From Thermodesulfobacteriota bacterium (GTDB lineage: Bacteria; Desulfobacterota; UBA8473), in assembly GCA_040757775.1 (NCBI GenBank), contig JBFLWQ010000018.1, forward strand, positions 1 to 64,000: a DNA stretch of 64,000 bases, written 5' to 3'. The notes under the pieces are model-generated. The model saw nothing but the letters and a program-made list of their open reading frames with translations. It did no database searches and was not told the origin of the DNA. Positions within the stretch are counted from its first letter, which is position 1. Each line of letters begins with the position of its first letter. Of the stretch, positions 1 to 64,000 are shown in pieces. The position numbers and the translations under genes were made by a program.

Positions 1-14
1 AGCGAACCGTAGAA

Positions 15-52
15 GGATACCCTCACCTGAAGGTGGGGGTATCCTTTATTTA
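15..52 (+). terminator. Intrinsic terminator of an upstream gene
   Basis: A 13-bp stem (one G-T pair) with a TGAA loop at 15-44 is followed by a T-rich tract (TTTATTTAT). It probably ends a transcript that starts left of the window. Confidence 0.75.
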
Positions 53-120
53 TGCTTAAGTATTTAACTTTCTTATTTACACAGGGCATTTTAATTCAGT
101 GGTAAAGGAGAGAGAAGAGG

Positions 121-1224
121 ATGAGTACCTCTTTAAAGTGTTTACACTTATCGCCATCAGACATTCTGGATTTTACCTGGGATAAATATCAAAGGAAGGT
201 CTCCCGGCTGAATCGTCCTGTGGTTATTGCCTGGGGGCTAACTAATGCCTGTGATCTAAGATGCATTCATTGTGCGGTGGAAGCAGGGAAACCTGCCAAG
301 AATGAATTGTCTACTGAAGAGGCATTTATGGCAATAGACAATATGGCAGAGGCGGGGACAAAACACCTGTTGATAGCCGGTGGAGAGCCACTTGTAAGGG
401 AAGACATCTTTACTCTGGCAGACTATGGATCGAAAAAGCTATCGGTAGGGATTAATACCAATGGGTTTTCCCTTAACCGATCCGTAGCACAAAGATTGAA
501 GGATGCCGGTGTTAATCAGATAAGAATCAGCCTTGATGGGGCTAAATCAAAAACCCATAACTTAATAAGAGGAAAAGACTCATTTGAAAGGGCGGTAGAG
601 GCAATAGAAACCTGCGTCAGCCTGGGTTTTGCTGATGTGGGAATTGAGGCAACCATATCTCTATTAAACTATGATGAACTTCCTGAAATGATCAAACTCG
701 CTTCTGATCTTGGAGTAGGTGTATTTGAAGCAGGGGATATGGCACCTGCAGGAAGGGCAAAGAAACTTGCACACTTCTGTTTATCGAGAGAGCAAAGGAG
801 AGAAATGCTGAAATTCCTTGCTGAAATACAGGAGACTATACCCACGCTTATTATAACCTCCGAGCTGCCCCATATTTTTATAGTAAGTAAGAGCATGCAG
901 AATAAATGCATCGATCCTTATTCAAAAGAAGTATCCCTGGGTTGTGGGGCAGGGATAGCAGGTGCCGGTCTCACAGTGGATGGCAAAATCGTACCCTGTC
1001 CTCTTGGTTTACTGGCAGAAGTTGGCGACATCAGAAGAGATAGGTTGAAGGATGTCTGGTTAAATTCTCCCTTATTGAAGAAACTGCAATCAAGGAAAGT
1101 AGGCGGTAAATGCGGGAGGTGTGAGTATCAGTACGCATGTGGTGGATGCAGAGGGGCAGCCGCTATAGCAGGAGACCCCATGGGAGAGGACCCCAGTTGC
1201 TGGCATGAACCTGCTCTCAAATAG
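121..1224 (+). CDS. Radical SAM/SPASM-domain protein
   Basis: This 367-residue protein has the radical SAM cluster motif CxxxCxxC at C44, C48 and C51, followed by a GGEP-type SAM-binding stretch (AGGEPL). Its C-terminal SPASM-like region has C331, C334, C340, C343 and C360 for auxiliary Fe-S clusters. Relatives modify peptides or act in heme d1/alternative heme synthesis (AhbD/NirJ-like), and the precise substrate here cannot be told. It is not a typical glycyl-radical activase, which would be shorter and lack a SPASM tail. A purine-rich ribosome site (aaaggagagagaagagg) lies directly upstream of the ATG. A short hairpin with a T-run follows the gene, so it may be a single transcription unit ahead of the CoA-ester reductase cluster. 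Confidence 0.85.
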   Translation: MSTSLKCLHLSPSDILDFTWDKYQRKVSRLNRPVVIAWGLTNACDLRCIHCAVEAGKPAKNELSTEEAFMAIDNMAEAGTKHLLIAGGEPLVREDIFTLADYGSKKLSVGINTNGFSLNRSVAQRLKDAGVNQIRISLDGAKSKTHNLIRGKDSFERAVEAIETCVSLGFADVGIEATISLLNYDELPEMIKLASDLGVGVFEAGDMAPAGRAKKLAHFCLSREQRREMLKFLAEIQETIPTLIITSELPHIFIVSKSMQNKCIDPYSKEVSLGCGAGIAGAGLTVDGKIVPCPLGLLAEVGDIRRDRLKDVWLNSPLLKKLQSRKVGGKCGRCEYQYACGGCRGAAAIAGDPMGEDPSCWHEPALK

Positions 1225-1271
1225 ATAGGTCTATACATATTTTCCTTGACCTTCCTATCTGACCGGCAGGC

Positions 1272-1289
1272 AAAGCTTTAGCTTTTTTA
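1272..1289 (+). terminator. Short intrinsic terminator
   Basis: A 6-bp stem (AAAGCT/AGCTTT) runs into a T-tract between the radical SAM gene and the next gene. The stem is short, so termination may be partial. Confidence 0.45.
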
Positions 1290-1331
1290 ATATGCAATCC
1301 CCGTCCAAGAATCGGCATTAGGAGGTGTAAT

Positions 1332-2585
1332 ATGACAACAAAAATGACCGAGCCGGGAAAAAAGAGTTTACAGACAACATCAGAGATAGGCAAAGCTATA
1401 AAAGCGTATTACGGGCTTGTAAAGGCAGCAAAGGAGGAAGGGAAACCGGTGATCTGGTCTGCTGGACTGATACCCAGGGAGATCTATCATTGTGTTGATG
1501 CACCGATAATCGCGATTGAGCATCTCCCGCTTGTACTTGCATCCAAACAGTTATCCAGTCATTATTGCCAGATCGCTGAGGCAGACGGGCTTTCGAGGGA
1601 TGTCTGTCCCTATCATAGGACTTTTGCAGGGTGTGCGATTGCTACGGAGCGTGATGCATATCTTGAGAAATTTTTTGTCCCTCCTGATCTTATAATAGCA
1701 AGCAATCTTCCGTGTATGTCCGAATCCAAGTCCTTCCTGTATTCGGTTAATCATTACAATTGTCCTTACTACTTCATTGATGCTCCAATAAATACATGGG
1801 GGAAAGAGATTCCTGACTATGCTATCGAGTATTATGCAGGTCAGTTGAAAGGCGCAATAGATTTTATGGGAGAGCACGGATACAAAGTAGATATGAACAA
1901 ACTCAAAGAGGCCGTCCGGCTTTCCAAAAGGCTTATTGAACTCTGGAATGAGATAGACAACTGTAGAAAGACTGTGCCTACACCAATGAGTGCTGTTGAT
2001 GGCAACACTGCGTGCTATCCGCTTTTTCAAATGAGCGGAACCGAGCTTGGGGTTACCCTTTATGAAAAAGTGCTTGAAGAGGTGAAGGGCAAGGTAGAGA
2101 GAAAGGAGGGCGCCCTTGACGATGAAAAGTTGAGACTTCTGTGGGTTGGGGTGCCTCCTGCCTATAACCTCGGGCTTCTCAACTATGTTGAGAAATACGG
2201 CGCCATCTTTGTGAAGAGCATGGCTGAGTATTTAGCCGGCGGTGCATATGACCCTGCCATTATTGATCCTGAGAGACCCCTTGAAAGCCTTGCCTACAGG
2301 CAGCTTGTTGACATAGCCAATCCAACATCAGCAAACTATGTTGATTTTGTTGCAAAAATAGTCAGAGATTTCCGGATAGATGGGGTTATTGTGGGAATTC
2401 AGAGGACTTGTGGATTGTTGCCAGGACGCACGAGATTGGTAAAGGATGCTGTATACGAACAGGTCGGAGTCCCGACAACAATCTTTGATATGGATGCTGT
2501 GGATTTGAGGGAATACGATGACACCACTGCGAAGGCAAATCTTGATTCCTTTATCGAAGCCTTGCTGGCTAGCAAGGCCGGGTAG
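1332..2585 (+). CDS. BcrB/HgdB-type subunit of a 2-hydroxyacyl-CoA dehydratase/benzoyl-CoA reductase family enzyme
   Basis: The 417-residue protein belongs to the 2-hydroxyglutaryl-CoA dehydratase D-component family, which includes the B and C subunits of ATP-dependent benzoyl-CoA reductase. The opening GKPVIWSAGLIPREIY matches the family's first Rossmann strand. Cysteines in SHYCQ, DVCPYHR, LPCMSE and RTCG are candidate [4Fe-4S] ligands. Family members accept single electrons from an ATP-driven activase and reduce or dehydrate a CoA ester. AGGAGG precedes the ATG. It lies 5.4 kb before the two other subunits and the activases, with a broken ligase between, so it may be a third subunit or a paralogue for another substrate. 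The substrate cannot be assigned. Confidence 0.8.
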   Translation: MTTKMTEPGKKSLQTTSEIGKAIKAYYGLVKAAKEEGKPVIWSAGLIPREIYHCVDAPIIAIEHLPLVLASKQLSSHYCQIAEADGLSRDVCPYHRTFAGCAIATERDAYLEKFFVPPDLIIASNLPCMSESKSFLYSVNHYNCPYYFIDAPINTWGKEIPDYAIEYYAGQLKGAIDFMGEHGYKVDMNKLKEAVRLSKRLIELWNEIDNCRKTVPTPMSAVDGNTACYPLFQMSGTELGVTLYEKVLEEVKGKVERKEGALDDEKLRLLWVGVPPAYNLGLLNYVEKYGAIFVKSMAEYLAGGAYDPAIIDPERPLESLAYRQLVDIANPTSANYVDFVAKIVRDFRIDGVIVGIQRTCGLLPGRTRLVKDAVYEQVGVPTTIFDMDAVDLREYDDTTAKANLDSFIEALLASKAG

Positions 2586-2648
2586 ACAATTTTTAAAATG
2601 TGCGTGCAGCTGAGCTTCGAATCGTAAGCCTTTAAAAGGAGGTGTTAA

Positions 2649-3593
2649 ATGGTTATTGGTGATATTGTGAGGCGGTATGTCAAAAGGGTTTGCAAAAAGA
2701 CAGCGTTGATTTTTGAACAAAAAATTTATGGGTTCTGTCAAAAGCGTTTACACTGGCGGTAGATAATTGATAAAGAAAGGGTAACTGACATTTTCTTACC
2801 AACTGCGTTTTTTCAACCGATTATAGAATGCCCTGACCTCGACAAGTATGATTACACTAGCTTACGCCGTATATTGATATTCGGATATTATCCCCCAGAG
2901 GTATGGCAAAGAGCGGTAGAGTTATTCGGAAGTATCTTTGTTATTAATCTATGGTCTTAGCAAGATAGGTTTCGTTTCTTTTCTTCCTCCTGAGGAATTT
3001 ATATTCGAAGGTCTTCCAGAAAAGGTAAACAGGTAAAGTCTTGCGGTCGTGAACCATTATGTGTTGAAGCGAGGGTAGTAGATGAGCGAGGAGAGGACGT
3101 TCAACCAGGTCAGGTTGGAGAGGTTATTGCCAGAGGCCCTGATATGATGAAAGGTTACTGGAATGCCCCTGAGGCAACGGAACAAACCATAAGAGGAGGT
3201 TATGTCTACACCGGTGATCAAGCCACGGTAGATGAAGAGGGATATATTTTCCTTGTTGGTAGAAAGAAGAATAGTATTACCACTCAAGGCAATATGATTT
3301 TGCCTTTAGAAGTAGAAGAAGTCATCTTGCAGCACCCACAGGTGCTTGAGGTGGCAGTGATAGGCTTGCCGGATGAAAAACTGGGAGAGACAGTCAAAGC
3401 GGTGGTGATTAAAAGGGGCGATTATTTAACTGAAGAGGATATTATAGCATTATGCCAGGTAAACCTTCCTGACTACGCTGTTCCTCAATCGGTAGATTTT
3501 GTTGAAAGTTTACCGAAGACTGCCGGTACAGGCAGGATACAGAGATACAGGTTACGTGAAGAGTATATTCGAGCCTCTTCAAGGGGAGAGTAG
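2649..3593 (+). pseudogene. Decayed AMP-dependent acyl-CoA synthetase
   Basis: This is a broken relative of the intact ligase at 43664-45196. The ATG at 2649 follows a strong AAAGGAGG site and encodes a recognisable ligase N-terminus (KKTALIFEQKIYG versus DKTAIIFKDTRYT) that stops after 37 residues. Homology resumes at about 2769 (ERVTDIFLPTAFFQPI versus ERVTNILTGTAFFQPI), so roughly 200 residues of the middle are missing. Frame changes near 2945 and 3033 are needed to follow the homology. From about 3040 to the stop at 3593 the C-terminal domain is open, including TGDQATVDEEGYIFLVGRK. The catalytic core is gone, so it cannot act as a ligase. The open C-terminal part (an ATG at 3144) could still be translated. 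Confidence 0.9.
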
Positions 3594-3694
3594 CATCATT
3601 AAGAATAGGACGATAAGCCATTATTTAAGCGGGGTCGGGCAGAAATTGATGCTCGCTAAAAAGAAAAAAGCCCAAAAAACCAGGAGAGATGATT

Positions 3695-4741
3695 ATGGAA
3701 GATTTGACTCAAATCGTAAAGGATATGGCCAAGAGCTACGGAGTTAGCAACGTTGGTATCGTGACCAACGAAACGCTAGAAGGAGGCCCTCCATCAACGG
3801 ACCTATCGTATGTGTTGCCAAATGCAAAATCAGCGGTATGTTTTTCACTCTCTCTGAATGAGAAGGCGATCGAATCCTTTCTCAAAAAAGAGGACCGTAT
3901 CGCCCATGAAACAGATCAGATCCGTACAAATGCCTTGGCAAGTGGGATCTCTTTGGAAATGGCCATGTTCTTGGAGCAAAAGGGTTATCCTTCGGTTGCC
4001 CAGGCAGCTAATGTTGTCTATAGAAGAGATACGGAAAAGGGACCCTTGGATATGCTACCACCTATTTCTCATAAATATATGGCCGTTCGTTCCGGAATCG
4101 GGCACTTTGGGTATTCTGGAAATGTTATCACAAAGAATGAAGGTGCCTCAATTGTCTTGGGGACACTTGTAACAGAAGCTGATCTCATTCCAACAGACCC
4201 TCTTCCAGAGGAAGACAACTACTGTGACAACTGTCGTTTATGTAATGCTGCATGTGCCTCTGGATTGATGTCGCAGGATGAAGAAGTTACTGTCACAATG
4301 CGAGGGTTCAAATTTTCCTATTCCAAGCGTCGCGACTATAATCGATGCGGCTATGTCTGTGGAGGCTTTACAGGGCTTCATCAATCCGGCAAGTGGTCGA
4401 CGTGGGCACCGGGCAGATTTCCGATCCCAGAAAACGATGGCGAATTCCAACCCGCTATGCGCAAAACTGCCAGAGCATACCGAACGAGGATGTCTCATGG
4501 GAAAGGATTCTTTTCTTTCTTAATGCCCGGTTACAGAATAGAGTATACGTGTGGTCACTGTATGCTCGTGTGCCACCCGGACAAAGAGGTAAGAAAGAAA
4601 CGATATGAGATGTTAATAGAAAGCGGCATAATAGTGGAAAATCCTGCTGATGGTTCCCGCGAGGCTGTCTCGCCAGAGGAGGCAACCAGACGAATTTCTT
4701 CACTGAATCCTGAGGTAAGGGCAATGTATGAGGAAGTATAG
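3695..4741 (+). CDS. QueG-like 4Fe-4S protein (epoxyqueuosine-reductase-related)
   Basis: The 348-residue protein has the layout of epoxyqueuosine reductase and reductive-dehalogenase-like iron-sulfur proteins: an N-terminal cofactor-fold region, then CDNCRLCNAAC (CxxCxxCxxxC), then a distal CGHCMLVCHP motif, enough for two [4Fe-4S] clusters. An extra CGYVCGG pair sits between them. True QueG is part of tRNA modification, but the position among CoA-ester reductase genes suggests a redox role instead. I chose ATG 3695 because AGGAG ends 8 nt before it, whereas ATG 3689 is only 2 nt from that site. It follows the dead ligase by about 100 bp and is likely to be a recruited electron-transfer or cobalamin/flavin-type protein. 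Exact function is unknown. Confidence 0.65.
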   Translation: MEDLTQIVKDMAKSYGVSNVGIVTNETLEGGPPSTDLSYVLPNAKSAVCFSLSLNEKAIESFLKKEDRIAHETDQIRTNALASGISLEMAMFLEQKGYPSVAQAANVVYRRDTEKGPLDMLPPISHKYMAVRSGIGHFGYSGNVITKNEGASIVLGTLVTEADLIPTDPLPEEDNYCDNCRLCNAACASGLMSQDEEVTVTMRGFKFSYSKRRDYNRCGYVCGGFTGLHQSGKWSTWAPGRFPIPENDGEFQPAMRKTARAYRTRMSHGKGFFSFLMPGYRIEYTCGHCMLVCHPDKEVRKKRYEMLIESGIIVENPADGSREAVSPEEATRRISSLNPEVRAMYEEV

Positions 4742-4998
4742 AAAAACAATGATTCAGGAAATTAAGGAAAGGCACCCTAAAAGTCATCCATCCATGATTG
4801 TGTTTTTAGCACACATTCACTAGTACTTGTGAAAGACAAAGGGTCTACGAAGTTTACAAATATCAAAAAAGTGATGATCTATGAAATTTAACTATGCAGG
4901 ACTGAAACCATCGAATTTCAACCAAATGCCAGAGCAGTACATTTGGGAGCAAGATTTCCTAGTTGGGCAATGTTCGGGACAATAAAAAGGAGGATGCT

Positions 4999-6048
4999 GT
5001 GGCAATAGAGTTCAGAAAACTTGAGTATGATTCTTCGATTTTCAATCCAATGCAGGGGTTTGAAGAGGAAAGTCAGACTATCGAAGTACGTTTTGATCCA
5101 TTGACCGGGGTGAGAAGGTTATTTAATGTAGATCTCGCAGAAAAGGCGAAACATGTGAACCAGCCTACCAATGAAAACTTTATAAAAATGATAGTAGAAA
5201 AAACAAGAAAAGGTTGTTTCTTCTGTCCGGAGAACATAGAAAAAGGAACGCCTAAATTCCCACCTGACATCTTGCCGGAGGGGAGGCTCAGGAAAGGCGA
5301 TTCATGGATTTTCCCAAACCTTTTCCAGATTTATGAGATCAGTGCTGTCGGTGTCATAGGTAAAGACCATTTCCTAAAGCTCGATCAATTCTCCGTTGAA
5401 ATGTTCATAAACTTCTACAGTATGATTATTGATTTCTGCCGAACTGTACATAGCAGAAAGCCGGAACTTAAATATGCAGCTTTTGGGATGAACTATTTCC
5501 CCCCCGCCGGTTCGTCTGTGCTCCACCCTCACAACCCGGTTTTTATGACCAGAGATCCCTTTCCATATCTCGATAGCATGATGAAGGAAAGTCAAAACTA
5601 CCTGAACAAAAACTCCATAAACTTTTGGCAAAACCTCATAGATACGGAGAAAGAACTCGGCGAAAGGTATGTAGGGAGAACAAAAAGCGTTGAATGGATG
5701 GCTTCCTTTTCCCCTATATCAGGAAATGAGTTTACTGGTGTGATACCCGGGAAATCAAACTTTCTCGAATTTGATAAGAGTGATATAGAAGGTATTGCAC
5801 GTGGTATTACAAAAATACTCTCCTTCTATAAGAATGACCTTCAAAAGAATTCCTTTAACTACGTTGTGTATTCAGGCCCTTTGGGAGAAAAAAGTAATAG
5901 TTTTTGGTCTAATATAAGGATAACCACCAGACCAAATTATTCAGACAATTATGTGAATGACATTCCTCTTGCCACTCTCTATTTCATGGACAATTTCTTC
6001 GACAGCATGCCGGAATATCTGGCCGGTCGGCTAAAGGAATATTTTTAG
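4999..6048 (+). CDS. GalT-like (HIT superfamily) nucleotidyltransferase-related protein
   Basis: The 349-residue protein resembles galactose-1-phosphate uridylyltransferase. It has a CxxC near the N-terminus (C73, C76 in GCFFCPEN) and a histidine-triad-like motif at 176-180. That motif reads HPHNP, whereas GalT enzymes usually have HPHxQ, so the final Gln is replaced by Pro and transferase chemistry may be altered or lost. GTG 4999 is preferred as start: AAGGAGG ends 5 nt upstream, while the longer frame would need a TTG at 4963 with no ribosome site. It leads directly into two activase genes. A copy of its last codons recurs at 7894-7938, evidence for an ancestral duplication of this unit. 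A metabolic role in the cluster is unclear. Confidence 0.6.
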   Translation: MAIEFRKLEYDSSIFNPMQGFEEESQTIEVRFDPLTGVRRLFNVDLAEKAKHVNQPTNENFIKMIVEKTRKGCFFCPENIEKGTPKFPPDILPEGRLRKGDSWIFPNLFQIYEISAVGVIGKDHFLKLDQFSVEMFINFYSMIIDFCRTVHSRKPELKYAAFGMNYFPPAGSSVLHPHNPVFMTRDPFPYLDSMMKESQNYLNKNSINFWQNLIDTEKELGERYVGRTKSVEWMASFSPISGNEFTGVIPGKSNFLEFDKSDIEGIARGITKILSFYKNDLQKNSFNYVVYSGPLGEKSNSFWSNIRITTRPNYSDNYVNDIPLATLYFMDNFFDSMPEYLAGRLKEYF

Positions 6049-6184
6049 GAAGGCATAATATAAAATATTCCTTGACTTTTCTAAAGGGGGGAGGGTAAAA
6101 CTCTAATTAATAGAGTGGTTGGATAGTTACTATCAATTTTTCATGAATCCTATCGATATGATTGTAGAGGAGGGAAAGTAAAAG

Positions 6185-6952
6185 ATGATAACTGCAGGCA
6201 TTGATCTTGGTTCCCTTAGCACCAAAGTGCTTATCTTAGAAGATGACAATATTTTGTCTACCAGTGTAATTACAACAGAAGAAGAGGGGGCTTTAGTCGT
6301 CAAAAAAGCAATGGATGAGGCCATTAAAAAAGCAAAGATATCTTTTGAGGAGTTGAAAAATATTGTTTCTACAGGTTATGGGAGAAGGTTGGTTCCTTTT
6401 GCAAAAGAATCTAAATCAGAAATGCTATGCCACGCCAAAGGAAGCCACTGGTTATTCCCAAAAGCAAGGACGGTAATTGATGTTGGTGCTGAAAGCAGCA
6501 AGGTAATACGTATTAATGAAGAGGGAGTAGTAGAAGACTTTGCCGGAAATGATAAGTGCGCGGCTGGAACAGGTGTTTTCTTAGATACTATGGCAAAGGC
6601 ATTGGAGGTCTCTCTCGAAGACATAGGACAACTTTCTTTAGAATACAAAGAAAAGGCCCAGATCAGCAGTATGTGCGCAGTATTTGCAGAGTCTGAGGTG
6701 GTCTCTCATATACACAAGGGAATACCGCGAAACGATATCCTGGCTGGTATTCACGAGTCTATAGCTGACAGAATATTCGGCATGGTAAATAGAATAGGTA
6801 TGAAAAATGATGTTGTTATGACTGGTGGAGTAGCGAAGAACATAGGTATGGTCAGGGCATTAGAGGAAAAATTGGGGATAAAAATATATATAGCGGAATA
6901 TCCTCAATTGATTGGTGCATTGGGAGCTGCTCTTATTGCTCGAAATTCATAA
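6185..6952 (+). CDS. BcrA/BadF-type ATP-dependent activase subunit 1
   Basis: This 255-residue protein is in the ASKHA ATPase family of 2-hydroxyacyl-CoA dehydratase activators and benzoyl-CoA reductase A/D subunits. It starts with the phosphate-binding GIDLGSLSTK. C125 (NDKCAAGTG) and C164 (SMCAVFAESE) match the two cysteines each subunit gives to the bridging [4Fe-4S] cluster. Homologues hydrolyse ATP to push electrons to very low potential. At 101-106 the usual GGQDxK motif is degenerate (GAESSK), while the partner at 7054-7845 keeps it. GAGGAGGG lies ahead of the ATG. The pair of activase genes suggests a heterodimer as in benzoyl-CoA reductase, not the homodimer of most dehydratases. Confidence 0.85.
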   Translation: MITAGIDLGSLSTKVLILEDDNILSTSVITTEEEGALVVKKAMDEAIKKAKISFEELKNIVSTGYGRRLVPFAKESKSEMLCHAKGSHWLFPKARTVIDVGAESSKVIRINEEGVVEDFAGNDKCAAGTGVFLDTMAKALEVSLEDIGQLSLEYKEKAQISSMCAVFAESEVVSHIHKGIPRNDILAGIHESIADRIFGMVNRIGMKNDVVMTGGVAKNIGMVRALEEKLGIKIYIAEYPQLIGALGAALIARNS

Positions 6953-6966
6953 AATCAGGAACCGGA

Positions 6967-6994
6967 GTAGGGGCGAACGGCCGTTCGCCCCTAC
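6967..6994. repeat. Perfect 28-bp palindrome (REP-like copy 1)
   Basis: A fully self-complementary 28-bp sequence, with core GGGGCGAACGGCCGTTCGCC, lies between the two activase genes. The central 24 bp recur at 11280-11303. A short T-run on the + side means it could also attenuate transcription between the two activase subunits. Confidence 0.85.
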
Positions 6995-7053
6995 TTTTAA
7001 CTATATGATGTTCAAGCTATTTGGGGTCTGACCCCTCTTTAAGGAGGCAGAAA

Positions 7054-7845
7054 ATGATAGTGGCTGGAGTTGATATAGGGTCATTAAGTGGCGAAACAGT
7101 AATATTAAGTGACGGCAAGATACTTTCGTATAGTATAGTTAGAACAGGGGCAGATAGTGCATTGACTGCTAAAAAAGCAACAGATGAAGCGTTAAAAAAT
7201 GCCAACATCTCTTTTGAAGATATCGAGTATACTATAGCAACGGGGTACGGGAGGGTTATTGTTCCTTTTGCAAACGAAAATATAACAGAGATTTCATGCC
7301 ATGCCAAAGGTGCCAATTACCTATTTCCTGATGTGAAGACCATTCTTGACATGGGTGGACAGGACTGTAAAGCCATAAGATGTAATGAGAAAGGGAAGGT
7401 AACAAATTTTGCAATGAATGACAAGTGTGCAGCAGGAACAGGTAGATTCTGTGAGGTAATGGCAGATGTACTGGGCATACCCCTTGAAGATATTGGTAAA
7501 ACATCCTTAGAGGCTAAAAAGGATGCTATGATAAGTTCTGCATGTGCTGTTTTTGCTAAATCAGAGGCGGTTTCTCTGCTAAGAAGCGGTGTCCCAAAGA
7601 GTGAGATTCTCTCCGGGGTTCATGAGGCTATAGCAACCAGGGTATTCGCTTTACTCCAGAGGGTTGGGATAGAAGGCGATTTTGTTATAAGCGGTGGAAT
7701 TGCAAAGAACATAGGGGTGATCAAAAAGGTAGCTGAAAAAGTCGGATTAAAACCACTCATGTCTGAGGAACCTCAGATTGTTGGTGCGTTAGGTGCAGCT
7801 CTCTTTGCAAAAGAGAGGTACAAAAAAGGGCAATCTCTTGCATAG
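7054..7845 (+). CDS. BcrD/BadG-type ATP-dependent activase subunit 2
   Basis: The 263-residue protein is a paralogue of the preceding activase and aligns with it almost without gaps. It has GVDIGSLSGE at the N-terminus, an intact GGQDCK at 101-106, and C125 and C164 for the shared [4Fe-4S] cluster. The start is ATG 7054, because AAGGAGG ends 8 nt upstream. An upstream TTG in frame has no ribosome site. With the partner subunit it should form the ATP-hydrolysing electron donor for the dehydratase/reductase subunits that follow at 7958-10343. Each is best matched to one half of the BcrA/BcrD-type heterodimer, but which is which cannot be settled by eye. Confidence 0.85.
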   Translation: MIVAGVDIGSLSGETVILSDGKILSYSIVRTGADSALTAKKATDEALKNANISFEDIEYTIATGYGRVIVPFANENITEISCHAKGANYLFPDVKTILDMGGQDCKAIRCNEKGKVTNFAMNDKCAAGTGRFCEVMADVLGIPLEDIGKTSLEAKKDAMISSACAVFAKSEAVSLLRSGVPKSEILSGVHEAIATRVFALLQRVGIEGDFVISGGIAKNIGVIKKVAEKVGLKPLMSEEPQIVGALGAALFAKERYKKGQSLA

Positions 7846-7893
7846 GGTTGAGGCTAACAGGTGATAAGGAGATGTAACTACTCAGGAGACAGA

Positions 7894-7938
7894 ATGATGC
7901 CAGAATATCTGGCTGGACAGTTAAAGGGGAGTTCGTAA
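7894..7938 (+). pseudogene. Relic of the 3' end of a GalT-like gene
   Basis: Codons from 7897 read MPEYLAGQLKGSS then stop, nearly the same as MPEYLAGRLKEYF at the end of the GalT-like gene (6010-6048). The DNA also matches closely. The rest of that gene is absent here. AGGAGA stands before ATG 7894, so the 14-codon remnant might be translated, but it is best read as the scar of a deleted duplicate. Confidence 0.75.
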
Positions 7939-7957
7939 AAAAAGGGAGGAAGTGAAA

Positions 7958-9082
7958 ATGACATCTTTAGAAGAATTAAGCGAAATGTCTAAAACAATTG
8001 CCAATCCTGCTGTAGACAAATGGAAAGCCCAGGGTAAACCCGTAGTGGGGTTTTTCTGCTCCTACATACCCGAGGAGATTCTTCATGCGGCAGGCATCTT
8101 CCCCTACAGGATAAAAGCCACAGGCTGTACCAATACACCGGCTGCAGATGCTTTTTTATCCGCAGTCAACTGTTCCTTTGCCCGCAGCTGCCTGGAATTA
8201 GCGCTGGAGGGCGGCTATTGGTTTCTTGATGGAGTGGTGTCTATGAACAGCTGCGAGCATATCCGGCGTCTGTACGATATCCTGAAGCGTAAGGTAAAGA
8301 CACCTTATTATCACTTTCTCAGTGTCCCCCATAAGACCGATGAAGAAGCGGTGAATTGGTACAGAGATGAGCTTGCTATCTTCAAGGCAGGTCTGGAAAA
8401 AGCGTTTGATGTCAGCATCACTGAGGAAAGTATCCGAAAATCAATAGCGGTGTATAATGAAACCCGAGACCTGCTGAGGAAGGTATACGAGTTTCGCCAA
8501 AGGGGGAACCCGCTCCTGACCGGGAAAGAAGCACACGAGATTGTTGTGGCTGCCATGTCGACTCCAAAAGAAGATTACAACAGGCTACTTAAGGGATTGC
8601 TGGAAGAGGTTGGTAAGCGGAAGGGTATCTCGACCCATAGTCCCAGATTGATGGTCATGGGAAGTGTTATTGATGATCCCGATTATATAGGGATTATCGA
8701 GGGTATGGGTTGCCTGGTAGTCACTGATGCCCTGTGTTTCGGAAGCAGGTACTTCTGGGAGCCGGTGAAGACCAACGGTGACCTCATGGAGTGTTTGGCA
8801 CGTTCTTACTTAAAGCGTCCTGTATGCCCCAGGATGTCTGAGGATATTGGCCAAATCGTTACTTATACTAAGGGAATGGTTGAAAAGTTTAACGTTGATG
8901 GTGTCATCATGGAGAGAATCCGTTGTTGCGACCTTTGGGGAGGCACAACCCTTATCCTCCAGAAGAGGTTGGATGAACTGAACATTCCTCTTTTGGTAGT
9001 GGATCGGGAGTACATGACCAGCGGTGCGGGACAAATGAGTACCAGGGTTGGAGCATTTCTAGAAATGATAGGGAGGGGTTAA
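7958..9082 (+). CDS. BcrC-type subunit of a benzoyl-CoA reductase/2-hydroxyacyl-CoA dehydratase family enzyme
   Basis: The 374-residue protein shows the typical family opening VVGFFCSYIPEEILHAAG, then NCSFARSC, NSCEHIRRLYD and RIRCCDLWGG, whose cysteines are the expected [4Fe-4S] ligands. The size and motifs fit the smaller catalytic subunit (BcrC/HgdB-like). ATG 7958 lies 7 nt after GGGAGGA. A GTG at 7952 is too close to that site. The next gene begins one base after this stop, so the two subunits are surely co-translated. Electrons should come from the activase pair just upstream. Aromatic-ring reduction is an attractive guess but a 2-hydroxyacyl-CoA dehydration is equally compatible. Confidence 0.85.
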   Translation: MTSLEELSEMSKTIANPAVDKWKAQGKPVVGFFCSYIPEEILHAAGIFPYRIKATGCTNTPAADAFLSAVNCSFARSCLELALEGGYWFLDGVVSMNSCEHIRRLYDILKRKVKTPYYHFLSVPHKTDEEAVNWYRDELAIFKAGLEKAFDVSITEESIRKSIAVYNETRDLLRKVYEFRQRGNPLLTGKEAHEIVVAAMSTPKEDYNRLLKGLLEEVGKRKGISTHSPRLMVMGSVIDDPDYIGIIEGMGCLVVTDALCFGSRYFWEPVKTNGDLMECLARSYLKRPVCPRMSEDIGQIVTYTKGMVEKFNVDGVIMERIRCCDLWGGTTLILQKRLDELNIPLLVVDREYMTSGAGQMSTRVGAFLEMIGRG

Positions 9083-9083
9083 A

Positions 9084-10343
9084 ATGACGCAAAAGAATAT
9101 ACGTGAAATTGAAAAGGTACATAATAGTATGCAGGGATTGCTCAATCATGTAGGGAGTAAATATCCTGAACGTAAATGGATGTATGAACCAGCAGCAAAG
9201 TATTTCGAGATGCTTTATGAAGATGTTGTCCAAAACAAACCTATAGCGTGGTATTTTTTCCTCCTTACTCCGGAATTGTTCCGTGCCATGGATATAGCTC
9301 CATTCTCAGGAGAGTATGCAGGTTCGGTAATTTCCTCCTTTCCCGAAGGCATCATCAAGTACGTGGACTTTGCTGAACAACACGTCCCTGAGTCGTTGTG
9401 TGCCATCAACAAGTACACCCTCGGTGCAGCCCTCTCCGGTGATTTTCCTTATCCGGATATGCTCATCCATATAGCAGCCCACCCCTGTGATTCGGCAAGT
9501 ATTATTTATCCAGTTCTTGCCGAGTATCTTGGAGTCCCCCAGTTTTGTTTTGATACGCCTTACCTGGATGACGAGAGGAGCCATATATACTTTGCCAGTC
9601 AGTTTACTAAACTCATCTCCTTTCTGGAAGAGCAGACAAATCAAAAGTTAGACTTTGATAGGCTAAAGCAGGTTGTAGAATATTCTAACCAGGCACAGGA
9701 ATATGTGCTCAAAGCTAACAAACTCAGGAAAGAGGTACCCTGCCCTATTTCGAGCCGGTCTTCTGCTATAGCTGCAGGTGCTATTTTGGGGCTTGCCGGA
9801 ACCCCCTTCCTGGTGGACTGGTATAAGAAACAGTATGAAATGGCACTGGAACGGGTTCAGAGAAATGAGGGCGCCCTTCCAGAGGAGAAATTGAGAGTAG
9901 CTATGGTCTGGTCCTCCACGTTTTTCGACCTGGGGGTGTTAGAGTGGATGGAGAGGGAATATGGAGCTGTCGTCGTGATGGACCTGCTGAATCTTTGGGT
10001 CAATGAACCTATAGAAGACACCTCGAGTCTGTCAAAAATAGCCCGTGGTCTGGCATCTAAAATACTGAAAGCTCCTATGGGAAGGCACGGCAGAGGCCCC
10101 GTGGACACATTACTGGAGGAAGTTGTTGGTATATGCAGGGAATATAAAGCGGATGTGGCTATTTTTGCAGGACATGTGGGTTGTAAGTATGGCTGGGCGT
10201 CTGCCAAGCTGCTAAAGGATGTTATAAAAGAGGAAGTGGGAATTCCCACCCTGTTTTTTGATTTCGATGCTTACGATCCAAGGGTTGCCTCATCGGAAAC
10301 CATTAAGGCAAAAATTGAACAGTTTTTTGACACTTATTTGTGA
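9084..10343 (+). CDS. BcrB-type subunit of a benzoyl-CoA reductase/2-hydroxyacyl-CoA dehydratase family enzyme
   Basis: The 419-residue protein is the second D-component-type subunit in this operon. It has KPIAWYFFLLTPELFRAMD at the first Rossmann strand and candidate cluster cysteines in ESLCAIN, AHPCDSAS and GHVGCKYGWAS. It is similar in length to the protein at 1332-2585, and both resemble the larger BcrB-like branch. GGGAGGGG precedes its ATG within the end of the previous gene. It should pair with the BcrC-type subunit to form the CoA-ester-binding core. The following CooC-like gene starts within or just after its stop, so that ATPase is part of the same unit. Confidence 0.85.
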   Translation: MTQKNIREIEKVHNSMQGLLNHVGSKYPERKWMYEPAAKYFEMLYEDVVQNKPIAWYFFLLTPELFRAMDIAPFSGEYAGSVISSFPEGIIKYVDFAEQHVPESLCAINKYTLGAALSGDFPYPDMLIHIAAHPCDSASIIYPVLAEYLGVPQFCFDTPYLDDERSHIYFASQFTKLISFLEEQTNQKLDFDRLKQVVEYSNQAQEYVLKANKLRKEVPCPISSRSSAIAAGAILGLAGTPFLVDWYKKQYEMALERVQRNEGALPEEKLRVAMVWSSTFFDLGVLEWMEREYGAVVVMDLLNLWVNEPIEDTSSLSKIARGLASKILKAPMGRHGRGPVDTLLEEVVGICREYKADVAIFAGHVGCKYGWASAKLLKDVIKEEVGIPTLFFDFDAYDPRVASSETIKAKIEQFFDTYL

Positions 10344-10351
10344 GGGGCATG

Positions 10352-11131
10352 ATGTCAAGACCAGGGTCAGACCGGCAAAATGCGGGAAGGGTGATTGCTG
10401 TGAGCGGCAAGGGTGGAGCAGGGAAAACAGCTCTGGTAGCAATCATGGTCGGTGTACTTTCAAAAATGGAAAAATTTAAGATATTGGCTATAGATGCTGA
10501 TTCAGCAGCGTGTTTACCCTCTGCAGTAGGTGCAACGGCATACAGGACAGTAGGAGACATCCGGGAAGAGATTATCAAAAACCCAGAAGCAAAGAGCAGG
10601 ATTCAAGATATACCTATGCAGAAAGTGATAGCTGAGGTCATGGGACAAGGGAATGGATTTGACCTGTTGGTAATGGGTCGACCCGAAGGACCAGGCTGCT
10701 TTTGCGCGGTTAATGACCTATTAAGGTATGGGATAGAAACCCTTTCCAGGGATTTTGATATTACCCTCATTGATTGTGAAGCCGGCCCCGAGCAAGTCAA
10801 CCGAAGGGTGCTTAGAAGCGTCGATACCCTGGTGATTGTTACTGACACCTCCACCAGAGGGATTCACAATGCTAAACTCATCAAAAAGATTACTGAAGAA
10901 AACAACGATACCAGTGAAACCAAAATGGGCATGGTTATCAACAGGGTAAAAGAAGAAAGTAAAGGAATAATAGAAGTTGCGGAAGAGACGGGGCTCAAAA
11001 TCCTTGGCTATATTCCAGAAGATGAAAACATAACAAGATTTGACTCTGTCGGCAAGCCCATAATTGACCTTCCCAATGATTCTCCTGGCGTAGTAGCCGT
11101 TCGGGAAGTATTGCATCAAATAGGGTTCTAA
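10352..11131 (+). CDS. CooC-like P-loop ATPase (MinD/ParA family)
   Basis: The 259-residue protein has a deviant Walker A, GKGGAGKT, at 19-26 and a CFC motif at 116-118 (GPGCFC). A CxC in this position is the metal-binding mark of CooC, the ATPase that helps insert nickel into CO dehydrogenase. Here it sits at the end of the CoA-ester reductase operon with no CODH gene in view, which points to a maturation or cluster-assembly role for that enzyme system. ATG 10352 (or 10349) follows GAGGGG. A GTG at 10340 overlaps the previous stop and is a possible alternative start. Nickel specificity is only inferred from the family. Confidence 0.75.
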   Translation: MSRPGSDRQNAGRVIAVSGKGGAGKTALVAIMVGVLSKMEKFKILAIDADSAACLPSAVGATAYRTVGDIREEIIKNPEAKSRIQDIPMQKVIAEVMGQGNGFDLLVMGRPEGPGCFCAVNDLLRYGIETLSRDFDITLIDCEAGPEQVNRRVLRSVDTLVIVTDTSTRGIHNAKLIKKITEENNDTSETKMGMVINRVKEESKGIIEVAEETGLKILGYIPEDENITRFDSVGKPIIDLPNDSPGVVAVREVLHQIGF

Positions 11132-11279
11132 TAATCGCCCTCAGGGGTTCTAAATGCCATCCTGACGTTCTATTTCCCTAATAGGACAGTACCCTCCTTT
11201 CTTTGTTGATCGATTTGGCAATCTCAATTACCCATCAACCAAACATCCTTGACAATATGTAAACTATTTGATAGACAGT

Positions 11280-11303
11280 AGGGGCGAACGGCCGTTCGCC
11301 CCT
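11280..11303. repeat. Perfect 24-bp palindrome (REP-like copy 2)
   Basis: This is the second copy of the palindrome at 6967-6994, identical over 24 bp, in the gap between the CooC-like and LOG genes. It may act as a transcription end signal. Confidence 0.85.
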
Positions 11304-11334
11304 GCCGTTCCGAAAAACAGGGAGGTAGATAGCC

Positions 11335-11988
11335 ATGTCAGAAAAACAATACCTGATTGATGCAATAACTGTTTATGATTCCTGGCGACTCTTTAAAATT
11401 ATAGCCGAATTTGTCGATGGTTTCGAGGCACTATCTGACATCTATCCCTGCATCTCTGTTTTTGGCTCTGCCCGAGTTCTCCCGGGTGATGAAACATATG
11501 AAAAGACTGTAGTTATTGCTAAGAAATTGGCTGAAAATGGCTTCAACATCATTACCGGTGGTGGGCCTGGTATCATGGAGGCAGCTAACAGAGGGGCAAG
11601 AGAGGGAGGCTCAAAGTCTGTCGGGCTAAATATTCGCCTACCTCTGGAGCAAAAAATCAACCCTTACGTAGATGTAAACCTGGAGTTCAAATACTTTTTC
11701 GTAAGGAAGGTAATGTTTATCAAATATGCTCAGGCCTATATAGGCATGCCTGGCGGTTTCGGAACACTTGATGAGATATTCGAAGCCATGACCCTGATCC
11801 AGACCAAACGGATAAAACCTTTCCCTGTGATACTTGTAGGGTCCGATTACTGGAATGGTCTGTTGGAGTGGATGAGAAAGAACCTCCTGGAAAAAAACAA
11901 GATATCCCCGGAGGATATGGAGAGGGTAATCATCCTGGATGACCCGGACGAAGTGGTGAAGACCATCAAGCGCACGGTAATCGTGTAG
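11335..11988 (+). CDS. LOG-family protein (nucleotide 5'-monophosphate phosphoribohydrolase-like)
   Basis: The 217-residue protein has the LOG/'lysine decarboxylase-like' signature: GSARV near 45, GGGPGIMEAAN at 75-85 and PGGFGTLDE at 139-147. Family members hydrolyse purine nucleoside monophosphates or cytokinin precursors to base plus ribose 5-phosphate. Despite old annotations they are not lysine decarboxylases. It is cytosolic with no signal sequence. GGGAGGTAG lies ahead of the ATG. The beta-CASP nuclease gene begins 30 bp downstream in the same direction, so the two are likely co-transcribed. Role here is housekeeping or nucleotide salvage. Confidence 0.88.
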   Translation: MSEKQYLIDAITVYDSWRLFKIIAEFVDGFEALSDIYPCISVFGSARVLPGDETYEKTVVIAKKLAENGFNIITGGGPGIMEAANRGAREGGSKSVGLNIRLPLEQKINPYVDVNLEFKYFFVRKVMFIKYAQAYIGMPGGFGTLDEIFEAMTLIQTKRIKPFPVILVGSDYWNGLLEWMRKNLLEKNKISPEDMERVIILDDPDEVVKTIKRTVIV

Positions 11989-12017
11989 TAAGCAGGTATG
12001 GTATAAGGGGGAAGGCT

Positions 12018-13637
12018 ATGAAAGTAAATTGTGCAGGGGCGGCAGGGACGGTAACAGGCTCCAACTACCTGATTGAGACGGAGGGTGTAAGGGTACTTGT
12101 GGACTGTGGCATGTTTCAGGGATCGAGGCAAATGGAGGAGCGCAACTATCTGGATTTCCCCTACGACCCCGGGACGGTGAGCCATCTTTTCTTAACGCAT
12201 GCCCATATCGATCACAGTGGTCTCATCCCCAAACTTGTGCGGAATGGGTTTTCCGGCAGCATCCTGTGTACCCCCGCTACCGCAGACTTGTGCAGGATTA
12301 TGCTGGCTGACAGCGCGCATATACAGGAGATGGAAGCGGAATGGCATAATCGCAAAAAGAGGCGCGCAGGCCGCAAACGCTTGATTGAACCTCTTTATAC
12401 CCAGGATAATGCTGAGGCGGCAATGAAATATTTCATGCCAATAACTTACGGAAACGATGTTATCCTCTCTCCTCATATGCGTGCCCGTTTCAGTGACGCG
12501 GGACATATCCTGGGTTCTGCCATTATCGAGCTTTGGGTCAAAGAAAAAGACCGTGAGGTTAAGATAGTCTTTTCCGGTGATCTGGGTAGTATCAATCAGC
12601 CGATAATTTCAGACCCTACGTATATCCAGAAAGCCGATGTGGTCTTTATTGAATCTACTTACGGTAATCGTATTCATAAGTCCAAGGAAAGCACATATCA
12701 GGAACTCAGAGAGGTAGTCATTGCCGCCTATAAGGACGGTGGCAACGTGGTGATTCCAGCCTTTGCGGTGGAGCGTACCCAGGAGGTGCTTTATATATTA
12801 AACGAGCTTTACCAGAAAAAACAAATCCCCTATATGGATGTTTATATAGACAGCCCTCTTGCCATCTCGGCTACAGAAATCTTTCTAAAGCATCCGGAAT
12901 GCTTTGATAAAGCAACTGTGAACAAATTGCGGGCAGGCAACCATCCGCTGGATTTCCCCGGGATGCATTTCAGCCGCTCGGCTGAAGAATCCATACGTTT
13001 GAACGATATCAAAAAGGGAGCCATAATCATCGCGGCCAGCGGAATGGCACACGCCGGCCGTATTAAACACCACCTCCGCTATAATCTCTGGCGTCCAGAG
13101 GCTCACATTGTGTTTGTGGGCTATCAGGCACAGGGTACCACGGGGCGGCTCATTGTAGACGGTGCCAGACGTGTAAAGATTTTCGGAGAAGAAGTAACCG
13201 TAAGAGCCAAGATTCACACTATCGGAGGATTTTCTGCTCACGCCGACAGGGACGGACTTCTTAAATGGCTCACGCATTTTAATCCAAAACCTTATGCTAC
13301 TGTGATTGTCCATGGAGAACCCAGCAGCTCACTGGCATTTAGCAATTATGTCAGTGAAGAACTAAATATCTCTCCCATTGTTCCACAATTGGGAGAAACT
13401 ATCGATCTGGACATCGCCATGGGCAAATTCAGGAAAGAAGGCATTGCGGTTGCCCCGCTGGAATTCAATGCCGAATTGGACGTTACATGGGAAAGGCTGG
13501 ACGACATTATAACCCGGATTGGAGACATTGAAGATATTCCTGACTTCAGGATGCGAGAAAGCCTTACGCCCAAGCTTCGGGAAATCAATGAAAGGCTGAA
13601 TGAAATCAGGGAGCATCTGGCTGGTAAGGAGATATGA
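12018..13637 (+). CDS. Metallo-beta-lactamase/beta-CASP RNase-like protein
   Basis: The 539-residue protein opens with a metallo-beta-lactamase fold. The zinc motif HAHIDHSG begins at H61, with further ligands in SDAGHILGSA and SGDLGS. A beta-CASP region (SGMAHAGRI, VGYQAQGTTGR) follows, then FSAHADR near the end of the domain, and finally an RMM-like segment. These are marks of CPSF-73/YSH1-type RNA nucleases. The last 80 residues are a charged tail. It should cut or trim RNA in the cytosol. GGGGGAAGG precedes the ATG. It is convergent with the penicillin-binding protein gene, only 42 bp apart. Confidence 0.9.
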   Translation: MKVNCAGAAGTVTGSNYLIETEGVRVLVDCGMFQGSRQMEERNYLDFPYDPGTVSHLFLTHAHIDHSGLIPKLVRNGFSGSILCTPATADLCRIMLADSAHIQEMEAEWHNRKKRRAGRKRLIEPLYTQDNAEAAMKYFMPITYGNDVILSPHMRARFSDAGHILGSAIIELWVKEKDREVKIVFSGDLGSINQPIISDPTYIQKADVVFIESTYGNRIHKSKESTYQELREVVIAAYKDGGNVVIPAFAVERTQEVLYILNELYQKKQIPYMDVYIDSPLAISATEIFLKHPECFDKATVNKLRAGNHPLDFPGMHFSRSAEESIRLNDIKKGAIIIAASGMAHAGRIKHHLRYNLWRPEAHIVFVGYQAQGTTGRLIVDGARRVKIFGEEVTVRAKIHTIGGFSAHADRDGLLKWLTHFNPKPYATVIVHGEPSSSLAFSNYVSEELNISPIVPQLGETIDLDIAMGKFRKEGIAVAPLEFNAELDVTWERLDDIITRIGDIEDIPDFRMRESLTPKLREINERLNEIREHLAGKEI

Positions 13638-13679
13638 GAACGGAAAATGGGGGAACGTGGAATATTAGCTTAGACTGAG

Positions 13680-16600
13680 TTAAGCCGCTTGCCCTTTCTC
13701 GGCAAAAAGTGGTTGCAGTGCCGACCACAAGGTCTTTAATACCTGAACCGCTAAAGCACTTGTGAATTCATATTGTGAGGCATTCGGACCTTCTACGTGG
13801 ACAGTAACAATTCCAAAGAATCTGTCTGCATAAAAAACAAAGGTGCTGGTGCGATTGATGATCTTTGAGCTGACAACCCCTGCATCACGGCGGAAAGTTT
13901 CAACCCGGTTGTCTCCAGTACCAGTTTTCCCACCTACCTCAGCGGATGTGCCATCGGAGAGGGTAAAAGTATTTTTAATCCTTTGGGCAGTACCCCTTTC
14001 CACTACCTGCCTCAGGGCGTCCCTCAAAGATCGTGCCACTAAAGGAGACATGACCCTTTTCCTGGTATCAGGGGGTTTGCTAAGATGCGTTTCATAAGGG
14101 GTACCCTCTCCAAAATGAAGCCCTTTAAAACTGATCATTGGTTTATAAATTCCCTCATTGAGGATGATACCCATAAACTCTGCCAGGTTTACCGGTCTAT
14201 CAGCTGAGCTTCCAATTGCAGTTGCCAGAGAGGGAACAAGTGTTCCGAATGGATATCCCATAGACCTCCATGTTCGATGAATCTCAGCAAATGCCTTTCG
14301 TTCGAGAAGGCTTCTTATCCTCAGATTTTGTGCGTTGTGAAAACGGGTCCTGAATATCCATGAAGAAGATAGCATCCTGGCATCTTTGCTTGCTTCCAGC
14401 ACTTTATTCCAGAGGGACCCAGGATGGTCTTTCAGATAGAAGACCAACCAGACCTCAAGGGGATGCCTTCCCAGAAGGTAAGCCTCATCAATGAGATGGT
14501 ATGATTTTCCTTGATAGGCTCTAAACATCTTATTGAGCAAAGCCAGGTTTATGGCATTTTCCTGGAAATGGGACTTTGCCGCTGTTACTAATTGCTCCAG
14601 GGTAGCTTCTGGATTTTCCTTCAAGTAAAGAATTACCCAGTTCCTCAGAGGATGCAGGGAAGATTGGCAGAGTATTGCAAAAGACTCTTTATAGGCTTTA
14701 GAGACATGAATCCGGTAATATTTTTTGAGGAATTCGACAGATTCCAGCTCCATCGCTTCTTTCAAAAGAGGTAACCGTTGAGGATTGTTTATTTCTGAAA
14801 GCAGAGCCTTCACATCATAGCCAAGATTTGCCATATAGTAGTCAACCACCTCCTTCATCAGCCGGATGAAGACAAGGTTCACTGATTGGCAAAACCCTTC
14901 TTCGACGGTAAAGAATCGGTTATCCTGATCCTTCTTAAAATTCTTAAACGTGTGCACTCCCCCCCCTGTGAAAAAAACCTGATTAGGATTACCAGAAATG
15001 CTCCTCTGCATGCTAGCCTTGAGTACCTCTTCTTGCGTTGCCTTTGGGTGATAGAGCAGATAATCCAGGACCCATTTGGATAAAGGGTCATTGACCTGCG
15101 ACTTCTTCCTTAAAAGGTCGCTTTGGTCTTTCTCTGCAAAATAACCATAAAGGTAATCAATGACCATCAGGTAAGAAGCCAGGGTTCGAAGCTTCGCTGT
15201 AGAGCCCAACTCAAGTTTTATACCGGTAGTAACATTGAGGGGTTTATTCAGGGTATCAGCCTGAATCCTTAAAAGATTCCCCTCTGGACGGCTTTCAAAA
15301 AGGGCAAAACTGTATATCACATCTCCAGGATCTCCTTTGTTTAAAAGATAGGGTGCTAAGAATCCATTTTCCGCTAAGAACTCAGGAGCATAAAGAGAAT
15401 TCAAGATGCTATTGACTTTCTGCTGGGTATCGAAGTCAAAGGTAGTATCAACAGTCATATCCAATCGATCCAGTTCATAAAGTGTCTCAATGCCCAGTAG
15501 CTTGAGTAAACTTATACGGACAGAGTCTGTTCCTTTTCGCTCCACGAGAGAAAGAGGGGGAGGGATAGGTGCACCGGGCCTGAATTCTAAATGGGCTGTC
15601 GTTGCAGCTTTTTTTAAAGCTGTACTGATGATTCCGTCCGCTTCTAAAAGGCGAAGATACCCATTCACTTTTTTCTCCAGTATGGTGTGGTCCTTTTGGA
15701 GATACAGGGATGGGTGTCGTGTGGCAATGATAAGCGAAAGTGCCTCTTTAAGTGTATTTGCCTTTCTATAAAGCACTTCCTGATTCGTTTCATTCATCTG
15801 CAAATCAGACATTAGCTGGTCTATGTTTTTACCAAACCATGCCCACATCCCTTTACCAATCCCGTTAATTTCACCGTACCCTTTAGCCGCTCCCAATGGC
15901 ATTCCATTAAAGTATTCCCTGACAATTTCTTTGCGGGTATCGGTGGTATTAGGTCCCTTACGGTATGCCCATAAACTTCCTCCTACTATCTGTCTTATCT
16001 TGTCTACAGGACCTCTGGTCATACCCCTACTTGAGTGTCTGAATTTTACTATTTGGGTTACCAGGGTACTCCCCCCGATTCCATCTGGAATGCCAAAAAG
16101 CTTTTCACCGAGATATCTAAGACTCGCTAAGCCAAGACGATCCCATTCGATGGCAGGATTCAAGAAAGGGTGTTCAAAATCGAATAATTCCCGATTTTCC
16201 CTGTGAAGCAGAACCTTTACCAAAAGTGGCGGTATGGATTGAAAGGAGGGAAACTGTTGGGTATCCAGGGTAACGTGGTAGGCTTTAGCACCATCTCTAT
16301 CATTCAGCCGTAATCCCCGATCATCCCTTTTCTCATAAGAGATCGGGATACCACTTCTACCGAGGAAAAGGGCAGTCTTCGATTGCCTTGCCTGTGAGGT
16401 TACTATATAACCTTTTTCTTTAAGACGCTTTTGAAATTTTGGTAAATCTGTATAGCCTCTGGAGATGTCAAACGGACCATCGATAGGAAAGGAGATATCA
16501 CTGCTCTCCCCTCCTTGAAGTCTCCATGTTACATTCTTTGAGCACCAGGAAAAGATAGCTGCTTCCCATACGCTTGTCCTTATTTCATAAGCTATTGCCA

Positions 16601-16697
16601 GAGCTAACGCCGAAACAAAGAGAAAAGTTAATAAAATCTTACCATATGACCTGAGTCTCTTTTTTTGATGAGATCTCTCCCATCCTGAACTATCAAT
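13680..16697 (-). CDS. Class A penicillin-binding protein (PBP1-like) with apparent ATT start
   Basis: Read from 16697 this is a 1005-residue bifunctional peptidoglycan synthase. A short basic cytoplasmic stretch and a membrane segment (about 21-38) come first, then a GT51-like glycosyltransferase (HREN with E167, GGSTLVTQ at 208-215), then a transpeptidase with all three motifs: STAK (S499), SVN (S605) and KTGT (K924). The frame is open back to 16703 but has no ATG or GTG near its beginning. The first TTG, at 16223, would remove the membrane anchor. GGAGG ends 9 nt before an ATT at 16697, so I take that codon. It follows the liv ATPase gene by 6 bp and probably shares its transcript. Confidence 0.85.
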   Translation of the reverse strand: MDSSGWERSHQKKRLRSYGKILLTFLFVSALALAIAYEIRTSVWEAAIFSWCSKNVTWRLQGGESSDISFPIDGPFDISRGYTDLPKFQKRLKEKGYIVTSQARQSKTALFLGRSGIPISYEKRDDRGLRLNDRDGAKAYHVTLDTQQFPSFQSIPPLLVKVLLHRENRELFDFEHPFLNPAIEWDRLGLASLRYLGEKLFGIPDGIGGSTLVTQIVKFRHSSRGMTRGPVDKIRQIVGGSLWAYRKGPNTTDTRKEIVREYFNGMPLGAAKGYGEINGIGKGMWAWFGKNIDQLMSDLQMNETNQEVLYRKANTLKEALSLIIATRHPSLYLQKDHTILEKKVNGYLRLLEADGIISTALKKAATTAHLEFRPGAPIPPPLSLVERKGTDSVRISLLKLLGIETLYELDRLDMTVDTTFDFDTQQKVNSILNSLYAPEFLAENGFLAPYLLNKGDPGDVIYSFALFESRPEGNLLRIQADTLNKPLNVTTGIKLELGSTAKLRTLASYLMVIDYLYGYFAEKDQSDLLRKKSQVNDPLSKWVLDYLLYHPKATQEEVLKASMQRSISGNPNQVFFTGGGVHTFKNFKKDQDNRFFTVEEGFCQSVNLVFIRLMKEVVDYYMANLGYDVKALLSEINNPQRLPLLKEAMELESVEFLKKYYRIHVSKAYKESFAILCQSSLHPLRNWVILYLKENPEATLEQLVTAAKSHFQENAINLALLNKMFRAYQGKSYHLIDEAYLLGRHPLEVWLVFYLKDHPGSLWNKVLEASKDARMLSSSWIFRTRFHNAQNLRIRSLLERKAFAEIHRTWRSMGYPFGTLVPSLATAIGSSADRPVNLAEFMGIILNEGIYKPMISFKGLHFGEGTPYETHLSKPPDTRKRVMSPLVARSLRDALRQVVERGTAQRIKNTFTLSDGTSAEVGGKTGTGDNRVETFRRDAGVVSSKIINRTSTFVFYADRFFGIVTVHVEGPNASQYEFTSALAVQVLKTLWSALQPLFAEKGQAA

Positions 16698-16703
16698 AGT
16701 AAT

Positions 16704-17471
16704 TTACCTCCATCTCTTCTTTCTCTTATATCTCTGATAACCTTTTACTGACTCTTCCAGTTTTACTCCTAAGTAGAATTCCTTTACATCATCGTTTTCC
16801 AGGAGGACCCTTGTTTCATCGGACAGAACAATCCTGCCGTTTTCCAATACGTACCCATAATTCCCTATGTTAAGTGCCATCTTTGCGTTCTGCTCTACCA
16901 ACAGAATAGTGATCCCTTCTCTGTTGATAGCCTTAATAATCTCGAATATATCCTTTACCAGTACCGGAGATAAACCCAGAGAGGGTTCGTCCAAAAGGAG
17001 GAGCTTTGGTCTAGCCATCAAGGCACGACCTATAGCCAACATTTGCTGTTCCCCACCGCTTAGTGTCCCTGCCAGCTGATTTTTCCTTTCCTCCAGGACA
17101 GGAAAGTGCTCAGAAACCCGTTTGTAGTCTTTCCTGATTCCGTCTTTGTCCCTTCGTGTATATGAACCCATCTTCAGGTTCTCAAAAACTGTCAGTTCGG
17201 GGAATATCTCCCTCCCTTCAGGGACATAGGATATACCAAGATGCACGATATCCTCTGTATCCATTCTGTCGATTCTCTTACCCATGAACTCTATAGTCCC
17301 CTTTTCAGGCTGGTCTTCCAACAGTCCCATTATAGTTTTAAGGATAGTGGTCTTTCCGGCACCGTTTGCCCCAAGGACGGTCTTTATATCACCTTCCTCC
17401 AGGTCCAGGGAAACACCGCGAATGGCATTGACAAATCCATAGCTGGTCTCTATGTTTTTTACCTTAAGCAA
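16704..17471 (-). CDS. livF: Branched-chain-type ABC transporter ATPase LivF
   Basis: The 255-residue ATPase has Walker A GANGAGKTT, signature LSGGEQQM, Walker B LLLLDEP and the H-loop region VEQN. It is the second ATPase of a branched-chain amino acid (or aromatic acid/amide) type importer. The start is a TTG at 17471 that overlaps the end of livG by 8 bp, with a purine-rich site (aggagaggaag) upstream. Its 3' end carries the ribosome site for the downstream penicillin-binding protein. In this cluster, the substrate may be an organic acid and not an amino acid. Confidence 0.92.
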   Translation of the reverse strand: MLKVKNIETSYGFVNAIRGVSLDLEEGDIKTVLGANGAGKTTILKTIMGLLEDQPEKGTIEFMGKRIDRMDTEDIVHLGISYVPEGREIFPELTVFENLKMGSYTRRDKDGIRKDYKRVSEHFPVLEERKNQLAGTLSGGEQQMLAIGRALMARPKLLLLDEPSLGLSPVLVKDIFEIIKAINREGITILLVEQNAKMALNIGNYGYVLENGRIVLSDETRVLLENDDVKEFYLGVKLEESVKGYQRYKRKKRWR

Positions 17472-18237
17472 TCGTATCTTCCTCTCCTAAATATGCCTTT
17501 AAAACTTCTTTGTGATGCTGCACTTCTAATGGCAGCCCTTCGGTTATCTTCTCTCCATAATTGAGGGCTAAAACCCTGTCAGAGATATCCATAACCAATT
17601 TCATATCATGCTCTATCAAAAGTATGGTTATACCAAAGTCCTCCTTTATATCCTGAATCCATATCATCAAATCTCCTTTTTCCTCCAGATTCATTCCGGC
17701 TGATGGCTCATCCAGAAGAAGCAACTGGGGTTCCAATGCCAATGCCCTCCCCAGTTCAACAAGCCTCCGGGTACCAAAAGGAAGATTTGCAACCAGTTGA
17801 TTCCTGGCAGACTGTAAGTCAAGAAAATCTATGATACGTTCAACTGCCTCTCGATTAGCAACCTCTTCCTTTACCACCTTTCGAGTAAAGAAGGCGCTAT
17901 TTAAGATATTGGTCTTCATCTGACAGTGCCTTCCTAAAAGAAGGTTATCAAGGGTAGTCATGTGGGAGAACAATTCAATATTCTGAAAAGTACGGGCGAT
18001 CCCTTTTACGGCAATTTTGTGAGGCCTACATCTTATTATATCTTCTCCTTTAAATATTATTCTACCCGTATCTGGTTTATAAATTCCGCTAATACAGTTG
18101 AAGAGGGTAGTCTTTCCAGCTCCATTAGGGCCAATAATGGAATATATGGAATTCTCTTCTACCTGAAAGCTGACATTGTTTAAAGCCTTCAGGCCACCAA
18201 AGCGGATAAGTAAGTTTTCTACTTCGAAGAAAGGCAT
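17464..18237 (-). CDS. livG: Branched-chain-type ABC transporter ATPase LivG
   Basis: The 257-residue ATPase has Walker A GPNGAGKTT, a signature-equivalent LPFGTRRLVE, and LLLLDEPSAG as Walker B followed by the LivG-type M-N-L-E-E. The start is ATG 18237, read as MPFFEVENLL, with AGAGG 6 nt upstream. A longer frame from 18270 would overlap the SBP gene. It starts 11 bp after the SBP stop and overlaps livF, consistent with translational coupling. Confidence 0.92.
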   Translation of the reverse strand: MPFFEVENLLIRFGGLKALNNVSFQVEENSIYSIIGPNGAGKTTLFNCISGIYKPDTGRIIFKGEDIIRCRPHKIAVKGIARTFQNIELFSHMTTLDNLLLGRHCQMKTNILNSAFFTRKVVKEEVANREAVERIIDFLDLQSARNQLVANLPFGTRRLVELGRALALEPQLLLLDEPSAGMNLEEKGDLMIWIQDIKEDFGITILLIEHDMKLVMDISDRVLALNYGEKITEGLPLEVQHHKEVLKAYLGEEDTIA

Positions 18238-18248
18238 AGAAAGCCTCT

Positions 18249-19433
18249 TTATTCTTTTACCTCTAACCAATCACTGATCTTTACAGCTTTTCCCTTTACA
18301 CACTTTCCTAAGAATACAGACCGCTGACCTTGCCGTTGATTCGGAGAAAATGTGATATTATGACCGATACCACCATTCCAGTTTTTTATTGTCTCCATAG
18401 CATCAGCAAACTTCTCCCGGGTCAGATCCCGCCCCGCACGTCTGAACCCCTCTATCATCGGCTCAGCAAAGAGAAATCCGGCATAGAAAAACATCCCCCA
18501 TCTTTCATTGGGTGAAAATTCACCATGAGCCTTTTTATACTTGATCATAAGGGGGTGTTTAGAGTCAGGGAGCTCAGCAAAGCAATCAAATATCACACCC
18601 TCCCATAATCCTTTTGTTATATCGTACATCATCTCTGCATCGGATAGGGTACTCGTAGTCATCCATACTGGGTTAAAGCCTATCTTTGCCGCTGCCCCCA
18701 TCGTCATAGCAGCATGTTTGGGCAAAAGCCAGAGAATTACTATGTCCGGATCAGACATCTTTAACCTCAACACCTGAGAACTAATATCGGTATCCAGAGG
18801 CTCTACGGAGACCTCTTGTACTAATTTAGCGTTGTATCCTTCCAGTGTCTTCTTTGCACCCATCAGACCCTCTTTACCATAGTCATCATTCTGATAAAAG
18901 AAAGCAATCTTCTTCTTTTTAAGAGTATTATAAGCATATAATGTCAGAATATGGGCTTCGTCAACATAGTTGGGATAGAGGGCAAAGAGATACCTGGTGG
19001 GGGGATTTGCCCATCTGCTGGAACCCGATGCCGGTCCTACCCATGGAATCTTTTGATCATTTAAGTATCTTTTAACTGCCATACCGGTAGCTGTTCCTAC
19101 ACCGCCTGCAAAACCGAATACTCCGACCCTGCCAACAAGCTCCTTAACAGCAGCAACGGTTCTGGGTGGTTGGTAAGCATCGTCACGAATATAGTGTATA
19201 AGCTTTCTTCCATGTATTCCGCCCTCAGCATTCAGCATCTTAAAGTAAGCTTCTGTACCTCTGGCAACTGCTCCCCACAAGGCTGCCGGGCCAGTCTGGG
19301 GGCTCCACTGTCCGATCTTAATGGTATCCTCGGACACGCCAACCTCAGATGCAATGGAGTTGCCAAAAAAGAGGGTCAAACAGATGAATAATAGCAAAAC
19401 AACCAAAGTGTTTTTAAAACTTTTGATAAACAT
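18249..19433 (-). CDS. ABC transporter substrate-binding protein (LivK/UrtA type)
   Basis: The 394-residue periplasmic binding protein begins MFIKSFKNTLVVLLLFIC, a clear signal peptide ending near NSIAS. The mature part starts with EDTIKIGQWSPQTGP, typical of peripla_BP_6 receptors. The ATG at 19433 is preceded by AAAGGAGG. A frame running back to 19589 overlaps livH and is not used. It sits inside the liv-type operon between livH and livG, so it is the receptor of this transporter. It is diverged from the four orphan receptors at 47.9-59.4 kb, which share a KEVRGV start to the mature protein. Ligand is unknown. Confidence 0.9.
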   Translation of the reverse strand: MFIKSFKNTLVVLLLFICLTLFFGNSIASEVGVSEDTIKIGQWSPQTGPAALWGAVARGTEAYFKMLNAEGGIHGRKLIHYIRDDAYQPPRTVAAVKELVGRVGVFGFAGGVGTATGMAVKRYLNDQKIPWVGPASGSSRWANPPTRYLFALYPNYVDEAHILTLYAYNTLKKKKIAFFYQNDDYGKEGLMGAKKTLEGYNAKLVQEVSVEPLDTDISSQVLRLKMSDPDIVILWLLPKHAAMTMGAAAKIGFNPVWMTTSTLSDAEMMYDITKGLWEGVIFDCFAELPDSKHPLMIKYKKAHGEFSPNERWGMFFYAGFLFAEPMIEGFRRAGRDLTREKFADAMETIKNWNGGIGHNITFSPNQRQGQRSVFLGKCVKGKAVKISDWLEVKE

Positions 19434-19477
19434 ATTTGCCTCCTTTTTTAAGGTTAATGACACCAATAGCCTCCCTT

Positions 19478-20359
19478 TTAAACCTTTTTTACGTAATGCC
19501 TTGCCAAAAGTCCGCTGGGCCTTATACATAGAACAAGAACGATGATTGCAAATGCCACAACAGATTTGAACTCTGTTGATACATACCATCCAAACAGGTT
19601 CTCAACCACCCCAAGAATCCCACCGCCCAGTGCCGCTCCGGGCAGGCTGGTCATACCCCCTAAAACTGCCGAAGCAAATGCCTTTAATAGGGGGTCTATC
19701 ATCATATTAGGGTCGAGTAAGGTAATAGGGGCAATCAGTACACCGGCTACCGCACCAATCAGAGAGCTAAGTCCCCATGTAAAAGAGAGAATCCTCTTGG
19801 ATCTAATCCCCATAAGACGGGCCGCCATCTGGTTTTGAGCCGTTGCTTTCATAGCAATGCCCAATTTAGAATATCTGAAAAAGAGGAATAGAATAACCAT
19901 CAGACTGATACAGACTGCAAAAATCCAGAGATTTAACTGGCTTATTACAATGCCTTTTAGATTATAAACCCTCGTATCCAATATAGGAGAAGGAAAACTC
20001 TTGGTTTCTGCCCCCCATTTCCATCCGGCAAAACCATACAGAACCATTTCTGCACCAAGGGTAATCACAATCAATCCTAAGAGAGTGGGGTTTTTGGTAG
20101 GTCTGAGGAACGCAAGCTCAATGATCATACCTAGAATCAAGGAAAATATAAGAGTCAGAGGAAAGGCAATAAGAAAAGGTATGTTATAGGTTGACAAAAG
20201 GGAATATGCAAAGAATGTGCTCACCATAGCCATCTCACCCTGGGCAAAGTTCAATACCTCAGAGGTCTTATAGATAATTACCATCGCCAGGGCGATTAAG
20301 GCATAACAGCTTCCTATGGCTAATCCACTGGCTATGATTTGGGATAGTTGGGTCAACAT
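19478..20359 (-). CDS. livH: Branched-chain-type ABC permease LivH
   Basis: The 293-residue inner-membrane permease has about eight hydrophobic segments and the LivH hallmark GSCYALIALAMVIIYKTSE followed by LNFAQGEMAM. The C-terminal part has the EAA-like LGGMTSLPGAALGG loop that contacts the ATPase. It follows livM by 116 bp, a gap that contains a 10-bp-stem hairpin. The SBP gene starts 44 bp after it. Confidence 0.92.
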   Translation of the reverse strand: MLTQLSQIIASGLAIGSCYALIALAMVIIYKTSEVLNFAQGEMAMVSTFFAYSLLSTYNIPFLIAFPLTLIFSLILGMIIELAFLRPTKNPTLLGLIVITLGAEMVLYGFAGWKWGAETKSFPSPILDTRVYNLKGIVISQLNLWIFAVCISLMVILFLFFRYSKLGIAMKATAQNQMAARLMGIRSKRILSFTWGLSSLIGAVAGVLIAPITLLDPNMMIDPLLKAFASAVLGGMTSLPGAALGGGILGVVENLFGWYVSTEFKSVVAFAIIVLVLCIRPSGLLARHYVKKV

Positions 20360-20394
20360 AATGTTATTCTCATGCTATTCATTGAAAGTAGAGC

Positions 20395-20419
20395 TTTGGA
20401 AAAGGGATACTTTTCCAAA
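20395..20419. other. Hairpin between livM and livH
   Basis: A 10-bp perfect stem with a 5-nt loop lies in the livM-livH gap. No T-run follows on the minus strand, so it looks more like an mRNA processing or stabilising element than a terminator. A similar sequence occurs near 37418-37445. Confidence 0.5.
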
Positions 20420-20475
20420 AGAACTACATTTTTAATGGTCTCTGAAAGGTTCATGCCTACTAAAGTGTATGGATA

Positions 20476-21528
20476 TTAAAACGGCCACTTTTTCCAATAG
20501 TATTTAATCTTTAGCCACCGTCCCCATAACCCTAATGGTTCGAAAATTATTATAACGATCAATATCAATCCAAATATTATGCTTGATACATTGGCTATCC
20601 CACTTATACTAAACCATCCCTGGGAGAGGAAAATTACCCCTTTCCCCAAGAGAGGGATTTCAGGGATATTATTCAACTGTATCTGCAAAATGGTGATTAA
20701 TATTGCCCCAAGAATAGACCCCAAAATGGAACCAAGACCCCCTACCACAACCATAGCCAGGAAAGATATAGAAAGAAAAAAATTGAAGTTCTGGGGGTTG
20801 ATGAACCCCAGAACAAAACCCATCAAACTCCCTCCAATACCAGTGTAGAACGCACTTACTGCAAATGCCAGAGTCTTATAGTAGGTAAGATTTACACCTA
20901 TTGTCTCAGCAGCTATATCACTATCCCTAATAGCGATAAATGCTCGGCCTACCTTTGATTTAATTATGTTTATGGCCGCTATGGTCATACCTACTGTAAC
21001 TATCATAATTAAATAATAGAGATGCCTATCTGTATTCAGTTCAAAATGCCCAAATGTTATCTTTGGAGTAACAATACCCATGTGACCACCAAAGAACCCT
21101 TCCCAATGTCCAATAATCTGGATGATGGCCATCCCAAAACCCATTGTGGCAATAACCAGATAAGGACCCTTTAGCCTCAATGCGGGAAGACCCAGAAGAA
21201 AACCAAAGACAGCAGCAATCAGACCGGAGGCAGGCAACGCAAATACAAAAGGGAGATGGAGTCTGGTCATTATCAGAGCCGAAGCATATGCCCCAATGGC
21301 AAAAAAACCAGCATGCCCCAGAGATATCTGCCCTGTGTACCCTACCAGGATGTTCATACCCAGCGCTACTATTACATTTATTAGCACCAGATTAAGATTA
21401 TAGACGATATAACCCTTTGTAAACAGTGGTAACAATACCAGGAAGGCAATCAATAAGAAGAACCAGACTTTAACCACATTAGTTGGGAACAATCTGATGT
21501 CTTCCTGGTAGCCTCTTTTTATATCCAT
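20476..21528 (-). CDS. livM: Branched-chain-type ABC permease LivM
   Basis: The 350-residue permease has roughly ten hydrophobic segments and the LivM signatures NILVGYTGQISLGHAGFFAI and VVGGLGSILGSILG. It is the first gene of the minus-strand operon livM-livH-SBP-livG-livF-PBP. The ATG at 21528 faces the divergent cNMP/PilZ gene across 324 bp, where the operon's promoter must lie. Unlike the usual gene order, the receptor gene sits in the middle of the operon. Confidence 0.92.
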   Translation of the reverse strand: MDIKRGYQEDIRLFPTNVVKVWFFLLIAFLVLLPLFTKGYIVYNLNLVLINVIVALGMNILVGYTGQISLGHAGFFAIGAYASALIMTRLHLPFVFALPASGLIAAVFGFLLGLPALRLKGPYLVIATMGFGMAIIQIIGHWEGFFGGHMGIVTPKITFGHFELNTDRHLYYLIMIVTVGMTIAAINIIKSKVGRAFIAIRDSDIAAETIGVNLTYYKTLAFAVSAFYTGIGGSLMGFVLGFINPQNFNFFLSISFLAMVVVGGLGSILGSILGAILITILQIQLNNIPEIPLLGKGVIFLSQGWFSISGIANVSSIIFGLILIVIIIFEPLGLWGRWLKIKYYWKKWPF

Positions 21529-21852
21529 AGTCTCAGAGTCTTCCTAAATAACAAAAGCCTGCAAATTTTATTACATGAAGCACACAAATTTTTGACACGT
21601 TACCATATTTTTTGGCTTTCATCAATAAGTAAAATCATATCTATCTAAAAAGGGGGGTTTTTTTCTGCCTCCGTTGAATCTTACTGCATACCTGATGAAC
21701 ACCCTTGACAATAACAGGCTTCTCTGATAGGTAGTCGTACAAAAGAATCTTCTGGCTCCGACAACATATTGGGAAAACCTTTCAGGCAAACAGGTTTGGA
21801 CTTTATAAGGATTTTTCCCATATGATTAATGTTTGAATAAGGAGGTCTTCCT
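21529..21852. other. Divergent intergenic region with no gene
   Basis: This AT-rich 324 bp lies between the liv-type operon (-) and the cNMP/PilZ gene (+) and should hold both promoters. On the + strand a weak TTGGAC and TATGAT pair near 21800-21825 is too widely spaced to be convincing. I see no clear operator. Confidence 0.4.
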
Positions 21853-22572
21853 ATGTTTAATATAGTTTCTGAAGAAACTTATCAGGATGGCGACGTTATC
21901 ATCAGGGAGGGAGATTCAGGGGACTGGGTGTATGTGATTCTGTCAGGCAAAGTTGAAATATCTAAGACGGTTGGAGGAAATGAATTTATCCTAGGATTGC
22001 TCCAGCCAGGTGAGATATTTGGTGAACTTGCTTTCTTAACAGGCATCAGTTCCTCAGAAGGTTTTAAGCGAACTGCTACAGCCCGTGCTGTTGGTGTAAC
22101 TACCGTTGGAGTTATTGACCGGGAATTTCTGGACCGGGAATTTAACAAAATCCATTCAGACTTCAGGATGATTCTCACAACTATAGTGGAAAGGTTCAGG
22201 AAGATGTTGGGTAGGGCTTCCGATTTTTCATCGCGGAAAGAGACTCGTATTTTACAGACTTTGTCCTTAACCTACAAGGATAAAAAATCCTTTGCCAAAG
22301 CTTACACAGGAAATTTAAGCAATGGGGGGCTTTTCATTATAACCGAAAATCCCTTCCAGCAGGGCGAGCAGTTTCTACTCAAACTGCAATTACCAGGCCT
22401 TTCGGACTCTGTGAAAGTCAAGTGTGAAGTGGTATGGACGAGAAAAAAATCGGAAACACCAGAGACCTCTCCCCCTGGGATGGGAGTAAAGTTCATTGAT
22501 ATTACAAAAAAGAACCATCTAATGCTGGAACAGTACCTCAAAGAAATAGCCAAGGACGAAGAAAAACTTTAG
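21853..22572 (+). CDS. Cyclic-nucleotide-binding/PilZ two-domain protein
   Basis: The 239-residue cytosolic protein joins two nucleotide-sensing domains. Residues 5-115 form a cNMP-binding fold (DGDVIIREGDSGDWVYVILSG is recognisable, with PGEIFGELAFL as the phosphate-binding cassette). Residues 125-235 form a PilZ domain with the c-di-GMP motif RxxxR at 128-132 and NLSNGG at 154-159. No DNA-binding helix-turn-helix is present, so it is not a CRP-type regulator. It probably integrates a cyclic mononucleotide and c-di-GMP to control a partner protein, for example in motility or surface attachment. AAGGAGG precedes the ATG. An MFS gene follows 60 bp later. Confidence 0.85.
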   Translation: MFNIVSEETYQDGDVIIREGDSGDWVYVILSGKVEISKTVGGNEFILGLLQPGEIFGELAFLTGISSSEGFKRTATARAVGVTTVGVIDREFLDREFNKIHSDFRMILTTIVERFRKMLGRASDFSSRKETRILQTLSLTYKDKKSFAKAYTGNLSNGGLFIITENPFQQGEQFLLKLQLPGLSDSVKVKCEVVWTRKKSETPETSPPGMGVKFIDITKKNHLMLEQYLKEIAKDEEKL

Positions 22573-22631
22573 GTTTCGCTTCACAGGGCTCGCCCTTCAA
22601 GACCTGAATTATCAAAAAACTCTTAGATAAA

Positions 22632-23843
22632 GTGAAAAGGATTGGCAACCGACTGGAAAGGTCTGACTCCGAATTGAGCTCAAGAATAGTCTCAAACCTA
22701 TACGGCCCTTCATTTATCACGATGGGCATTGCGAATCTATTTACCGTATCGAGTTTCAGCAGCTTTTTCCTCTTCCCTATTTTCATTACACACCATGGAG
22801 GCTCAAAGGCAGACATAGGAATCATCATGGGTTTGTTTGCTCTCTCTGCTGTTCTTTGTCGTCCCTGGGTATCTGAGATGATCGACAGGATAGGGAGAAA
22901 GAGAAGCTATACCGTTGGATGCCTTATCATGAGTCTCCTGCCCGTCACGTATATGCTCTTTCGAGGGGACCTGTCCAGCTTTTACTTCCCCCTCATTTTC
23001 ATCAGGTTTGTACATGGTGTTGGATTGGCAATCTGTTTCACCTCGGCATTCACCTACATTGCTGACATCGTCCCTAAAGACCGCCTCAATGAAGGGATAG
23101 GCATGTTTGGTGTCACAGGGCTTACGGGATTAGCAATTGGGCCTATTGTTGCTGAGATAGTTATCCGGTCTTTTGGTTTTTCCGTCTTCTTTCTTACCTC
23201 CGCCGTAATGGCCACCCTTGGGCTTTTGGTCCATCTGCCCCTCCCTGAGTCTTATGTCCCTGCCTCCCATGGGTCATCTCAATCCTTTTTCTCAGTGCTT
23301 GTCGAGAGAAAGTTATTTTCCGTGGCATTGGTGGCAATGCTATTTGGTTTTGGCTTAGCAGCTTCTGGCAGTTTTGTTTCCCCTTTTGCTAAAGAACACA
23401 ATTTACCATTTATCTCCCTCTACTTTATCTCCTACTCTTCATCAGCTGTTGCCACAAGACTTTTAGGAGGGAGACTTGCAGACAGGGTTGGTGAAAATCA
23501 AATCATCCCCTATGCCATGGTTCTGACGGGCACAGGCCTTCTGATATTGATTTTCATGGGAGGATCTATGATATTAGTTCTTTCGGGGCTTCTGACCGGC
23601 TGTGGTCACGGGTTCCTTTTTCCAAGTCTAAATTCGTTGATCATCCGCAACCAGCCAATCAACATCCGTGGTAAGATTACAGGAATATTCACAGGAAGCA
23701 TCGATGCAGGATCGTTTATAGGGTCTATTATCCTAGGTTACATTGGAGAATGGGCAGGATTTCAGGCACTCTTCTTGGTCGCGGGTCTCGCACTCCTTGC
23801 CGGGCTTTGGATATACAAGCCTAAAATAATACGGGATAAATGA
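22632..23843 (+). CDS. Major facilitator superfamily transporter
   Basis: The 403-residue protein has about twelve hydrophobic segments and an MFS loop motif between segments 2 and 3 (EMIDRIGRKRSYTVG). A second, GGRLADRVG, occurs at the matching place in the C-terminal half. The substrate cannot be inferred. The GTG at 22632 has no good ribosome site, and ATG 22721 (MGIANLFTV) is a realistic alternative that still keeps the first membrane segment. It follows the cNMP/PilZ gene in the same direction. Confidence 0.85.
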   Translation: MKRIGNRLERSDSELSSRIVSNLYGPSFITMGIANLFTVSSFSSFFLFPIFITHHGGSKADIGIIMGLFALSAVLCRPWVSEMIDRIGRKRSYTVGCLIMSLLPVTYMLFRGDLSSFYFPLIFIRFVHGVGLAICFTSAFTYIADIVPKDRLNEGIGMFGVTGLTGLAIGPIVAEIVIRSFGFSVFFLTSAVMATLGLLVHLPLPESYVPASHGSSQSFFSVLVERKLFSVALVAMLFGFGLAASGSFVSPFAKEHNLPFISLYFISYSSSAVATRLLGGRLADRVGENQIIPYAMVLTGTGLLILIFMGGSMILVLSGLLTGCGHGFLFPSLNSLIIRNQPINIRGKITGIFTGSIDAGSFIGSIILGYIGEWAGFQALFLVAGLALLAGLWIYKPKIIRDK

Positions 23844-23894
23844 CTGTTTACTGTCCTATCTAGTAGAGTGTTTCGAAAGTAACATTCCGATGCT

Positions 23895-23919
23895 GTCATT
23901 TCGAGTGAAACGAGAAATC
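23895..23919 (+). repeat. TCATTTCGAG-type interspersed repeat, single copy
   Basis: This 25-bp sequence (core GTCATTTCGAGTGAAACGAG) matches the pair of inverted copies around 34414-34779. It lies between the MFS gene and the RlmD-like gene. Confidence 0.7.
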
Positions 23920-23924
23920 TTAAA

Positions 23925-25133
23925 GTGAAAGACCTGAAACAAAACAACTCAATCCCTAAGAACCTCAACATAGAAATAGAAAAGCTTGTCTATGGCGGTG
24001 AAGGGCTTGCAAGGACGGAATTTGGGGTTTTACTGGTACCCAATACTGTGCCTGGTGAAACCATCCTTGTGTCTTCTATCCATAAAAGAAGAGGAGTATT
24101 CCATGGAAGGCTTCAGGACATATTTAAACCTTCAGAACACAGGGTTCCACCATTTTGTGATAACTTTGCAAAGGGGTGTGGAGGCTGTCAATGGCAACAC
24201 ATAGATTATCTTGAACAGGTAGAGATAAAAAGAAGAATAATTGAAGAAACTCTGGAAAGGATTGGGAAAAAGACTGTTAAATTCCCGCCCCTGGTATTTG
24301 ATCTCTGTTTCAAGGGAACCAGACTTCGTAGTCTCTTTCACATCTGTCACAAAAAATCAGAGATAGGTTTTTACCGCTTCAATACCAATGACATCATACC
24401 GATAAAAGAATGCCCTCTGTGTGTCTCATCTATAAACCATGCCCTCTCTACAATTCACGAAAATTATGATATGCTTAAATCTGCCGACTCCGCTAGCATA
24501 ATTACAAACGGAAACAACGTTCAGTTATATCTTGAAGGAGTAAAAGGTAGCCCTCTATATTTTGGCCCTCAGTATATTGAGTTTCTCACAGGTGGATTCA
24601 AATACCTTGCCAATGCTAAAGTCTTCTTTCAAGGACATAGCACGCTGAACGGTAAGCTTATACAAATTATTAATGACTTGGTTGGAGAAAAAAGGGGAGA
24701 ACTGCTTCTCGACCTTTTCTGCGGTGTGGGCTTCCTCTCCATCCCTGTTTCTTCTCACTTCAACCACGTCGTTGGCATTGACAATCAACAGGAATCTATA
24801 CAGTTGGCAAAAGAAAATGCAAAACTCAACAGATTAACCAATATGGAATTTTACAGGCAGGACCTGGGATTAAAAAACTGTCTTTCCGGTATAACCTCTG
24901 TTGATGCTGTTATCATCGATCCACCACGAAGCGGGTGCCCGAAAATACTAATTGAAGAGTTGGCCAGGCTAAATCCCCCTCAGATCATCATGGTTTCCTG
25001 CAATCCGGCAACAATGGCTAGAGACATAAGGATGCTCATGAATAACGGATATGAAATTGTCTCTGGTTATGGTATAGACATCTTCCCCCAGACCTTCCAT
25101 GTGGAAACCATCGTGAGTCTGATAAAAAAATGA
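23925..25133 (+). CDS. 23S rRNA (uracil) methyltransferase, RlmD/RumA type
   Basis: The 402-residue protein has an N-terminal TRAM domain (IEKLVYGGEGLAR), a cluster-binding CxxxxxCGGCQWQH with a distal CPLC, and a C-terminal SAM-dependent methyltransferase (LLDLFCGVGFLSIP, then IIDPPRSGC and MVSCNPATMARD, where the Cys is the catalytic nucleophile). The family methylates U1939 or U747 of 23S rRNA, or tRNA. The GTG start at 23925 has no strong ribosome site and comes right after a TCATTTCGAG repeat, which may have replaced the native leader. Confidence 0.88.
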   Translation: MKDLKQNNSIPKNLNIEIEKLVYGGEGLARTEFGVLLVPNTVPGETILVSSIHKRRGVFHGRLQDIFKPSEHRVPPFCDNFAKGCGGCQWQHIDYLEQVEIKRRIIEETLERIGKKTVKFPPLVFDLCFKGTRLRSLFHICHKKSEIGFYRFNTNDIIPIKECPLCVSSINHALSTIHENYDMLKSADSASIITNGNNVQLYLEGVKGSPLYFGPQYIEFLTGGFKYLANAKVFFQGHSTLNGKLIQIINDLVGEKRGELLLDLFCGVGFLSIPVSSHFNHVVGIDNQQESIQLAKENAKLNRLTNMEFYRQDLGLKNCLSGITSVDAVIIDPPRSGCPKILIEELARLNPPQIIMVSCNPATMARDIRMLMNNGYEIVSGYGIDIFPQTFHVETIVSLIKK

Positions 25134-25182
25134 TGTCCTGAACAAGTCTGTAGAAAAACTACTTGAGTCTTTTTGTATAATC

Positions 25183-25395
25183 TCATGCGTAAACAAGACG
25201 ACGACCTTTCGGTTCTGGAATAAAATCATTAAACTCTTCTGCTGTTTTTATCCAAAGTTGAATTGCTTCTTTAGCGTTTCTTAATGCTAATTCATAACTT
25301 TTTCCATGTGCCATACACCCGGGTAGTTCTGGAACTTCTGCTATATATGCATTGTCGTCATCGCTCCAATATATTATTATTTCGTATCTCTCCAT
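25183..25395 (-). CDS. hicB: HicB-family antitoxin
   Basis: This 70-residue protein has the HicB core ERYEIIIYWSDDDNAYIAEV followed by PELPGCMAHG, a partial RNase-H-like fold that binds and blocks HicA. Its ATG overlaps the stop of the upstream hicA-like gene by one base (TAATG), so the two are co-translated. No extra DNA-binding domain is visible, as in short HicB forms. Confidence 0.88.
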   Translation of the reverse strand: MERYEIIIYWSDDDNAYIAEVPELPGCMAHGKSYELALRNAKEAIQLWIKTAEEFNDFIPEPKGRRLVYA

Positions 25396-25649
25396 TAATC
25401 TTGACCTCCTAGTTTATACTTCAATATCATATTTCTTACTTGTTTCACCTGGTAAGGCTTTGCCTTGTTGCTATCTTTTTGTAAATTTATTTTCTCTTCA
25501 ATCCCTGCTTTTCTAAAAATATGATGACTTCCACTTACTCTCATCTCAAAGCCACAATGAAGCAATAAGTTGCACAAATCATTAAAGGCGATATTTGCGT
25601 CTGCCCTACCACCAAGTATTTGTTGTGTTAGTCGCTCATATTTATTCAT
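25395..25649 (-). CDS. hicA: HicA-family toxin (mRNA interferase)
   Basis: The 84-residue protein has a dsRBD-like fold with the catalytic histidine in VSGSHHIFRK and the basic C-terminal QVKQVRNMILKY. Its length fits HicA. It is the first gene of a HicAB pair and overlaps hicB. HicA cuts mRNA during translation when the antitoxin is lost. Confidence 0.85.
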   Translation of the reverse strand: MNKYERLTQQILGGRADANIAFNDLCNLLLHCGFEMRVSGSHHIFRKAGIEEKINLQKDSNKAKPYQVKQVRNMILKYKLGGQD

Positions 25650-25723
25650 TCTTTTTTACACCTAATGAGTCTGGAGAAAAACTACTTGACTCTTTTTGCC
25701 TAAAGGTAACTAGCTGGTTAGAC

Positions 25724-27112
25724 CTACAGTTTTCTTTGAATTAATCTCTGGGTTAAATCTTCAATCAAATTTTTGCTTAAGGAGAATCCATTAAATGTCT
25801 CGAATAACGGCTGAACAACTTTATTTACATAATCTCCCAACGCTGATAAAGGAGTTTCTAAGGGAACATTGATGAAAGAAATTACCTCATCCTGATATGC
25901 CGATCTCCCTGGTGAAATGTATCGCCCAGGATTAGCCCACGATACCAATTCGCGACCACGTAATTTTGACCACTTGAATGCATAGGCAAGCTGCGTGCTT
26001 TCAGGATCACAGCCCATTGCCTTTGCAAATGAGATACCTACAGCAATTGCTTCAGCACACCTTATGACTGGCAACCCAAAATCTAAAAATTTCATTGGCT
26101 CAGGAGAACGTTGACTTTCTGAAATGTCATCTTGGAGTGTCCTCCTGAGATAGAAGCTACCTTTTGGATTAAACCTCATAAAATCAACTTCATCACTCGA
26201 ACCACTAACTACAAGGGATTCCCAAACACCATCCATTACAAACGGTCTGGAATTTCTATCACTAAAATCTCTACTATCAAGCCAAACAGGCCAACCAGTA
26301 TAGCGGGGGTTATTTGAATCCAGCAAATTGAGAAAGTCTCTATTTGCTGAATGTTGTGGTACCTTCCCGATAAAAAGTAATGCGACTTCCCAGTCTCCAT
26401 GTTCAGGCAATTTCAATTTACGTTCAAGAATTACGGATTCGAATCTTTCTGCGCTTTCTTGAAGATACCCCCTAAGCAAATCTTCAATAGTTGGTTCTGA
26501 CTCTGTTTTCTTTAAAATCGTAGATGCAAACTCTCCTACAATTTCTGGGTTTAGACCTCCTAAATGACGCCTGAGAAACCTTCCAATATCAGCTTCGCGA
26601 TTATCGAAGCATACTTCAACTATTTTAGGCCAATCTTTCCAAGAAGCCTCCGTTGTGCTCGGAGTGTTATTGGCTCTTAAAGATCGAAGATAAACTGTAT
26701 CCGCCTTGATCAATTTACGGCTGTTGACAACAAGTTCGGATTTTGTGGCAACCGGAGTCTTGACATCTGTAGGAATAATTATGACCGGATATCCCTGGCT
26801 TTCTTTTTGAGGAAACTCCACAATAACTTCAAAAGGCTCTGAAGCAAACCGTGATACTAAGCCTTGTATTTTATCGATATGAAATTTCTCTCTTACATTT
26901 GTTGGAACATTTTCAGTATCTGGAGTTAAAGTTTTATTATCAAATCCGATGATGAGATATCCTCCACCGTGGTTACGGAGCGCCAAAGCTGTCTTAACAA
27001 TTTTAGCCATACCCTCTGGACTATCTGGATCAATCCATCTCTTTAATTCAACTGAAAGGCTCTCGCTTGGTCTTTCTATTAATTCTTGAATTCTGGAAGA
27101 GTCGATGTCCAC
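25724..27112 (-). CDS. AlbA_2 (Schlafen-type) domain protein
   Basis: The 462-residue protein starts with an AlbA_2/divergent AAA_4-type domain: ESLSVELKRWID, then ALRNHGGGYLIIGFDNKT at about 43-60, a pattern shared by putative DNA-binding or nuclease-linked Schlafen-like proteins. The remaining 300 residues are not recognised. Such proteins are common in defence and accessory regions, and its neighbours are toxin-antitoxin genes, so a defence or regulatory role is plausible but unproven. Confidence 0.7.
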   Translation of the reverse strand: MDIDSSRIQELIERPSESLSVELKRWIDPDSPEGMAKIVKTALALRNHGGGYLIIGFDNKTLTPDTENVPTNVREKFHIDKIQGLVSRFASEPFEVIVEFPQKESQGYPVIIIPTDVKTPVATKSELVVNSRKLIKADTVYLRSLRANNTPSTTEASWKDWPKIVEVCFDNREADIGRFLRRHLGGLNPEIVGEFASTILKKTESEPTIEDLLRGYLQESAERFESVILERKLKLPEHGDWEVALLFIGKVPQHSANRDFLNLLDSNNPRYTGWPVWLDSRDFSDRNSRPFVMDGVWESLVVSGSSDEVDFMRFNPKGSFYLRRTLQDDISESQRSPEPMKFLDFGLPVIRCAEAIAVGISFAKAMGCDPESTQLAYAFKWSKLRGRELVSWANPGRYISPGRSAYQDEVISFINVPLETPLSALGDYVNKVVQPLFETFNGFSLSKNLIEDLTQRLIQRKL

Positions 27113-27194
27113 TTTTAACCTCTTCTCATGTATAACGAGTCTGTATAAAAAGTCCTTTTACAAAGGGGTAGTTTCTCGATCAGCTTAGATTTTT

Positions 27195-27506
27195 TCAGGT
27201 TGTTATGCGAGATTTCCTTGCCTCAAGCCATTTCTTAAATGATGTTTGGCTTTCCCCAGACGGTTTACCAGCCAACAAGCCTTCAACACTTATATCTTCG
27301 TCAATATCCTCCCAATGGATTCCGTGACCTCTGCCAATTATCCTCCAATTAGCTCTTTCTTCCGGTGTGGCGTGCAAAAGACGAGGATACCAAGCTGTTG
27401 GAACTGATATAGTCCTTCCGTCGCTCATATCAACAGTTAGCGTATCCTCTGTTACTAATACGTCTTCTGCATACGGAATTTCAATCTCAATCGCTAAAGT
27501 AGTCAT
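27195..27506 (-). CDS. DUF2442 protein, partner of DUF4160
   Basis: The 103-residue protein begins MTTLAIEIEIPYAEDVLVTE and contains VDMSDGRTISVPTAWYPRL, the DUF2442 signature. ATG 27506 is preferred over the longer frame because it gives the normal family N-terminus and overlaps the upstream gene by 20 bp. DUF4160/DUF2442 pairs are widespread in accessory regions and are suspected to be toxin-antitoxin-like. Confidence 0.82.
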   Translation of the reverse strand: MTTLAIEIEIPYAEDVLVTEDTLTVDMSDGRTISVPTAWYPRLLHATPEERANWRIIGRGHGIHWEDIDEDISVEGLLAGKPSGESQTSFKKWLEARKSRITT

Positions 27507-27723
27507 TCCAAGCCTCCAACATAACTTTTTGGTTTTCTTCGATAGTTTTGAGTATTCTTGATATTTCGATTCTGTTAAAGCCCCCACTACTGTATAGTCT
27601 CAATGGTTCAAGCCATATCTTGGCAATTTTATCATCACGCTCTATATGGACATGAGGCAGTTCATCTCGATCGCCTGAATAAAAGAAAAATCTATATGGC
27701 CCAATTCGTAGTATTGTGGGCAT
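27487..27723 (-). CDS. DUF4160 protein
   Basis: The 78-residue protein MPTILRIGPYRFFFYSGD continues into DELPHVHIERD, the typical DUF4160 motif with a conserved His pair. It is the first gene of a two-gene unit with DUF2442. Biochemical function is unknown. Confidence 0.85.
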   Translation of the reverse strand: MPTILRIGPYRFFFYSGDRDELPHVHIERDDKIAKIWLEPLRLYSSGGFNRIEISRILKTIEENQKVMLEAWNDYFSD

Positions 27724-27819
27724 GTTTCGGTTCTTACCTCTTTATAATTTTTTGCGCATAACAATCATGGAGCTGTAAGTCATATTTTGTAAAAATTCTA
27801 AACCTGTAACTATTTGTTG

Positions 27820-29556
27820 TCAATCAGAATTTGGCGGAATGTTGTGTATATCCTTCAACCTCAATTGAATAGTCCTCGTTCCATTCCATTCGTTGATTTG
27901 AGGAGTAAAGGCTGCTTTTATGCCTTGATTAATTGGTAAAACATCTTTCCCCATATTAAAACCAATTGCATCGTATATAATTCCGCCTTCTTTTACCTTT
28001 AATTTTAAGTGCCCATTTCCAACTATGCTGGAACCTGAAACAGAAAGCATTGAAGAGTAAAAAGTGGGTTCCGGGTTGGAAGGGCCAAAGGGGGACAGCA
28101 TTTCCATCTCCCCTAAGAATACCTCTGCTAATTCTCTCAGGGCTACATGAGCATCGATATGTATCCTTGGGATAAAGTCTTCTTCCGATAGTGCCTTCTT
28201 TACTATCTCCTCAAAGATATTCTGAAATTCAGGGATATTTTTTTCATCAATTGTTAAGCCTGCTGCATACTTATGCCCCCCAAAGCCTTCCAGAAGATAA
28301 GCGCAGCCCTTTAACCCTTCATAGAGATGAAAACCTTCAATACTCCTCGCCGACCCTTTACCAATCCCTCGATCCAGACTAATCATAACCGTAGGTTTAT
28401 AATAATCCTCAGCTAATTTGGATGCCACTATACCTATTACCCCTGAATGCCAGTCAGGAGATGCCAGAATAATTGTCCTGCCGGTAAGTAACCCCTCATT
28501 ATTTTCAACAAGTCCTTTCGCCTCTTCAATAATACGATTCTCAATCTGCTGCCTTTCTGTGTTCTCTGCGTCCAGAACGTTTGCGATGTCTTCTGCCTCT
28601 TTCAAATCCCCGGTAATAAGCAGTAGGACACCGTTATCCCCTCTGCTCAATCTACCGGCAGCATTTATTCTGGGGGCAAGCCTGAATCCAACCATGCCGG
28701 GGGTTATAACCGTGTCTTTCAATCCACTAACCTTTTTCAAGGCAATTATCCCAGGCCTTTGGCTATTGGTTAACTGCTCCAGACCAAATTTGACGAATAT
28801 ACGATTCTCATCAGTTAATGGCACAATATCGGCTATAGTACCCAGTGCAACCAGGTCAAGATACTCCTTTAGATTAGGTACCTTTTCGTTGTTCCAGAAC
28901 CCCATATCCCTCAATTTTGTTCGGAGGGCAATAATCAGATTAAAGGCTATCCCTACCCCTGCCAGTGATTTAAACGGAAAATTACATCCCTCCTGCTTTG
29001 GATTCAATATCGCGTATGCCGGTGGAAGAGTATCGGGAACTTCATGATGGTCTGTAACGATTACATCAATACCGTTTCTTTGTGCAGAGATGATTTCCTG
29101 ATGATTCATTATCCCGCAGTCTACAGTGATCAAAAGCTTGGTCCCAAGGCTACTGATTTTCTCCAGTGCCTCAGAGTTCAGCCCATACCCTTCAGACAAC
29201 CTGTGAGGGATATAGTAAGACACATGGGTGTTTACCTTTCGGAGGAAAGTTATCAGTACTGCTACAGATGTAATGCCGTCCACATCATAATCACCATAAA
29301 TAACTATCTTTTCATTTTCAATTATTGATTTAGTAATCCGTTCCAGTGCCTTTTCCATGTCCTTCATCATTAGGGGGGGATGGAGATGAGATAAACTTGG
29401 GAAGAGGAATTGATGTGCCTGTTCAACGTCCTTTATCCCTCTGTTTATAAGTAATTGAGAGGTAATTGGCGAGATGTTTAGCTCTCGGGATAAAAGCCTC
29501 TGAGTCTCTTTATCCGGTTCTTTAACACACCACCTTTTTTTCACCTGAAAATGCAC
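27820..29556 (-). CDS. recJ: Single-stranded-DNA-specific exonuclease RecJ
   Basis: The 578-residue DHH/DHHA1 phosphoesterase has YGDYDVDGITS (motif I), TVDCGIMN, VTDHHEVP (the DHH motif), GTIADIVPL and the DHHA1 GGHKYAAG. RecJ degrades single-stranded DNA 5' to 3' in recombination and mismatch repair. Length fits the core RecJ. The start is a GTG at 29556 after AGGATAG. A GTG four codons later is an alternative. Repeats immediately upstream separate it from the VapC remnant. Confidence 0.92.
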   Translation of the reverse strand: MHFQVKKRWCVKEPDKETQRLLSRELNISPITSQLLINRGIKDVEQAHQFLFPSLSHLHPPLMMKDMEKALERITKSIIENEKIVIYGDYDVDGITSVAVLITFLRKVNTHVSYYIPHRLSEGYGLNSEALEKISSLGTKLLITVDCGIMNHQEIISAQRNGIDVIVTDHHEVPDTLPPAYAILNPKQEGCNFPFKSLAGVGIAFNLIIALRTKLRDMGFWNNEKVPNLKEYLDLVALGTIADIVPLTDENRIFVKFGLEQLTNSQRPGIIALKKVSGLKDTVITPGMVGFRLAPRINAAGRLSRGDNGVLLLITGDLKEAEDIANVLDAENTERQQIENRIIEEAKGLVENNEGLLTGRTIILASPDWHSGVIGIVASKLAEDYYKPTVMISLDRGIGKGSARSIEGFHLYEGLKGCAYLLEGFGGHKYAAGLTIDEKNIPEFQNIFEEIVKKALSEEDFIPRIHIDAHVALRELAEVFLGEMEMLSPFGPSNPEPTFYSSMLSVSGSSIVGNGHLKLKVKEGGIIYDAIGFNMGKDVLPINQGIKAAFTPQINEWNGTRTIQLRLKDIHNIPPNSD

Positions 29557-29562
29557 CTATCC

Positions 29563-29806
29563 TGTCATTGCGAGCCCGCCAGAGGCAGGCAAAGCAATCC
29601 ATCCTTTTCAACAGCACACTTAAGTGTGCTGTTGCAGAATCGCTTGCTATGGCGAACTTCTCGTAAAAATATTTTCCCCCCTCACCCTAACCCTCTCCCA
29701 CAAGGGGAGAGGGAAGCAACTTTTATCTCTCTCCCACTTGATTGGATGAACACCAGCTTCTTTCCCCTCCCTTGATGGGAGGGGATGAAGGGAAGGGTGT
29801 TAAGCA
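29563..29806. repeat. Intergenic repeat patch upstream of recJ
   Basis: The patch contains a TGTCATTGCGAG-type element at about 29563, a perfect 26-bp palindrome at 29609-29634 (half-site CAACAGCACACTT), and a CCCTCTCCC/GGGGAGAGGG hairpin near 29690-29715. The first element matches one end of the hairpin element at 62851-62958. No gene is seen. Confidence 0.65.
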
Positions 29807-30040
29807 TTAACAAAATCGCTTTAACCCACAGTATTCTTCTATGGGCTCGAAATGCTTATCGTTGTGGAGGAGCGGAATGTCATTTTCAATGGCAACCGAC
29901 GCTATCATGCAATCTATGGGCTGACTAACAGTTATACCTTTTCGGCGAAGTAGTCGGTATATCTCGGCTGAGCGTAAAAAAGTTTTGTATTCCATCGGGA
30001 GGAAAATCAGGGAATTGAACAGGTCTCTTGTCTTTCTGAA
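29807..30040 (-). pseudogene. VapC-type PIN toxin, C-terminal remnant
   Basis: Only the second half of a PIN-domain toxin remains. DLFNSLIFLP is followed by RSAEIYRLLRRKGITVSQP, IDCMIASVAIEND and PLLHNDKHFEPI, which carry the distal acidic residues of VapC. An in-frame stop at 30041-30043 lies upstream, and the N-terminal metal-binding Asp and the VapB gene are absent. An ATG at 29995 could give a 62-residue product, but it cannot be an active nuclease. Confidence 0.8.
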
Positions 30041-30129
30041 CTATATTATCATGGAAATGATGTGTATATCAAGATAAAATAATTTTTCGTTATCCCAACT
30101 ATATGCCCCTTTGGTCCGGCTCAGCCGGA

Positions 30130-30187
30130 TTGCCAATAATTACCTTCTAACTTATTTATATTACTTAACATATTTGAGAACCGTCCC
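30130..30187 (-). repeat. GACGGTTCTC repeat, left inverted copy
   Basis: On the minus strand this reads GGACGGTTCTCAAAT, then an AT-rich part, then TAATTATTGGCAA. The same ends occur on the + strand at 34811-34866, so the two copies bracket a 4.6-kb block as an inverted repeat. Confidence 0.65.
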
Positions 30188-30267
30188 TGTTAATACCTGG
30201 CTCAACAAAAACCTCACAAGGATTGCCCATAAAACGTAGAATAGTAAAAAAGGAAAAGGGGGCAGTT

Positions 30268-30855
30268 TTATTTCTTTAATAGCATTTTGTTTATAGCTGC
30301 CATTGAAATAGAAACATCAAAATAAAATACTACTTTTTTGCCTTTTATTTCACATTCCATCATATCGCACATAATTCCTGATGGAGAAGATAAAACAGAC
30401 TGTTTTTTTACTTTAGCCCCTAATGAACGTAAAAGCACATACTCCTCTCCAACAGAAATTACCTTAAACGGTGATTCTAAAGAAGTTCCATCTCCACTAC
30501 TCGCAATTGATGCGATTAAACCACGAGCTGCAAATTCATGATTTATGCTTTCTCTAAACTGCCATCTGTCTCTCAAAATAAAAGAGCAAATCATATGGAT
30601 TTCAGCGTCAAACGGGTATTGTTTTAGCCATTCATATGACGCTTCCAGAGCTTCATTGATTTTTTCATTTTGTAACAGTTCAAAAATTTTCTCCCGTTTC
30701 TCATTATTTTCCCAGTTTGGGCTGTAATTGTCAGATTTTGCATATTCCATACGCAAATTTGTAAACTGGGCTAAATCAAATTCTTTCCCGAAAGCAGATT
30801 GAAAGTGTAATGTGAATGATAGAATAATGATGGTAAATAGAATATGTTTCTTCAT
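30268..30855 (-). CDS. DUF4919-like exported protein
   Basis: The 195-residue protein has an N-terminal signal peptide (MKKHILFTIIILSFTLHF, cut near FGK) and resembles DUF4919: FTNLRMEYAKSDNYSP at the start of the mature part, a helical TPR-like centre (EALEASYEWLKQYPFDAEIH) and a beta-rich C-terminus. Function is unknown. It lies in the block bounded by GACGGTTCTC repeats, all minus-strand. Confidence 0.6.
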   Translation of the reverse strand: MKKHILFTIIILSFTLHFQSAFGKEFDLAQFTNLRMEYAKSDNYSPNWENNEKREKIFELLQNEKINEALEASYEWLKQYPFDAEIHMICSFILRDRWQFRESINHEFAARGLIASIASSGDGTSLESPFKVISVGEEYVLLRSLGAKVKKQSVLSSPSGIMCDMMECEIKGKKVVFYFDVSISMAAINKMLLKK

Positions 30856-30922
30856 TTTTTTGTCCTTGTAAATTTTAAAGAGTTACCTAATTACTGAGCA
30901 TTAACAACCGTCCCGTTAATAC

Positions 30923-31615
30923 CTATTTTGCTCCTATTCTTTTAATAAATTCGGCACCGAAGTTTATAAAGGCTTTACCAATATCGGAACAGAAATCTAA
31001 AAATTCATATGCTTGTGTTTGGTCTTTTTCCAAATCAACTGTATAAGGTATCCCAAATATTTTGCGAACGACAATGTCATAAACGATCTCATCGGCAAGT
31101 TGAAAGCGCATTTTTTGAACACTTCCTACAGTATTTTTTAATTTTGTACACTTTTTTTTGCCCTTTTTTTCCTTAATTATGTCGTGAAGGGCATTGCGGG
31201 TTAATTTCGATTCATTTCTATCATTGTAATGAAATGATATATTATGTCTAATTTTGAGAAAATAATCTTCCCATGTTTTATCTCTACCATCCAGGCACCC
31301 ACACAGCTTATCAAATCTTTCTTTTCCATGCTGAGACATTCTGTTTACAATTAGTAAGAGCCTAGAATCTTTTCTGATTTCGTCAATAATTTTCAGTCCT
31401 TCTTCAATATGTCCGATTTGTTGCCTAATAAAGTACATGCGTGCGCCCCAGATATATCTGGTTGTTTTGACTTCTTTATTCATGTATTTGCCCAGGCAAG
31501 TGTTTGCAAGAGAAATATCATTACATGCCATCATTAACTGTGGTATTATTGTTGCTAACTGTTCATCAAGATTTAACTTTTCTAAATCTATGTAAAAAAT
31601 TCTATAACCTCCCAC
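30923..31615 (-). CDS. Hypothetical protein
   Basis: The 230-residue protein is not recognised. It is soluble, mostly helical by composition, with a lysine-rich stretch around 150 (KEKKGKKKC) and no signal peptide. The helical composition and a motif RHNISFHYND (R...H) recall HEPN-type abortive-infection proteins, but this is only a resemblance. It sits in the accessory block next to a DUF4919 gene and an HNH gene, with low-GC codon use like its neighbours. Confidence 0.45.
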   Translation of the reverse strand: MGGYRIFYIDLEKLNLDEQLATIIPQLMMACNDISLANTCLGKYMNKEVKTTRYIWGARMYFIRQQIGHIEEGLKIIDEIRKDSRLLLIVNRMSQHGKERFDKLCGCLDGRDKTWEDYFLKIRHNISFHYNDRNESKLTRNALHDIIKEKKGKKKCTKLKNTVGSVQKMRFQLADEIVYDIVVRKIFGIPYTVDLEKDQTQAYEFLDFCSDIGKAFINFGAEFIKRIGAK

Positions 31616-31912
31616 TGCTACCTCTTATTTCACCTGTTTACCCTTCAGTATCTTGCGCTTTAAAGCCTATATTCCCTCTTGCACTTCGGCTTTTGTAATA
31701 ACCTTTTTTCTGTCCATCACATTGATAAGGACCTCCGTTATCAGCATTTCTGACACTAGAAGGTCTTCGGTGCTAACGATTTCTCAAATGTCTAATTTCT
31801 CTGCGATGGGTTACCTCTTTCCGAAAGGCTTGGGTAAAGCCGAAGTCGGGCACTGTCTTGGACTCACGCCCCTTACGTCCCGAAGTGGAAGATAATCAGA
31901 GCTTCCATTCGC
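31616..31912. other. Intergenic stretch with a possible gene fragment
   Basis: No intact gene. On the minus strand 31747-31667 encodes MLITEVLINVMDRKKVITKA and a short end, which looks like the 3' part of a small conserved protein whose 5' part is stopped by TGA. It may be a relic. The rest shows no recognisable feature. Confidence 0.35.
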
Positions 31913-32938
31913 CTACACTTGAGGTAATAGACCCTGCCTCTTTAATAATAACGTCTTAGAAACACCGAAAAGTGCTTTAATTTTTCGTGTTTCAATGTCA
32001 AATAGATGCCCGCTTTTAAGTTCACGCCACAGTCCAGAAAAATTACGTGCTAAACTGACGCGATACCTTACCTCATTAAACGGGCTTACTTGGGCTACAA
32101 TGTGTTTATTATCAGGTGTCCAATTAACAGTCACCAAGTGGCCGTTCGTCTGACGTAATCTGACCCCGTTATCGTACAGGATAGGTATATTATCGAACTC
32201 CACTAGGGGGTAATGTGTCGATGCTCCGTAGCGAATATAGGACCTGATCACGTCAAAGTCGTCGCGGACAGCAAAATTATCTCCATGTACTTTAGTCATG
32301 TAATTGAAGGCGATCTTCGCTACACACCGAAGTAGAGCCTTATCGATTGTTGTTTGGATATTAACAGACAGTTTCTTACCATTCACTGCAGGCGGCTCAT
32401 TAATACCTTGCTCCTTAACCTTAATTCTACGGGTTTCTAGTACTCCAATCAGTCTTGACTTTGTCTCCTCAGAGTCGTATATAATTTGTCCACCTTTTGA
32501 AGGCTCAGCATCAGCTTGTAGGGGCTTCGAAAGATCTGAGAGATCCGACTCGCTGACGTATATTAGTCCCTGTCCTGACTTGCGGGCAAAACCAACCTGG
32601 GGAATTGGTAATACGCCCCCTTCGTCCTGCAATTCGAGAATCACACCATTCCAGTCACCCCCGACCTCTAATGTAAATTTTATCCGCTTATAGCGAAGGT
32701 GTTTAGCTGCTTTGGGCTGTTTAACTCGATAATTCAAGCGGCGTATGGCTTCGAGGCTTCCTTCGGCTAAAACTGGCTCAAGATGCCTTCCAAAATGATC
32801 ATTGCAGTTAGCACAAACGCAATAACGCAACGTCAGGTTATTTTTAAAAGTGCCAAGAAGTTCAGGAATAACATGTTCTTTGTTGAATGAGCCTAGATTA
32901 TATTCATTCAAACAATATATACATTTCCTCACTAGCAA
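31913..32938 (-). CDS. HNH-type endonuclease-like protein
   Basis: The 341-residue protein begins with a zinc-finger HNH module: CIYC at 6-9, the core KEHVIPELLG, then CANCNDHFG. This CxxC...EHxxP...CxxCN pattern is typical of HNH_5-like nucleases. The remaining 270 residues are of unknown fold and could recognise DNA or a partner. Such proteins occur in restriction-like and mobile-element settings. It is single and lacks an obvious methyltransferase partner. Confidence 0.7.
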   Translation of the reverse strand: MLVRKCIYCLNEYNLGSFNKEHVIPELLGTFKNNLTLRYCVCANCNDHFGRHLEPVLAEGSLEAIRRLNYRVKQPKAAKHLRYKRIKFTLEVGGDWNGVILELQDEGGVLPIPQVGFARKSGQGLIYVSESDLSDLSKPLQADAEPSKGGQIIYDSEETKSRLIGVLETRRIKVKEQGINEPPAVNGKKLSVNIQTTIDKALLRCVAKIAFNYMTKVHGDNFAVRDDFDVIRSYIRYGASTHYPLVEFDNIPILYDNGVRLRQTNGHLVTVNWTPDNKHIVAQVSPFNEVRYRVSLARNFSGLWRELKSGHLFDIETRKIKALFGVSKTLLLKRQGLLPQV

Positions 32939-33100
32939 ATTTTTAGGCTGTTTATCTTTATTTTCCAGGTATTACTTCTCCTTACCCCATGTAATTTTAG
33001 AAATCGAGAAGGGTTCGTTGTTTTATTATCTTATCCCCCCACAACCCCAACCCCTCTTCCTCGCTTCCCTCTCATACTTCCTGAATTTATCGAGATACTT

Positions 33101-34318
33101 TTACCAATCAATCCCTTGTTCTCGTAAATAATCTTGAGCACTTCCATCACCTAATCTGGCTGCTCTTTTATAATCTCTGAATGCTTCTATTCGTTTGCCT
33201 AATTCTTTATAAGCACTTCCACGAAGGTAATAAAGAAAGCCTTCCAGATGGTTTAGTTCTATGGCTTTGGTATAGTCAGCTATAGCCTGGTTGTAGTTGC
33301 CTAAACCTTCATAAGCCAACCCACGAGTGCTATAAGCAAATGCATTTTTAGGGTCTAGTTCTATTGCCCTGGTGTAGTCAGCTATAGCCTGGTTGGAGTT
33401 GCCTAATTTTTCATAGGCAATTGCACGATTTTTATAAACAAAGGCATCCATAAAGTTCATAATGTGGTTTTGCCTTAGTTCTATGGCTTTGGTGAAGTCA
33501 GCTATAGCCTGTTTGTATCTTCCTAATTTGAGGTAAGCAAGCCCACGATTGTTATAAACCCATGCATTTTTAGGGTCTAGTTCTATTGCCCTGGTGCAGT
33601 CAGCTATAGCATACCCATAGTTATATGAGTTATAATGAGCAACTCCAAGCGACACGTAAATCTTTGGATCTTTAGGGTCCAGTTCTATGGCTCTGGTGTA
33701 AGCATTTACGGCATCCTTATATTTCTTTGCTATCAAATAGGCAGATCCCTTCTCAAACCAATCCGTTGCACTTAGTCCTTTTACAGCCTCGTTGTATTCC
33801 CCCTGTTTTTTTGTGTCACCTTTAGCCAATGCCAGCTCACTCTTTAACCTCTCCATCTCCTTCAGATACTCTGCTGCTTTTCTCCTTGTCTCCTCAAGCT
33901 CCTTTGTCTTCTGATGGTCTTTTCGTAAAGAGTCAACAGACTTTATTACCTCATCAGGGTCAGCTTCAATCTTAGCCTTCAGCCAATATGTCTTACCATC
34001 CCATGTCTCTTTTACTATCTCTGTCCTTACTATCCCCGCTGTCAGGGTTATAATCTGGTCCTTTGTCAACTTAAAATCCTTTATCTCTGTCCTGCTCTCA
34101 AGATACGTCCCCAACTCCTCTAAAAGCAGCCTTTTGACCTGCTCTAAAGCAATAGCCCTGCATGAAAGTTTACTGTCAGCCTCACTCGCCTGGTAGGTGT
34201 ACTCTCTTTCAAAGGTCACCTGTTTAGCTATTGATAAGTCAGTGGAAAGCAAGACCATCCAGATACTGAATGAATATAGTAAGAAACTTCTTAGCCTATG
34301 GTTGCTACTGGAATTCAT
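33101..34318 (-). CDS. Tetratricopeptide-repeat lipoprotein-like or exported protein
   Basis: The 405-residue protein starts at ATG 34318 (AGAGG upstream), giving MNSSSNHRLRSFLLYSFSIW as a signal or anchor region. Residues 30-150 form a domain of unknown function with a coiled stretch (about 130-170). At least six TPR units follow, several nearly identical (AYTRAIELDPKD, DCTRAIELDPKN, DYTKAIELN). TPR arrays bind protein partners. The near-identical repeats at DNA level suggest recent internal duplication. Confidence 0.82.
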   Translation of the reverse strand: MNSSSNHRLRSFLLYSFSIWMVLLSTDLSIAKQVTFEREYTYQASEADSKLSCRAIALEQVKRLLLEELGTYLESRTEIKDFKLTKDQIITLTAGIVRTEIVKETWDGKTYWLKAKIEADPDEVIKSVDSLRKDHQKTKELEETRRKAAEYLKEMERLKSELALAKGDTKKQGEYNEAVKGLSATDWFEKGSAYLIAKKYKDAVNAYTRAIELDPKDPKIYVSLGVAHYNSYNYGYAIADCTRAIELDPKNAWVYNNRGLAYLKLGRYKQAIADFTKAIELRQNHIMNFMDAFVYKNRAIAYEKLGNSNQAIADYTRAIELDPKNAFAYSTRGLAYEGLGNYNQAIADYTKAIELNHLEGFLYYLRGSAYKELGKRIEAFRDYKRAARLGDGSAQDYLREQGIDW

Positions 34319-34413
34319 TTTAAACCTCTTTATTTCTGGGTACGTATTGTCAAAAGTTTTTTGTATACTCACTCTGATGTAACTCTCGTGTCATTCCACC
34401 CCCTTCGCTACTT

Positions 34414-34438
34414 GTCATTTCGAGCGCAGCGAGAAATC
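34414..34438 (+). repeat. TCATTTCGAG repeat, left terminal copy
   Basis: This 25-bp sequence is repeated in inverse orientation at 34755-34779 (about 21 of 25 positions match). The two bracket a short degenerate GIY-YIG gene. Confidence 0.75.
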
Positions 34439-34522
34439 TGTCTGTTCGCTCATATTTTGCCCTGAACAAAGTGAAGGGGCAGGCTCAGGGATAAATCTCT
34501 CATGTCCATTCAAAACAAGCCT

Positions 34523-34723
34523 TTACCAACCTGAACTTAGGTCATCCCACTTTGGGTTCATAAGATTCACCAATTGATTTTTCTTCTCTCTTCGCCATTT
34601 CTTTATCTCTTTTTCTCTTTCAATAGCAGCATTTACATCTTGTGTTTCTTCAAAATAAACCAGCTTGTTCACTTTATTGTTCCAGTTTGTAAGTAAATAA
34701 ACATAATATCTTCTTTCAGTCAT
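34523..34723 (-). pseudogene. GIY-YIG nuclease-like gene with internal deletion
   Basis: The 66-codon frame has the first strand YYVYLLTN of a GIY-YIG domain and the family C-terminus KLVYFEETQDVNAAIEREK, then KKWRREKKNQLVNLMNP. The middle of the domain, including the YIG strand and the catalytic Arg helix, is missing. Intact relatives are about 90 residues. It lies between inverted TCATTTCGAG repeats, so the unit looks like a decayed mobile cassette. Confidence 0.8.
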
Positions 34724-34754
34724 GAGGAAAGATTTCTCCTAACGTCGAAACAAG

Positions 34755-34779
34755 GATTTCTCACTCCGTTCGAAATGAC
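34755..34779 (-). repeat. TCATTTCGAG repeat, right terminal copy
   Basis: Inverted partner of 34414-34438. Confidence 0.75.
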
Positions 34780-34810
34780 AATGTTAGGAGATCATAGGGG
34801 AGAGCATGGA

Positions 34811-34866
34811 GACGGTTCTCAAATTATCATTCATTTACAAGTAATTAGAAGATAATTATTGGCAAT
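34811..34866 (+). repeat. GACGGTTCTC repeat, right inverted copy
   Basis: Inverted partner of 30130-30187, sharing GACGGTTCTCAAAT at one end and TAATTATTGGCAA at the other. Confidence 0.65.
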
Positions 34867-34930
34867 ATTACCAAAAGGCACTTAAAAATCTTCATTTCTA
34901 CATTCTATTCTTTAACCATAATACAGCCTC

Positions 34931-35145
34931 TCTTCAACAAAAAAGGCACCCTCCTCTTTACTCCCTGTAATCTCAGAAATTAAGGAAAGACGCCCTTCAT
35001 AATCACCCCTTTTTGGTTAGGGTTCACAAAATTGTCACCGTTACTTAACCATACACTTACCTATACCTTAATTATCAGACAAAATCCAGTCTTTTTTCGT
35101 CTTTTTAAACTCTTTCCATTAGGCAACACGGGGGGCAAATTTTAC
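34931..35145 (-). repeat. Structured dispersed repeat, copy A
   Basis: Read on the minus strand it contains the family core GACTGGATTTTG, GGTATAGGTAAG, then an SD-like AAGGGGTGATT before ATG (35000). A long hairpin with an oligo-T tail (CCTTTTTTGTT) ends it. It lies 83 bp downstream of the HicB-like gene in the same orientation. The encoded mini-peptide would be MKGVFP. Confidence 0.8.
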
Positions 35146-35227
35146 AAAAACTATAGCTGGTTTTAAGTTGGTTGCGGAGAATAGATGGGCATAAAAAAGC
35201 CGGTGAGGGGTGGATAGCGTTTTCCCA

Positions 35228-35566
35228 TTAGGAGGCTTGGGCTAAATGGAAGGGAATTAATTCATTAAAAACGAAATTACGTGGAAACTGTCTAATAGAC
35301 ACCAACGCTTTTATCAGATAATAAATTAACCAATCGTGCATAGGTGCACGGCGGGAGAGTAGTTGAGGTATTGATTCTTCATCATTGGTATCAAGAACCG
35401 TTTCAATATAGCTCAGAAGAACTTCTTTCATTTTATGCTTCAGTTGCTCAGGCGATTCGGCTTCTATTGCCAGATTAAAATCAAGACAAAGGCCAAACCA
35501 GCAGTTATCCTTTCTTTGATAGCCATAACACCGTAAAATAAGATTGTCTGGTTTTACATTTGCCAT
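35228..35566 (-). CDS. HicB-like domain protein
   Basis: The 112-residue protein has a HicB-like partial RNase-H fold: NLILRCYGYQRKDNCWFGLC, then LDFNLAIEAESPEQLKHKM. The C-terminal half is longer than in standalone HicB. No HicA partner is adjacent. It is therefore either an orphan antitoxin or a stand-alone member of this superfamily. Copy A of the dispersed repeat follows in the same orientation. Confidence 0.65.
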   Translation of the reverse strand: MANVKPDNLILRCYGYQRKDNCWFGLCLDFNLAIEAESPEQLKHKMKEVLLSYIETVLDTNDEESIPQLLSRRAPMHDWLIYYLIKALVSIRQFPRNFVFNELIPFHLAQAS

Positions 35567-35621
35567 AAGCTGCCTCCACCATTTAAGGCTGTATAATAAT
35601 ATCGGTACCTATGCGATAAAG

Positions 35622-35780
35622 TCAAGAAGAATAAATATACCTCAAAGATGGTACTAATTCGGCAAGAATGAGATCATTAATAACAATTAGGTTTTCATCA
35701 ATTAAGAAATCAAGTCTTTCAGACCTATTTCCACTTCTGAAATATTCTATCCATATGGATGTGTCTACTAGTACCGACAT
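35622..35780 (-). pseudogene. VapC-type PIN toxin, N-terminal remnant
   Basis: From ATG 35780 the frame reads MSVLVDTSIWIEYFRSGNRS, then LIDENLIVINDLILAELVPS, a typical VapC start with the first catalytic Asp. It stops after 52 residues, so the rest of the PIN domain is missing. It overlaps the vapB stop by 13 bp, the normal vapBC layout. Confidence 0.82.
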
Positions 35781-35971
35781 TGACGCCCTCTAATTGCGTT
35801 AATGTCAATGTCCAAATCTATCTTGCCTTTGAATTCTTTTAAGCCTGATATCTTTGATTTTCTTATTAAATCTTCTAAGGCAGTGATTATGACTTTGGTT
35901 TTTGTATTAATTCTAGTAGTTTTCATGGCCTCATCAATTAAGTCTTCGGGTATGTCAAGCGTTGTTCTCAT
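35768..35971 (-). CDS. vapB: VapB-type antitoxin
   Basis: The 67-residue protein MRTTLDIPEDLIDEAMKTT is a ribbon-helix-helix antitoxin of the VapB (DUF2191) kind. ATG 35971 gives the standard family start, and eight extra codons upstream are unlikely to be used. Its partner vapC is truncated, so the pair is a remnant and the antitoxin is unopposed. Confidence 0.82.
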   Translation of the reverse strand: MRTTLDIPEDLIDEAMKTTRINTKTKVIITALEDLIRKSKISGLKEFKGKIDLDIDINAIRGRQCRY

Positions 35972-36083
35972 AATTGTCCTCCTTATTATATGCATAAGCT
36001 TAATATTCTATACATACGCTGTCAAGTTTTCGTCGAACATTCTCAATATAGATTACGCTAAAAACTATTAAACGAAAAGCCCA

Positions 36084-36292
36084 TTCTTCAACAAAAAAGG
36101 CACCCTTCCTTTTCCATCCCTCTAATCTCAGGAATTAAAGAAAGACGCCCTCATAATCACCTCTTTATGCTTAGGGTTCACAAAATTGTCACCGTTACTT
36201 AACCATACATTTACCTATACCTCAATTATCAGGCAAAATCCAGTCTTTTCTCACCTTTTCGTTCTCTTTCCACTAGGCAGTATAGGGGGATG
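36084..36292 (-). repeat. Structured dispersed repeat, copy B
   Basis: A minus-strand copy of the family, 33 bp downstream of the HEPN gene. It keeps GACTGGATTTTGCCTGATAA, GGTATAGGTAAA, an SD plus ATG at 36154 (mini-peptide MRASFFNS) and the terminal hairpin with T-run. Confidence 0.8.
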
Positions 36293-36324
36293 TAGCGTTT
36301 GGTTAGACGGTGTTTTACCTTTGT

Positions 36325-36714
36325 TCATCTGTTGAACAGGGACTTGATAGCGCGTAAGAAACTCTCCGCAGCCTGAATCGACCGCTCCGCTTGTGGCTGA
36401 GACACATGTGCTGTGCCCCCATAATCCCCAACATTGCGTATTTCAAAAAGCCAGTTCAAATCCTTGCCCTGTTCCTTGCTCAATTTCCCCGTCTTGACAA
36501 ATTGCTGATGAATCGAAGCAATGACCCCGCTATGCTTGCTGAAATCCAAACCCTCGTTCAGCAAAACCGCTGTGGCTCCGTAAAAGGCTGCATAATAAGC
36601 ACGCGACGCTGCAAAATCGTGGTAGCCTTTGACAGCCAGGTCTTTAGACGCCTGGATAGATTGCTCTGCTCGTTCAAGATTGGCGGCGATTTCGTGCTCG
36701 TATTCTGGAGTCAT
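36325..36714 (-). CDS. HEPN-domain protein of a HEPN/MNT pair
   Basis: The 129-residue all-helical protein has the UPF0332/HEPN pattern: ASRAYYAAFYGATAVLLNEG in the middle and EIRNVGDYGG near the end. The usual RxxxxxH toxin motif appears here as RNVGDYG without a clear His, so RNase activity is doubtful. It overlaps the upstream nucleotidyltransferase gene by 4 bp. HEPN/MNT pairs act as toxin-antitoxin systems in which the MNT modifies and silences the HEPN protein. Confidence 0.85.
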   Translation of the reverse strand: MTPEYEHEIAANLERAEQSIQASKDLAVKGYHDFAASRAYYAAFYGATAVLLNEGLDFSKHSGVIASIHQQFVKTGKLSKEQGKDLNWLFEIRNVGDYGGTAHVSQPQAERSIQAAESFLRAIKSLFNR

Positions 36715-37028
36715 ACCAGTATTCCTTCCCGTTTTGCGTTTCGATAGAGTTGAATAGTTCCGCGCTCAAATTCATCCGGAGGAACGGGTTTGGCAGAAAT
36801 AAGCTGCTCTGACTCTAACTGGATGGGATACAGCACATCTATAACTTGACGCAGTTCTGAAAAATAGTCGAAGGGTTTGCTTAACAAAACGAGCAAATCA
36901 ATGTCACTCATTGAGTCAGCTTGGTTGCGTGCTACAGACCCATACAGAATCAGACCCTTGAGTTGAGAACCATAGTGGCTTTCAAGAGCTGCTTTGCATT
37001 TTCTCACTACTTCACTTATTGTTGCCAT
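36711..37028 (-). CDS. MNT-type minimal nucleotidyltransferase antitoxin
   Basis: The 105-residue protein has the polymerase-beta-like motif GSVARNQADSMSDIDLLV, with both metal-binding aspartates. ATG 37028 is chosen since AAAGAGGG lies 8 nt upstream. It is the first gene of the HEPN/MNT pair and overlaps the HEPN start (ATGA). Confidence 0.85.
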   Translation of the reverse strand: MATISEVVRKCKAALESHYGSQLKGLILYGSVARNQADSMSDIDLLVLLSKPFDYFSELRQVIDVLYPIQLESEQLISAKPVPPDEFERGTIQLYRNAKREGILV

Positions 37029-37478
37029 TTGAATCACCCTCTTTCAATTCGTGCCACCGTCTCTTTCAGTGTTTCTTCTTTTTAACGAATAAAAGAGCTC
37101 TCTCATTTCGACTGCGCCCATTGCCTTTTATTCCTTCTATCCCTCTCTATAAATCCTTCTTCATACTCAAAAGGCAAAGGCAATTTCCTTGCGGTTTTCA
37201 AAGTAGTTTTTCAATGTTTTTATGTCCATATTCTCCTTTTTTTCCGGCGGTTTCCCCGCTGTATAATATGGTGAAGTGTACCCGGTATGATGGCTCTTAC
37301 TATCCGTGCCATCTTTGAAATCTTACCGACATCTTCTAAGAATGTCAAGAATTAAGCGTACAAGGAAAAGCAGATTTGAGTTGCAAATTTCGGATTGAGG
37401 TGTTACAAAAAAGTTCTGAAAAGGGGTACTTTTCCAAAGCTCTCAGAGCTATCACAGGAATTACATGGAGTATACTTC
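37029..37478. other. Intergenic region, no convincing gene
   Basis: An open frame at 37019-37318 has low-complexity hydrophobic content and no ribosome site and I do not regard it as a gene. A hairpin-like sequence near 37418-37445 resembles that in the livM-livH gap. Otherwise nothing is seen. Confidence 0.4.
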
Positions 37479-37715
37479 TTGAAGACTATAGAGAGATATT
37501 TCAGGGTTCAAAAAGAGAATATTGCGTTCATAAAGTTTATTCTCGAAGCCTATGATGGGATGGCAGTGATGAGAACATTAGACCCCTTTGAAGGTGTGGT
37601 TGAACTAATAATAGCCCCTGATTTTGAAAGGGAAGTGAACGAACTACTGGATAACCTGAGGGGCGAGTTTGAAGTGCAGCCCATTAACCCCCCAACAGAT
37701 ATAAAAGAGTTATAG
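37479..37715 (+). CDS. DUF4911-like small protein
   Basis: The protein (78 residues from TTG 37479) reads MKTIERYFRVQKENIAFIKF, then LEAYDGMAVMRTLDP and VVELIIAPDFEREV. This is the DUF4911 pattern, and related proteins are short and cytosolic with no known role. TTG 37479 follows GGAG by 9 nt. The frame is open back to a TTG at 37395, but that stretch passes through a hairpin-like repeat. The gene is convergent with the creatininase-family gene. Confidence 0.6.
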   Translation: MKTIERYFRVQKENIAFIKFILEAYDGMAVMRTLDPFEGVVELIIAPDFEREVNELLDNLRGEFEVQPINPPTDIKEL

Positions 37716-37736
37716 CGTCAAATTTTTCCTTTCTCC

Positions 37737-38456
37737 CTATCCTTTGAATTTCTCAAATTCCTCTTTTAAGTTGACGATTTTATTCACTGCTACATCAAAT
37801 ATCCTTTTGCCTTTATCATCACTGGCTTTTTTAGGGTCACCCCAAACACCTGTAGGCCAGTATTTTCTTTTATCCCTTACCAAAAAATAAGGGGGCATCT
37901 GGGGGCAGGAACTCTCTCCCAACCCTTTCACCAGGTGTGGCTTTAAGTATAGTATCAGAGACGTCTCCAATTCCCCGGCATGACCGTCTCCCTCAGTCTC
38001 AATAACATCCAAACATTCCTTCTCGATCAGGTCAAATAATGAAACTACAGCAATATTTACTTCAGGGAGTTCATTGAGTAACAACTCTCCGACTTCAGTC
38101 AGGGAGGACATATGTGTTCCACCGGCATGACCGGATATTATTATAAAATTTCTCATCTTCTGGGTATAAAGGGATGTCACCATCTCTTTAACAAGACTCC
38201 TAAAGGTATCTCCTGAAATGTTAATGGTGCCTGGATGTTGGCTTGTACTGCGGCATAACCCGAAGAAAACAGGAGGGGCTACAAATACATCCACCTTCCT
38301 GGCTGCTTCTTTTACCATTTCATATACATGAATCATGTCTGTAGCCAGAGGAAGGTGGGGGCCGTGTTCCTCTGTGGTTCCGACAGGCAAAATAACTGTT
38401 TTAGTTTTTTTCAACCCTTCTTCAAATTCAGTCATCGTCATCTCCTGAATTATCAT
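37737..38456 (-). CDS. Creatininase-family amidohydrolase
   Basis: The 239-residue protein has the metal-site motifs VGTTEEHGPHLPLATD (residues about 25-40), SGHAGGTH and GDGHAGELETS. These are typical of creatinine amidohydrolase relatives, a family that also includes FAPy deformylase and the mycofactocin peptidase MftE. The substrate is not determined. It is a single gene with its own promoter region of 370 bp upstream. Confidence 0.85.
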   Translation of the reverse strand: MIIQEMTMTEFEEGLKKTKTVILPVGTTEEHGPHLPLATDMIHVYEMVKEAARKVDVFVAPPVFFGLCRSTSQHPGTINISGDTFRSLVKEMVTSLYTQKMRNFIIISGHAGGTHMSSLTEVGELLLNELPEVNIAVVSLFDLIEKECLDVIETEGDGHAGELETSLILYLKPHLVKGLGESSCPQMPPYFLVRDKRKYWPTGVWGDPKKASDDKGKRIFDVAVNKIVNLKEEFEKFKG

Positions 38457-38631
38457 ATTTGACCTCCGTTATGGGATATGTTTTTACTGGACATATACAT
38501 GAACTTATTCTAACATCAAAACTTAATTATTAATATCACAGCAATTTCAGATGGTCAACATATCCCTGTAACCGTTCACGGTTCTCAGTTTAAAGTTCAC
38601 GGTTTGTATTCAATGAATTATATAAAGCTTA

Positions 38632-38756
38632 GTAGCCTGTTTCATAAATACGGTCACATAAGAATAATCCACCCCCACCCTGCCCTCCCCCTTTGAGGGG
38701 GAGGGTTTGGGCGGGGGTGAAGCCGAAAATACGTTAGCGAATTTATGAACCGGGGT
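38632..38756. repeat. GC-rich inverted-repeat element
   Basis: A strong hairpin (CCCTCCCCCT TTG AGGGGGAGGG with further pairing outside) is framed by a second inverted pair (TTCATAAAT and ATTTATGAA). The layout resembles a small REP or MITE-like insertion. The remaining intergenic sequence holds no gene. Confidence 0.65.
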
Positions 38757-38828
38757 ACTTAGATTCAAGTTTTTGCCAACTGTTAACTGCAAACCGTAAA
38801 CTGTGAACGGATAACCGGATAAAATGAA

Positions 38829-40163
38829 ATGAAGCCCAAAAACTCAAAGTATCCTGTCAAGAAGCTCGTTTTATGTGATTTTGATGGAACAATTACCAAG
38901 GAAGACGTCGGGTATGATTTTCTGAACAGGTTCACAAGGGAAAGCTGGGAAGACATTGATAGAGACTATCGAGCAGGTAAGATAGGCTCAAGGGATGCAT
39001 ATGCCAGAATTGCCAGACTGATAGTCGGCACAGAAGAAGAAATGGTGGATTTCATATGTCATCACTCAACATTGGATCCCTACTTTAAAGAATTCTATAA
39101 CTCCTGTAAAGACAAGGAAATTGATTTCAAGATTGTAAGTGACGGCTTTGGTTTGTATATCAATGCATTGCTTAACTACCACAATATCAGTGATATTGAA
39201 TACTTCGCCAATAGAATTATATTCAAGGGCAAAGATAGTATAGAGATAGAATTTCCCTTCTACAACCCTGAGTGTGGTAGTTGCGGGAATTGTAAAAGAA
39301 CAATATTAAAAAGATTCCGGGGCCAATATGACCATATTATATTCATCGGTAACGGACTATCCGATAAATGCATCGCTGAAGAGGCTGATGAGGTATATGC
39401 AAAAGACACCCTTTACTCTCACTGTATCGAGAAGATAATCCCCTGTTGGAATTATAGCAACTTTTCAGATGCAAAGAAAATCCTATCCAAAGGTATCAGA
39501 GGAGTAATCTTTGATTTGGATGGGACGTTAATTAACTCTGTTGACTCGATCCATGAGGGGTTCAATTATGTTCTAAAATCTTTTGGCTATCAGCCGATTA
39601 AAATCAGTACATTAAAGGCACTATTTCAAAACTCTATAGTGAATACTATGAATCAACTCGTTAGTCCTGGTGAACTCGATGACGCAATGAGATTATTCAA
39701 GGAAAAATATATTGAACTAATAGCGGACACCCCGCCCCTGTTTTCGGATGTAAGACAGGTTGTTAAGAGCCTGAAGAATTCAGGGTTAGCTCTGGGAATA
39801 GCAACAAATATGGAAGGAAGATATGCCAAAAAAATCTTGAGACAATCAAAGATTGAAGGATATTTTGAAGCGGTAATTGGAGTTGATGACCATGGAAAAC
39901 CAAAACCTGATCCAGATGTCATCTTTGATGCTCTAAGGGGCATGAACTTACCGGAGGAAGATGTGGTATTTGTCGGAGATTCAATGATTGACATTGAAAC
40001 AGGCAAGAACGCAGGGGTTGATGTGTATGCTGTACCTACAGGGTTTGAAACGAGAGAGACTCTGTCGCTAAATATGCCCAGGAGGATATTGAACCGGTTG
40101 AAAGACCTGATAGAGATAGTTGAAGATAGGTTCCCTGATGAACAGTACTGCCGATTCATGTAA
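38829..40163 (+). CDS. Tandem HAD-superfamily phosphatase fusion
   Basis: The 444-residue protein fuses two HAD phosphatases. The first (about 10-215) has DFDGT with D17 and D19 as nucleophile and acid, and resembles phosphoserine-phosphatase/MtnX-type enzymes. A CxxCxxC-like insert (CGSCGNC) is an unusual metal-binding candidate. The second (about 222-435) has DLDGT with D229 and D231 and the later motifs KPKPDPD and VGDSMIDIETG, as in phosphoglycolate phosphatase or PpaX. The next gene starts inside its last codons, so the two are translationally linked. Substrates are unknown. Confidence 0.85.
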   Translation: MKPKNSKYPVKKLVLCDFDGTITKEDVGYDFLNRFTRESWEDIDRDYRAGKIGSRDAYARIARLIVGTEEEMVDFICHHSTLDPYFKEFYNSCKDKEIDFKIVSDGFGLYINALLNYHNISDIEYFANRIIFKGKDSIEIEFPFYNPECGSCGNCKRTILKRFRGQYDHIIFIGNGLSDKCIAEEADEVYAKDTLYSHCIEKIIPCWNYSNFSDAKKILSKGIRGVIFDLDGTLINSVDSIHEGFNYVLKSFGYQPIKISTLKALFQNSIVNTMNQLVSPGELDDAMRLFKEKYIELIADTPPLFSDVRQVVKSLKNSGLALGIATNMEGRYAKKILRQSKIEGYFEAVIGVDDHGKPKPDPDVIFDALRGMNLPEEDVVFVGDSMIDIETGKNAGVDVYAVPTGFETRETLSLNMPRRILNRLKDLIEIVEDRFPDEQYCRFM

Positions 40164-41283
40164 GTCAAAAGTAGCTATAGTAAAGTGTAAAGATTATCAG
40201 GAAGAAAAGGTCTATGAGGCTGTCAGGGAATCCGTTGACCTTCTGGGGGGAATTGGGGGTTTTATCAGGAATGGGGACAGGGTTTTACTCAAGCCCAACC
40301 TGCTTTCAGGCAAAACGCCAGAGAATGCTGTTACTACCCATCCAGCTGTTGTATCCGCGGTTGTCAGGCTGGTTAAAGAGGCCGGGGGAATTCCCTGTAT
40401 TGGAGACAGTCCGGGCGTTGGAGGCCTAAAAAGGGTCGCTGAAAAGACTGGGATTAAAGAAGTCGTTGATACAATGGGGGTTAAGCTTGTAGAATTCGAC
40501 AAGGTAGTAGACGTAAACAATAAAAAAGGGCATATATTTAAGAGGTTTGAAGTGGCTAAAGCCTTTTTAGAGGCTGACGTTATCATAAATCTTCCCAAAC
40601 TCAAGACACACGGCCAGATGCTCCTTACACTCTGCGTTAAGAACAATTTTGGCTTTGTTGTGGGTAACAGAAAGGCAAAGTGGCACCTGAAAGCAGGGAT
40701 AGATGTGAATTTTTTTGCCCAAATGCTTCTTGATCTTTATCTTCTGATCCAGCCTCAATTGACCATAATGGATGGGATTGTTGCAATGGAAGGGGACGGG
40801 CCCGGGAGTGGTACCCCCAGAAAGGTGGGGCTTATATTTGCGGGTATCGACTGTGTGGCCATTGACACTGTGATATGTCAAACCCTTGGCATTCCGTCAG
40901 ACGATATTTATACCATCAGGGCAGCAAGGCAGAAAGGGATAGGCAAAACTGACTTAAAAGAAATTAATGTGCTGGGAGAGGATTTGAAAAAGATAAATAT
41001 AAGAGATTTTAATCTGCCAAAAACCCATGATATCGGATTTCGTATTCCCAAATTTCTGTCCAATTTTTTAAAGAATATTATGACCTCAATGCCAGAAATA
41101 GATTACACAAAATGCAGATTATGCCAGGTTTGTGTTGATTCATGTCCCTCCCAAACTATGAAGACTGCAAATGGGAAGATAAACATAGATTATAAGACCT
41201 GCATCAGATGTTTTTGCTGTCAGGAACTTTGCCCTGAAGGGGCAGTAGGTATAAAACGAGGTTGGTTATCGAATATCCTGTAA
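40138..41283 (+). CDS. DUF362 protein with C-terminal ferredoxin domain
   Basis: The 381-residue protein has a DUF362 domain (LLKPNLLSGKTPENAVTTHP, IINLPKLKTHGQM, IDTVICQTLG) followed by two [4Fe-4S] motifs, CRLCQVCVDSCP and CIRCFCCQELCP. Such proteins are frequent in anaerobes and presumed to be electron carriers or metal-handling factors. ATG 40138 overlaps the end of the HAD fusion by 26 bp. A TTG at 40120 is the longer option. Confidence 0.87.
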   Translation: MNSTADSCKSKVAIVKCKDYQEEKVYEAVRESVDLLGGIGGFIRNGDRVLLKPNLLSGKTPENAVTTHPAVVSAVVRLVKEAGGIPCIGDSPGVGGLKRVAEKTGIKEVVDTMGVKLVEFDKVVDVNNKKGHIFKRFEVAKAFLEADVIINLPKLKTHGQMLLTLCVKNNFGFVVGNRKAKWHLKAGIDVNFFAQMLLDLYLLIQPQLTIMDGIVAMEGDGPGSGTPRKVGLIFAGIDCVAIDTVICQTLGIPSDDIYTIRAARQKGIGKTDLKEINVLGEDLKKINIRDFNLPKTHDIGFRIPKFLSNFLKNIMTSMPEIDYTKCRLCQVCVDSCPSQTMKTANGKINIDYKTCIRCFCCQELCPEGAVGIKRGWLSNIL

Positions 41284-41396
41284 CATACCTGTTAAAATGC
41301 AACTTTGCACTTTGTATTTGACGATATGAGATATAGATGGTAGTTTTTAGAAGATATAGAGCCGAAACCTGTAAAACACTAGAAAGGAGATAATCT

Positions 41397-42080
41397 GTGG
41401 AACAGATAAATATCAATCTGAAGAAAGAACAGGAAGCTTCTCTGGCTCGGCCACGCTACAAATACTCACTGGCAGCTCGATGTTTTTTTCTCTCAATGGA
41501 CCTGGTTACAGGCAGGAAAGTGACCCTTGCTAAAACAAAGCTTATCGAAACACTTGCCAGCATTCCCTATCGGGCATGGGAAATTCGTCAATATGCACGT
41601 ATGACACAGCATTATCGAAACCAGGAGATGGTGCAACATGCCCGCAGGATCATGGTATGGGGACGGGAAGCACAGGACAACGAATATTGGCACTTGCTTG
41701 TTATTAATGAGAAAATGAAAGAAGATGGCATTAAGGACCCGTGGTACTTATTCCCTGTTATACCCTTTGTGATGGTCTGCTTTTATGTTATGTTAACACG
41801 GACAATGGCACTGCTTAATATCCGCAGGGCATTCCTGTTTAATGCAGAGTTCGAAGATCACGCCGAACACGTGTATGCGCAGTTTGTTAAAGAAAACCCC
41901 GAATGGGAAAAACAGTCTGTCAATAATGAGCTGGTAAAACAGTACGGCGTTTTTAATACTTGGGCAGATGTGTTCAGGCGCATTGGACTTGATGAACGCG
42001 ACCACATGAACAGCAGTTTTTTATTCTGTGGTAAACCCGAAAACATTGTAGAATACGATGGCATGCCGATAATTAAATAG
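41397..42080 (+). CDS. Alternative-oxidase-like diiron protein
   Basis: The 227-residue protein matches the AOX/PTOX quinol oxidase layout: LIETLASIPYRAWE (first helix Glu), REAQDNEYWHLLV (the ExxH helix), a membrane-facing hydrophobic stretch FPVIPFVMVCFYVML, NAEFEDHAEHVYAQFV and finally GLDERDHMN. Several Glu/His diiron ligands are therefore visible, although the third helix reads differently from plants and proteobacteria. AOX passes quinol electrons to oxygen, which is odd in an otherwise anaerobic gene set. It may protect the oxygen-sensitive GREs. GTG 41397 has AAAGGAGA upstream. Confidence 0.75.
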   Translation: MEQININLKKEQEASLARPRYKYSLAARCFFLSMDLVTGRKVTLAKTKLIETLASIPYRAWEIRQYARMTQHYRNQEMVQHARRIMVWGREAQDNEYWHLLVINEKMKEDGIKDPWYLFPVIPFVMVCFYVMLTRTMALLNIRRAFLFNAEFEDHAEHVYAQFVKENPEWEKQSVNNELVKQYGVFNTWADVFRRIGLDERDHMNSSFLFCGKPENIVEYDGMPIIK

Positions 42081-42202
42081 CCTGGTTCTTCCGCGTAATC
42101 TGGATTATCGACATCCCCCTTCTGACAGTTGTTCTAGATTTTGTGCCCAATTACCTGGGACACTTTTGTATAATTGTATAAATATAAAGGAGGTTTTTTT
42201 CA

Positions 42203-43576
42203 ATGCCTAAAGATCTATGGAATGAGAAAATGGAGACCATCTCCCGGGAAGAACTGGAGAGAATAAGGCTGGAAAGGTTGGGCATCCAGTTAAAGTACTG
42301 CTACAGTCATTCTGAATACTATAAAAAGAAATTTGACGAGGTTGGGTTCAAGCCGGAAGACATCAATAGCTGGGAAGATTTCCGGAAGCTGCCGGTTCTC
42401 ATGAACAAAGAGGATGAGCGGGCGGGTCAGCAGGAATCCATGGAAAGGTTTGGACACCCCTTCGGGATGCATCTTTGTACCGCCCCTGAAAAAATCATAT
42501 CAGCAAACGGCACTACCGGCACGACAGGGCTTCCTACCTTTACCTATTCCTTCACAAGGCAAGACCTCGATACACTTATTGAAGGTATGTGCCGCGTATA
42601 CTGGCTTTTAGGCTTCAGACCCGGGAACAGAATACTCTATGCCTTTCCCTTGAGCGGAGGGATAAGCACAAGCGGGGGGATATGGATTAATCCGCTGCGG
42701 CATATGGGGTGCCTTCCTCTGGAGATTGGTGCCGAGGCGGGAATAGAACGCATACTGAGAATGGCTACACTGACCAATCCTACCGTCCTGATGGCTTCTC
42801 CATCTTTTGCTATGTCTCTTGCAGAGAAATGTAAAGAAGTGACGGGAAAGGAGATAAAAGAACTGGGGTTTAAGAAGCTTCTCCTTACCGGCGAACCCGG
42901 ACTCGGTATACCGGCTATTCGCGGGAAGATGGAGAGCGCTTATGCTGCAAGGTGGTATGAGTGGACGGGGGTTATGGGAGAAACACTGTGCGGGTCATGT
43001 GATGCGGAACAATACCAGGGGGTCCACGAGGTTATTCCCGAAACACACATTTACCTTGAAGACCTCATTGACCCGGTTACTAAGAAATCTATCGAGGTGA
43101 GAGACGGAGCCACCGGCGAGGGAATTTTTACCTCTTTGCATCGTGAAGGAACACCTTACATCAAATATGCCTATGGCGACATAATCCAGGTCTTTACCAA
43201 GCCATGTGAGTGCGGTTACCCTGGTCCTGGGTACAGGTACAGGATTATGGGAAGGATTGATGATATGCTGGTTGTAGACGGAACAATGGTTCTCCCGTCA
43301 ATGGTAAAGAATGCTGTCACCTCTTTTGTACCCAGAGTGACCGGTGAGATGCGGATAGTTCTGACTGAGAAGCCCCCCTATTTAAAGTCACCCTTAAAGC
43401 TGAAGTTAGAACATGGGACTGATATTGTATTTGAGACTATGGAAGATCTATCAAGAGAGATAAAGGTGAAAATACAAAGGGACCTAAATATTTCATGTGA
43501 AATCGAGTTCCTCCCCCCGGGTTCTCTGGAACGGTCCGCGTGGAAAACCCCAATTTTTGATAAAAAATATGAGTAG
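42203..43576 (+). CDS. Phenylacetate-CoA ligase-like AMP-binding protein
   Basis: The 457-residue protein is of the PaaK type: an AMP-binding P-loop in NGTTGTTGLPTF near residue 97-108, the later YGDIIQ, and a C-terminal lid with MGRIDDMLVVDGTMVLPS. PaaK-type ligases activate aryl acids as CoA thioesters, passing through an acyl adenylate. AAAGGAGG precedes the ATG. It is followed by a second ligase of another branch and a GRE, consistent with a catabolic operon for an aromatic or related acid. The precise acid cannot be read from sequence. Confidence 0.88.
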   Translation: MPKDLWNEKMETISREELERIRLERLGIQLKYCYSHSEYYKKKFDEVGFKPEDINSWEDFRKLPVLMNKEDERAGQQESMERFGHPFGMHLCTAPEKIISANGTTGTTGLPTFTYSFTRQDLDTLIEGMCRVYWLLGFRPGNRILYAFPLSGGISTSGGIWINPLRHMGCLPLEIGAEAGIERILRMATLTNPTVLMASPSFAMSLAEKCKEVTGKEIKELGFKKLLLTGEPGLGIPAIRGKMESAYAARWYEWTGVMGETLCGSCDAEQYQGVHEVIPETHIYLEDLIDPVTKKSIEVRDGATGEGIFTSLHREGTPYIKYAYGDIIQVFTKPCECGYPGPGYRYRIMGRIDDMLVVDGTMVLPSMVKNAVTSFVPRVTGEMRIVLTEKPPYLKSPLKLKLEHGTDIVFETMEDLSREIKVKIQRDLNISCEIEFLPPGSLERSAWKTPIFDKKYE

Positions 43577-43663
43577 AAGCAGGGTGAATACAGGGGGCAG
43601 AGAGAAGGGCAGTATTTTTATCTGGTTTGAACAATACGGCATGAATAAATAGGAGGGGAAAGC

Positions 43664-45196
43664 ATGATAAAAGATATCCTCAAGAGCAACGCGAGAAGGT
43701 ATCCTGATAAAACAGCAATAATTTTCAAAGATACAAGGTATACTTACAGGGAATTTAATGACCGTATCAATAGGCTTGCAAATGGACTGGTCAATTCTGG
43801 ATTGAGGAAGGGAGATTGGATAGCTATAGTTACTGATGACTGCATTCAGCAGGTGGAGATATTTTGGGCAGGGGCAAAGACTGGAATAGTATCATCTATT
43901 CTCAACCCTGGTATATCCGATAGGGACCTTTCCCACATTATCGGCAATGGCAATGCCAGTGCGGTCGTGTGCAGTTATAAATATAAGGACAAAATCGAAT
44001 CTCTGCGCCCCCAGCTCGGGAGTGTAAAAGAGTTTATCCTGTTTGGGGCATCAGGCGGGAAAGGCTTTAAAAGCTATGATAGCCTTATTTCGTCATCGTC
44101 TCCCCAGGAACCAGAGGCTGAAATCAGTGAAGACGATTTGCTATACTTTGCCAATACGAGTGGAACAACGGGGCTACCAAAACAGGTAATGCATACATAT
44201 AAGAGCCTGCTTGCAACAGCCCTTATGGATCTGAATGCTCTGAATTACGATATCAGGGCAGGGAATGTTTTCCTTGTTGCAGCTCCTCTATTTTGGGGTT
44301 ATATGATTGCCCGAACATCAATTCCCCCCTTCTATGCAGGTTGTCCGTTGGTTATCCCACCTGATTTTACACCTGAGGGTCTTCTCGAGATTATTCAAAG
44401 AGAGCGCGTAACAAACATCCTCACGGGCACAGCCTTTTTTCAACCTATCATTGACTACCCTGGCTTAGAAAAATATGACTGCTCCAGCTTGCGCAATATA
44501 TTTACCTACGGATATTTTCCTCCGGAAATATGGCAAAAGGCAATAGAACTTTTTGGGCGCATCTTTCTTTTAGGTTATGGTCTCAGTGAGATAGGGCTGA
44601 TCTCTCTACTCCCTCCTGACGACTTCATCTTTGAGGGTCCCCAGGAGAAAGTAAAGCGTGTAAGGTCCTGCGGAAAGGAGGGATTTTGTGTTGAGGCAAG
44701 AGTAATAAATGACCAGGGAGAAGACGTTAAGCCAGGCGAGGTTGGTGAGGTTATTGCTAAGGCGGACAGTCTGATGAAAGGTTACTGGAACAATCCTCAG
44801 GCAACAGGGCAGACTATACGGAATGATTATATCTATACCGGGGATTTAGCCACAATAGATGAAGACGGATATATTTTCCTTGTGGGCAGAAAGAAGGACA
44901 GCATTACTACCCAGGGAAAGATGCTCCTGCCCCTTGAAATAGAGGAGGTCATCTTGCAGCATCCACAAGTTCTTGAGGTGGCAGTAATAGGCGTGCCAGA
45001 TAAACAGCTGGGGGAGGCAGTTACAGCAATAGTGGTAAAAAGGAATGGTGACATCACTGAAGAAGAGATCATTGAACTTTGTCGGGGAAAACTCCCCGAC
45101 TATGCTGTTCCCCGGTCTGTAGATTTCGTCGAAAGCTTACCCAAGACTGGCTCAGGCAGGGTGCAAAGATACAAATTACGAGAGAGATACTTATAG
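43664..45196 (+). CDS. AMP-dependent acyl-CoA synthetase
   Basis: The 510-residue enzyme has all ANL motifs: NTSGTTGLPKQ (P-loop), YGYFPPEIW, GYGLSEIG, TGDLATIDEDGYIFLVGRKK, and a C-terminal GSGRVQRYKLRE holding the catalytic Lys. It activates a carboxylic acid to its CoA ester. A decayed copy lies at 2649-3593, where the C-terminal domains match closely. AGGAGGGG stands before the ATG. Its position between a PaaK-like ligase and a GRE suggests it acts on a product or substrate of the same pathway. Confidence 0.9.
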   Translation: MIKDILKSNARRYPDKTAIIFKDTRYTYREFNDRINRLANGLVNSGLRKGDWIAIVTDDCIQQVEIFWAGAKTGIVSSILNPGISDRDLSHIIGNGNASAVVCSYKYKDKIESLRPQLGSVKEFILFGASGGKGFKSYDSLISSSSPQEPEAEISEDDLLYFANTSGTTGLPKQVMHTYKSLLATALMDLNALNYDIRAGNVFLVAAPLFWGYMIARTSIPPFYAGCPLVIPPDFTPEGLLEIIQRERVTNILTGTAFFQPIIDYPGLEKYDCSSLRNIFTYGYFPPEIWQKAIELFGRIFLLGYGLSEIGLISLLPPDDFIFEGPQEKVKRVRSCGKEGFCVEARVINDQGEDVKPGEVGEVIAKADSLMKGYWNNPQATGQTIRNDYIYTGDLATIDEDGYIFLVGRKKDSITTQGKMLLPLEIEEVILQHPQVLEVAVIGVPDKQLGEAVTAIVVKRNGDITEEEIIELCRGKLPDYAVPRSVDFVESLPKTGSGRVQRYKLRERYL

Positions 45197-45288
45197 CTTC
45201 AGTGGCTAATGGTTTATATAACAATAAAAAAGGGGCTTATCCTCAATATTGAGGGAACAATGACCACCCTTTGAATGGAGGATGAAAA

Positions 45289-47691
45289 ATGGAAGGAAAG
45301 GTAGAGTTTTTAAAGAGTAAGCTTGTTTCAAAGGCAGTTCGCAATGTCCGAACAGGTTATGAGAAGGATGAAGCAGGGCGAGGGATGTACCGTCCTGAGG
45401 TCAAATTAGACTTACAGAGGTCGCGTCTTCTTACGGAGTCGTATAAAGAGACAGATGGAGAGCCTATGGTTATACGAAGGGCTAAGGCACTGGAAAACAT
45501 CCTTACAAAGATGAATATCTATATACAGGAATGGGAAAGGATTGTTGGTAATCATGCTGCCACTCCTCAAGGGATCTATTACGGTATTGATCAGAACTGG
45601 CGTTCGGTAAAGAGGATAGTGAGTGGTGAAGAAGGCCAGACTCTTCTCGATGATGCTGGTAGAAAGGAGTTAGCAGAGCTTTGCGAGTACTGGAAGGGAA
45701 AGTCAATGAGTGACCGGCAGCAAGAGATGTTTACAGGAGATACGTTGGGTAAATACTGGAAATATGAGGGGACATTTCTCTGGACTCACTGGTCTGAATT
45801 GGGCATTCCCAATTATGAAAAGGTATTGAGAATCGGACTGAAAGGGATAATCAAGGAGGTGGAGCATAGGCTCATAGAGATCGACCGAACAGTCCCTCTG
45901 GACTACATCGATCAGAAGGAATTTCTTCAGGCGGTTCTCATCTCTCTGAAAGCGGTTGTGAGGTTTGCAAATCGTTATGCTGAGAAAGCCCGTGAAATGG
46001 CCGCAAAGACTGTTGATCCAGCCGATAAGAAGCGACTGGAGGAAATTGCAGATACGTGCCAATGGGTCCCCGAGAATCCACCCCGGTCGCTGCTTGAGGC
46101 ATTACAATCATTCTATTTTAGTCATGTCGTGAGGTACATAGAATTTTCCTCTTTGGGTGTCGGAGTACGGTTCGATAAAGTCTTCGGGTCTTATTATGAA
46201 AGAGATCTTGGAGCCGGCAGAATCACCAGGGATGAGGCACTGGAGCTCATGCAGCTTCTGTGGGTGAAGTTTCAGGAACTGGGGACTACGTATTCGCCAA
46301 CAGTATCAAGTGTGTATGGAGGTGTAGCATCCCTTCAGGGAATTACCCTTGGGGGAGTTGATGATAAAGGGGAAGACGTTACCAACGAAATGACATATCT
46401 GGTTCTAGAGACGGCAAAGACTATGAGGCTGCTGGAGCCGAGTATTGCATTACGGTATCATGATGGCACCCCGGACAATCTTCTTTCGGAAGTCACTGAC
46501 GTTATCCGTACAGGCATAGGATATCCTTCCCTGTTCAATGATAAATCCTTAATTCCGGCTCTGGGCAAGTGGGGTGTCCCCCTTGAAGAAGCACGAGACT
46601 ATGGTATAACTGGATGTGTCTACCTGGAGATTCCAGGGAAAAATATTGCGCGAAGGGCTATAGGGTATTTTGTGCTTCCTAAGTGCCTGTGGTGGGCTCT
46701 TCACCAGGGCGTGGACCCCAAAACAGGGGAACAATACGGAGCACCAACCCCTGACCCCAGAACCTTCCAGTCAGCAGATGACTTGATGGACGCCTATCTG
46801 GAACAGTTACGCTTTTTCTGGGGCAAGTTCGTCGCGATAGAAAATATATGTCGTTCTCTATACGAGAAATATCTGCCGAGACCGTTTTATTCGGCTCTGT
46901 TAGACGGATGTATCGAGAAGGGCAAGGATACCAGGCAATGGGCATATCCATCTATGATTCATGATCTTGGTATAATTATCGGCCCAACCAATGTTGCCGA
47001 TTCTATTACTGCTGTCAAGAAGGCTGTTTTCGAGGATAAAAAGGTTTCGATGGATGAGCTTATCAAAGCCATGGACAACAACTGGCAGGGGTTTGAGGAT
47101 ATACAGCAGATGATGATTCAGGCGCCTAAATATGGAAATGACTGTGATTATGCTGATGAGATTGCCGTCGAAGTGCACCATAGGACTTCCGAGGTAATAG
47201 CTGAATTTACGGATCGGTTTGGGAATCGCTGTAAAGGTGACGGAAGCGGCGTTTCGGCCACGTATGGGCTTGCTCATGATACCCCTGCTACGCCTGATGG
47301 GAGAAGGGACGGAGATCCGTTTTCTGATTCAACTCTGGCTCCGATCCAAGGGGGAGATCATAAAGGACCTACGGCGGTGCTGAAGTCAGCCAGCAAGATA
47401 AGTACGGAGAAGACATATAATCATCTTCTTAACCAGAAGTTTCTGCCCTCGGTTCTTGAAGGGGATACAAAGCAGAATTTTCTCAGCTATTTGAAAACAT
47501 GGGGGGATCTGGGTATAAGTCACATCCAGTTCAATGTTGTAGATCATAAGACGCTCTTGGCTGCTCAACAAAAGCCAGAGAATTACCAGGATCTTATAGT
47601 GAGGGTAGCGGGCTACAGCGCCTATTTTGTGGATTTGAGCAAAGGACTGCAAGACTCTATTATCAAAAGAACCGAACAGAATTTCGGATAA
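45289..47691 (+). CDS. Glycyl radical enzyme, pyruvate formate-lyase family (1)
   Basis: The 800-residue protein has the glycyl radical loop RVAGYSAYF with Gly775, 25 residues before the end. The thiyl cysteine is C443 in TGCVYLEIPG. Family enzymes with a CxE next to this Cys (dehydratases, lyases, decarboxylases) differ from this one, in which the residues after C443 are V-Y-L-E. Substrate class is therefore open; X-succinate-synthase-like or decarboxylase-like chemistry are both possible. TGGAGG lies ahead of the ATG. No PflA-type activating enzyme is in the window. The GRE at 53960-56407 is a diverged paralogue. Confidence 0.88.
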   Translation: MEGKVEFLKSKLVSKAVRNVRTGYEKDEAGRGMYRPEVKLDLQRSRLLTESYKETDGEPMVIRRAKALENILTKMNIYIQEWERIVGNHAATPQGIYYGIDQNWRSVKRIVSGEEGQTLLDDAGRKELAELCEYWKGKSMSDRQQEMFTGDTLGKYWKYEGTFLWTHWSELGIPNYEKVLRIGLKGIIKEVEHRLIEIDRTVPLDYIDQKEFLQAVLISLKAVVRFANRYAEKAREMAAKTVDPADKKRLEEIADTCQWVPENPPRSLLEALQSFYFSHVVRYIEFSSLGVGVRFDKVFGSYYERDLGAGRITRDEALELMQLLWVKFQELGTTYSPTVSSVYGGVASLQGITLGGVDDKGEDVTNEMTYLVLETAKTMRLLEPSIALRYHDGTPDNLLSEVTDVIRTGIGYPSLFNDKSLIPALGKWGVPLEEARDYGITGCVYLEIPGKNIARRAIGYFVLPKCLWWALHQGVDPKTGEQYGAPTPDPRTFQSADDLMDAYLEQLRFFWGKFVAIENICRSLYEKYLPRPFYSALLDGCIEKGKDTRQWAYPSMIHDLGIIIGPTNVADSITAVKKAVFEDKKVSMDELIKAMDNNWQGFEDIQQMMIQAPKYGNDCDYADEIAVEVHHRTSEVIAEFTDRFGNRCKGDGSGVSATYGLAHDTPATPDGRRDGDPFSDSTLAPIQGGDHKGPTAVLKSASKISTEKTYNHLLNQKFLPSVLEGDTKQNFLSYLKTWGDLGISHIQFNVVDHKTLLAAQQKPENYQDLIVRVAGYSAYFVDLSKGLQDSIIKRTEQNFG

Positions 47692-47754
47692 TAGTTGTAC
47701 CGCCTTATGCCATGGGGCGGGTCAAAACGATGCTTTTTACAGAAGCTCCCATTA

Positions 47755-47792
47755 ATAACTGGAGAACACCTCTCCATTGTTATAGGTTTTTT
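47755..47792 (+). terminator. Terminator after GRE 1
   Basis: A hairpin (ATAACTGGAGA pairing with TCTCCATTGTTAT) followed by six T residues lies between GRE 1 and the SBP gene. The SBP may thus have a higher or separate level of expression. Confidence 0.6.
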
Positions 47793-47854
47793 AAATACGA
47801 ATGGAAATGCAAACTAACTCAATATTACATTTATATCCATTACAGGAGGGTACC

Positions 47855-49066
47855 ATGAAAAAATTATTGGTTGTTTCGTTCACATTATTAATGAGTTGTC
47901 TTTTATCAGTGGGAGCAGGGACAGGCTATTCAAAAGAGGTTAGAGGAGTAACTGATGATACCATAAAGATCGGGGTCATGATGGGTCAGACCGGCCCAAC
48001 CGCCGACAGCGGGATTCCATATGCTGCTGCTGCCCAGAACTACTTCAGGTATATTAACGAGGCTGGAGGAATCCATGGAAGAAAGGTAAAGGTTCTTGTT
48101 GAAGATGAGAGATACAGCATACCCATAGCTATTGCTGCCTTCAAGAAGCTTGTATACAAAGACGAAATATTGGCGCTGTTGGGCGCAGGAGGAACAACAC
48201 CTGTAGTTGCATTATACCGATCGATAGAAAAGGAAAAGGTGCCGACACTTCCAGTCAGTCTCGCTGAAAGCAACATAAAGCCCCAGAAGAGGTATATATT
48301 TATTCCCGGTGGGACATATAATGAAATGATGTACGTGCTTTGTGATTACATAATGAATGATCTCCCTTTTAAGAAACCAAGGATAGCCGTGGTAGTACCT
48401 GATCATGAAGCCGGTCGTCAGGACTTTAATAGCTTCGTGGAAAGGTTAGAGCAATACGGGATCAAATTGGCAGACAAAGAAATTGTGAATTTTGGAGCTA
48501 TTGAAGCCACCACCCAGGTACTCGCCATTAAAAAGGCAAACGTCGATTGTGTGGTAATTGGTGGCTCAGTCGTTCAGAACTGTAATGTACTTCTCAGGGA
48601 ACTAAAAAAATATGGTCTGGCGATACCGGTGCTTGGAAGCTGGGCCACATGTACCGAGTACCTGGTTGAGGTAGCGCGTGATGCCGCTAAGAACTACTAT
48701 GGCACTACTAAATTCGCCTCGTGGTATGATGAGGGCTCTGGAGTGAGGCTAATGAGGGAGATAACAAAAAAGTATAAAACCAGTGAGATGAAGTTATTCA
48801 CAGGCCGGTTGTACACTGCGGGATGGTTTACTTCTATGGTGGCGGTTGAAGGTATGAAGAGAGCAGGAAGAGATCTGGATGTAGAAACTTACGTAGGTGG
48901 CTTTGAATCTATGAGGAATTTTGACAGCGGAGGTATATCAGCCCCTATCACGTACGGGGAAAATAACCATTACGGAAATAGAAGCTGGAAAGTATATAAG
49001 GCTAATGTGGAAAAGAAGATTCTAGAGCCTGTTACGGATTGGAGAGACCCCAAGCACCTCAAGTAG
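47855..49066 (+). CDS. Orphan substrate-binding protein, branched-chain amino acid type (1)
   Basis: The 403-residue receptor begins MKKLLVVSFTLLMSCLLSVG, a signal peptide cut near GYSKE, then EVRGVTDDTIKIGVMMGQTG. ATG 47855 has AGGAGGG upstream; the longer frame from 47801 is not used. It belongs to the peripla_BP_6 family of ABC importers but there are no permease genes beside it, so it may share the liv-type transporter at 16.7-21.5 kb. It is closely similar to the receptors at 49788, 56873 and 58147. It lies outside the island, just left of the tRNA-derived repeat. Confidence 0.9.
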   Translation: MKKLLVVSFTLLMSCLLSVGAGTGYSKEVRGVTDDTIKIGVMMGQTGPTADSGIPYAAAAQNYFRYINEAGGIHGRKVKVLVEDERYSIPIAIAAFKKLVYKDEILALLGAGGTTPVVALYRSIEKEKVPTLPVSLAESNIKPQKRYIFIPGGTYNEMMYVLCDYIMNDLPFKKPRIAVVVPDHEAGRQDFNSFVERLEQYGIKLADKEIVNFGAIEATTQVLAIKKANVDCVVIGGSVVQNCNVLLRELKKYGLAIPVLGSWATCTEYLVEVARDAAKNYYGTTKFASWYDEGSGVRLMREITKKYKTSEMKLFTGRLYTAGWFTSMVAVEGMKRAGRDLDVETYVGGFESMRNFDSGGISAPITYGENNHYGNRSWKVYKANVEKKILEPVTDWRDPKHLK

Positions 49067-49111
49067 TTGAGGTATGCCGGTGGGGAAAACTGTTTACTCT
49101 ATTCACCAAAC

Positions 49112-49199
49112 AAAAAAGGGGTGAGCAATTGAATAGCTTACCCCTTAATGCTCGTGGTGCCGAGACCCAGAATCGAACTGGGGACACGAGGATTTTCAG
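49112..49199. repeat. 88-bp direct repeat with tRNA-Phe 3' half (left att-like site)
   Basis: All 88 bp are identical to 59563-59650. The repeat covers the tRNA-Phe sequence from the anticodon loop to CCA plus 43 bp beyond, including the tRNA terminator hairpin. After GATTTTCAG the two sequences diverge, so here only a 3' tRNA fragment exists. This is what integration into a tRNA 3' end by a tyrosine recombinase produces. Confidence 0.92.
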
Positions 49200-49210
49200 G
49201 AATTTGCAAT

Positions 49211-49369
49211 TGCCGAACAAGAGATAACAGGATAAAATAAGAGCAAAGAAATTAACTACTTAGCTCTTACCTGTTATATCTTCTTTTTTGTGGATTTGGC
49301 TTGTTATGGTAGCAAAATGGTAGCAGAAAAAAGACCCCCTGGGGGGTATGGCCCGATGTGGGGTGGATA
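49211..49369 (+). repeat. 159-bp direct repeat flanking an SBP cassette (left copy)
   Basis: Nearly identical (few mismatches) to 51037-51195. It contains a long hairpin with T-run, a doubled ATGGTAGCA motif and the first part of the dispersed repeat family. The two copies frame the SBP gene at 49788-50993. Confidence 0.9.
49219..49289 (+). terminator. Long hairpin terminator in the direct repeat (left)
   Basis: AAGAGATAACAGG pairs with CCTGTTATATCTT and an inner TAAGAGC pairs with GCTCTTA. A CTTTTTT tail follows. Confidence 0.7.
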
Positions 49370-49614
49370 AGTTTCATACTTTCGCCCCGTACGTTTTTTT
49401 CGAAATTTTGCCTCCTATATACAACCTTATAAAAACGGGCTCAGAAAAGGCGAAAAAAGACTGGATTTTGACTGATAATTGAGGTATAGGTAAGTGTATG
49501 GTTAAATGACAGTAATGAGTTTCTAATTCTAATCATAAAGGGGTGATTATGAAGGGCGTCTTTCTGAATTCTCCAAGAATGTAAGGAGTAAAGAGAAAAA
49601 CGCTTTTTTTGTTT
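49332..49614 (+). repeat. Structured dispersed repeat, copy C
   Basis: A full-length copy: GGGGTATGGCCCGATGTGG start, a middle with GACTGGATTTTGACTG and GGTATAGGTAAG, an SD-like AAGGGGTGATT plus ATG at 49549 (mini-peptide MKGVFLNSPRM), and a hairpin with T-run. It ends 173 bp before the SBP start. Confidence 0.8.
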
Positions 49615-49787
49615 AAGAATGACCTGTTCAATTCTCAAAATATACATAATTTGCGTAATATTTTAAAATACGCTCTTCGATGTGTTTACTAAAACTTTAT
49701 ATTCCATTTATATACATTAAACTCTTTGCCGAAAGGCGAAGTTTTTTACCATTCTTTGAATGGAACAATAAAGAAGGGAGATTTTGT

Positions 49788-50993
49788 ATGCGGATGAGAA
49801 AGGATGTATTGTTGGCAGTTGGGTTGTTGGTGAGTATTTTTTTGATTTACGGCTCTTTTAGCCACGCAAAAGATGTGAGGGGTGTTACAGATAAGCTGAT
49901 AAAAATAGGCACCATAATGGACCATACAGGTCCTGCTGCAAGTTCCACAGTCCCAATGGATAAAGGCATCCAGCATTATGCCAGATATATTAATGAACTT
50001 GGGGGTATTCACGGAAGAAAGTTACAAATTATTTCAGAAGATGACCACTATTCAATACCTACCGCCGTTGCGGCATATAAAAAATTAGTTTTCAAAGACA
50101 AAATATTTTCATTAATAGGTCCTGGTTCAGGGAGTTTTGTCCCGCCCTTAGTGAATAGATGGCAGAACGATAAGTTGCCGACTATGTGTTTGCCATTCAC
50201 TGAACTTGCTGTAGAGCCTTTTAAAAAATATGTATTTATTGCCGTTGAGACCTATGAGCGGCAGATGATGGCTCTTACAGACTACCTGGTTAAAGACTAT
50301 AAGTTAAAGAATCTGAGGATTGGGCTAGTACATCCTGATACCGAGGCTGGTAAAGGCGATGCGAAGGCCGTTCTTTCGAGGCTGAAGGAATATAATATAG
50401 AACCTGTAACAGAAGAGATAACGATAGTGGGTGGACTTGATGTAAGCACACAGGTGATGAGTTTGAAGAGGAAAAATGTCAATTGTGTCATGAATGTCGG
50501 AGTAATGGCCTCGATGGCTGTTACCCTGCTCAGGGATTTAAAGAAGTTTGGATTAAAGGTGCCGGTCTTCAGTAACTGGGCGATAATGCTTTCTGATGAG
50601 GTAACTGAACTTGGTGATGCTGCAGGTCAGTCCTATATATCAAGCGGCCTCGTTCCGTGGTATGCTGAAGGACCAGGGGTAGAAGAGATGAGGAAAGTCA
50701 CATTGAGGTATTTACCCGGAGCAGATAAGGCTTATGGTGGTACAGGACATACTTACGGATGGGGGAAGTTAAGAATTTTAAGCGAGGGGATAAGAAGGGC
50801 TGGCAAAGACCTTGATGAAGACGGATTAATAAAAGCCCTTGAGAGCCTTAATAATTATGATACCGGTGGAGTCCTTGCTCCTATAACGTATACCTCGAAA
50901 AGCCACAGAGGAGCACAGGGGACAAGGATCTACAGAGTAGATCCTCTCAAGAAAAAATTTATCCCTGTAACAGAGTGGAAGAAAGTGGATTGA
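49788..50993 (+). CDS. Orphan substrate-binding protein (2)
   Basis: The 401-residue receptor starts MRMRKDVLLAVGLLVSIFLI with a signal peptide ending near FSHAK, and then DVRGVTDKLIKIGTIMDHTG. ATG 49788 has GGGAG at 8 nt. A longer frame from 49680 lacks a ribosome site and would spoil the signal peptide. It is especially similar to the receptor at 58147 (PTMCLPFTELAVEP in both). It is enclosed by 159-bp direct repeats, so the gene and its leader look like one duplicated or inserted cassette. Ligand unknown. Confidence 0.9.
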   Translation: MRMRKDVLLAVGLLVSIFLIYGSFSHAKDVRGVTDKLIKIGTIMDHTGPAASSTVPMDKGIQHYARYINELGGIHGRKLQIISEDDHYSIPTAVAAYKKLVFKDKIFSLIGPGSGSFVPPLVNRWQNDKLPTMCLPFTELAVEPFKKYVFIAVETYERQMMALTDYLVKDYKLKNLRIGLVHPDTEAGKGDAKAVLSRLKEYNIEPVTEEITIVGGLDVSTQVMSLKRKNVNCVMNVGVMASMAVTLLRDLKKFGLKVPVFSNWAIMLSDEVTELGDAAGQSYISSGLVPWYAEGPGVEEMRKVTLRYLPGADKAYGGTGHTYGWGKLRILSEGIRRAGKDLDEDGLIKALESLNNYDTGGVLAPITYTSKSHRGAQGTRIYRVDPLKKKFIPVTEWKKVD

Positions 50994-51036
50994 TCGTTGC
51001 TTAAATAACTGGGTAGGAAGAGTAGTCTCTTAAGGA

Positions 51037-51195
51037 TGCCGAACAAGAGATAACAGGATAAAATAAGAGCAAAGAAATTAACTAGTTAGCTCTTACCTGT
51101 TATCTCTTCTTTTTTGTGGATTTGGCTTGTTATGGTAGCAAAATGGTAGCAGAAAAAAGACCCCCTGGGGGGTATGGCCCGATGTGGGGTGGATA
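51037..51195 (+). repeat. 159-bp direct repeat flanking an SBP cassette (right copy)
   Basis: Partner of 49211-49369. Confidence 0.9.
51045..51115 (+). terminator. Long hairpin terminator in the direct repeat (right)
   Basis: Perfect 13-bp outer stem AAGAGATAACAGG/CCTGTTATCTCTT with an inner 7-bp stem and a CTTTTTT tail, 52 bp after the SBP stop. Confidence 0.75.
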
Positions 51196-51226
51196 CGTTT
51201 TATATATCCACCCCACACATTTTTTT
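51158..51226 (+). repeat. Structured dispersed repeat, copy D (truncated)
   Basis: Only the first 70 bp of the family remain (to the run CACATTTTTTT). The middle and terminator are absent. An AT-rich leader to umuD follows. Confidence 0.75.
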
Positions 51227-51300
51227 AATTCAACTTTTCCCCACCATACTAATCAATGAATTGCTAAATTCATTCATTTGATTTAAATTATAATTGTTAA

Positions 51301-51320
51301 TATACAATAATTATTGTATA
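51301..51320. promoter_or_regulatory. 20-bp palindromic operator before umuD
   Basis: TATACAATAATTATTGTATA is a perfect palindrome that ends 8 bp before the umuD ATG, and a further half-site (TTATACAAT) overlaps the start codon. It is a probable repressor site for damage-inducible control. It does not look like the E. coli LexA box (CTG-N10-CAG). Confidence 0.75.
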
Positions 51321-51328
51321 GTTATACA

Positions 51329-51778
51329 ATGTCGTCTTTAAAAGTTCATTCATCTAAAATATTGGATATTTATTCTGCATCTTCGGAAACCGAGCTTCTA
51401 TTACCGATAGTTCCAGGGGGGATTAGCGCAGGATTTCCTTCACCTGCACTGGATTTTGTAGACCTTTCAATCGACCTGAATAAACACCTTATTAAACATC
51501 CTGCGGCAACTTTCTATGGGCTGGTGAAAGGTTCTTCTATGCAAGATGCTGGAATTGGTAATGGTGATTTATTGGTGATAGATAAAAGCATTGAGCCTGC
51601 TGATGGTAAGGTTGCGGTTTGCTACATCGACGGAGAGTTTACTATTAAAAGAATAAAAATCGAAGAAAATACCTGTTGGTTACTTCCGGCAAATGAAGAC
51701 TATAACCCCATAAAAATAACACCTGAGAATGATTTTCTTGTATGGGGCATTGTAACGCACGTCATTAAATCCTTCTGA
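51329..51778 (+). CDS. umuD: UmuD-like S24 self-cleaving protein
   Basis: The 149-residue protein has the LexA/UmuD fold: a cleavage site A34-G35 in GISAGFPSP, nucleophile S70 in GSSMQDAG and base K107 in FTIKRIK, spaced 37 apart exactly as in E. coli UmuD (S60, K97). It lacks a DNA-binding domain. After self-cleavage UmuD activates polymerase V. ATG 51329 has no ribosome site and the message may be leaderless, since the operator lies immediately upstream. The sequence style (LSIDLNKHLIKHPAATFYG) is like Bacteroidota homologues and suggests transfer. Confidence 0.92.
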   Translation: MSSLKVHSSKILDIYSASSETELLLPIVPGGISAGFPSPALDFVDLSIDLNKHLIKHPAATFYGLVKGSSMQDAGIGNGDLLVIDKSIEPADGKVAVCYIDGEFTIKRIKIEENTCWLLPANEDYNPIKITPENDFLVWGIVTHVIKSF

Positions 51779-51781
51779 TAT

Positions 51782-53041
51782 ATGTTTGCATTAGTGGACT
51801 GTAATAATTTCTACGTTTCCTGTGAAAGGGTATTCCGCCCTGACCTTATAGGGAAACCTGTAGTTGTCTTATCTAATAATGATGGCTGTGTAATAGCCAG
51901 AAGTAATGAAGCAAAAGCAGTTGGCATCCCCATGGGCACACCCGCCTTTCAAAATGAAGGACTGTTTAAAAAAAATGGCGTCCATGTCTTCTCTGCAAAT
52001 TTTCCTTTATACGGCGATATGAGCCAGCGGGTAATGAGCATCTTAAGCGACTGCTCACCGGAGATCGAAATTTACAGCATAGACGAAGCGTTCCTGCAGC
52101 TGAAAGGTTTTGAAAAATATAATCTGCAGGAATACGGGGAAAAAATGCGCCGCCGTGTCATCAAGTGGACTGGTATACCGATCAGCGTCGGTATCGCATC
52201 TACAAAAGCATTGGCGAAGGTTGCTAACCGTATTGCCAAGAAATTTCCTGAAAAAACTGCTGGTGTATATATAATCGATGATGAAGAAAAACGGGTCAAG
52301 GCATTAAAGTGGTTGAAAATCGAAGATGTTTGGGGTATCGGGCGGCAACATACTAAACGCTTAAATGCTGTCAATGTTAATACTGCCTTTGATTTTGTAC
52401 AACTGGATGATGCATGGGTTAAGAAAAACATGAGTGTTGTTGGATTACGCCTGAAACATGATTTGCAGGGGATACCGACTTTAGCAATGGAATTACCACA
52501 ACCTAAAAAAAGTATCGCTACTACCCGTTCGTTTGATGAAAATTATATCGATTTTGATCGGCTAAAAGAAAGAATTGTTACGTTTGCGGTTTCCTGTGCT
52601 GAAAAACTTCGCCAGCAAAAATCCTGTTGTAACGCCGTTATGGTTTTTATACACACCAACGGGCATCGGGAGGATTTACCACAATATAGCCGTAACATTA
52701 TTGTTAAGTTTCCATTTGCAACAAATTCCAGCATAGAACTGGCGAAATTTGCAACACAGGCATTGGAAAAAATATTCAGGGATGGATTTCATTACAAAAA
52801 AGCAGGTGTTATTGTAATGGACATTAGACCCGAAAACCAACATCAGTTAAAATTATTTGAAGACAGCAACCCGAAACATAAACCTATCATGCAGGCAATC
52901 GACAATATCAATGCTATTTTCGGGCAGCATACAATTAAACTGGGTTCACAAGATTTGGATAAAGTTTGGAAAATGAGACAGGAAAGATTGTCCCCGCGTT
53001 ATACCACCGATCTTAACGAAATAATCACTGTACACGTCTAA
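51782..53041 (+). CDS. umuC: UmuC-like Y-family DNA polymerase
   Basis: The 419-residue polymerase has palm motifs [17 protein letters not shown] (first catalytic Asp) and IYSIDEAFL (SIDE catalytic pair), the helix-hairpin-helix [12 protein letters not shown], and the little-finger region. It is the catalytic part of a PolV-like translesion polymerase. It starts 3 bp after umuD and its last base overlaps the SRAP gene start. As with UmuD the sequence resembles Bacteroidota types. Confidence 0.95.
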
Positions 53042-53649
53042 TGTGCTTTTTCTTTAAACAATCCAAGACTGCCGTTGAACTGTCTAATCGTTTCAACGCC
53101 GCGTTTGACAGTCCAGATTCTTTTTCGCCTTCTAACTACAACGGCTTCCAGTTTCCTAAAACGCCGGTGATTACCAATTCTGAAAAGACAAAAATTCAAT
53201 TATTTTCCTGGGGACTGATTCCACATTGGGCAAAGGATACTGCAATCAGAAAGCATACCCTTAATGCCAGAATCGAAACCATTCACGAAAAACCCTCTTT
53301 CAGGGATTCCGTAAGTAAACGATGCCTTGTGCTGGTTGATGGTTTTTATGAATGGAAATGGTTAGATGAAAAAGGGAAACATAAACAAAAGTATTTGATA
53401 TCCATGCCAACAGATGAACCATTTGCCTTTGCAGGACTCTGGAGCGAATGGGTGGAAAAGAAAACTGGTGAAATATATAAAACCTATACCGTCATTACCA
53501 AACCGGCAAATGCGTTCATGAGTGAAATACACAATTCGGCGAAACGGATGCCTTATATCTTAACAAGAAGCAATGAATTTGATTGGCTAAATGGGAAAAG
53601 GCTTCAAGATTTTGATGTCGAATTAAAAGCAATAGAAGTGGCGTTGTAA
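53041..53649 (+). CDS. SOS-response-associated peptidase (SRAP/HMCES/YedK) protein
   Basis: The 202-residue protein starts M-C; C2 becomes the N-terminal residue that forms a thiazolidine link with abasic sites in single-stranded DNA. Further SRAP motifs are LNARIETIHEKPSFRD, DGFYEWKW and HNSAKRMP, with the essential Asn, Glu and His. It shares a transcript with umuDC, giving a combined bypass and abasic-site protection unit. Confidence 0.93.
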   Translation: MCFFFKQSKTAVELSNRFNAAFDSPDSFSPSNYNGFQFPKTPVITNSEKTKIQLFSWGLIPHWAKDTAIRKHTLNARIETIHEKPSFRDSVSKRCLVLVDGFYEWKWLDEKGKHKQKYLISMPTDEPFAFAGLWSEWVEKKTGEIYKTYTVITKPANAFMSEIHNSAKRMPYILTRSNEFDWLNGKRLQDFDVELKAIEVAL

Positions 53650-53651
53650 GA

Positions 53652-53842
53652 TTGGCAGCAAAATGTTAGTAGAAAAATAACTGGGTACGGGGGGGTATGG
53701 GCAGAGGTGGGGTGGATAAGTTTTATATATTCACTACATACGTTTTTGTGAAATTTTGCTCCTTAATACAGCCTTGTAAGAAAAGCGAAAAAGGACTGGA
53801 TTTCACATGATAATTGAGGTATAAGTAAGGATATGGTTAAAT
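53652..53842 (+). repeat. Structured dispersed repeat, copy E (no terminator)
   Basis: It begins 2 bp after the SRAP stop with a degenerate TGGCAGCAAAATG and keeps GGGGTATGGGC, CCTTAATACAGCCTTG, GACTGGATTT and GAGGTATAAGTAAGG. It breaks off before the mini-ORF and hairpin. The remaining 117 bp to the GRE gene show nothing else. Confidence 0.75.
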
Positions 53843-53959
53843 TCTTCAATTCAAATCGGGGGCAGGGTATTACGGCCTGTTCTGAGCTGTTATCAAAAGA
53901 CCGGATTTATTAGTACGAAATCCCCAATTGATGGGTTCAAAAGGAAAGGAGGTACGTAA

Positions 53960-56407
53960 GTGAGCGAGAGGACACAGAGTCTGAAGAAAAACGTAGTGAT
54001 CAAAACTCACCGATTGGTTTCCCGTGGCCTGGAAAGAGAGAGGGGAAGCAGTGAAGGAAGTCCCTTCCGTCAAGAGATGGAGGTAGGACTTTGCATGGAT
54101 AGAGCGAGGCTCATTACAGAAGCCTACAAACAAAACGAACACGAGCCTATGGTTATAAAGAGGGCGAAAGCCTTTGTTCATATCTTGGAAAACATGACCA
54201 TTTACATCGAACCCCGTCAAGTATTGGTAGGTAATTTTGCGAGTAGTCCGAATAAGGTAGCACACTACCCTGACCTCCAGTGGCGCTGGCTAGAAAAAAC
54301 TATCTGCACCCCAAATGGCGCGTATAAGGATCTACTTTCTAATGAAGAAAAAGATGAAATGATCTCAATACACAAATACTGGAAGACGAGGGCGGTCCAC
54401 GGTATGGAAAGAGACCTCATACCGGAGAGCTCGAAAGAACACCTTTTCTTCAAGGGACTTTCCTTCTGGGCCTATCAATGGGACATGGGCACTCCTAACT
54501 ATGAGAAGGTTTTCACCATCGGACTCAATGGAATAGCCAGAGAAACAGACGAGAGGCTAAGACAATTAGATCAAGATTATGAAGCATTAATCATAAGCCC
54601 CAAGGACTATCTGGATCAAAGAAGAGACCTAACGGCGATGAGAATAACTTTGGAAGGTACCATCAAGTGGGCAGAAAGATATTCGCAACTGGCCATGGAA
54701 ATGGCTGCCGATGAAGAGGATGGGGAAAGAAAAGAGGAGCTGGAGAAGATCGCAGATATTTGCAAGTGGGTTCCTGCCAACCCCTGCAGGACATTTCATG
54801 AAGCACTTCAGTGCTTTTGGTTCATCCATCTGCTTGTAGGATTTATAGAAGAACCTCAAGTAGGGAGCGGTACAAGATTCGACAAAATATTCTACCCTTT
54901 TTACAGAAAGGATCTCGATGCGGGCAGGATTACGAGAGATCAGGCACAAGAACTTCTTGAGCATATGTGGGTTAACTTCCTGAGCACAGGATTTCTCCAC
55001 CCGCCTGTGTGGTCAGGTTCGGGCGGGGGAGGCCTTGGCTGGCAGACAGTTACGATCGGGGGGGTCGACAGCAAGGGTGAAGACATCACTAACGAAATCA
55101 CCTATTTGGTTTTGGACTCCATTAAGGAAATTAATATGTTGCAGCCACCCCTGGCTCTAAGGGTTCATGAAAAGACGCCCCGAGAGCTGTTATTGAAAGC
55201 CACGGAGGTGCTCAGTACCGGTGTCTCTCAACCTGCCTTTTTTAACGACCGTTTTAATATCCCCAGACTTGTCAGCTTCGGTGTTCCAGAAGAAGAAGCA
55301 AGGGATTACGCTATTAATAGCTGTATGTGGCCCGTAATCCCGGGTAAAAACATAGTTCACAGAAATCCCACTGCTGGATCTGTTATGGTACCGAAAGCTC
55401 TGGAACTTGCGTTAAACCAAGGGAAGGATATAAAAACTGGTGAACAGCTTGGAGTCTCCACGAAAGATCCTTCCGACTTGAAATCGATTGATGAAATAAT
55501 GGGTGCATTACTGGACCAGATTGATTTTGCCGCAAGGGGCCTTTTCTCTATATCAAACATAGCAAACAGATTGTATGAAGAGTACCTCCAAAGGCCGTTC
55601 CTTTCGGCCTTACTCGATGGGTGCATAGAAAGGGGCCAGGAATTGCGGAAGTGGACGTACATGCCATATAGTGACGTTATGATGATAGGAGGCATTAACG
55701 CTGCGGATTCATTAACGGCTATAAAAAAACTCGTCTTCGACGATAAGAAGTTAACAATAGAAAACTTAATAACTGCCTTAAAGAATAATTGGAAAGGCGC
55801 TGAAGAATTGCGACAGATGTGCCTGAATGCACCTAAATTTGGCAATGATGAAGATTACGCCGATTTGGTCGTTAAGGAATTGTACGAGAAGATTGCAGAA
55901 AGATTGAGTAGTATAAAGACGTACACGAGCGGTCAATGGGTTCCTGGAATAGTAGATGGAAGTGCGGCGACGCTCCATTATGGTTATTCCGGACTAACAG
56001 CCGCGACCCCTGATGGAAGATTTGCAGGGGAGACATTCGCGGATGGAAGTATTTCACCGATCATGGGAAGAGACAAGAACGGTCCAACCGCGGTCTTAAT
56101 GTCATTATCTAAGTTAGACCATCGAAAACTCTGGAATACTTTACACAATCAAACGTTTTCTCCACTATATCTGCAAGATCAATTTGCCGGAGTGTTTACA
56201 GATTACCTGAGAACATGGGCAGACATAGGGAGTCACCATATTCAGTTCTCCGTTGTTGACAGTGAGACTCTAAAAGCCGCTCAAAAGCGACCCCAGGAAT
56301 ACCACGAGTTGATTGTGCGCGTCTGCGGCTTCTCTGCGTATTTCATTGACCTAAGTGAGGGCTTACAGAACACAATAATTGACAGAACATTACAGTGCAT
56401 CGGGTAG
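53960..56407 (+). CDS. Glycyl radical enzyme, pyruvate formate-lyase family (2)
   Basis: The 815-residue paralogue of the GRE at 45289 has the radical loop RVCGFSAYF with Gly790 (Tyr replaced by Phe relative to the usual GYS) and the active cysteine C455 in NSCMWPVIPG. CMxP at this place, without the CxE seen in dehydratases, recalls the less common X-succinate-synthase type, but the substrate is unresolved. GTG 53960 has AAAGGAGG 8 nt upstream. It is within the tRNA-bounded island, before two SBPs, and lacks an activating enzyme nearby. Confidence 0.88.
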   Translation: MSERTQSLKKNVVIKTHRLVSRGLERERGSSEGSPFRQEMEVGLCMDRARLITEAYKQNEHEPMVIKRAKAFVHILENMTIYIEPRQVLVGNFASSPNKVAHYPDLQWRWLEKTICTPNGAYKDLLSNEEKDEMISIHKYWKTRAVHGMERDLIPESSKEHLFFKGLSFWAYQWDMGTPNYEKVFTIGLNGIARETDERLRQLDQDYEALIISPKDYLDQRRDLTAMRITLEGTIKWAERYSQLAMEMAADEEDGERKEELEKIADICKWVPANPCRTFHEALQCFWFIHLLVGFIEEPQVGSGTRFDKIFYPFYRKDLDAGRITRDQAQELLEHMWVNFLSTGFLHPPVWSGSGGGGLGWQTVTIGGVDSKGEDITNEITYLVLDSIKEINMLQPPLALRVHEKTPRELLLKATEVLSTGVSQPAFFNDRFNIPRLVSFGVPEEEARDYAINSCMWPVIPGKNIVHRNPTAGSVMVPKALELALNQGKDIKTGEQLGVSTKDPSDLKSIDEIMGALLDQIDFAARGLFSISNIANRLYEEYLQRPFLSALLDGCIERGQELRKWTYMPYSDVMMIGGINAADSLTAIKKLVFDDKKLTIENLITALKNNWKGAEELRQMCLNAPKFGNDEDYADLVVKELYEKIAERLSSIKTYTSGQWVPGIVDGSAATLHYGYSGLTAATPDGRFAGETFADGSISPIMGRDKNGPTAVLMSLSKLDHRKLWNTLHNQTFSPLYLQDQFAGVFTDYLRTWADIGSHHIQFSVVDSETLKAAQKRPQEYHELIVRVCGFSAYFIDLSEGLQNTIIDRTLQCIG

Positions 56408-56550
56408 CGAACGGCTGTATTCTCGATTCTCAACTGTTGTTAGCCGAGAAACTATCAATCGCAAGACGAGTGTCTGAGCGAATCGATGCCGTAGGCCTAG
56501 CGTCACGAGAGAATTGCCAAAATTGACTAGAGGGAGATACCCAAATGGCA

Positions 56551-56816
56551 GGGGGGGAGTATGGCCCGATGTGGGGCGAACAAGTTTCATACATTCCCCC
56601 TGTACGTTTTTTGTGAAAATTTAGCGCCCTTAATACAGCCTTGTAAGAAGAGCAAAAAAAGACTGGATTTTGCCTGATAGTTGAGGTATAGGTAAGTCTA
56701 TGGTTAAGTAACAGTGATAATTTTATAAACCCTAATCACAAAGGGGTAATTATGAAGGCGTTTTTCTTTAGTTCCTGAGATTATAGGGAGCAAAGAGGGG
56801 GACGCCTTTTTTGTTT
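56551..56816 (+). repeat. Structured dispersed repeat, copy F
   Basis: The best full-length copy, 144 bp downstream of GRE 2. It shows GTATGGCCCGATGTGG, CCTTAATACAGCCTTGTAAG, GACTGGATTTTGCCTG, GGTATAGGTAAG, an SD and ATG at 56752 (mini-peptide MKAFFFSS, with three Phe codons in a row), and a long G-U-rich hairpin ending in TTTTTTGTTT. Confidence 0.82.
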
Positions 56817-56872
56817 ATGTCCCTTAATCTTTTGGAAAAAGGAAGAATATTTTGGGAAAGGAGGCTAAAGCT

Positions 56873-58078
56873 GTGAAACAGAAAATTTTTAAATGCCCCA
56901 TCTTGATAACGCTTTTTATAATTCTTTTTATCGCCCCCATTGCGTATGCAAAGGAAGTGAGAGGAGTAACCAAAGATTTAATCAAAATAGGGGTTATATA
57001 TGATCAGACAGGGCCGGCAAGTCCTTTGACTGTTCCTGCCTCCCAAGGATTTAAAAACTATTTTCGGTGGGTGAATGAAAAAGGTGGAATCAATGGACGA
57101 AAGATAGAACTGATAATTGAAGACGACAGGTATTCTATCCCTTTAACTATATCTGCATATAAGAAGCTTTTGCTGAGGGATAAGATACTTGTATTATTGG
57201 GTCCGGCATCAAGTCATGGCATGTTTGCCCTTACCTCTACTATTCTTAAGGATAAGCTGCCCTCTATTCTTCCCCCTTCGTCTGACCGAGTTGTAATACC
57301 GCCCAAGCGCTATATGTTTGCAAATGGGTCTACATATGAGGATCAAATTCAATTCATATATCAATATATAGTTAGAGATCTTAAGAAGAAAAATTCCAGG
57401 ATTGCCTTTATTTATAGCGATACTGAACATGGCAAGCTTGGTTTGAAGGCAGCAAAAGAACACAAAGATGAATATGGAATAGACATAACTACTTTTGAGA
57501 TTGTGAACCCAGGAGTCTTGGATGCTACTTCTCAGGCACTCCTTATCAAGAGAGAGAAGCCGGATTTTATTGTAATGCATCTTCTGATTGACAATTCGAT
57601 CGTAATGATGAAATCAGCAATGAAGGTGGGCATAAAAGAGATACCGTTTCTGGGGACACAGTATACGTGTGCTGAGGATGTTATTAAGGTTTCGGGAAAA
57701 GCATCATCTAATTACAAAGGTATGGCAATATACAGTTCATGGTATGATAAGGGGAGTGCCTTGCAGGAAATGAGGGAAGTTACTCTTAGGTATCACCCCG
57801 GGACAGAAAAGCCGTATAGACCGAAGGCGTATACTCAGGGATGGGGAGATGCTATGATAGTTACTGAAGGGTTGAAAAGGGCCGGGAGAGATCTGGACGG
57901 TGAGACTTTTGTCGATGCCTTGGAATCAATTAAGGATTTAGATATGGAAGGGTTGTGTGGACCAGTTACCTTTGGGCCTAATGACCATAAAGGGTCGAGA
58001 TATGTAAAGATGTACAAAGCCAATGTAGAAGAAGGACTGTTGACCCCCATATCAGATTGGATAAAGTTAGAGAAGTAA
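56873..58078 (+). CDS. Orphan substrate-binding protein (3)
   Basis: The 401-residue receptor has a signal peptide of FKCPILITLFIILFIAPIAY type and the mature start KEVRGVTKDLIKIGVIYDQT. GTG 56873 has AAAGGAGG upstream at 8 nt. A TTG at 56852 is not credible. The chain differs from receptors 2 and 4 in the ligand cleft region (PSILPPSSDRVVIPP), so its ligand may differ. The next receptor follows after 68 bp in the same direction. Confidence 0.9.
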   Translation: MKQKIFKCPILITLFIILFIAPIAYAKEVRGVTKDLIKIGVIYDQTGPASPLTVPASQGFKNYFRWVNEKGGINGRKIELIIEDDRYSIPLTISAYKKLLLRDKILVLLGPASSHGMFALTSTILKDKLPSILPPSSDRVVIPPKRYMFANGSTYEDQIQFIYQYIVRDLKKKNSRIAFIYSDTEHGKLGLKAAKEHKDEYGIDITTFEIVNPGVLDATSQALLIKREKPDFIVMHLLIDNSIVMMKSAMKVGIKEIPFLGTQYTCAEDVIKVSGKASSNYKGMAIYSSWYDKGSALQEMREVTLRYHPGTEKPYRPKAYTQGWGDAMIVTEGLKRAGRDLDGETFVDALESIKDLDMEGLCGPVTFGPNDHKGSRYVKMYKANVEEGLLTPISDWIKLEK

Positions 58079-58146
58079 TTTTCCCCTCAAAGTCTCTTGA
58101 CGTTATGGATTTGACCAAATTATCATTAGCAGAAAGGAGATGGAGT

Positions 58147-59352
58147 ATGAAGCTGAAAAGAACCGCATTCGTGCCAATTGCATTGTTGGGAAGTATTTGT
58201 TTCATTAGTAGTTCTATTAGTCAGGCAAAAGAGGTCAGAGGAGTATCGGATACGACGATAAAAATAGGTTTTATCGGAGACCAAACGGGCCCTGCATCAT
58301 CCATACTTGCTTTAGCAGCCCAGGCTGTGAGAACTTATGCTAGGCACATTAATGAACATGGTGGTGTTCATGGAAGACAGTTAAAGATACTGGTGGAAGA
58401 TGACCGTTATTCGATTCCTGCCACCATTTCGGCATTCAAGAAGTTGGTTTACAAAGACAGAATATTTGCCCTCATAGGTCCTGGTTCGGCAAGTTTTGTT
58501 CCCGTGCTCTGGAGAAGAATCCAAAAAGACAAGTTGCCAACTATGTGCCTGCCATTTACTGAGCTTGCTGTTGAACCCTACAAACGATACCTATTTATTA
58601 CCAGTGATACCTATGAAGGCCAGATGGGAACCCTTGTGGACTATATGGTCAAAGATTACAACCTGAAAGAACCAAGGATCGGTTTGATTTATCCTGATAC
58701 TGAAGCTGGAAAGACAGATTTGAGAGCTGCACTACCCAGGTTAAAAAAATACAACTTAGAACCAGTAACGAGAGAGGTTCTAATGCCCGGAGCATTAGAT
58801 GCTGCTACCCAGGTAATGAGTTTAAGGAAGTACAAAGTAAATTGCGTACTTACTGGCGGAACCATTACGGCGACGGCCGTTACATTACTAAGGGAATTGA
58901 AGAAGATGGGATTAAAGATACCGGTCTTTACTAGTTATGCCGCGATGCTCACGGAGGGTTTGAATCATATTGGTGATGCCGGAGAGCAGGCCTATTCGAT
59001 TCATGCTATGTCTCCCTGGTATGGTGAAGGGGAGGGGGTAGCAACCATGAGGGAAGTTACGCTCAAATATCACCCGGGAACGGAAAAGCCCTACCGTGGG
59101 ACAGCATACACATATGGATGGGTCATGACAACTGTTTTAGTTGAAGGACTCAGAAGAGCAGGTAAGGGTCTTGACGAAGAGGAACTGATAGGGGCTCTTG
59201 AGAGTCTAAAGAATTATGAGACCGGAGAACTCTGTAATCCTATCACGTACAGTCCGCAAAGCCACAAAGGCGGGAATTCATCAAAGATATATAAAGTTGA
59301 CCCTGTTGGTCAAAAATACGTCTCCATAACGGGATGGAGAAAGTCAGAGTAG
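58147..59352 (+). CDS. Orphan substrate-binding protein (4)
   Basis: The 401-residue receptor starts MKLKRTAFVPIALLGSICFI (signal peptide) and has KEVRGVSDTTIKIGFIGDQT as mature start. ATG 58147 has AAAGGAGA upstream. The 58057 frame would overlap the previous gene. It is closest to the receptor at 49788. It is the last gene before the right island boundary, with 210 bp of gene-free sequence between. Confidence 0.9.
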   Translation: MKLKRTAFVPIALLGSICFISSSISQAKEVRGVSDTTIKIGFIGDQTGPASSILALAAQAVRTYARHINEHGGVHGRQLKILVEDDRYSIPATISAFKKLVYKDRIFALIGPGSASFVPVLWRRIQKDKLPTMCLPFTELAVEPYKRYLFITSDTYEGQMGTLVDYMVKDYNLKEPRIGLIYPDTEAGKTDLRAALPRLKKYNLEPVTREVLMPGALDAATQVMSLRKYKVNCVLTGGTITATAVTLLRELKKMGLKIPVFTSYAAMLTEGLNHIGDAGEQAYSIHAMSPWYGEGEGVATMREVTLKYHPGTEKPYRGTAYTYGWVMTTVLVEGLRRAGKGLDEEELIGALESLKNYETGELCNPITYSPQSHKGGNSSKIYKVDPVGQKYVSITGWRKSE

Positions 59353-59562
59353 TATTGAACACTCTAAGGTCGTGGCCGAATGGAAACAGGATCTTGACCC
59401 ACCGTTATAATTTTCTGAGGCCTGGAAACCAGTCTGGCTTCTAACTGTCCTTCGCTCCGAGAAGAAGACTAGAAAGTAATTAGACCCAGAGAAAAGCGGG
59501 GCTATGACCAGGTAGGGTAGGGACGTTGGTTCTAAAACAACTTAAATTTTTTCACGAGAAAG

Positions 59563-59681
<119 letters not shown>

Positions 59682-59748
59682 GCTACAGTATTCTACAGCT
59701 TTTTACTCCATTTTGTATTTTTGTATATATTAGAAAACAAAAAAGTTG

Positions 59749-60309
59749 TCAAGTCTTTTCGTGTGCCAACTCTATTACATAGGTTCCTGCAATCTTATCA
59801 TGCCATCCCTGCTTATTCTTATCGAAGGCTACCCACAGAAAACCTATATTGAGTACAACAGCAGACACTAAGTACCCAACCCATCTTAAAAACGATTTGC
59901 CATAGCTTAATGGTTCACCGTTTTCTTGGATAACCTTTAGCTGGCAGATCATTTTACCTATGGTCTGCCCTGTAGAACCGTGGAGGTAAGTAAAATAGCC
60001 TATTGTAATTGCCAGAATAACTATATTGTATGGTATGGTAAGCATTAACACTCGGTCCAAAATCATAAACCAATCTTGCGTTTCTGAGGCTAAATATACA
60101 GCCAGACCACCCGCAATAAAAAAGACCGCATATATAACTTGAAGTATCATATTGTCTATAGAGAATGCCAGTGCCCTTATCCAAAAACCTGCTTTCTTAT
60201 TCAGGTTGCCTTCCTCAATAAGACCGGGCTTCAGACCTTCTTCTGGATTCGTCATCTGGTCGTTTTCAGAAGGATGATACTCTACAGTGCTGAATTCCAT
60301 ATCTATCAC
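59749..60309 (-). CDS. RDD-family membrane protein
   Basis: The 186-residue protein has a polar N-terminus of about 35 residues, then the RDD domain: AGFWIRALAFSIDN with Arg and Asp, two or more membrane segments, TGQTIGKMICQLKVI and KQGWHDKIAGTYVI. RDD proteins are small inner-membrane proteins of uncertain role. The start is a GTG overlapping the previous stop (GTGA); ATG 60300 is an alternative. It is co-transcribed with the zinc-ribbon acidic protein. Confidence 0.87.
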   Translation of the reverse strand: MIDMEFSTVEYHPSENDQMTNPEEGLKPGLIEEGNLNKKAGFWIRALAFSIDNMILQVIYAVFFIAGGLAVYLASETQDWFMILDRVLMLTIPYNIVILAITIGYFTYLHGSTGQTIGKMICQLKVIQENGEPLSYGKSFLRWVGYLVSAVVLNIGFLWVAFDKNKQGWHDKIAGTYVIELAHEKT

Positions 60310-61136
60310 TTTGACTCTTCATCTGATGAAGGTTCTTCTTCCTCAAATTCTATAACCTCTATATTTATAGGGTCTAAATTGATAGTTTCTATATTCTCTT
60401 CTTGCTGTTCTGGAAAAGATATTACTTCTGTCGGAGATTCAATCTCTAAGGGAGATAGCTCAATATCTTCCTCTGATTGAGCGGGTTCCACAAGGTGACT
60501 ATCCTCTAACCCTATCGATATCTCATCGCCTGTACTAACCTCAGGTAGTTCTATCTCTGTCTCTGTATCTGCACCTTTCTCTTCGGAAAATTCTTCTAGC
60601 CCCTCTTCCAACGTAAGCTCTGGAAGAACACTGGGCTCTTCTAGTTCAAGTTTTAAGGGTTCCTCTGAACTTTCATCACCCGCACTAATCTCAGTAAGCA
60701 CAATCTCTGCATCTGCTTCCTTCTCCGCAGTTTCCCCTTCCAAACCCACTTCCATAGAGAATAGTTTTTCTGTTTTATCCTCAAAGCCTAAATCTATATG
60801 GATCTCCAAATCTTCTTTGTCTTCCGCTTCTATCTCGGGCAAATCCTCCAAAACCATCCCCTCTTGATCTTCTATCTCATGGTCTATCGCCTCTATTACA
60901 GGTTCTTCTTTCAAAGCCTCGGGATCTGGTTGAATAAAAGAATCCATAGTGTCAATCATCGCTTGTACCTCTGGAACACCGGCATCCAATTTAGTTTGAA
61001 ATTCATCTCTGCTACCGGCTCTGGGTACCACTGATAAAATATTAAGATTTTTCTTTAGTTCTAATAGTTCCGTGCCACACCTTTTGCAGTTATCAAGATA
61101 GTCAAAACTGGTAAATCCACATTTAGGACATTTCAT
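60306..61136 (-). CDS. Zinc-ribbon acidic low-complexity protein
   Basis: The 276-residue protein starts with a zinc ribbon, MKCPKCGF and CKRCGTELLE (two CxxC pairs), followed by 240 residues very rich in Glu and Asp with little predicted order. Such proteins may be scaffolds or regulators. It is linked by a 4-bp overlap to the RDD gene. Function is unknown. Confidence 0.75.
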   Translation of the reverse strand: MKCPKCGFTSFDYLDNCKRCGTELLELKKNLNILSVVPRAGSRDEFQTKLDAGVPEVQAMIDTMDSFIQPDPEALKEEPVIEAIDHEIEDQEGMVLEDLPEIEAEDKEDLEIHIDLGFEDKTEKLFSMEVGLEGETAEKEADAEIVLTEISAGDESSEEPLKLELEEPSVLPELTLEEGLEEFSEEKGADTETEIELPEVSTGDEISIGLEDSHLVEPAQSEEDIELSPLEIESPTEVISFPEQQEENIETINLDPINIEVIEFEEEEPSSDEESK

Positions 61137-61201
61137 TTTTCTATCTCCCCTATGTATACCATTTTTAACTTAACACACCCTTTATGACTGGTCAAGCATA
61201 T

Positions 61202-61942
61202 TCAATTCAAATCCCCAAATCTATGCTGGATTACGCTCAATATACTTATACTCGCCGTTTCACTCCGTAATATCCTGATACCCATGTTCGCCACATTAAA
61301 ACCTGCTTCACGGGCTTTTCTTATTTCACTGCTGCTAAATCCTCCCTCTGGACCAACCAACACAAAGAATTTATTTGCATCTGGATTCAGGTCAAGCACT
61401 GCCTTTAAACCAATAGCCTCTTCTTCCTCCCATAGAATAAGTTTAAAAGTATCTTTTAAATCCTTGCTTAGAATCTCTGAAAAATCAACAGGGAAGGCAA
61501 TGAAAGGGGGAAAGTTTCTGCCGCATTGTTTGGTAGCCTCCAATGCTATTTTCCGCCAGCGTTCTACCTTTTTAAGTGATTTATCATATGTGAGCTTTGG
61601 AACAGAACGATCTGAATTAAAAGGAAGGATTTCAGAAATCCCCAGTTCTGTTCCCTTTTGAACAATAAGGTCCATCTTGGGGGGTTTAGGCAACCCTTGT
61701 CCTAAGATAATCTCTATGGGAGATTCCCTCCGGGGAAGAAATTTTTTAAATACGTACACCCTAAGTTCTCTTGAACTGCTTTCTTTAATCCTGGCATGAT
61801 ACTCCCAACCGGCATCATCAAAAAGAACTACCTTATCTCCCACGCCAAGCCTGAGGACCCTGCTTATATGCTTAACGTCTTCTCCAACTATTGTCCCTAT
61901 ATTGTCCCTTATACTGCCCTTTTCAATGAAGAATCTTGGCAC
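61202..61942 (-). CDS. rsmE: 16S rRNA m3U1498 methyltransferase RsmE
   Basis: The 246-residue SPOUT-class enzyme has an N-terminal PUA-like region (HISRVLRLGVGDKVVLFD), QKGTELGISEILPF, and the SAM-binding knot VGPEGGFSSSEI with LRSETASI at the end. RsmE methylates N3 of U1498 in 16S rRNA. Length is standard. It is followed upstream by the SIR2 gene in the same orientation. Confidence 0.95.
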   Translation of the reverse strand: MPRFFIEKGSIRDNIGTIVGEDVKHISRVLRLGVGDKVVLFDDAGWEYHARIKESSSRELRVYVFKKFLPRRESPIEIILGQGLPKPPKMDLIVQKGTELGISEILPFNSDRSVPKLTYDKSLKKVERWRKIALEATKQCGRNFPPFIAFPVDFSEILSKDLKDTFKLILWEEEEAIGLKAVLDLNPDANKFFVLVGPEGGFSSSEIRKAREAGFNVANMGIRILRSETASISILSVIQHRFGDLN

Positions 61943-61987
61943 ATTCTCCCTCCATTAATAATTACATCTTGAAAAACATCCAAGGAC

Positions 61988-62785
61988 TCACTTTTTTTGA
62001 AACTGCAGTATACCTTTTACGTTGTGTACTAATTTTTCCATTATTTCTCCTGCCTTCCCATAAAGAACTACATCAGCATTTCTGTCGTAGGGAGTATTCT
62101 CCATATTAATTATAACCAGCTTAGCTCCTCCCTCTCTGGCATACAATGGCATCAGGGCGGCGGGTTGAACCACCAGAGATGAACCAATTACAATAAAAAG
62201 GTCGGCTAATCTTGACCTTCTTTCAGCCTCCTTAGTCTCCTCAAAGGGCATAGGTTGACCGAATGATATAGTAGCCGGTTTCAATATGCCCCCACAATCG
62301 TCACAATAGGGTATCTTTATCCCCTTTTCCAATCTCCCCTGGATTTCTTCTCTTGAGTATCTTTTTTTACAAGTCAAGCAGTTGACCCACATATTGGTTC
62401 CATGGAGCTCAATTACTTTGTCATCAGGAAGCCCTGCTTTCTGGTGCAGATTGTCTATATTTTGGGTAATAACACAATCGAGTTTCCCCATCTTTTCCAT
62501 CTCAACAATCGCATAATGGGCTTTATTAACCTTAGCACCAGCGAGTGTATAGTAGAGCTCCGAGTTCATCTTCCAATACTTTTCCCTTGACTCCTCACTT
62601 GCCAGAAATCTTTGGTAGAGAAAATCTTCAGGGTTATACTTATCCCAAAGCCCTCCAGGGCTTCTAAAATCTGGGATGCCTGATTCAGTACTTACACCTG
62701 CCCCGGTAAAGATCACGATACTCTTGGCTTTGACAATTAAGCCTGAAACCTTGTCTATCCCTTCATCCAGGGTTTTATTATCCAT
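61988..62785 (-). CDS. SIR2-family NAD-dependent protein deacylase
   Basis: The 265-residue sirtuin has GAGVSTESGIPDFRSPGG (NAD-binding), QNIDNLHQKAG, the catalytic His in ELHG and a zinc site of two CxxC pairs (CLTC, CDDC). ATG 62785 with AAGAGGT upstream is preferred to the longer frame from 62848. It removes acyl groups from lysines, which may matter in a cell with heavy acyl-CoA flux. Confidence 0.93.
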   Translation of the reverse strand: MDNKTLDEGIDKVSGLIVKAKSIVIFTGAGVSTESGIPDFRSPGGLWDKYNPEDFLYQRFLASEESREKYWKMNSELYYTLAGAKVNKAHYAIVEMEKMGKLDCVITQNIDNLHQKAGLPDDKVIELHGTNMWVNCLTCKKRYSREEIQGRLEKGIKIPYCDDCGGILKPATISFGQPMPFEETKEAERRSRLADLFIVIGSSLVVQPAALMPLYAREGGAKLVIINMENTPYDRNADVVLYGKAGEIMEKLVHNVKGILQFQKK

Positions 62786-62850
62786 AGTTTTACCTCTTAT
62801 AAAGTGATGGTTTCGTAAAATAGAAGAGAGCTTTGAAAATCCATACAAAC

Positions 62851-62958
62851 TGTCATTGAGAGGAGCGGGGCAATCTGCCTACCGCAGGCAGGCGCGGCAA
62901 TCTCTAATCAACACGTTATGAGATTGCTTCATCCGCCTCTGGCGGATTCGCAATGACA
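62851..62958. repeat. TGTCATTG inverted-repeat element
   Basis: A 108-bp element starts TGTCATTG and ends CAATGACA, with inner inverted parts (GCAATCT and AGATTGC; CCGCCTCTGGCGG). A relative is at about 29563. The surroundings (62786-63207) hold no gene. Confidence 0.7.
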
Positions 62959-63207
62959 AATTGGGCATTTTTCAAAGGGTTTTTTAGAAGTATTTCAAAG
63001 AAAGGTTCAAATGTCAAGAATAGAAGAAGAGATTTTCTAATTACGGATTGTCGATGAATTGATGCCTGTCCCTCAGATATCAAAGTACATAATGGCAACC
63101 AGATTTCCCTTGACAAATTGAAGAGAAGTCATATATTTTTTTCAAAAAGGTTCCTTTTTGTTAAAGGGGTCTGAAGGTTCGGGAGCAACCCTTAAAAGGA
63201 GAGAACA

Positions 63208-63357
63208 ATGAAAGAAATCGTGATTGTTATATCGATTTTAGCTGTATATTTTGTATTGAATACGTGGGTGTTACCAAAGCTCGGTATTAACACATGAATG
63301 AAAAAATCGTGTACGGTTGAGGATCAACCCTTAAAAGACACCAAAGTTAAAGACTGA
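63208..63357 (+). CDS. Candidate small membrane selenoprotein (TGA as Sec)
   Basis: ATG 63208 has AAAAGGAGAG upstream. The frame reads MKEIVIVISILAVYFVLNTW, VLPKLGINT, then an in-frame TGA at 63295-63297, then MKKSCTVEDQPLKDTKVKD and TGA at 63355-63357. One membrane segment (about 3-20) precedes U30-M-K-K-S-C35. If TGA is a stop the product is only 29 residues. A SECIS-like stem-loop lies 17 nt after the TGA. A UxxxxC pair after a membrane anchor would be redox-active. Readthrough is inferred, not shown. Confidence 0.6.
63315..63329 (+). promoter_or_regulatory. Putative bacterial SECIS hairpin
   Basis: GGTTGA pairs perfectly with TCAACC around a GGA loop. The loop lies about 24 nt downstream of the TGA and starts with G, which fits the general bacterial SECIS model. 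Confidence 0.55.
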
Positions 63358-63425
63358 TTAATAATGATTGAACGCAAACAGGTTGTTATCCAAACAGCCA
63401 ACTATTTTAAAGACAAGGAGTAAAT

Positions 63426-63701
63426 ATGTCCGTAAAAGACAATTCAAATGATAAAGATTCTTCTGCAAAAAGCCTTACCTGTAAAGTCCATAATGTCAAA
63501 CCTCCGGAAGAGGAGGAAAACATTCATAAGGGCGTTGTGAGTTCATTTCGCAGACTCGATGGACTGCCATTAATTGAGACAAAGGATGGGAAGGCAGTAA
63601 TATTAAAGGAATTTGAGACAAAACCTGAGATAGGAGAGGAAATCGAGTACATTATAACCGTAAAGCATGGAAGTGTCATGTATGGAAAAAGAATTAACTA
63701 A
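63426..63701 (+). CDS. Small hypothetical protein
   Basis: The 91-residue soluble protein has a polar N-terminus of 35 residues (KDNSNDKDSSAKSLTCKVHN) and a C-terminal domain rich in beta strands (KGVVSSFRRLDGLPLIETKD, AVILKEFETKP, IEYIITVKHGSVMYG). It is not recognised. AAGGAG precedes the ATG. It lies 68 bp after the candidate selenoprotein and may be in the same transcript. Confidence 0.65.
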   Translation: MSVKDNSNDKDSSAKSLTCKVHNVKPPEEEENIHKGVVSSFRRLDGLPLIETKDGKAVILKEFETKPEIGEEIEYIITVKHGSVMYGKRIN

Positions 63702-63757
63702 ACCCCTTAATATCAATTAATGTGAGCAACTTTGAATTGACAGGTTAGGTTCTAATT

Positions 63758-64000
63758 ATGAGATATTTTATGAGAAGCTTTCTGATAATAACCTTTCTTT
63801 TGGCTTCTTTACCGATTTTTGCCAAAGATGATCCATATATTGCAGCCAGAGAACGAATGGTGGAGAGGAACCTCTGCGGAAGGGATATCGTTGACAAGAG
63901 GGTCCTTGCTGTAATGCGAAAGGTGCCAAGACACCTCTTTGTTGACGACAGTTTGAAAAAGATGGCTTATGCTGATCGGCCTTTACCCATTGGAGAGGGA
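63758..64000 (+). CDS. Exported protein-L-isoaspartate O-methyltransferase-like protein (5' part)
   Basis: The frame begins [20 protein letters not shown], a signal peptide cut near FAK, then [34 protein letters not shown] and [10 protein letters not shown], the start of a Pcm-type methyltransferase. It runs off the right edge (81 codons visible). Pcm is usually cytosolic, and a periplasmic form would repair isoaspartate in exported proteins. ATG 63770 is an alternative start. Confidence 0.85.

Follow-up and report, generated by a model that had tools for sequence, protein, structure and literature searches.

A probable small membrane selenoprotein of a new, widespread bacterial family

The gene and its product

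The window (i.e. the whole stretch of 64,000 nucleotides that was analysed) carries on its forward strand, between a divergent Sir2 deacylase gene and a gene for a 91-residue protein, a short reading frame that starts with ATG at position 63208, runs for 29 codons to a TGA at 63295-63297 and continues in frame for 19 sense codons to a second TGA at 63355-63357. An AAGGAG ribosome-binding site (63196-63201) lies 6 nt upstream of the ATG, and the starts of the relatives described below are mostly preceded by AGG-type sites as well. An earlier sequence-only reading had claimed a 29-codon frame with a good ribosome site and a 19-codon extension to a second TGA, and direct reading of the DNA gives the same layout. 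The downstream 91-residue protein (63426-63701) was assigned to no family and is conserved in the genus.

With the first TGA (63295-63297) read as selenocysteine (Sec), the gene at 63208-63357 would comprise 49 codons plus a TGA stop, with Sec as codon 30. Its product would be MKEIVIVISILAVYFVLNTWVLPKLGINT-U-MKKSCTVEDQPLKDTKVKD (49 amino acids), made up of one membrane helix, the motif LPKLG, Sec30, Cys35 and a short charged tail. Cys35 (codon at 63310-63312) is conserved in the relatives and is presumed to be the resolving cysteine of a UxxxxC pair. The second TGA would be the true stop, a position at which 78 relatives use TAA (33), TGA (23) or TAG (22). Inside the coding sequence, and also on the forward strand, lies a candidate bSECIS hairpin, GGTTGA[GGA]TCAACC, at 63315-63329, the loop of which starts 23 nt after the UGA.

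The single transmembrane helix is predicted to span residues 2-24 (63211-63279), with LPK at its end; in the AlphaFold2 model (mean pLDDT 68.9) it is followed by a disordered tail. Family members have a median length of 51-54 residues and a net charge of -0.4 before and +1.7 after the helix, a bias that suggests an N-out/C-in topology, in which case the Sec-x4-Cys pair would be situated just outside the membrane, on the predicted cytoplasmic face. The product thus does not resemble a thioredoxin fold with a UxxC or CxxU motif, being a helix and a disordered tail with a UxxxxC motif and without a Pfam match.

Conservation of the UGA codon and the hairpin

In a tblastn-type search of 59 genomes, with Cys put in place of the TGA, the same protein was found in 22 genomes. 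Four of these belong to the host's genus, the host itself included, and the other 18 to about 16 further GTDB families; each has a single TGA, always at this codon, and the conserved TGA frame is therefore not a product of chance. In the alignment M1, P23, G26 and U30 do not vary, and T29 and C35 hardly do. When the alignment was turned into a profile, C was put at the Sec column, so that Cys forms were not disfavoured; at E ≤ 0.1 the profile matched 185 of the 395 genomes searched in the phylum, about 166 of them with E below 1e-5. Among the matches listed, all strong ones carry the TGA, and so do those of the inspected weaker ones that are true members.

A scan of GTDB genomes with the DNA pattern LP[KR][LF]G(V/I)xT-TGH-M yielded at least 115 loci, of which, among the matches listed, 111 have TGA, two have a real Cys codon (L132, TGC; L192, TGT) and two (L115 and L136) were rejected as chance matches. 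Cys homologues are consequently very rare, with two among the 113 real matches listed, and in expecting them to be common the sequence-only reading was wrong. The titles of the records, which for the MAGs are the depositors' own, name more than ten phyla (Deltaproteobacteria, KSB1, Acidobacteria, Melainabacteria/Obscuribacter, Spirochaetes, Margulisbacteria, Verrucomicrobia, Planctomycetota, Eisenbacteria, Zixibacteria, Armatimonadetes and Rokubacteria), as well as the isolates Citrifermentans bremense, Desulfonema magnum and Geomonas. Of 53 genomes of the Obscuribacter order, 34 contain a match. No relatives were found on viral contigs, plasmids or phages; a profile search of the PDB gave nothing meaningful, and one of PHROGs gave nothing. 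In six Obscuribacter/Melainabacteria MAGs, the hosts of which are non-photosynthetic relatives of cyanobacteria and mostly have SelB, the selenoprotein gene is located next to rhodanese/persulfide-type genes.

Conservation extends beyond the TGA, where the frame encodes a charged tail and, in 112 of 127 members, a Cys at U+5; in the phylum sample, with one member counted per genome, 73 of 78 have the Cys at +5 or +6. Homologues ending with TAA or TAG at the inner codon, which the sequence-only reading had named as evidence against itself, were not encountered among the strong matches listed; relatives carry TGA there.

As for the hairpin, the sequence-only reading was right in that a 6-bp stem with a GGA loop is present 17 nt after the TGA, but the minimum-energy fold of this copy's own RNA uses a shifted pairing, and it is covariation rather than the fold of the single sequence that supports the predicted stem. 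In 13 sequences selected from those of the protein search and aligned in the register of 63315-63329, 88.5% of the cells pair versus 64% after shuffling, both sides vary in seven of the eight pairs, and covariation scores 0.764, against 0.264 for shuffled sequences and at most 0.18 for slid registers, although these figures lean in favour of the hairpin because most of the 13 sequences share the register. The synonymous control does not have this leaning: the stems of 128 members score 15.1 on average, against 7.0 when their codons are shuffled synonymously, and the protein sequence therefore does not explain the hairpin. The loop in these 128 members is mostly GGA, AGGT or GGTC, and the hairpin centre lies mostly 20-28 nt downstream of the start of the UGA.

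The hairpin at 63315-63329 (loop GGA, stem of 6 bp, spacing of 23 nt) agrees with the published bSECIS rules, i.e. a loop of 3-9 nt, a stem of at least 4 bp, a G in the first two loop positions and a loop 16-37 nt from the UGA. Hairpins that agree with these rules at -5 kcal/mol or better follow 73% of the family UGAs, compared to 12% of ordinary TGA stops (those of long ORFs) and 8% in an upstream coding control. By itself the hairpin at 63315-63329 has -5.0 kcal/mol (published criterion ≤ -7.5), and a 51-nt segment reaches -10.4 by the shifted pairing; -7.5 kcal/mol is reached by the hairpin alone in 50% of the relatives. An Rfam scan of 62800-64000 gave only chance matches.

The genome also encodes what Sec decoding requires. 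Lack of selenocysteine genes had been named as a refutation, but the host genome (3.1 Mb, 100% complete) contains a tRNA-Sec scoring well above the cut-off, SelA (E 5e-193), SelB (E 7e-107) and a Sec-type selD, itself with one in-frame TGA (G000:C15:71406-72332). A check of 38 more carriers, most of which belong to other phyla, showed selB at E ≤ 1e-30 in 36, with scores over the curated cut-off in 30, and one of the two without detectable selB is the MAG with the Cys form L132. Within the phylum, the family occurs in 158 of the 353 genomes with selB versus 8 of the 42 without, a co-occurrence of modest informative value, as selB is present in 353 of the 395 genomes anyway; the eight carriers that lack a full-length selB match are mostly incomplete MAGs, one being 98% complete.

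That the inner TGA is simply the stop of a 29-residue membrane peptide, with TGAATG starting a coupled second small ORF and the hairpin being incidental or a terminator, would fit with TGA being a normal stop in this genome and with the ATG that follows it here and in 46 of 78 relatives. Yet in the other 32 no ATG follows, so that TGAATG does not behave as a stop-start junction. Moreover, none of the strong matches listed has TAA or TAG as its inner codon, though true ends use all three stops; where a natural replacement was seen, it was a Cys codon, and similar hairpins are much rarer after ordinary TGA stops (see above), which together make this explanation very improbable. Even less probable is the insertion of an amino acid other than Sec at the UGA, namely Trp or Cys as a result of leaky decoding or a changed code. 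A conserved read-through frame by itself would look similar at the protein level, but none of the relatives seen has Trp at this column, the substitutions being Cys, and both the SECIS-type hairpin conserved with compensatory changes and the complete Sec machinery (with selB in nearly all further carriers) argue against it. Comparative genomics thus strongly supports decoding of the UGA as Sec by SelB and tRNA-Sec, directed by a putative in-gene bSECIS. The sequence-only reading's description as a tiny membrane selenoprotein is judged right, each refutation that it named having failed on testing, and the in silico call of a selenoprotein is nearly certain. With high confidence, the gene at 63208-63357 is predicted to encode a small membrane selenoprotein of a new and widespread family.

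Gene neighbourhoods and possible function

Since the gene setting varies among family members, neighbours that do recur are informative. They were counted around 78 loci (one per genome) and in 80 control windows from the same genomes, in counts that ignore shared ancestry. A gene for an FmdB-family zinc-ribbon protein lies near on the same strand at 20 of 78 loci versus none of 80 controls (p about 2e-7). These neighbours score above the cut-off of TIGR02605, come from eight GTDB families and, depending on the lineage, lie upstream or downstream. Examples include L264, L280, L080, L112, L126 and L295. In the GTDB scan, FmdB is found within 2.6 kb at 22 of the 113 listed pattern loci, KSB1 and Acidobacteria MAGs included, the genomes being partly the same. 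A thioredoxin gene directly adjoins the family gene on the same strand at 7 of the 78 loci and in none of the 80 controls, and thioredoxin and TlpA-type genes taken together occur within 4 kb at 11 versus 1 (p 0.002). Next to 63208-63357 neither FmdB nor thioredoxin is present (FmdB genes are found elsewhere in the host genome), and its function is therefore deduced from its relatives. Two further kinds of neighbours, convergent D-Ala-D-Ala carboxypeptidase genes and downstream ECF sigma genes, were judged to be lineage synteny.

The most likely mechanism, though tentative and falling somewhat short of an even chance, would be a membrane-tethered Sec/Cys redox relay fed by thioredoxin. The selenol would attack oxidised sulfur or peroxide species at the membrane surface. 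Sec would then form a selenenylsulfide with the Cys five residues on (which in this way acts as the resolving residue), thioredoxin would reduce it back, and the recurrent FmdB protein would be a partner or client.

The Sec/Cys pair could instead mainly bind a metal(loid) or sulfane sulfur rather than pass through a thioredoxin-reduced selenenylsulfide cycle, for instance in metal hand-over with the FmdB zinc ribbon or in a persulfide relay with rhodanese and ETHE1-type enzymes, a slightly less probable alternative. It draws on FmdB being the strongest neighbour, on P-type ATPase genes that flank a few family copies, and on several membrane selenoproteins being linked with metal handling (PMC13188914). 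In several Obscuribacterales MAGs, moreover, the gene follows a rhodanese or CoA-disulfide reductase (CoADR)-rhodanese gene, with ETHE1-rhodanese and ArsR-type genes nearby and YgaP-type genes in the same redox context; genes of these kinds (YgaP-TM included) also flank it in a few other MAGs. In the phylum-wide sample, however, rhodanese/CoADR genes are not enriched (2 of 78 versus 3 of 80), which limits this link to some lineages, whereas thioredoxin-type genes are. It is unlikely that the protein serves a larger membrane complex as a small accessory subunit in which Sec is structural or redox-sensing. Its size and single helix do resemble those of known accessory subunits such as CydX, but no recurrent membrane-complex operon adjoins the family genes, and the conserved U and C are in the tail instead of the helix.

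In Desulfobacteraceae-type MAGs (eleven loci), the start of an ECF sigma-factor gene coincides with the end of the selenoprotein gene or slightly precedes it, and in some an anti-sigma-like zinc-binding gene comes next.

Relation to known selenoproteins

No model of NCBIfam (June 2026), those for selenoproteins included, matches any of the 22 members scanned (best E 0.002, to ATP synthase subunit B), nor does any Pfam model. The 119 prokaryotic selenoprotein families and subfamilies of the 2026 catalogue (PMC13188914) include no evident counterpart of a single-helix UxxxxC protein of about 50 residues, and the families of Haft & Tolstoy 2025, as far as they are given in that review, include no match. 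With the catalogued bacterial selenoproteins the family shares the in-frame UGA, the bSECIS hairpin, a Sec with a nearby Cys and the occurrence in genomes with Sec machinery, but nearly all catalogued families are said to have Cys homologues (PMC13188914 and the deep-Sep paper), whereas this one has almost none. The deep-Sep paper states that its own method may miss selenoproteins without Cys homologues, a limitation that fits a family almost devoid of them.

TsoB (NF045694), a selenoprotein resembling a rhodanese/DsbD fusion, also has four residues between its redox pair (UxxxxU) and a membrane and sulfur-redox context, but it is a large fusion (model length 572) without sequence match to the present family. 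The eukaryotic SELENOK and SELENOS are single-pass membrane proteins with no folded redox domain and with Sec in a short disordered tail. They are alike in build alone (one helix and a Sec tail), no sequence relation being claimed, and differ in their eukaryotic SECIS and in having Sec near the C-terminal end. A rhodanese/YgaP-TM gene neighbours the family in one planctomycete MAG (L149), and similar rhodanese genes adjoin the Obscuribacterales copies, but the family has no Pfam match to PF11127.

Roughly four in ten of the genomes sampled in the phylum carry the family, which is also present in MAGs whose titles name more than ten phyla. It occurs in hundreds of bacterial genomes and was hidden until now because every gene finder stops at this UGA. 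Methods published so far depend largely on Cys homologues and would overlook such a family, and bacterial selenoproteomes are therefore likely undercounted for very small proteins. FmdB is itself a widespread small zinc-ribbon family with a poorly known role, and the tie between the two makes the function of both testable. A wider reading, with almost an even chance as a whole, is that these proteins are among the commonest bacterial selenoproteins and nearly Sec-only, that in anaerobes they belong, together with FmdB-type zinc-ribbon proteins and thioredoxin, to a membrane redox system (possibly for persulfides) that has yet to be described, and that they were missed because of their length of about 50 residues and their lack of Cys homologues.

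In four members of one genus (L197, L199, L203 and L204), a second in-frame TGA can be read from the sequence. A separate UxxxxC motif (PTUDGxSC or PTUDGxTC) and a separate perfect hairpin, CGATTGG-CCAATCG, belong to this second TGA; in L199 the hairpin is AGATTGG-CCAATCT, a compensatory change. The double-Sec region lies about 90-210 nt after the start codon. Elsewhere in the window, a large ORF at 53960-56407 has by eye the look of a glycyl-radical enzyme (pyruvate-formate-lyase type) and is followed by two similar genes for ABC-type substrate-binding proteins (56852-58078 and 58057-59352).
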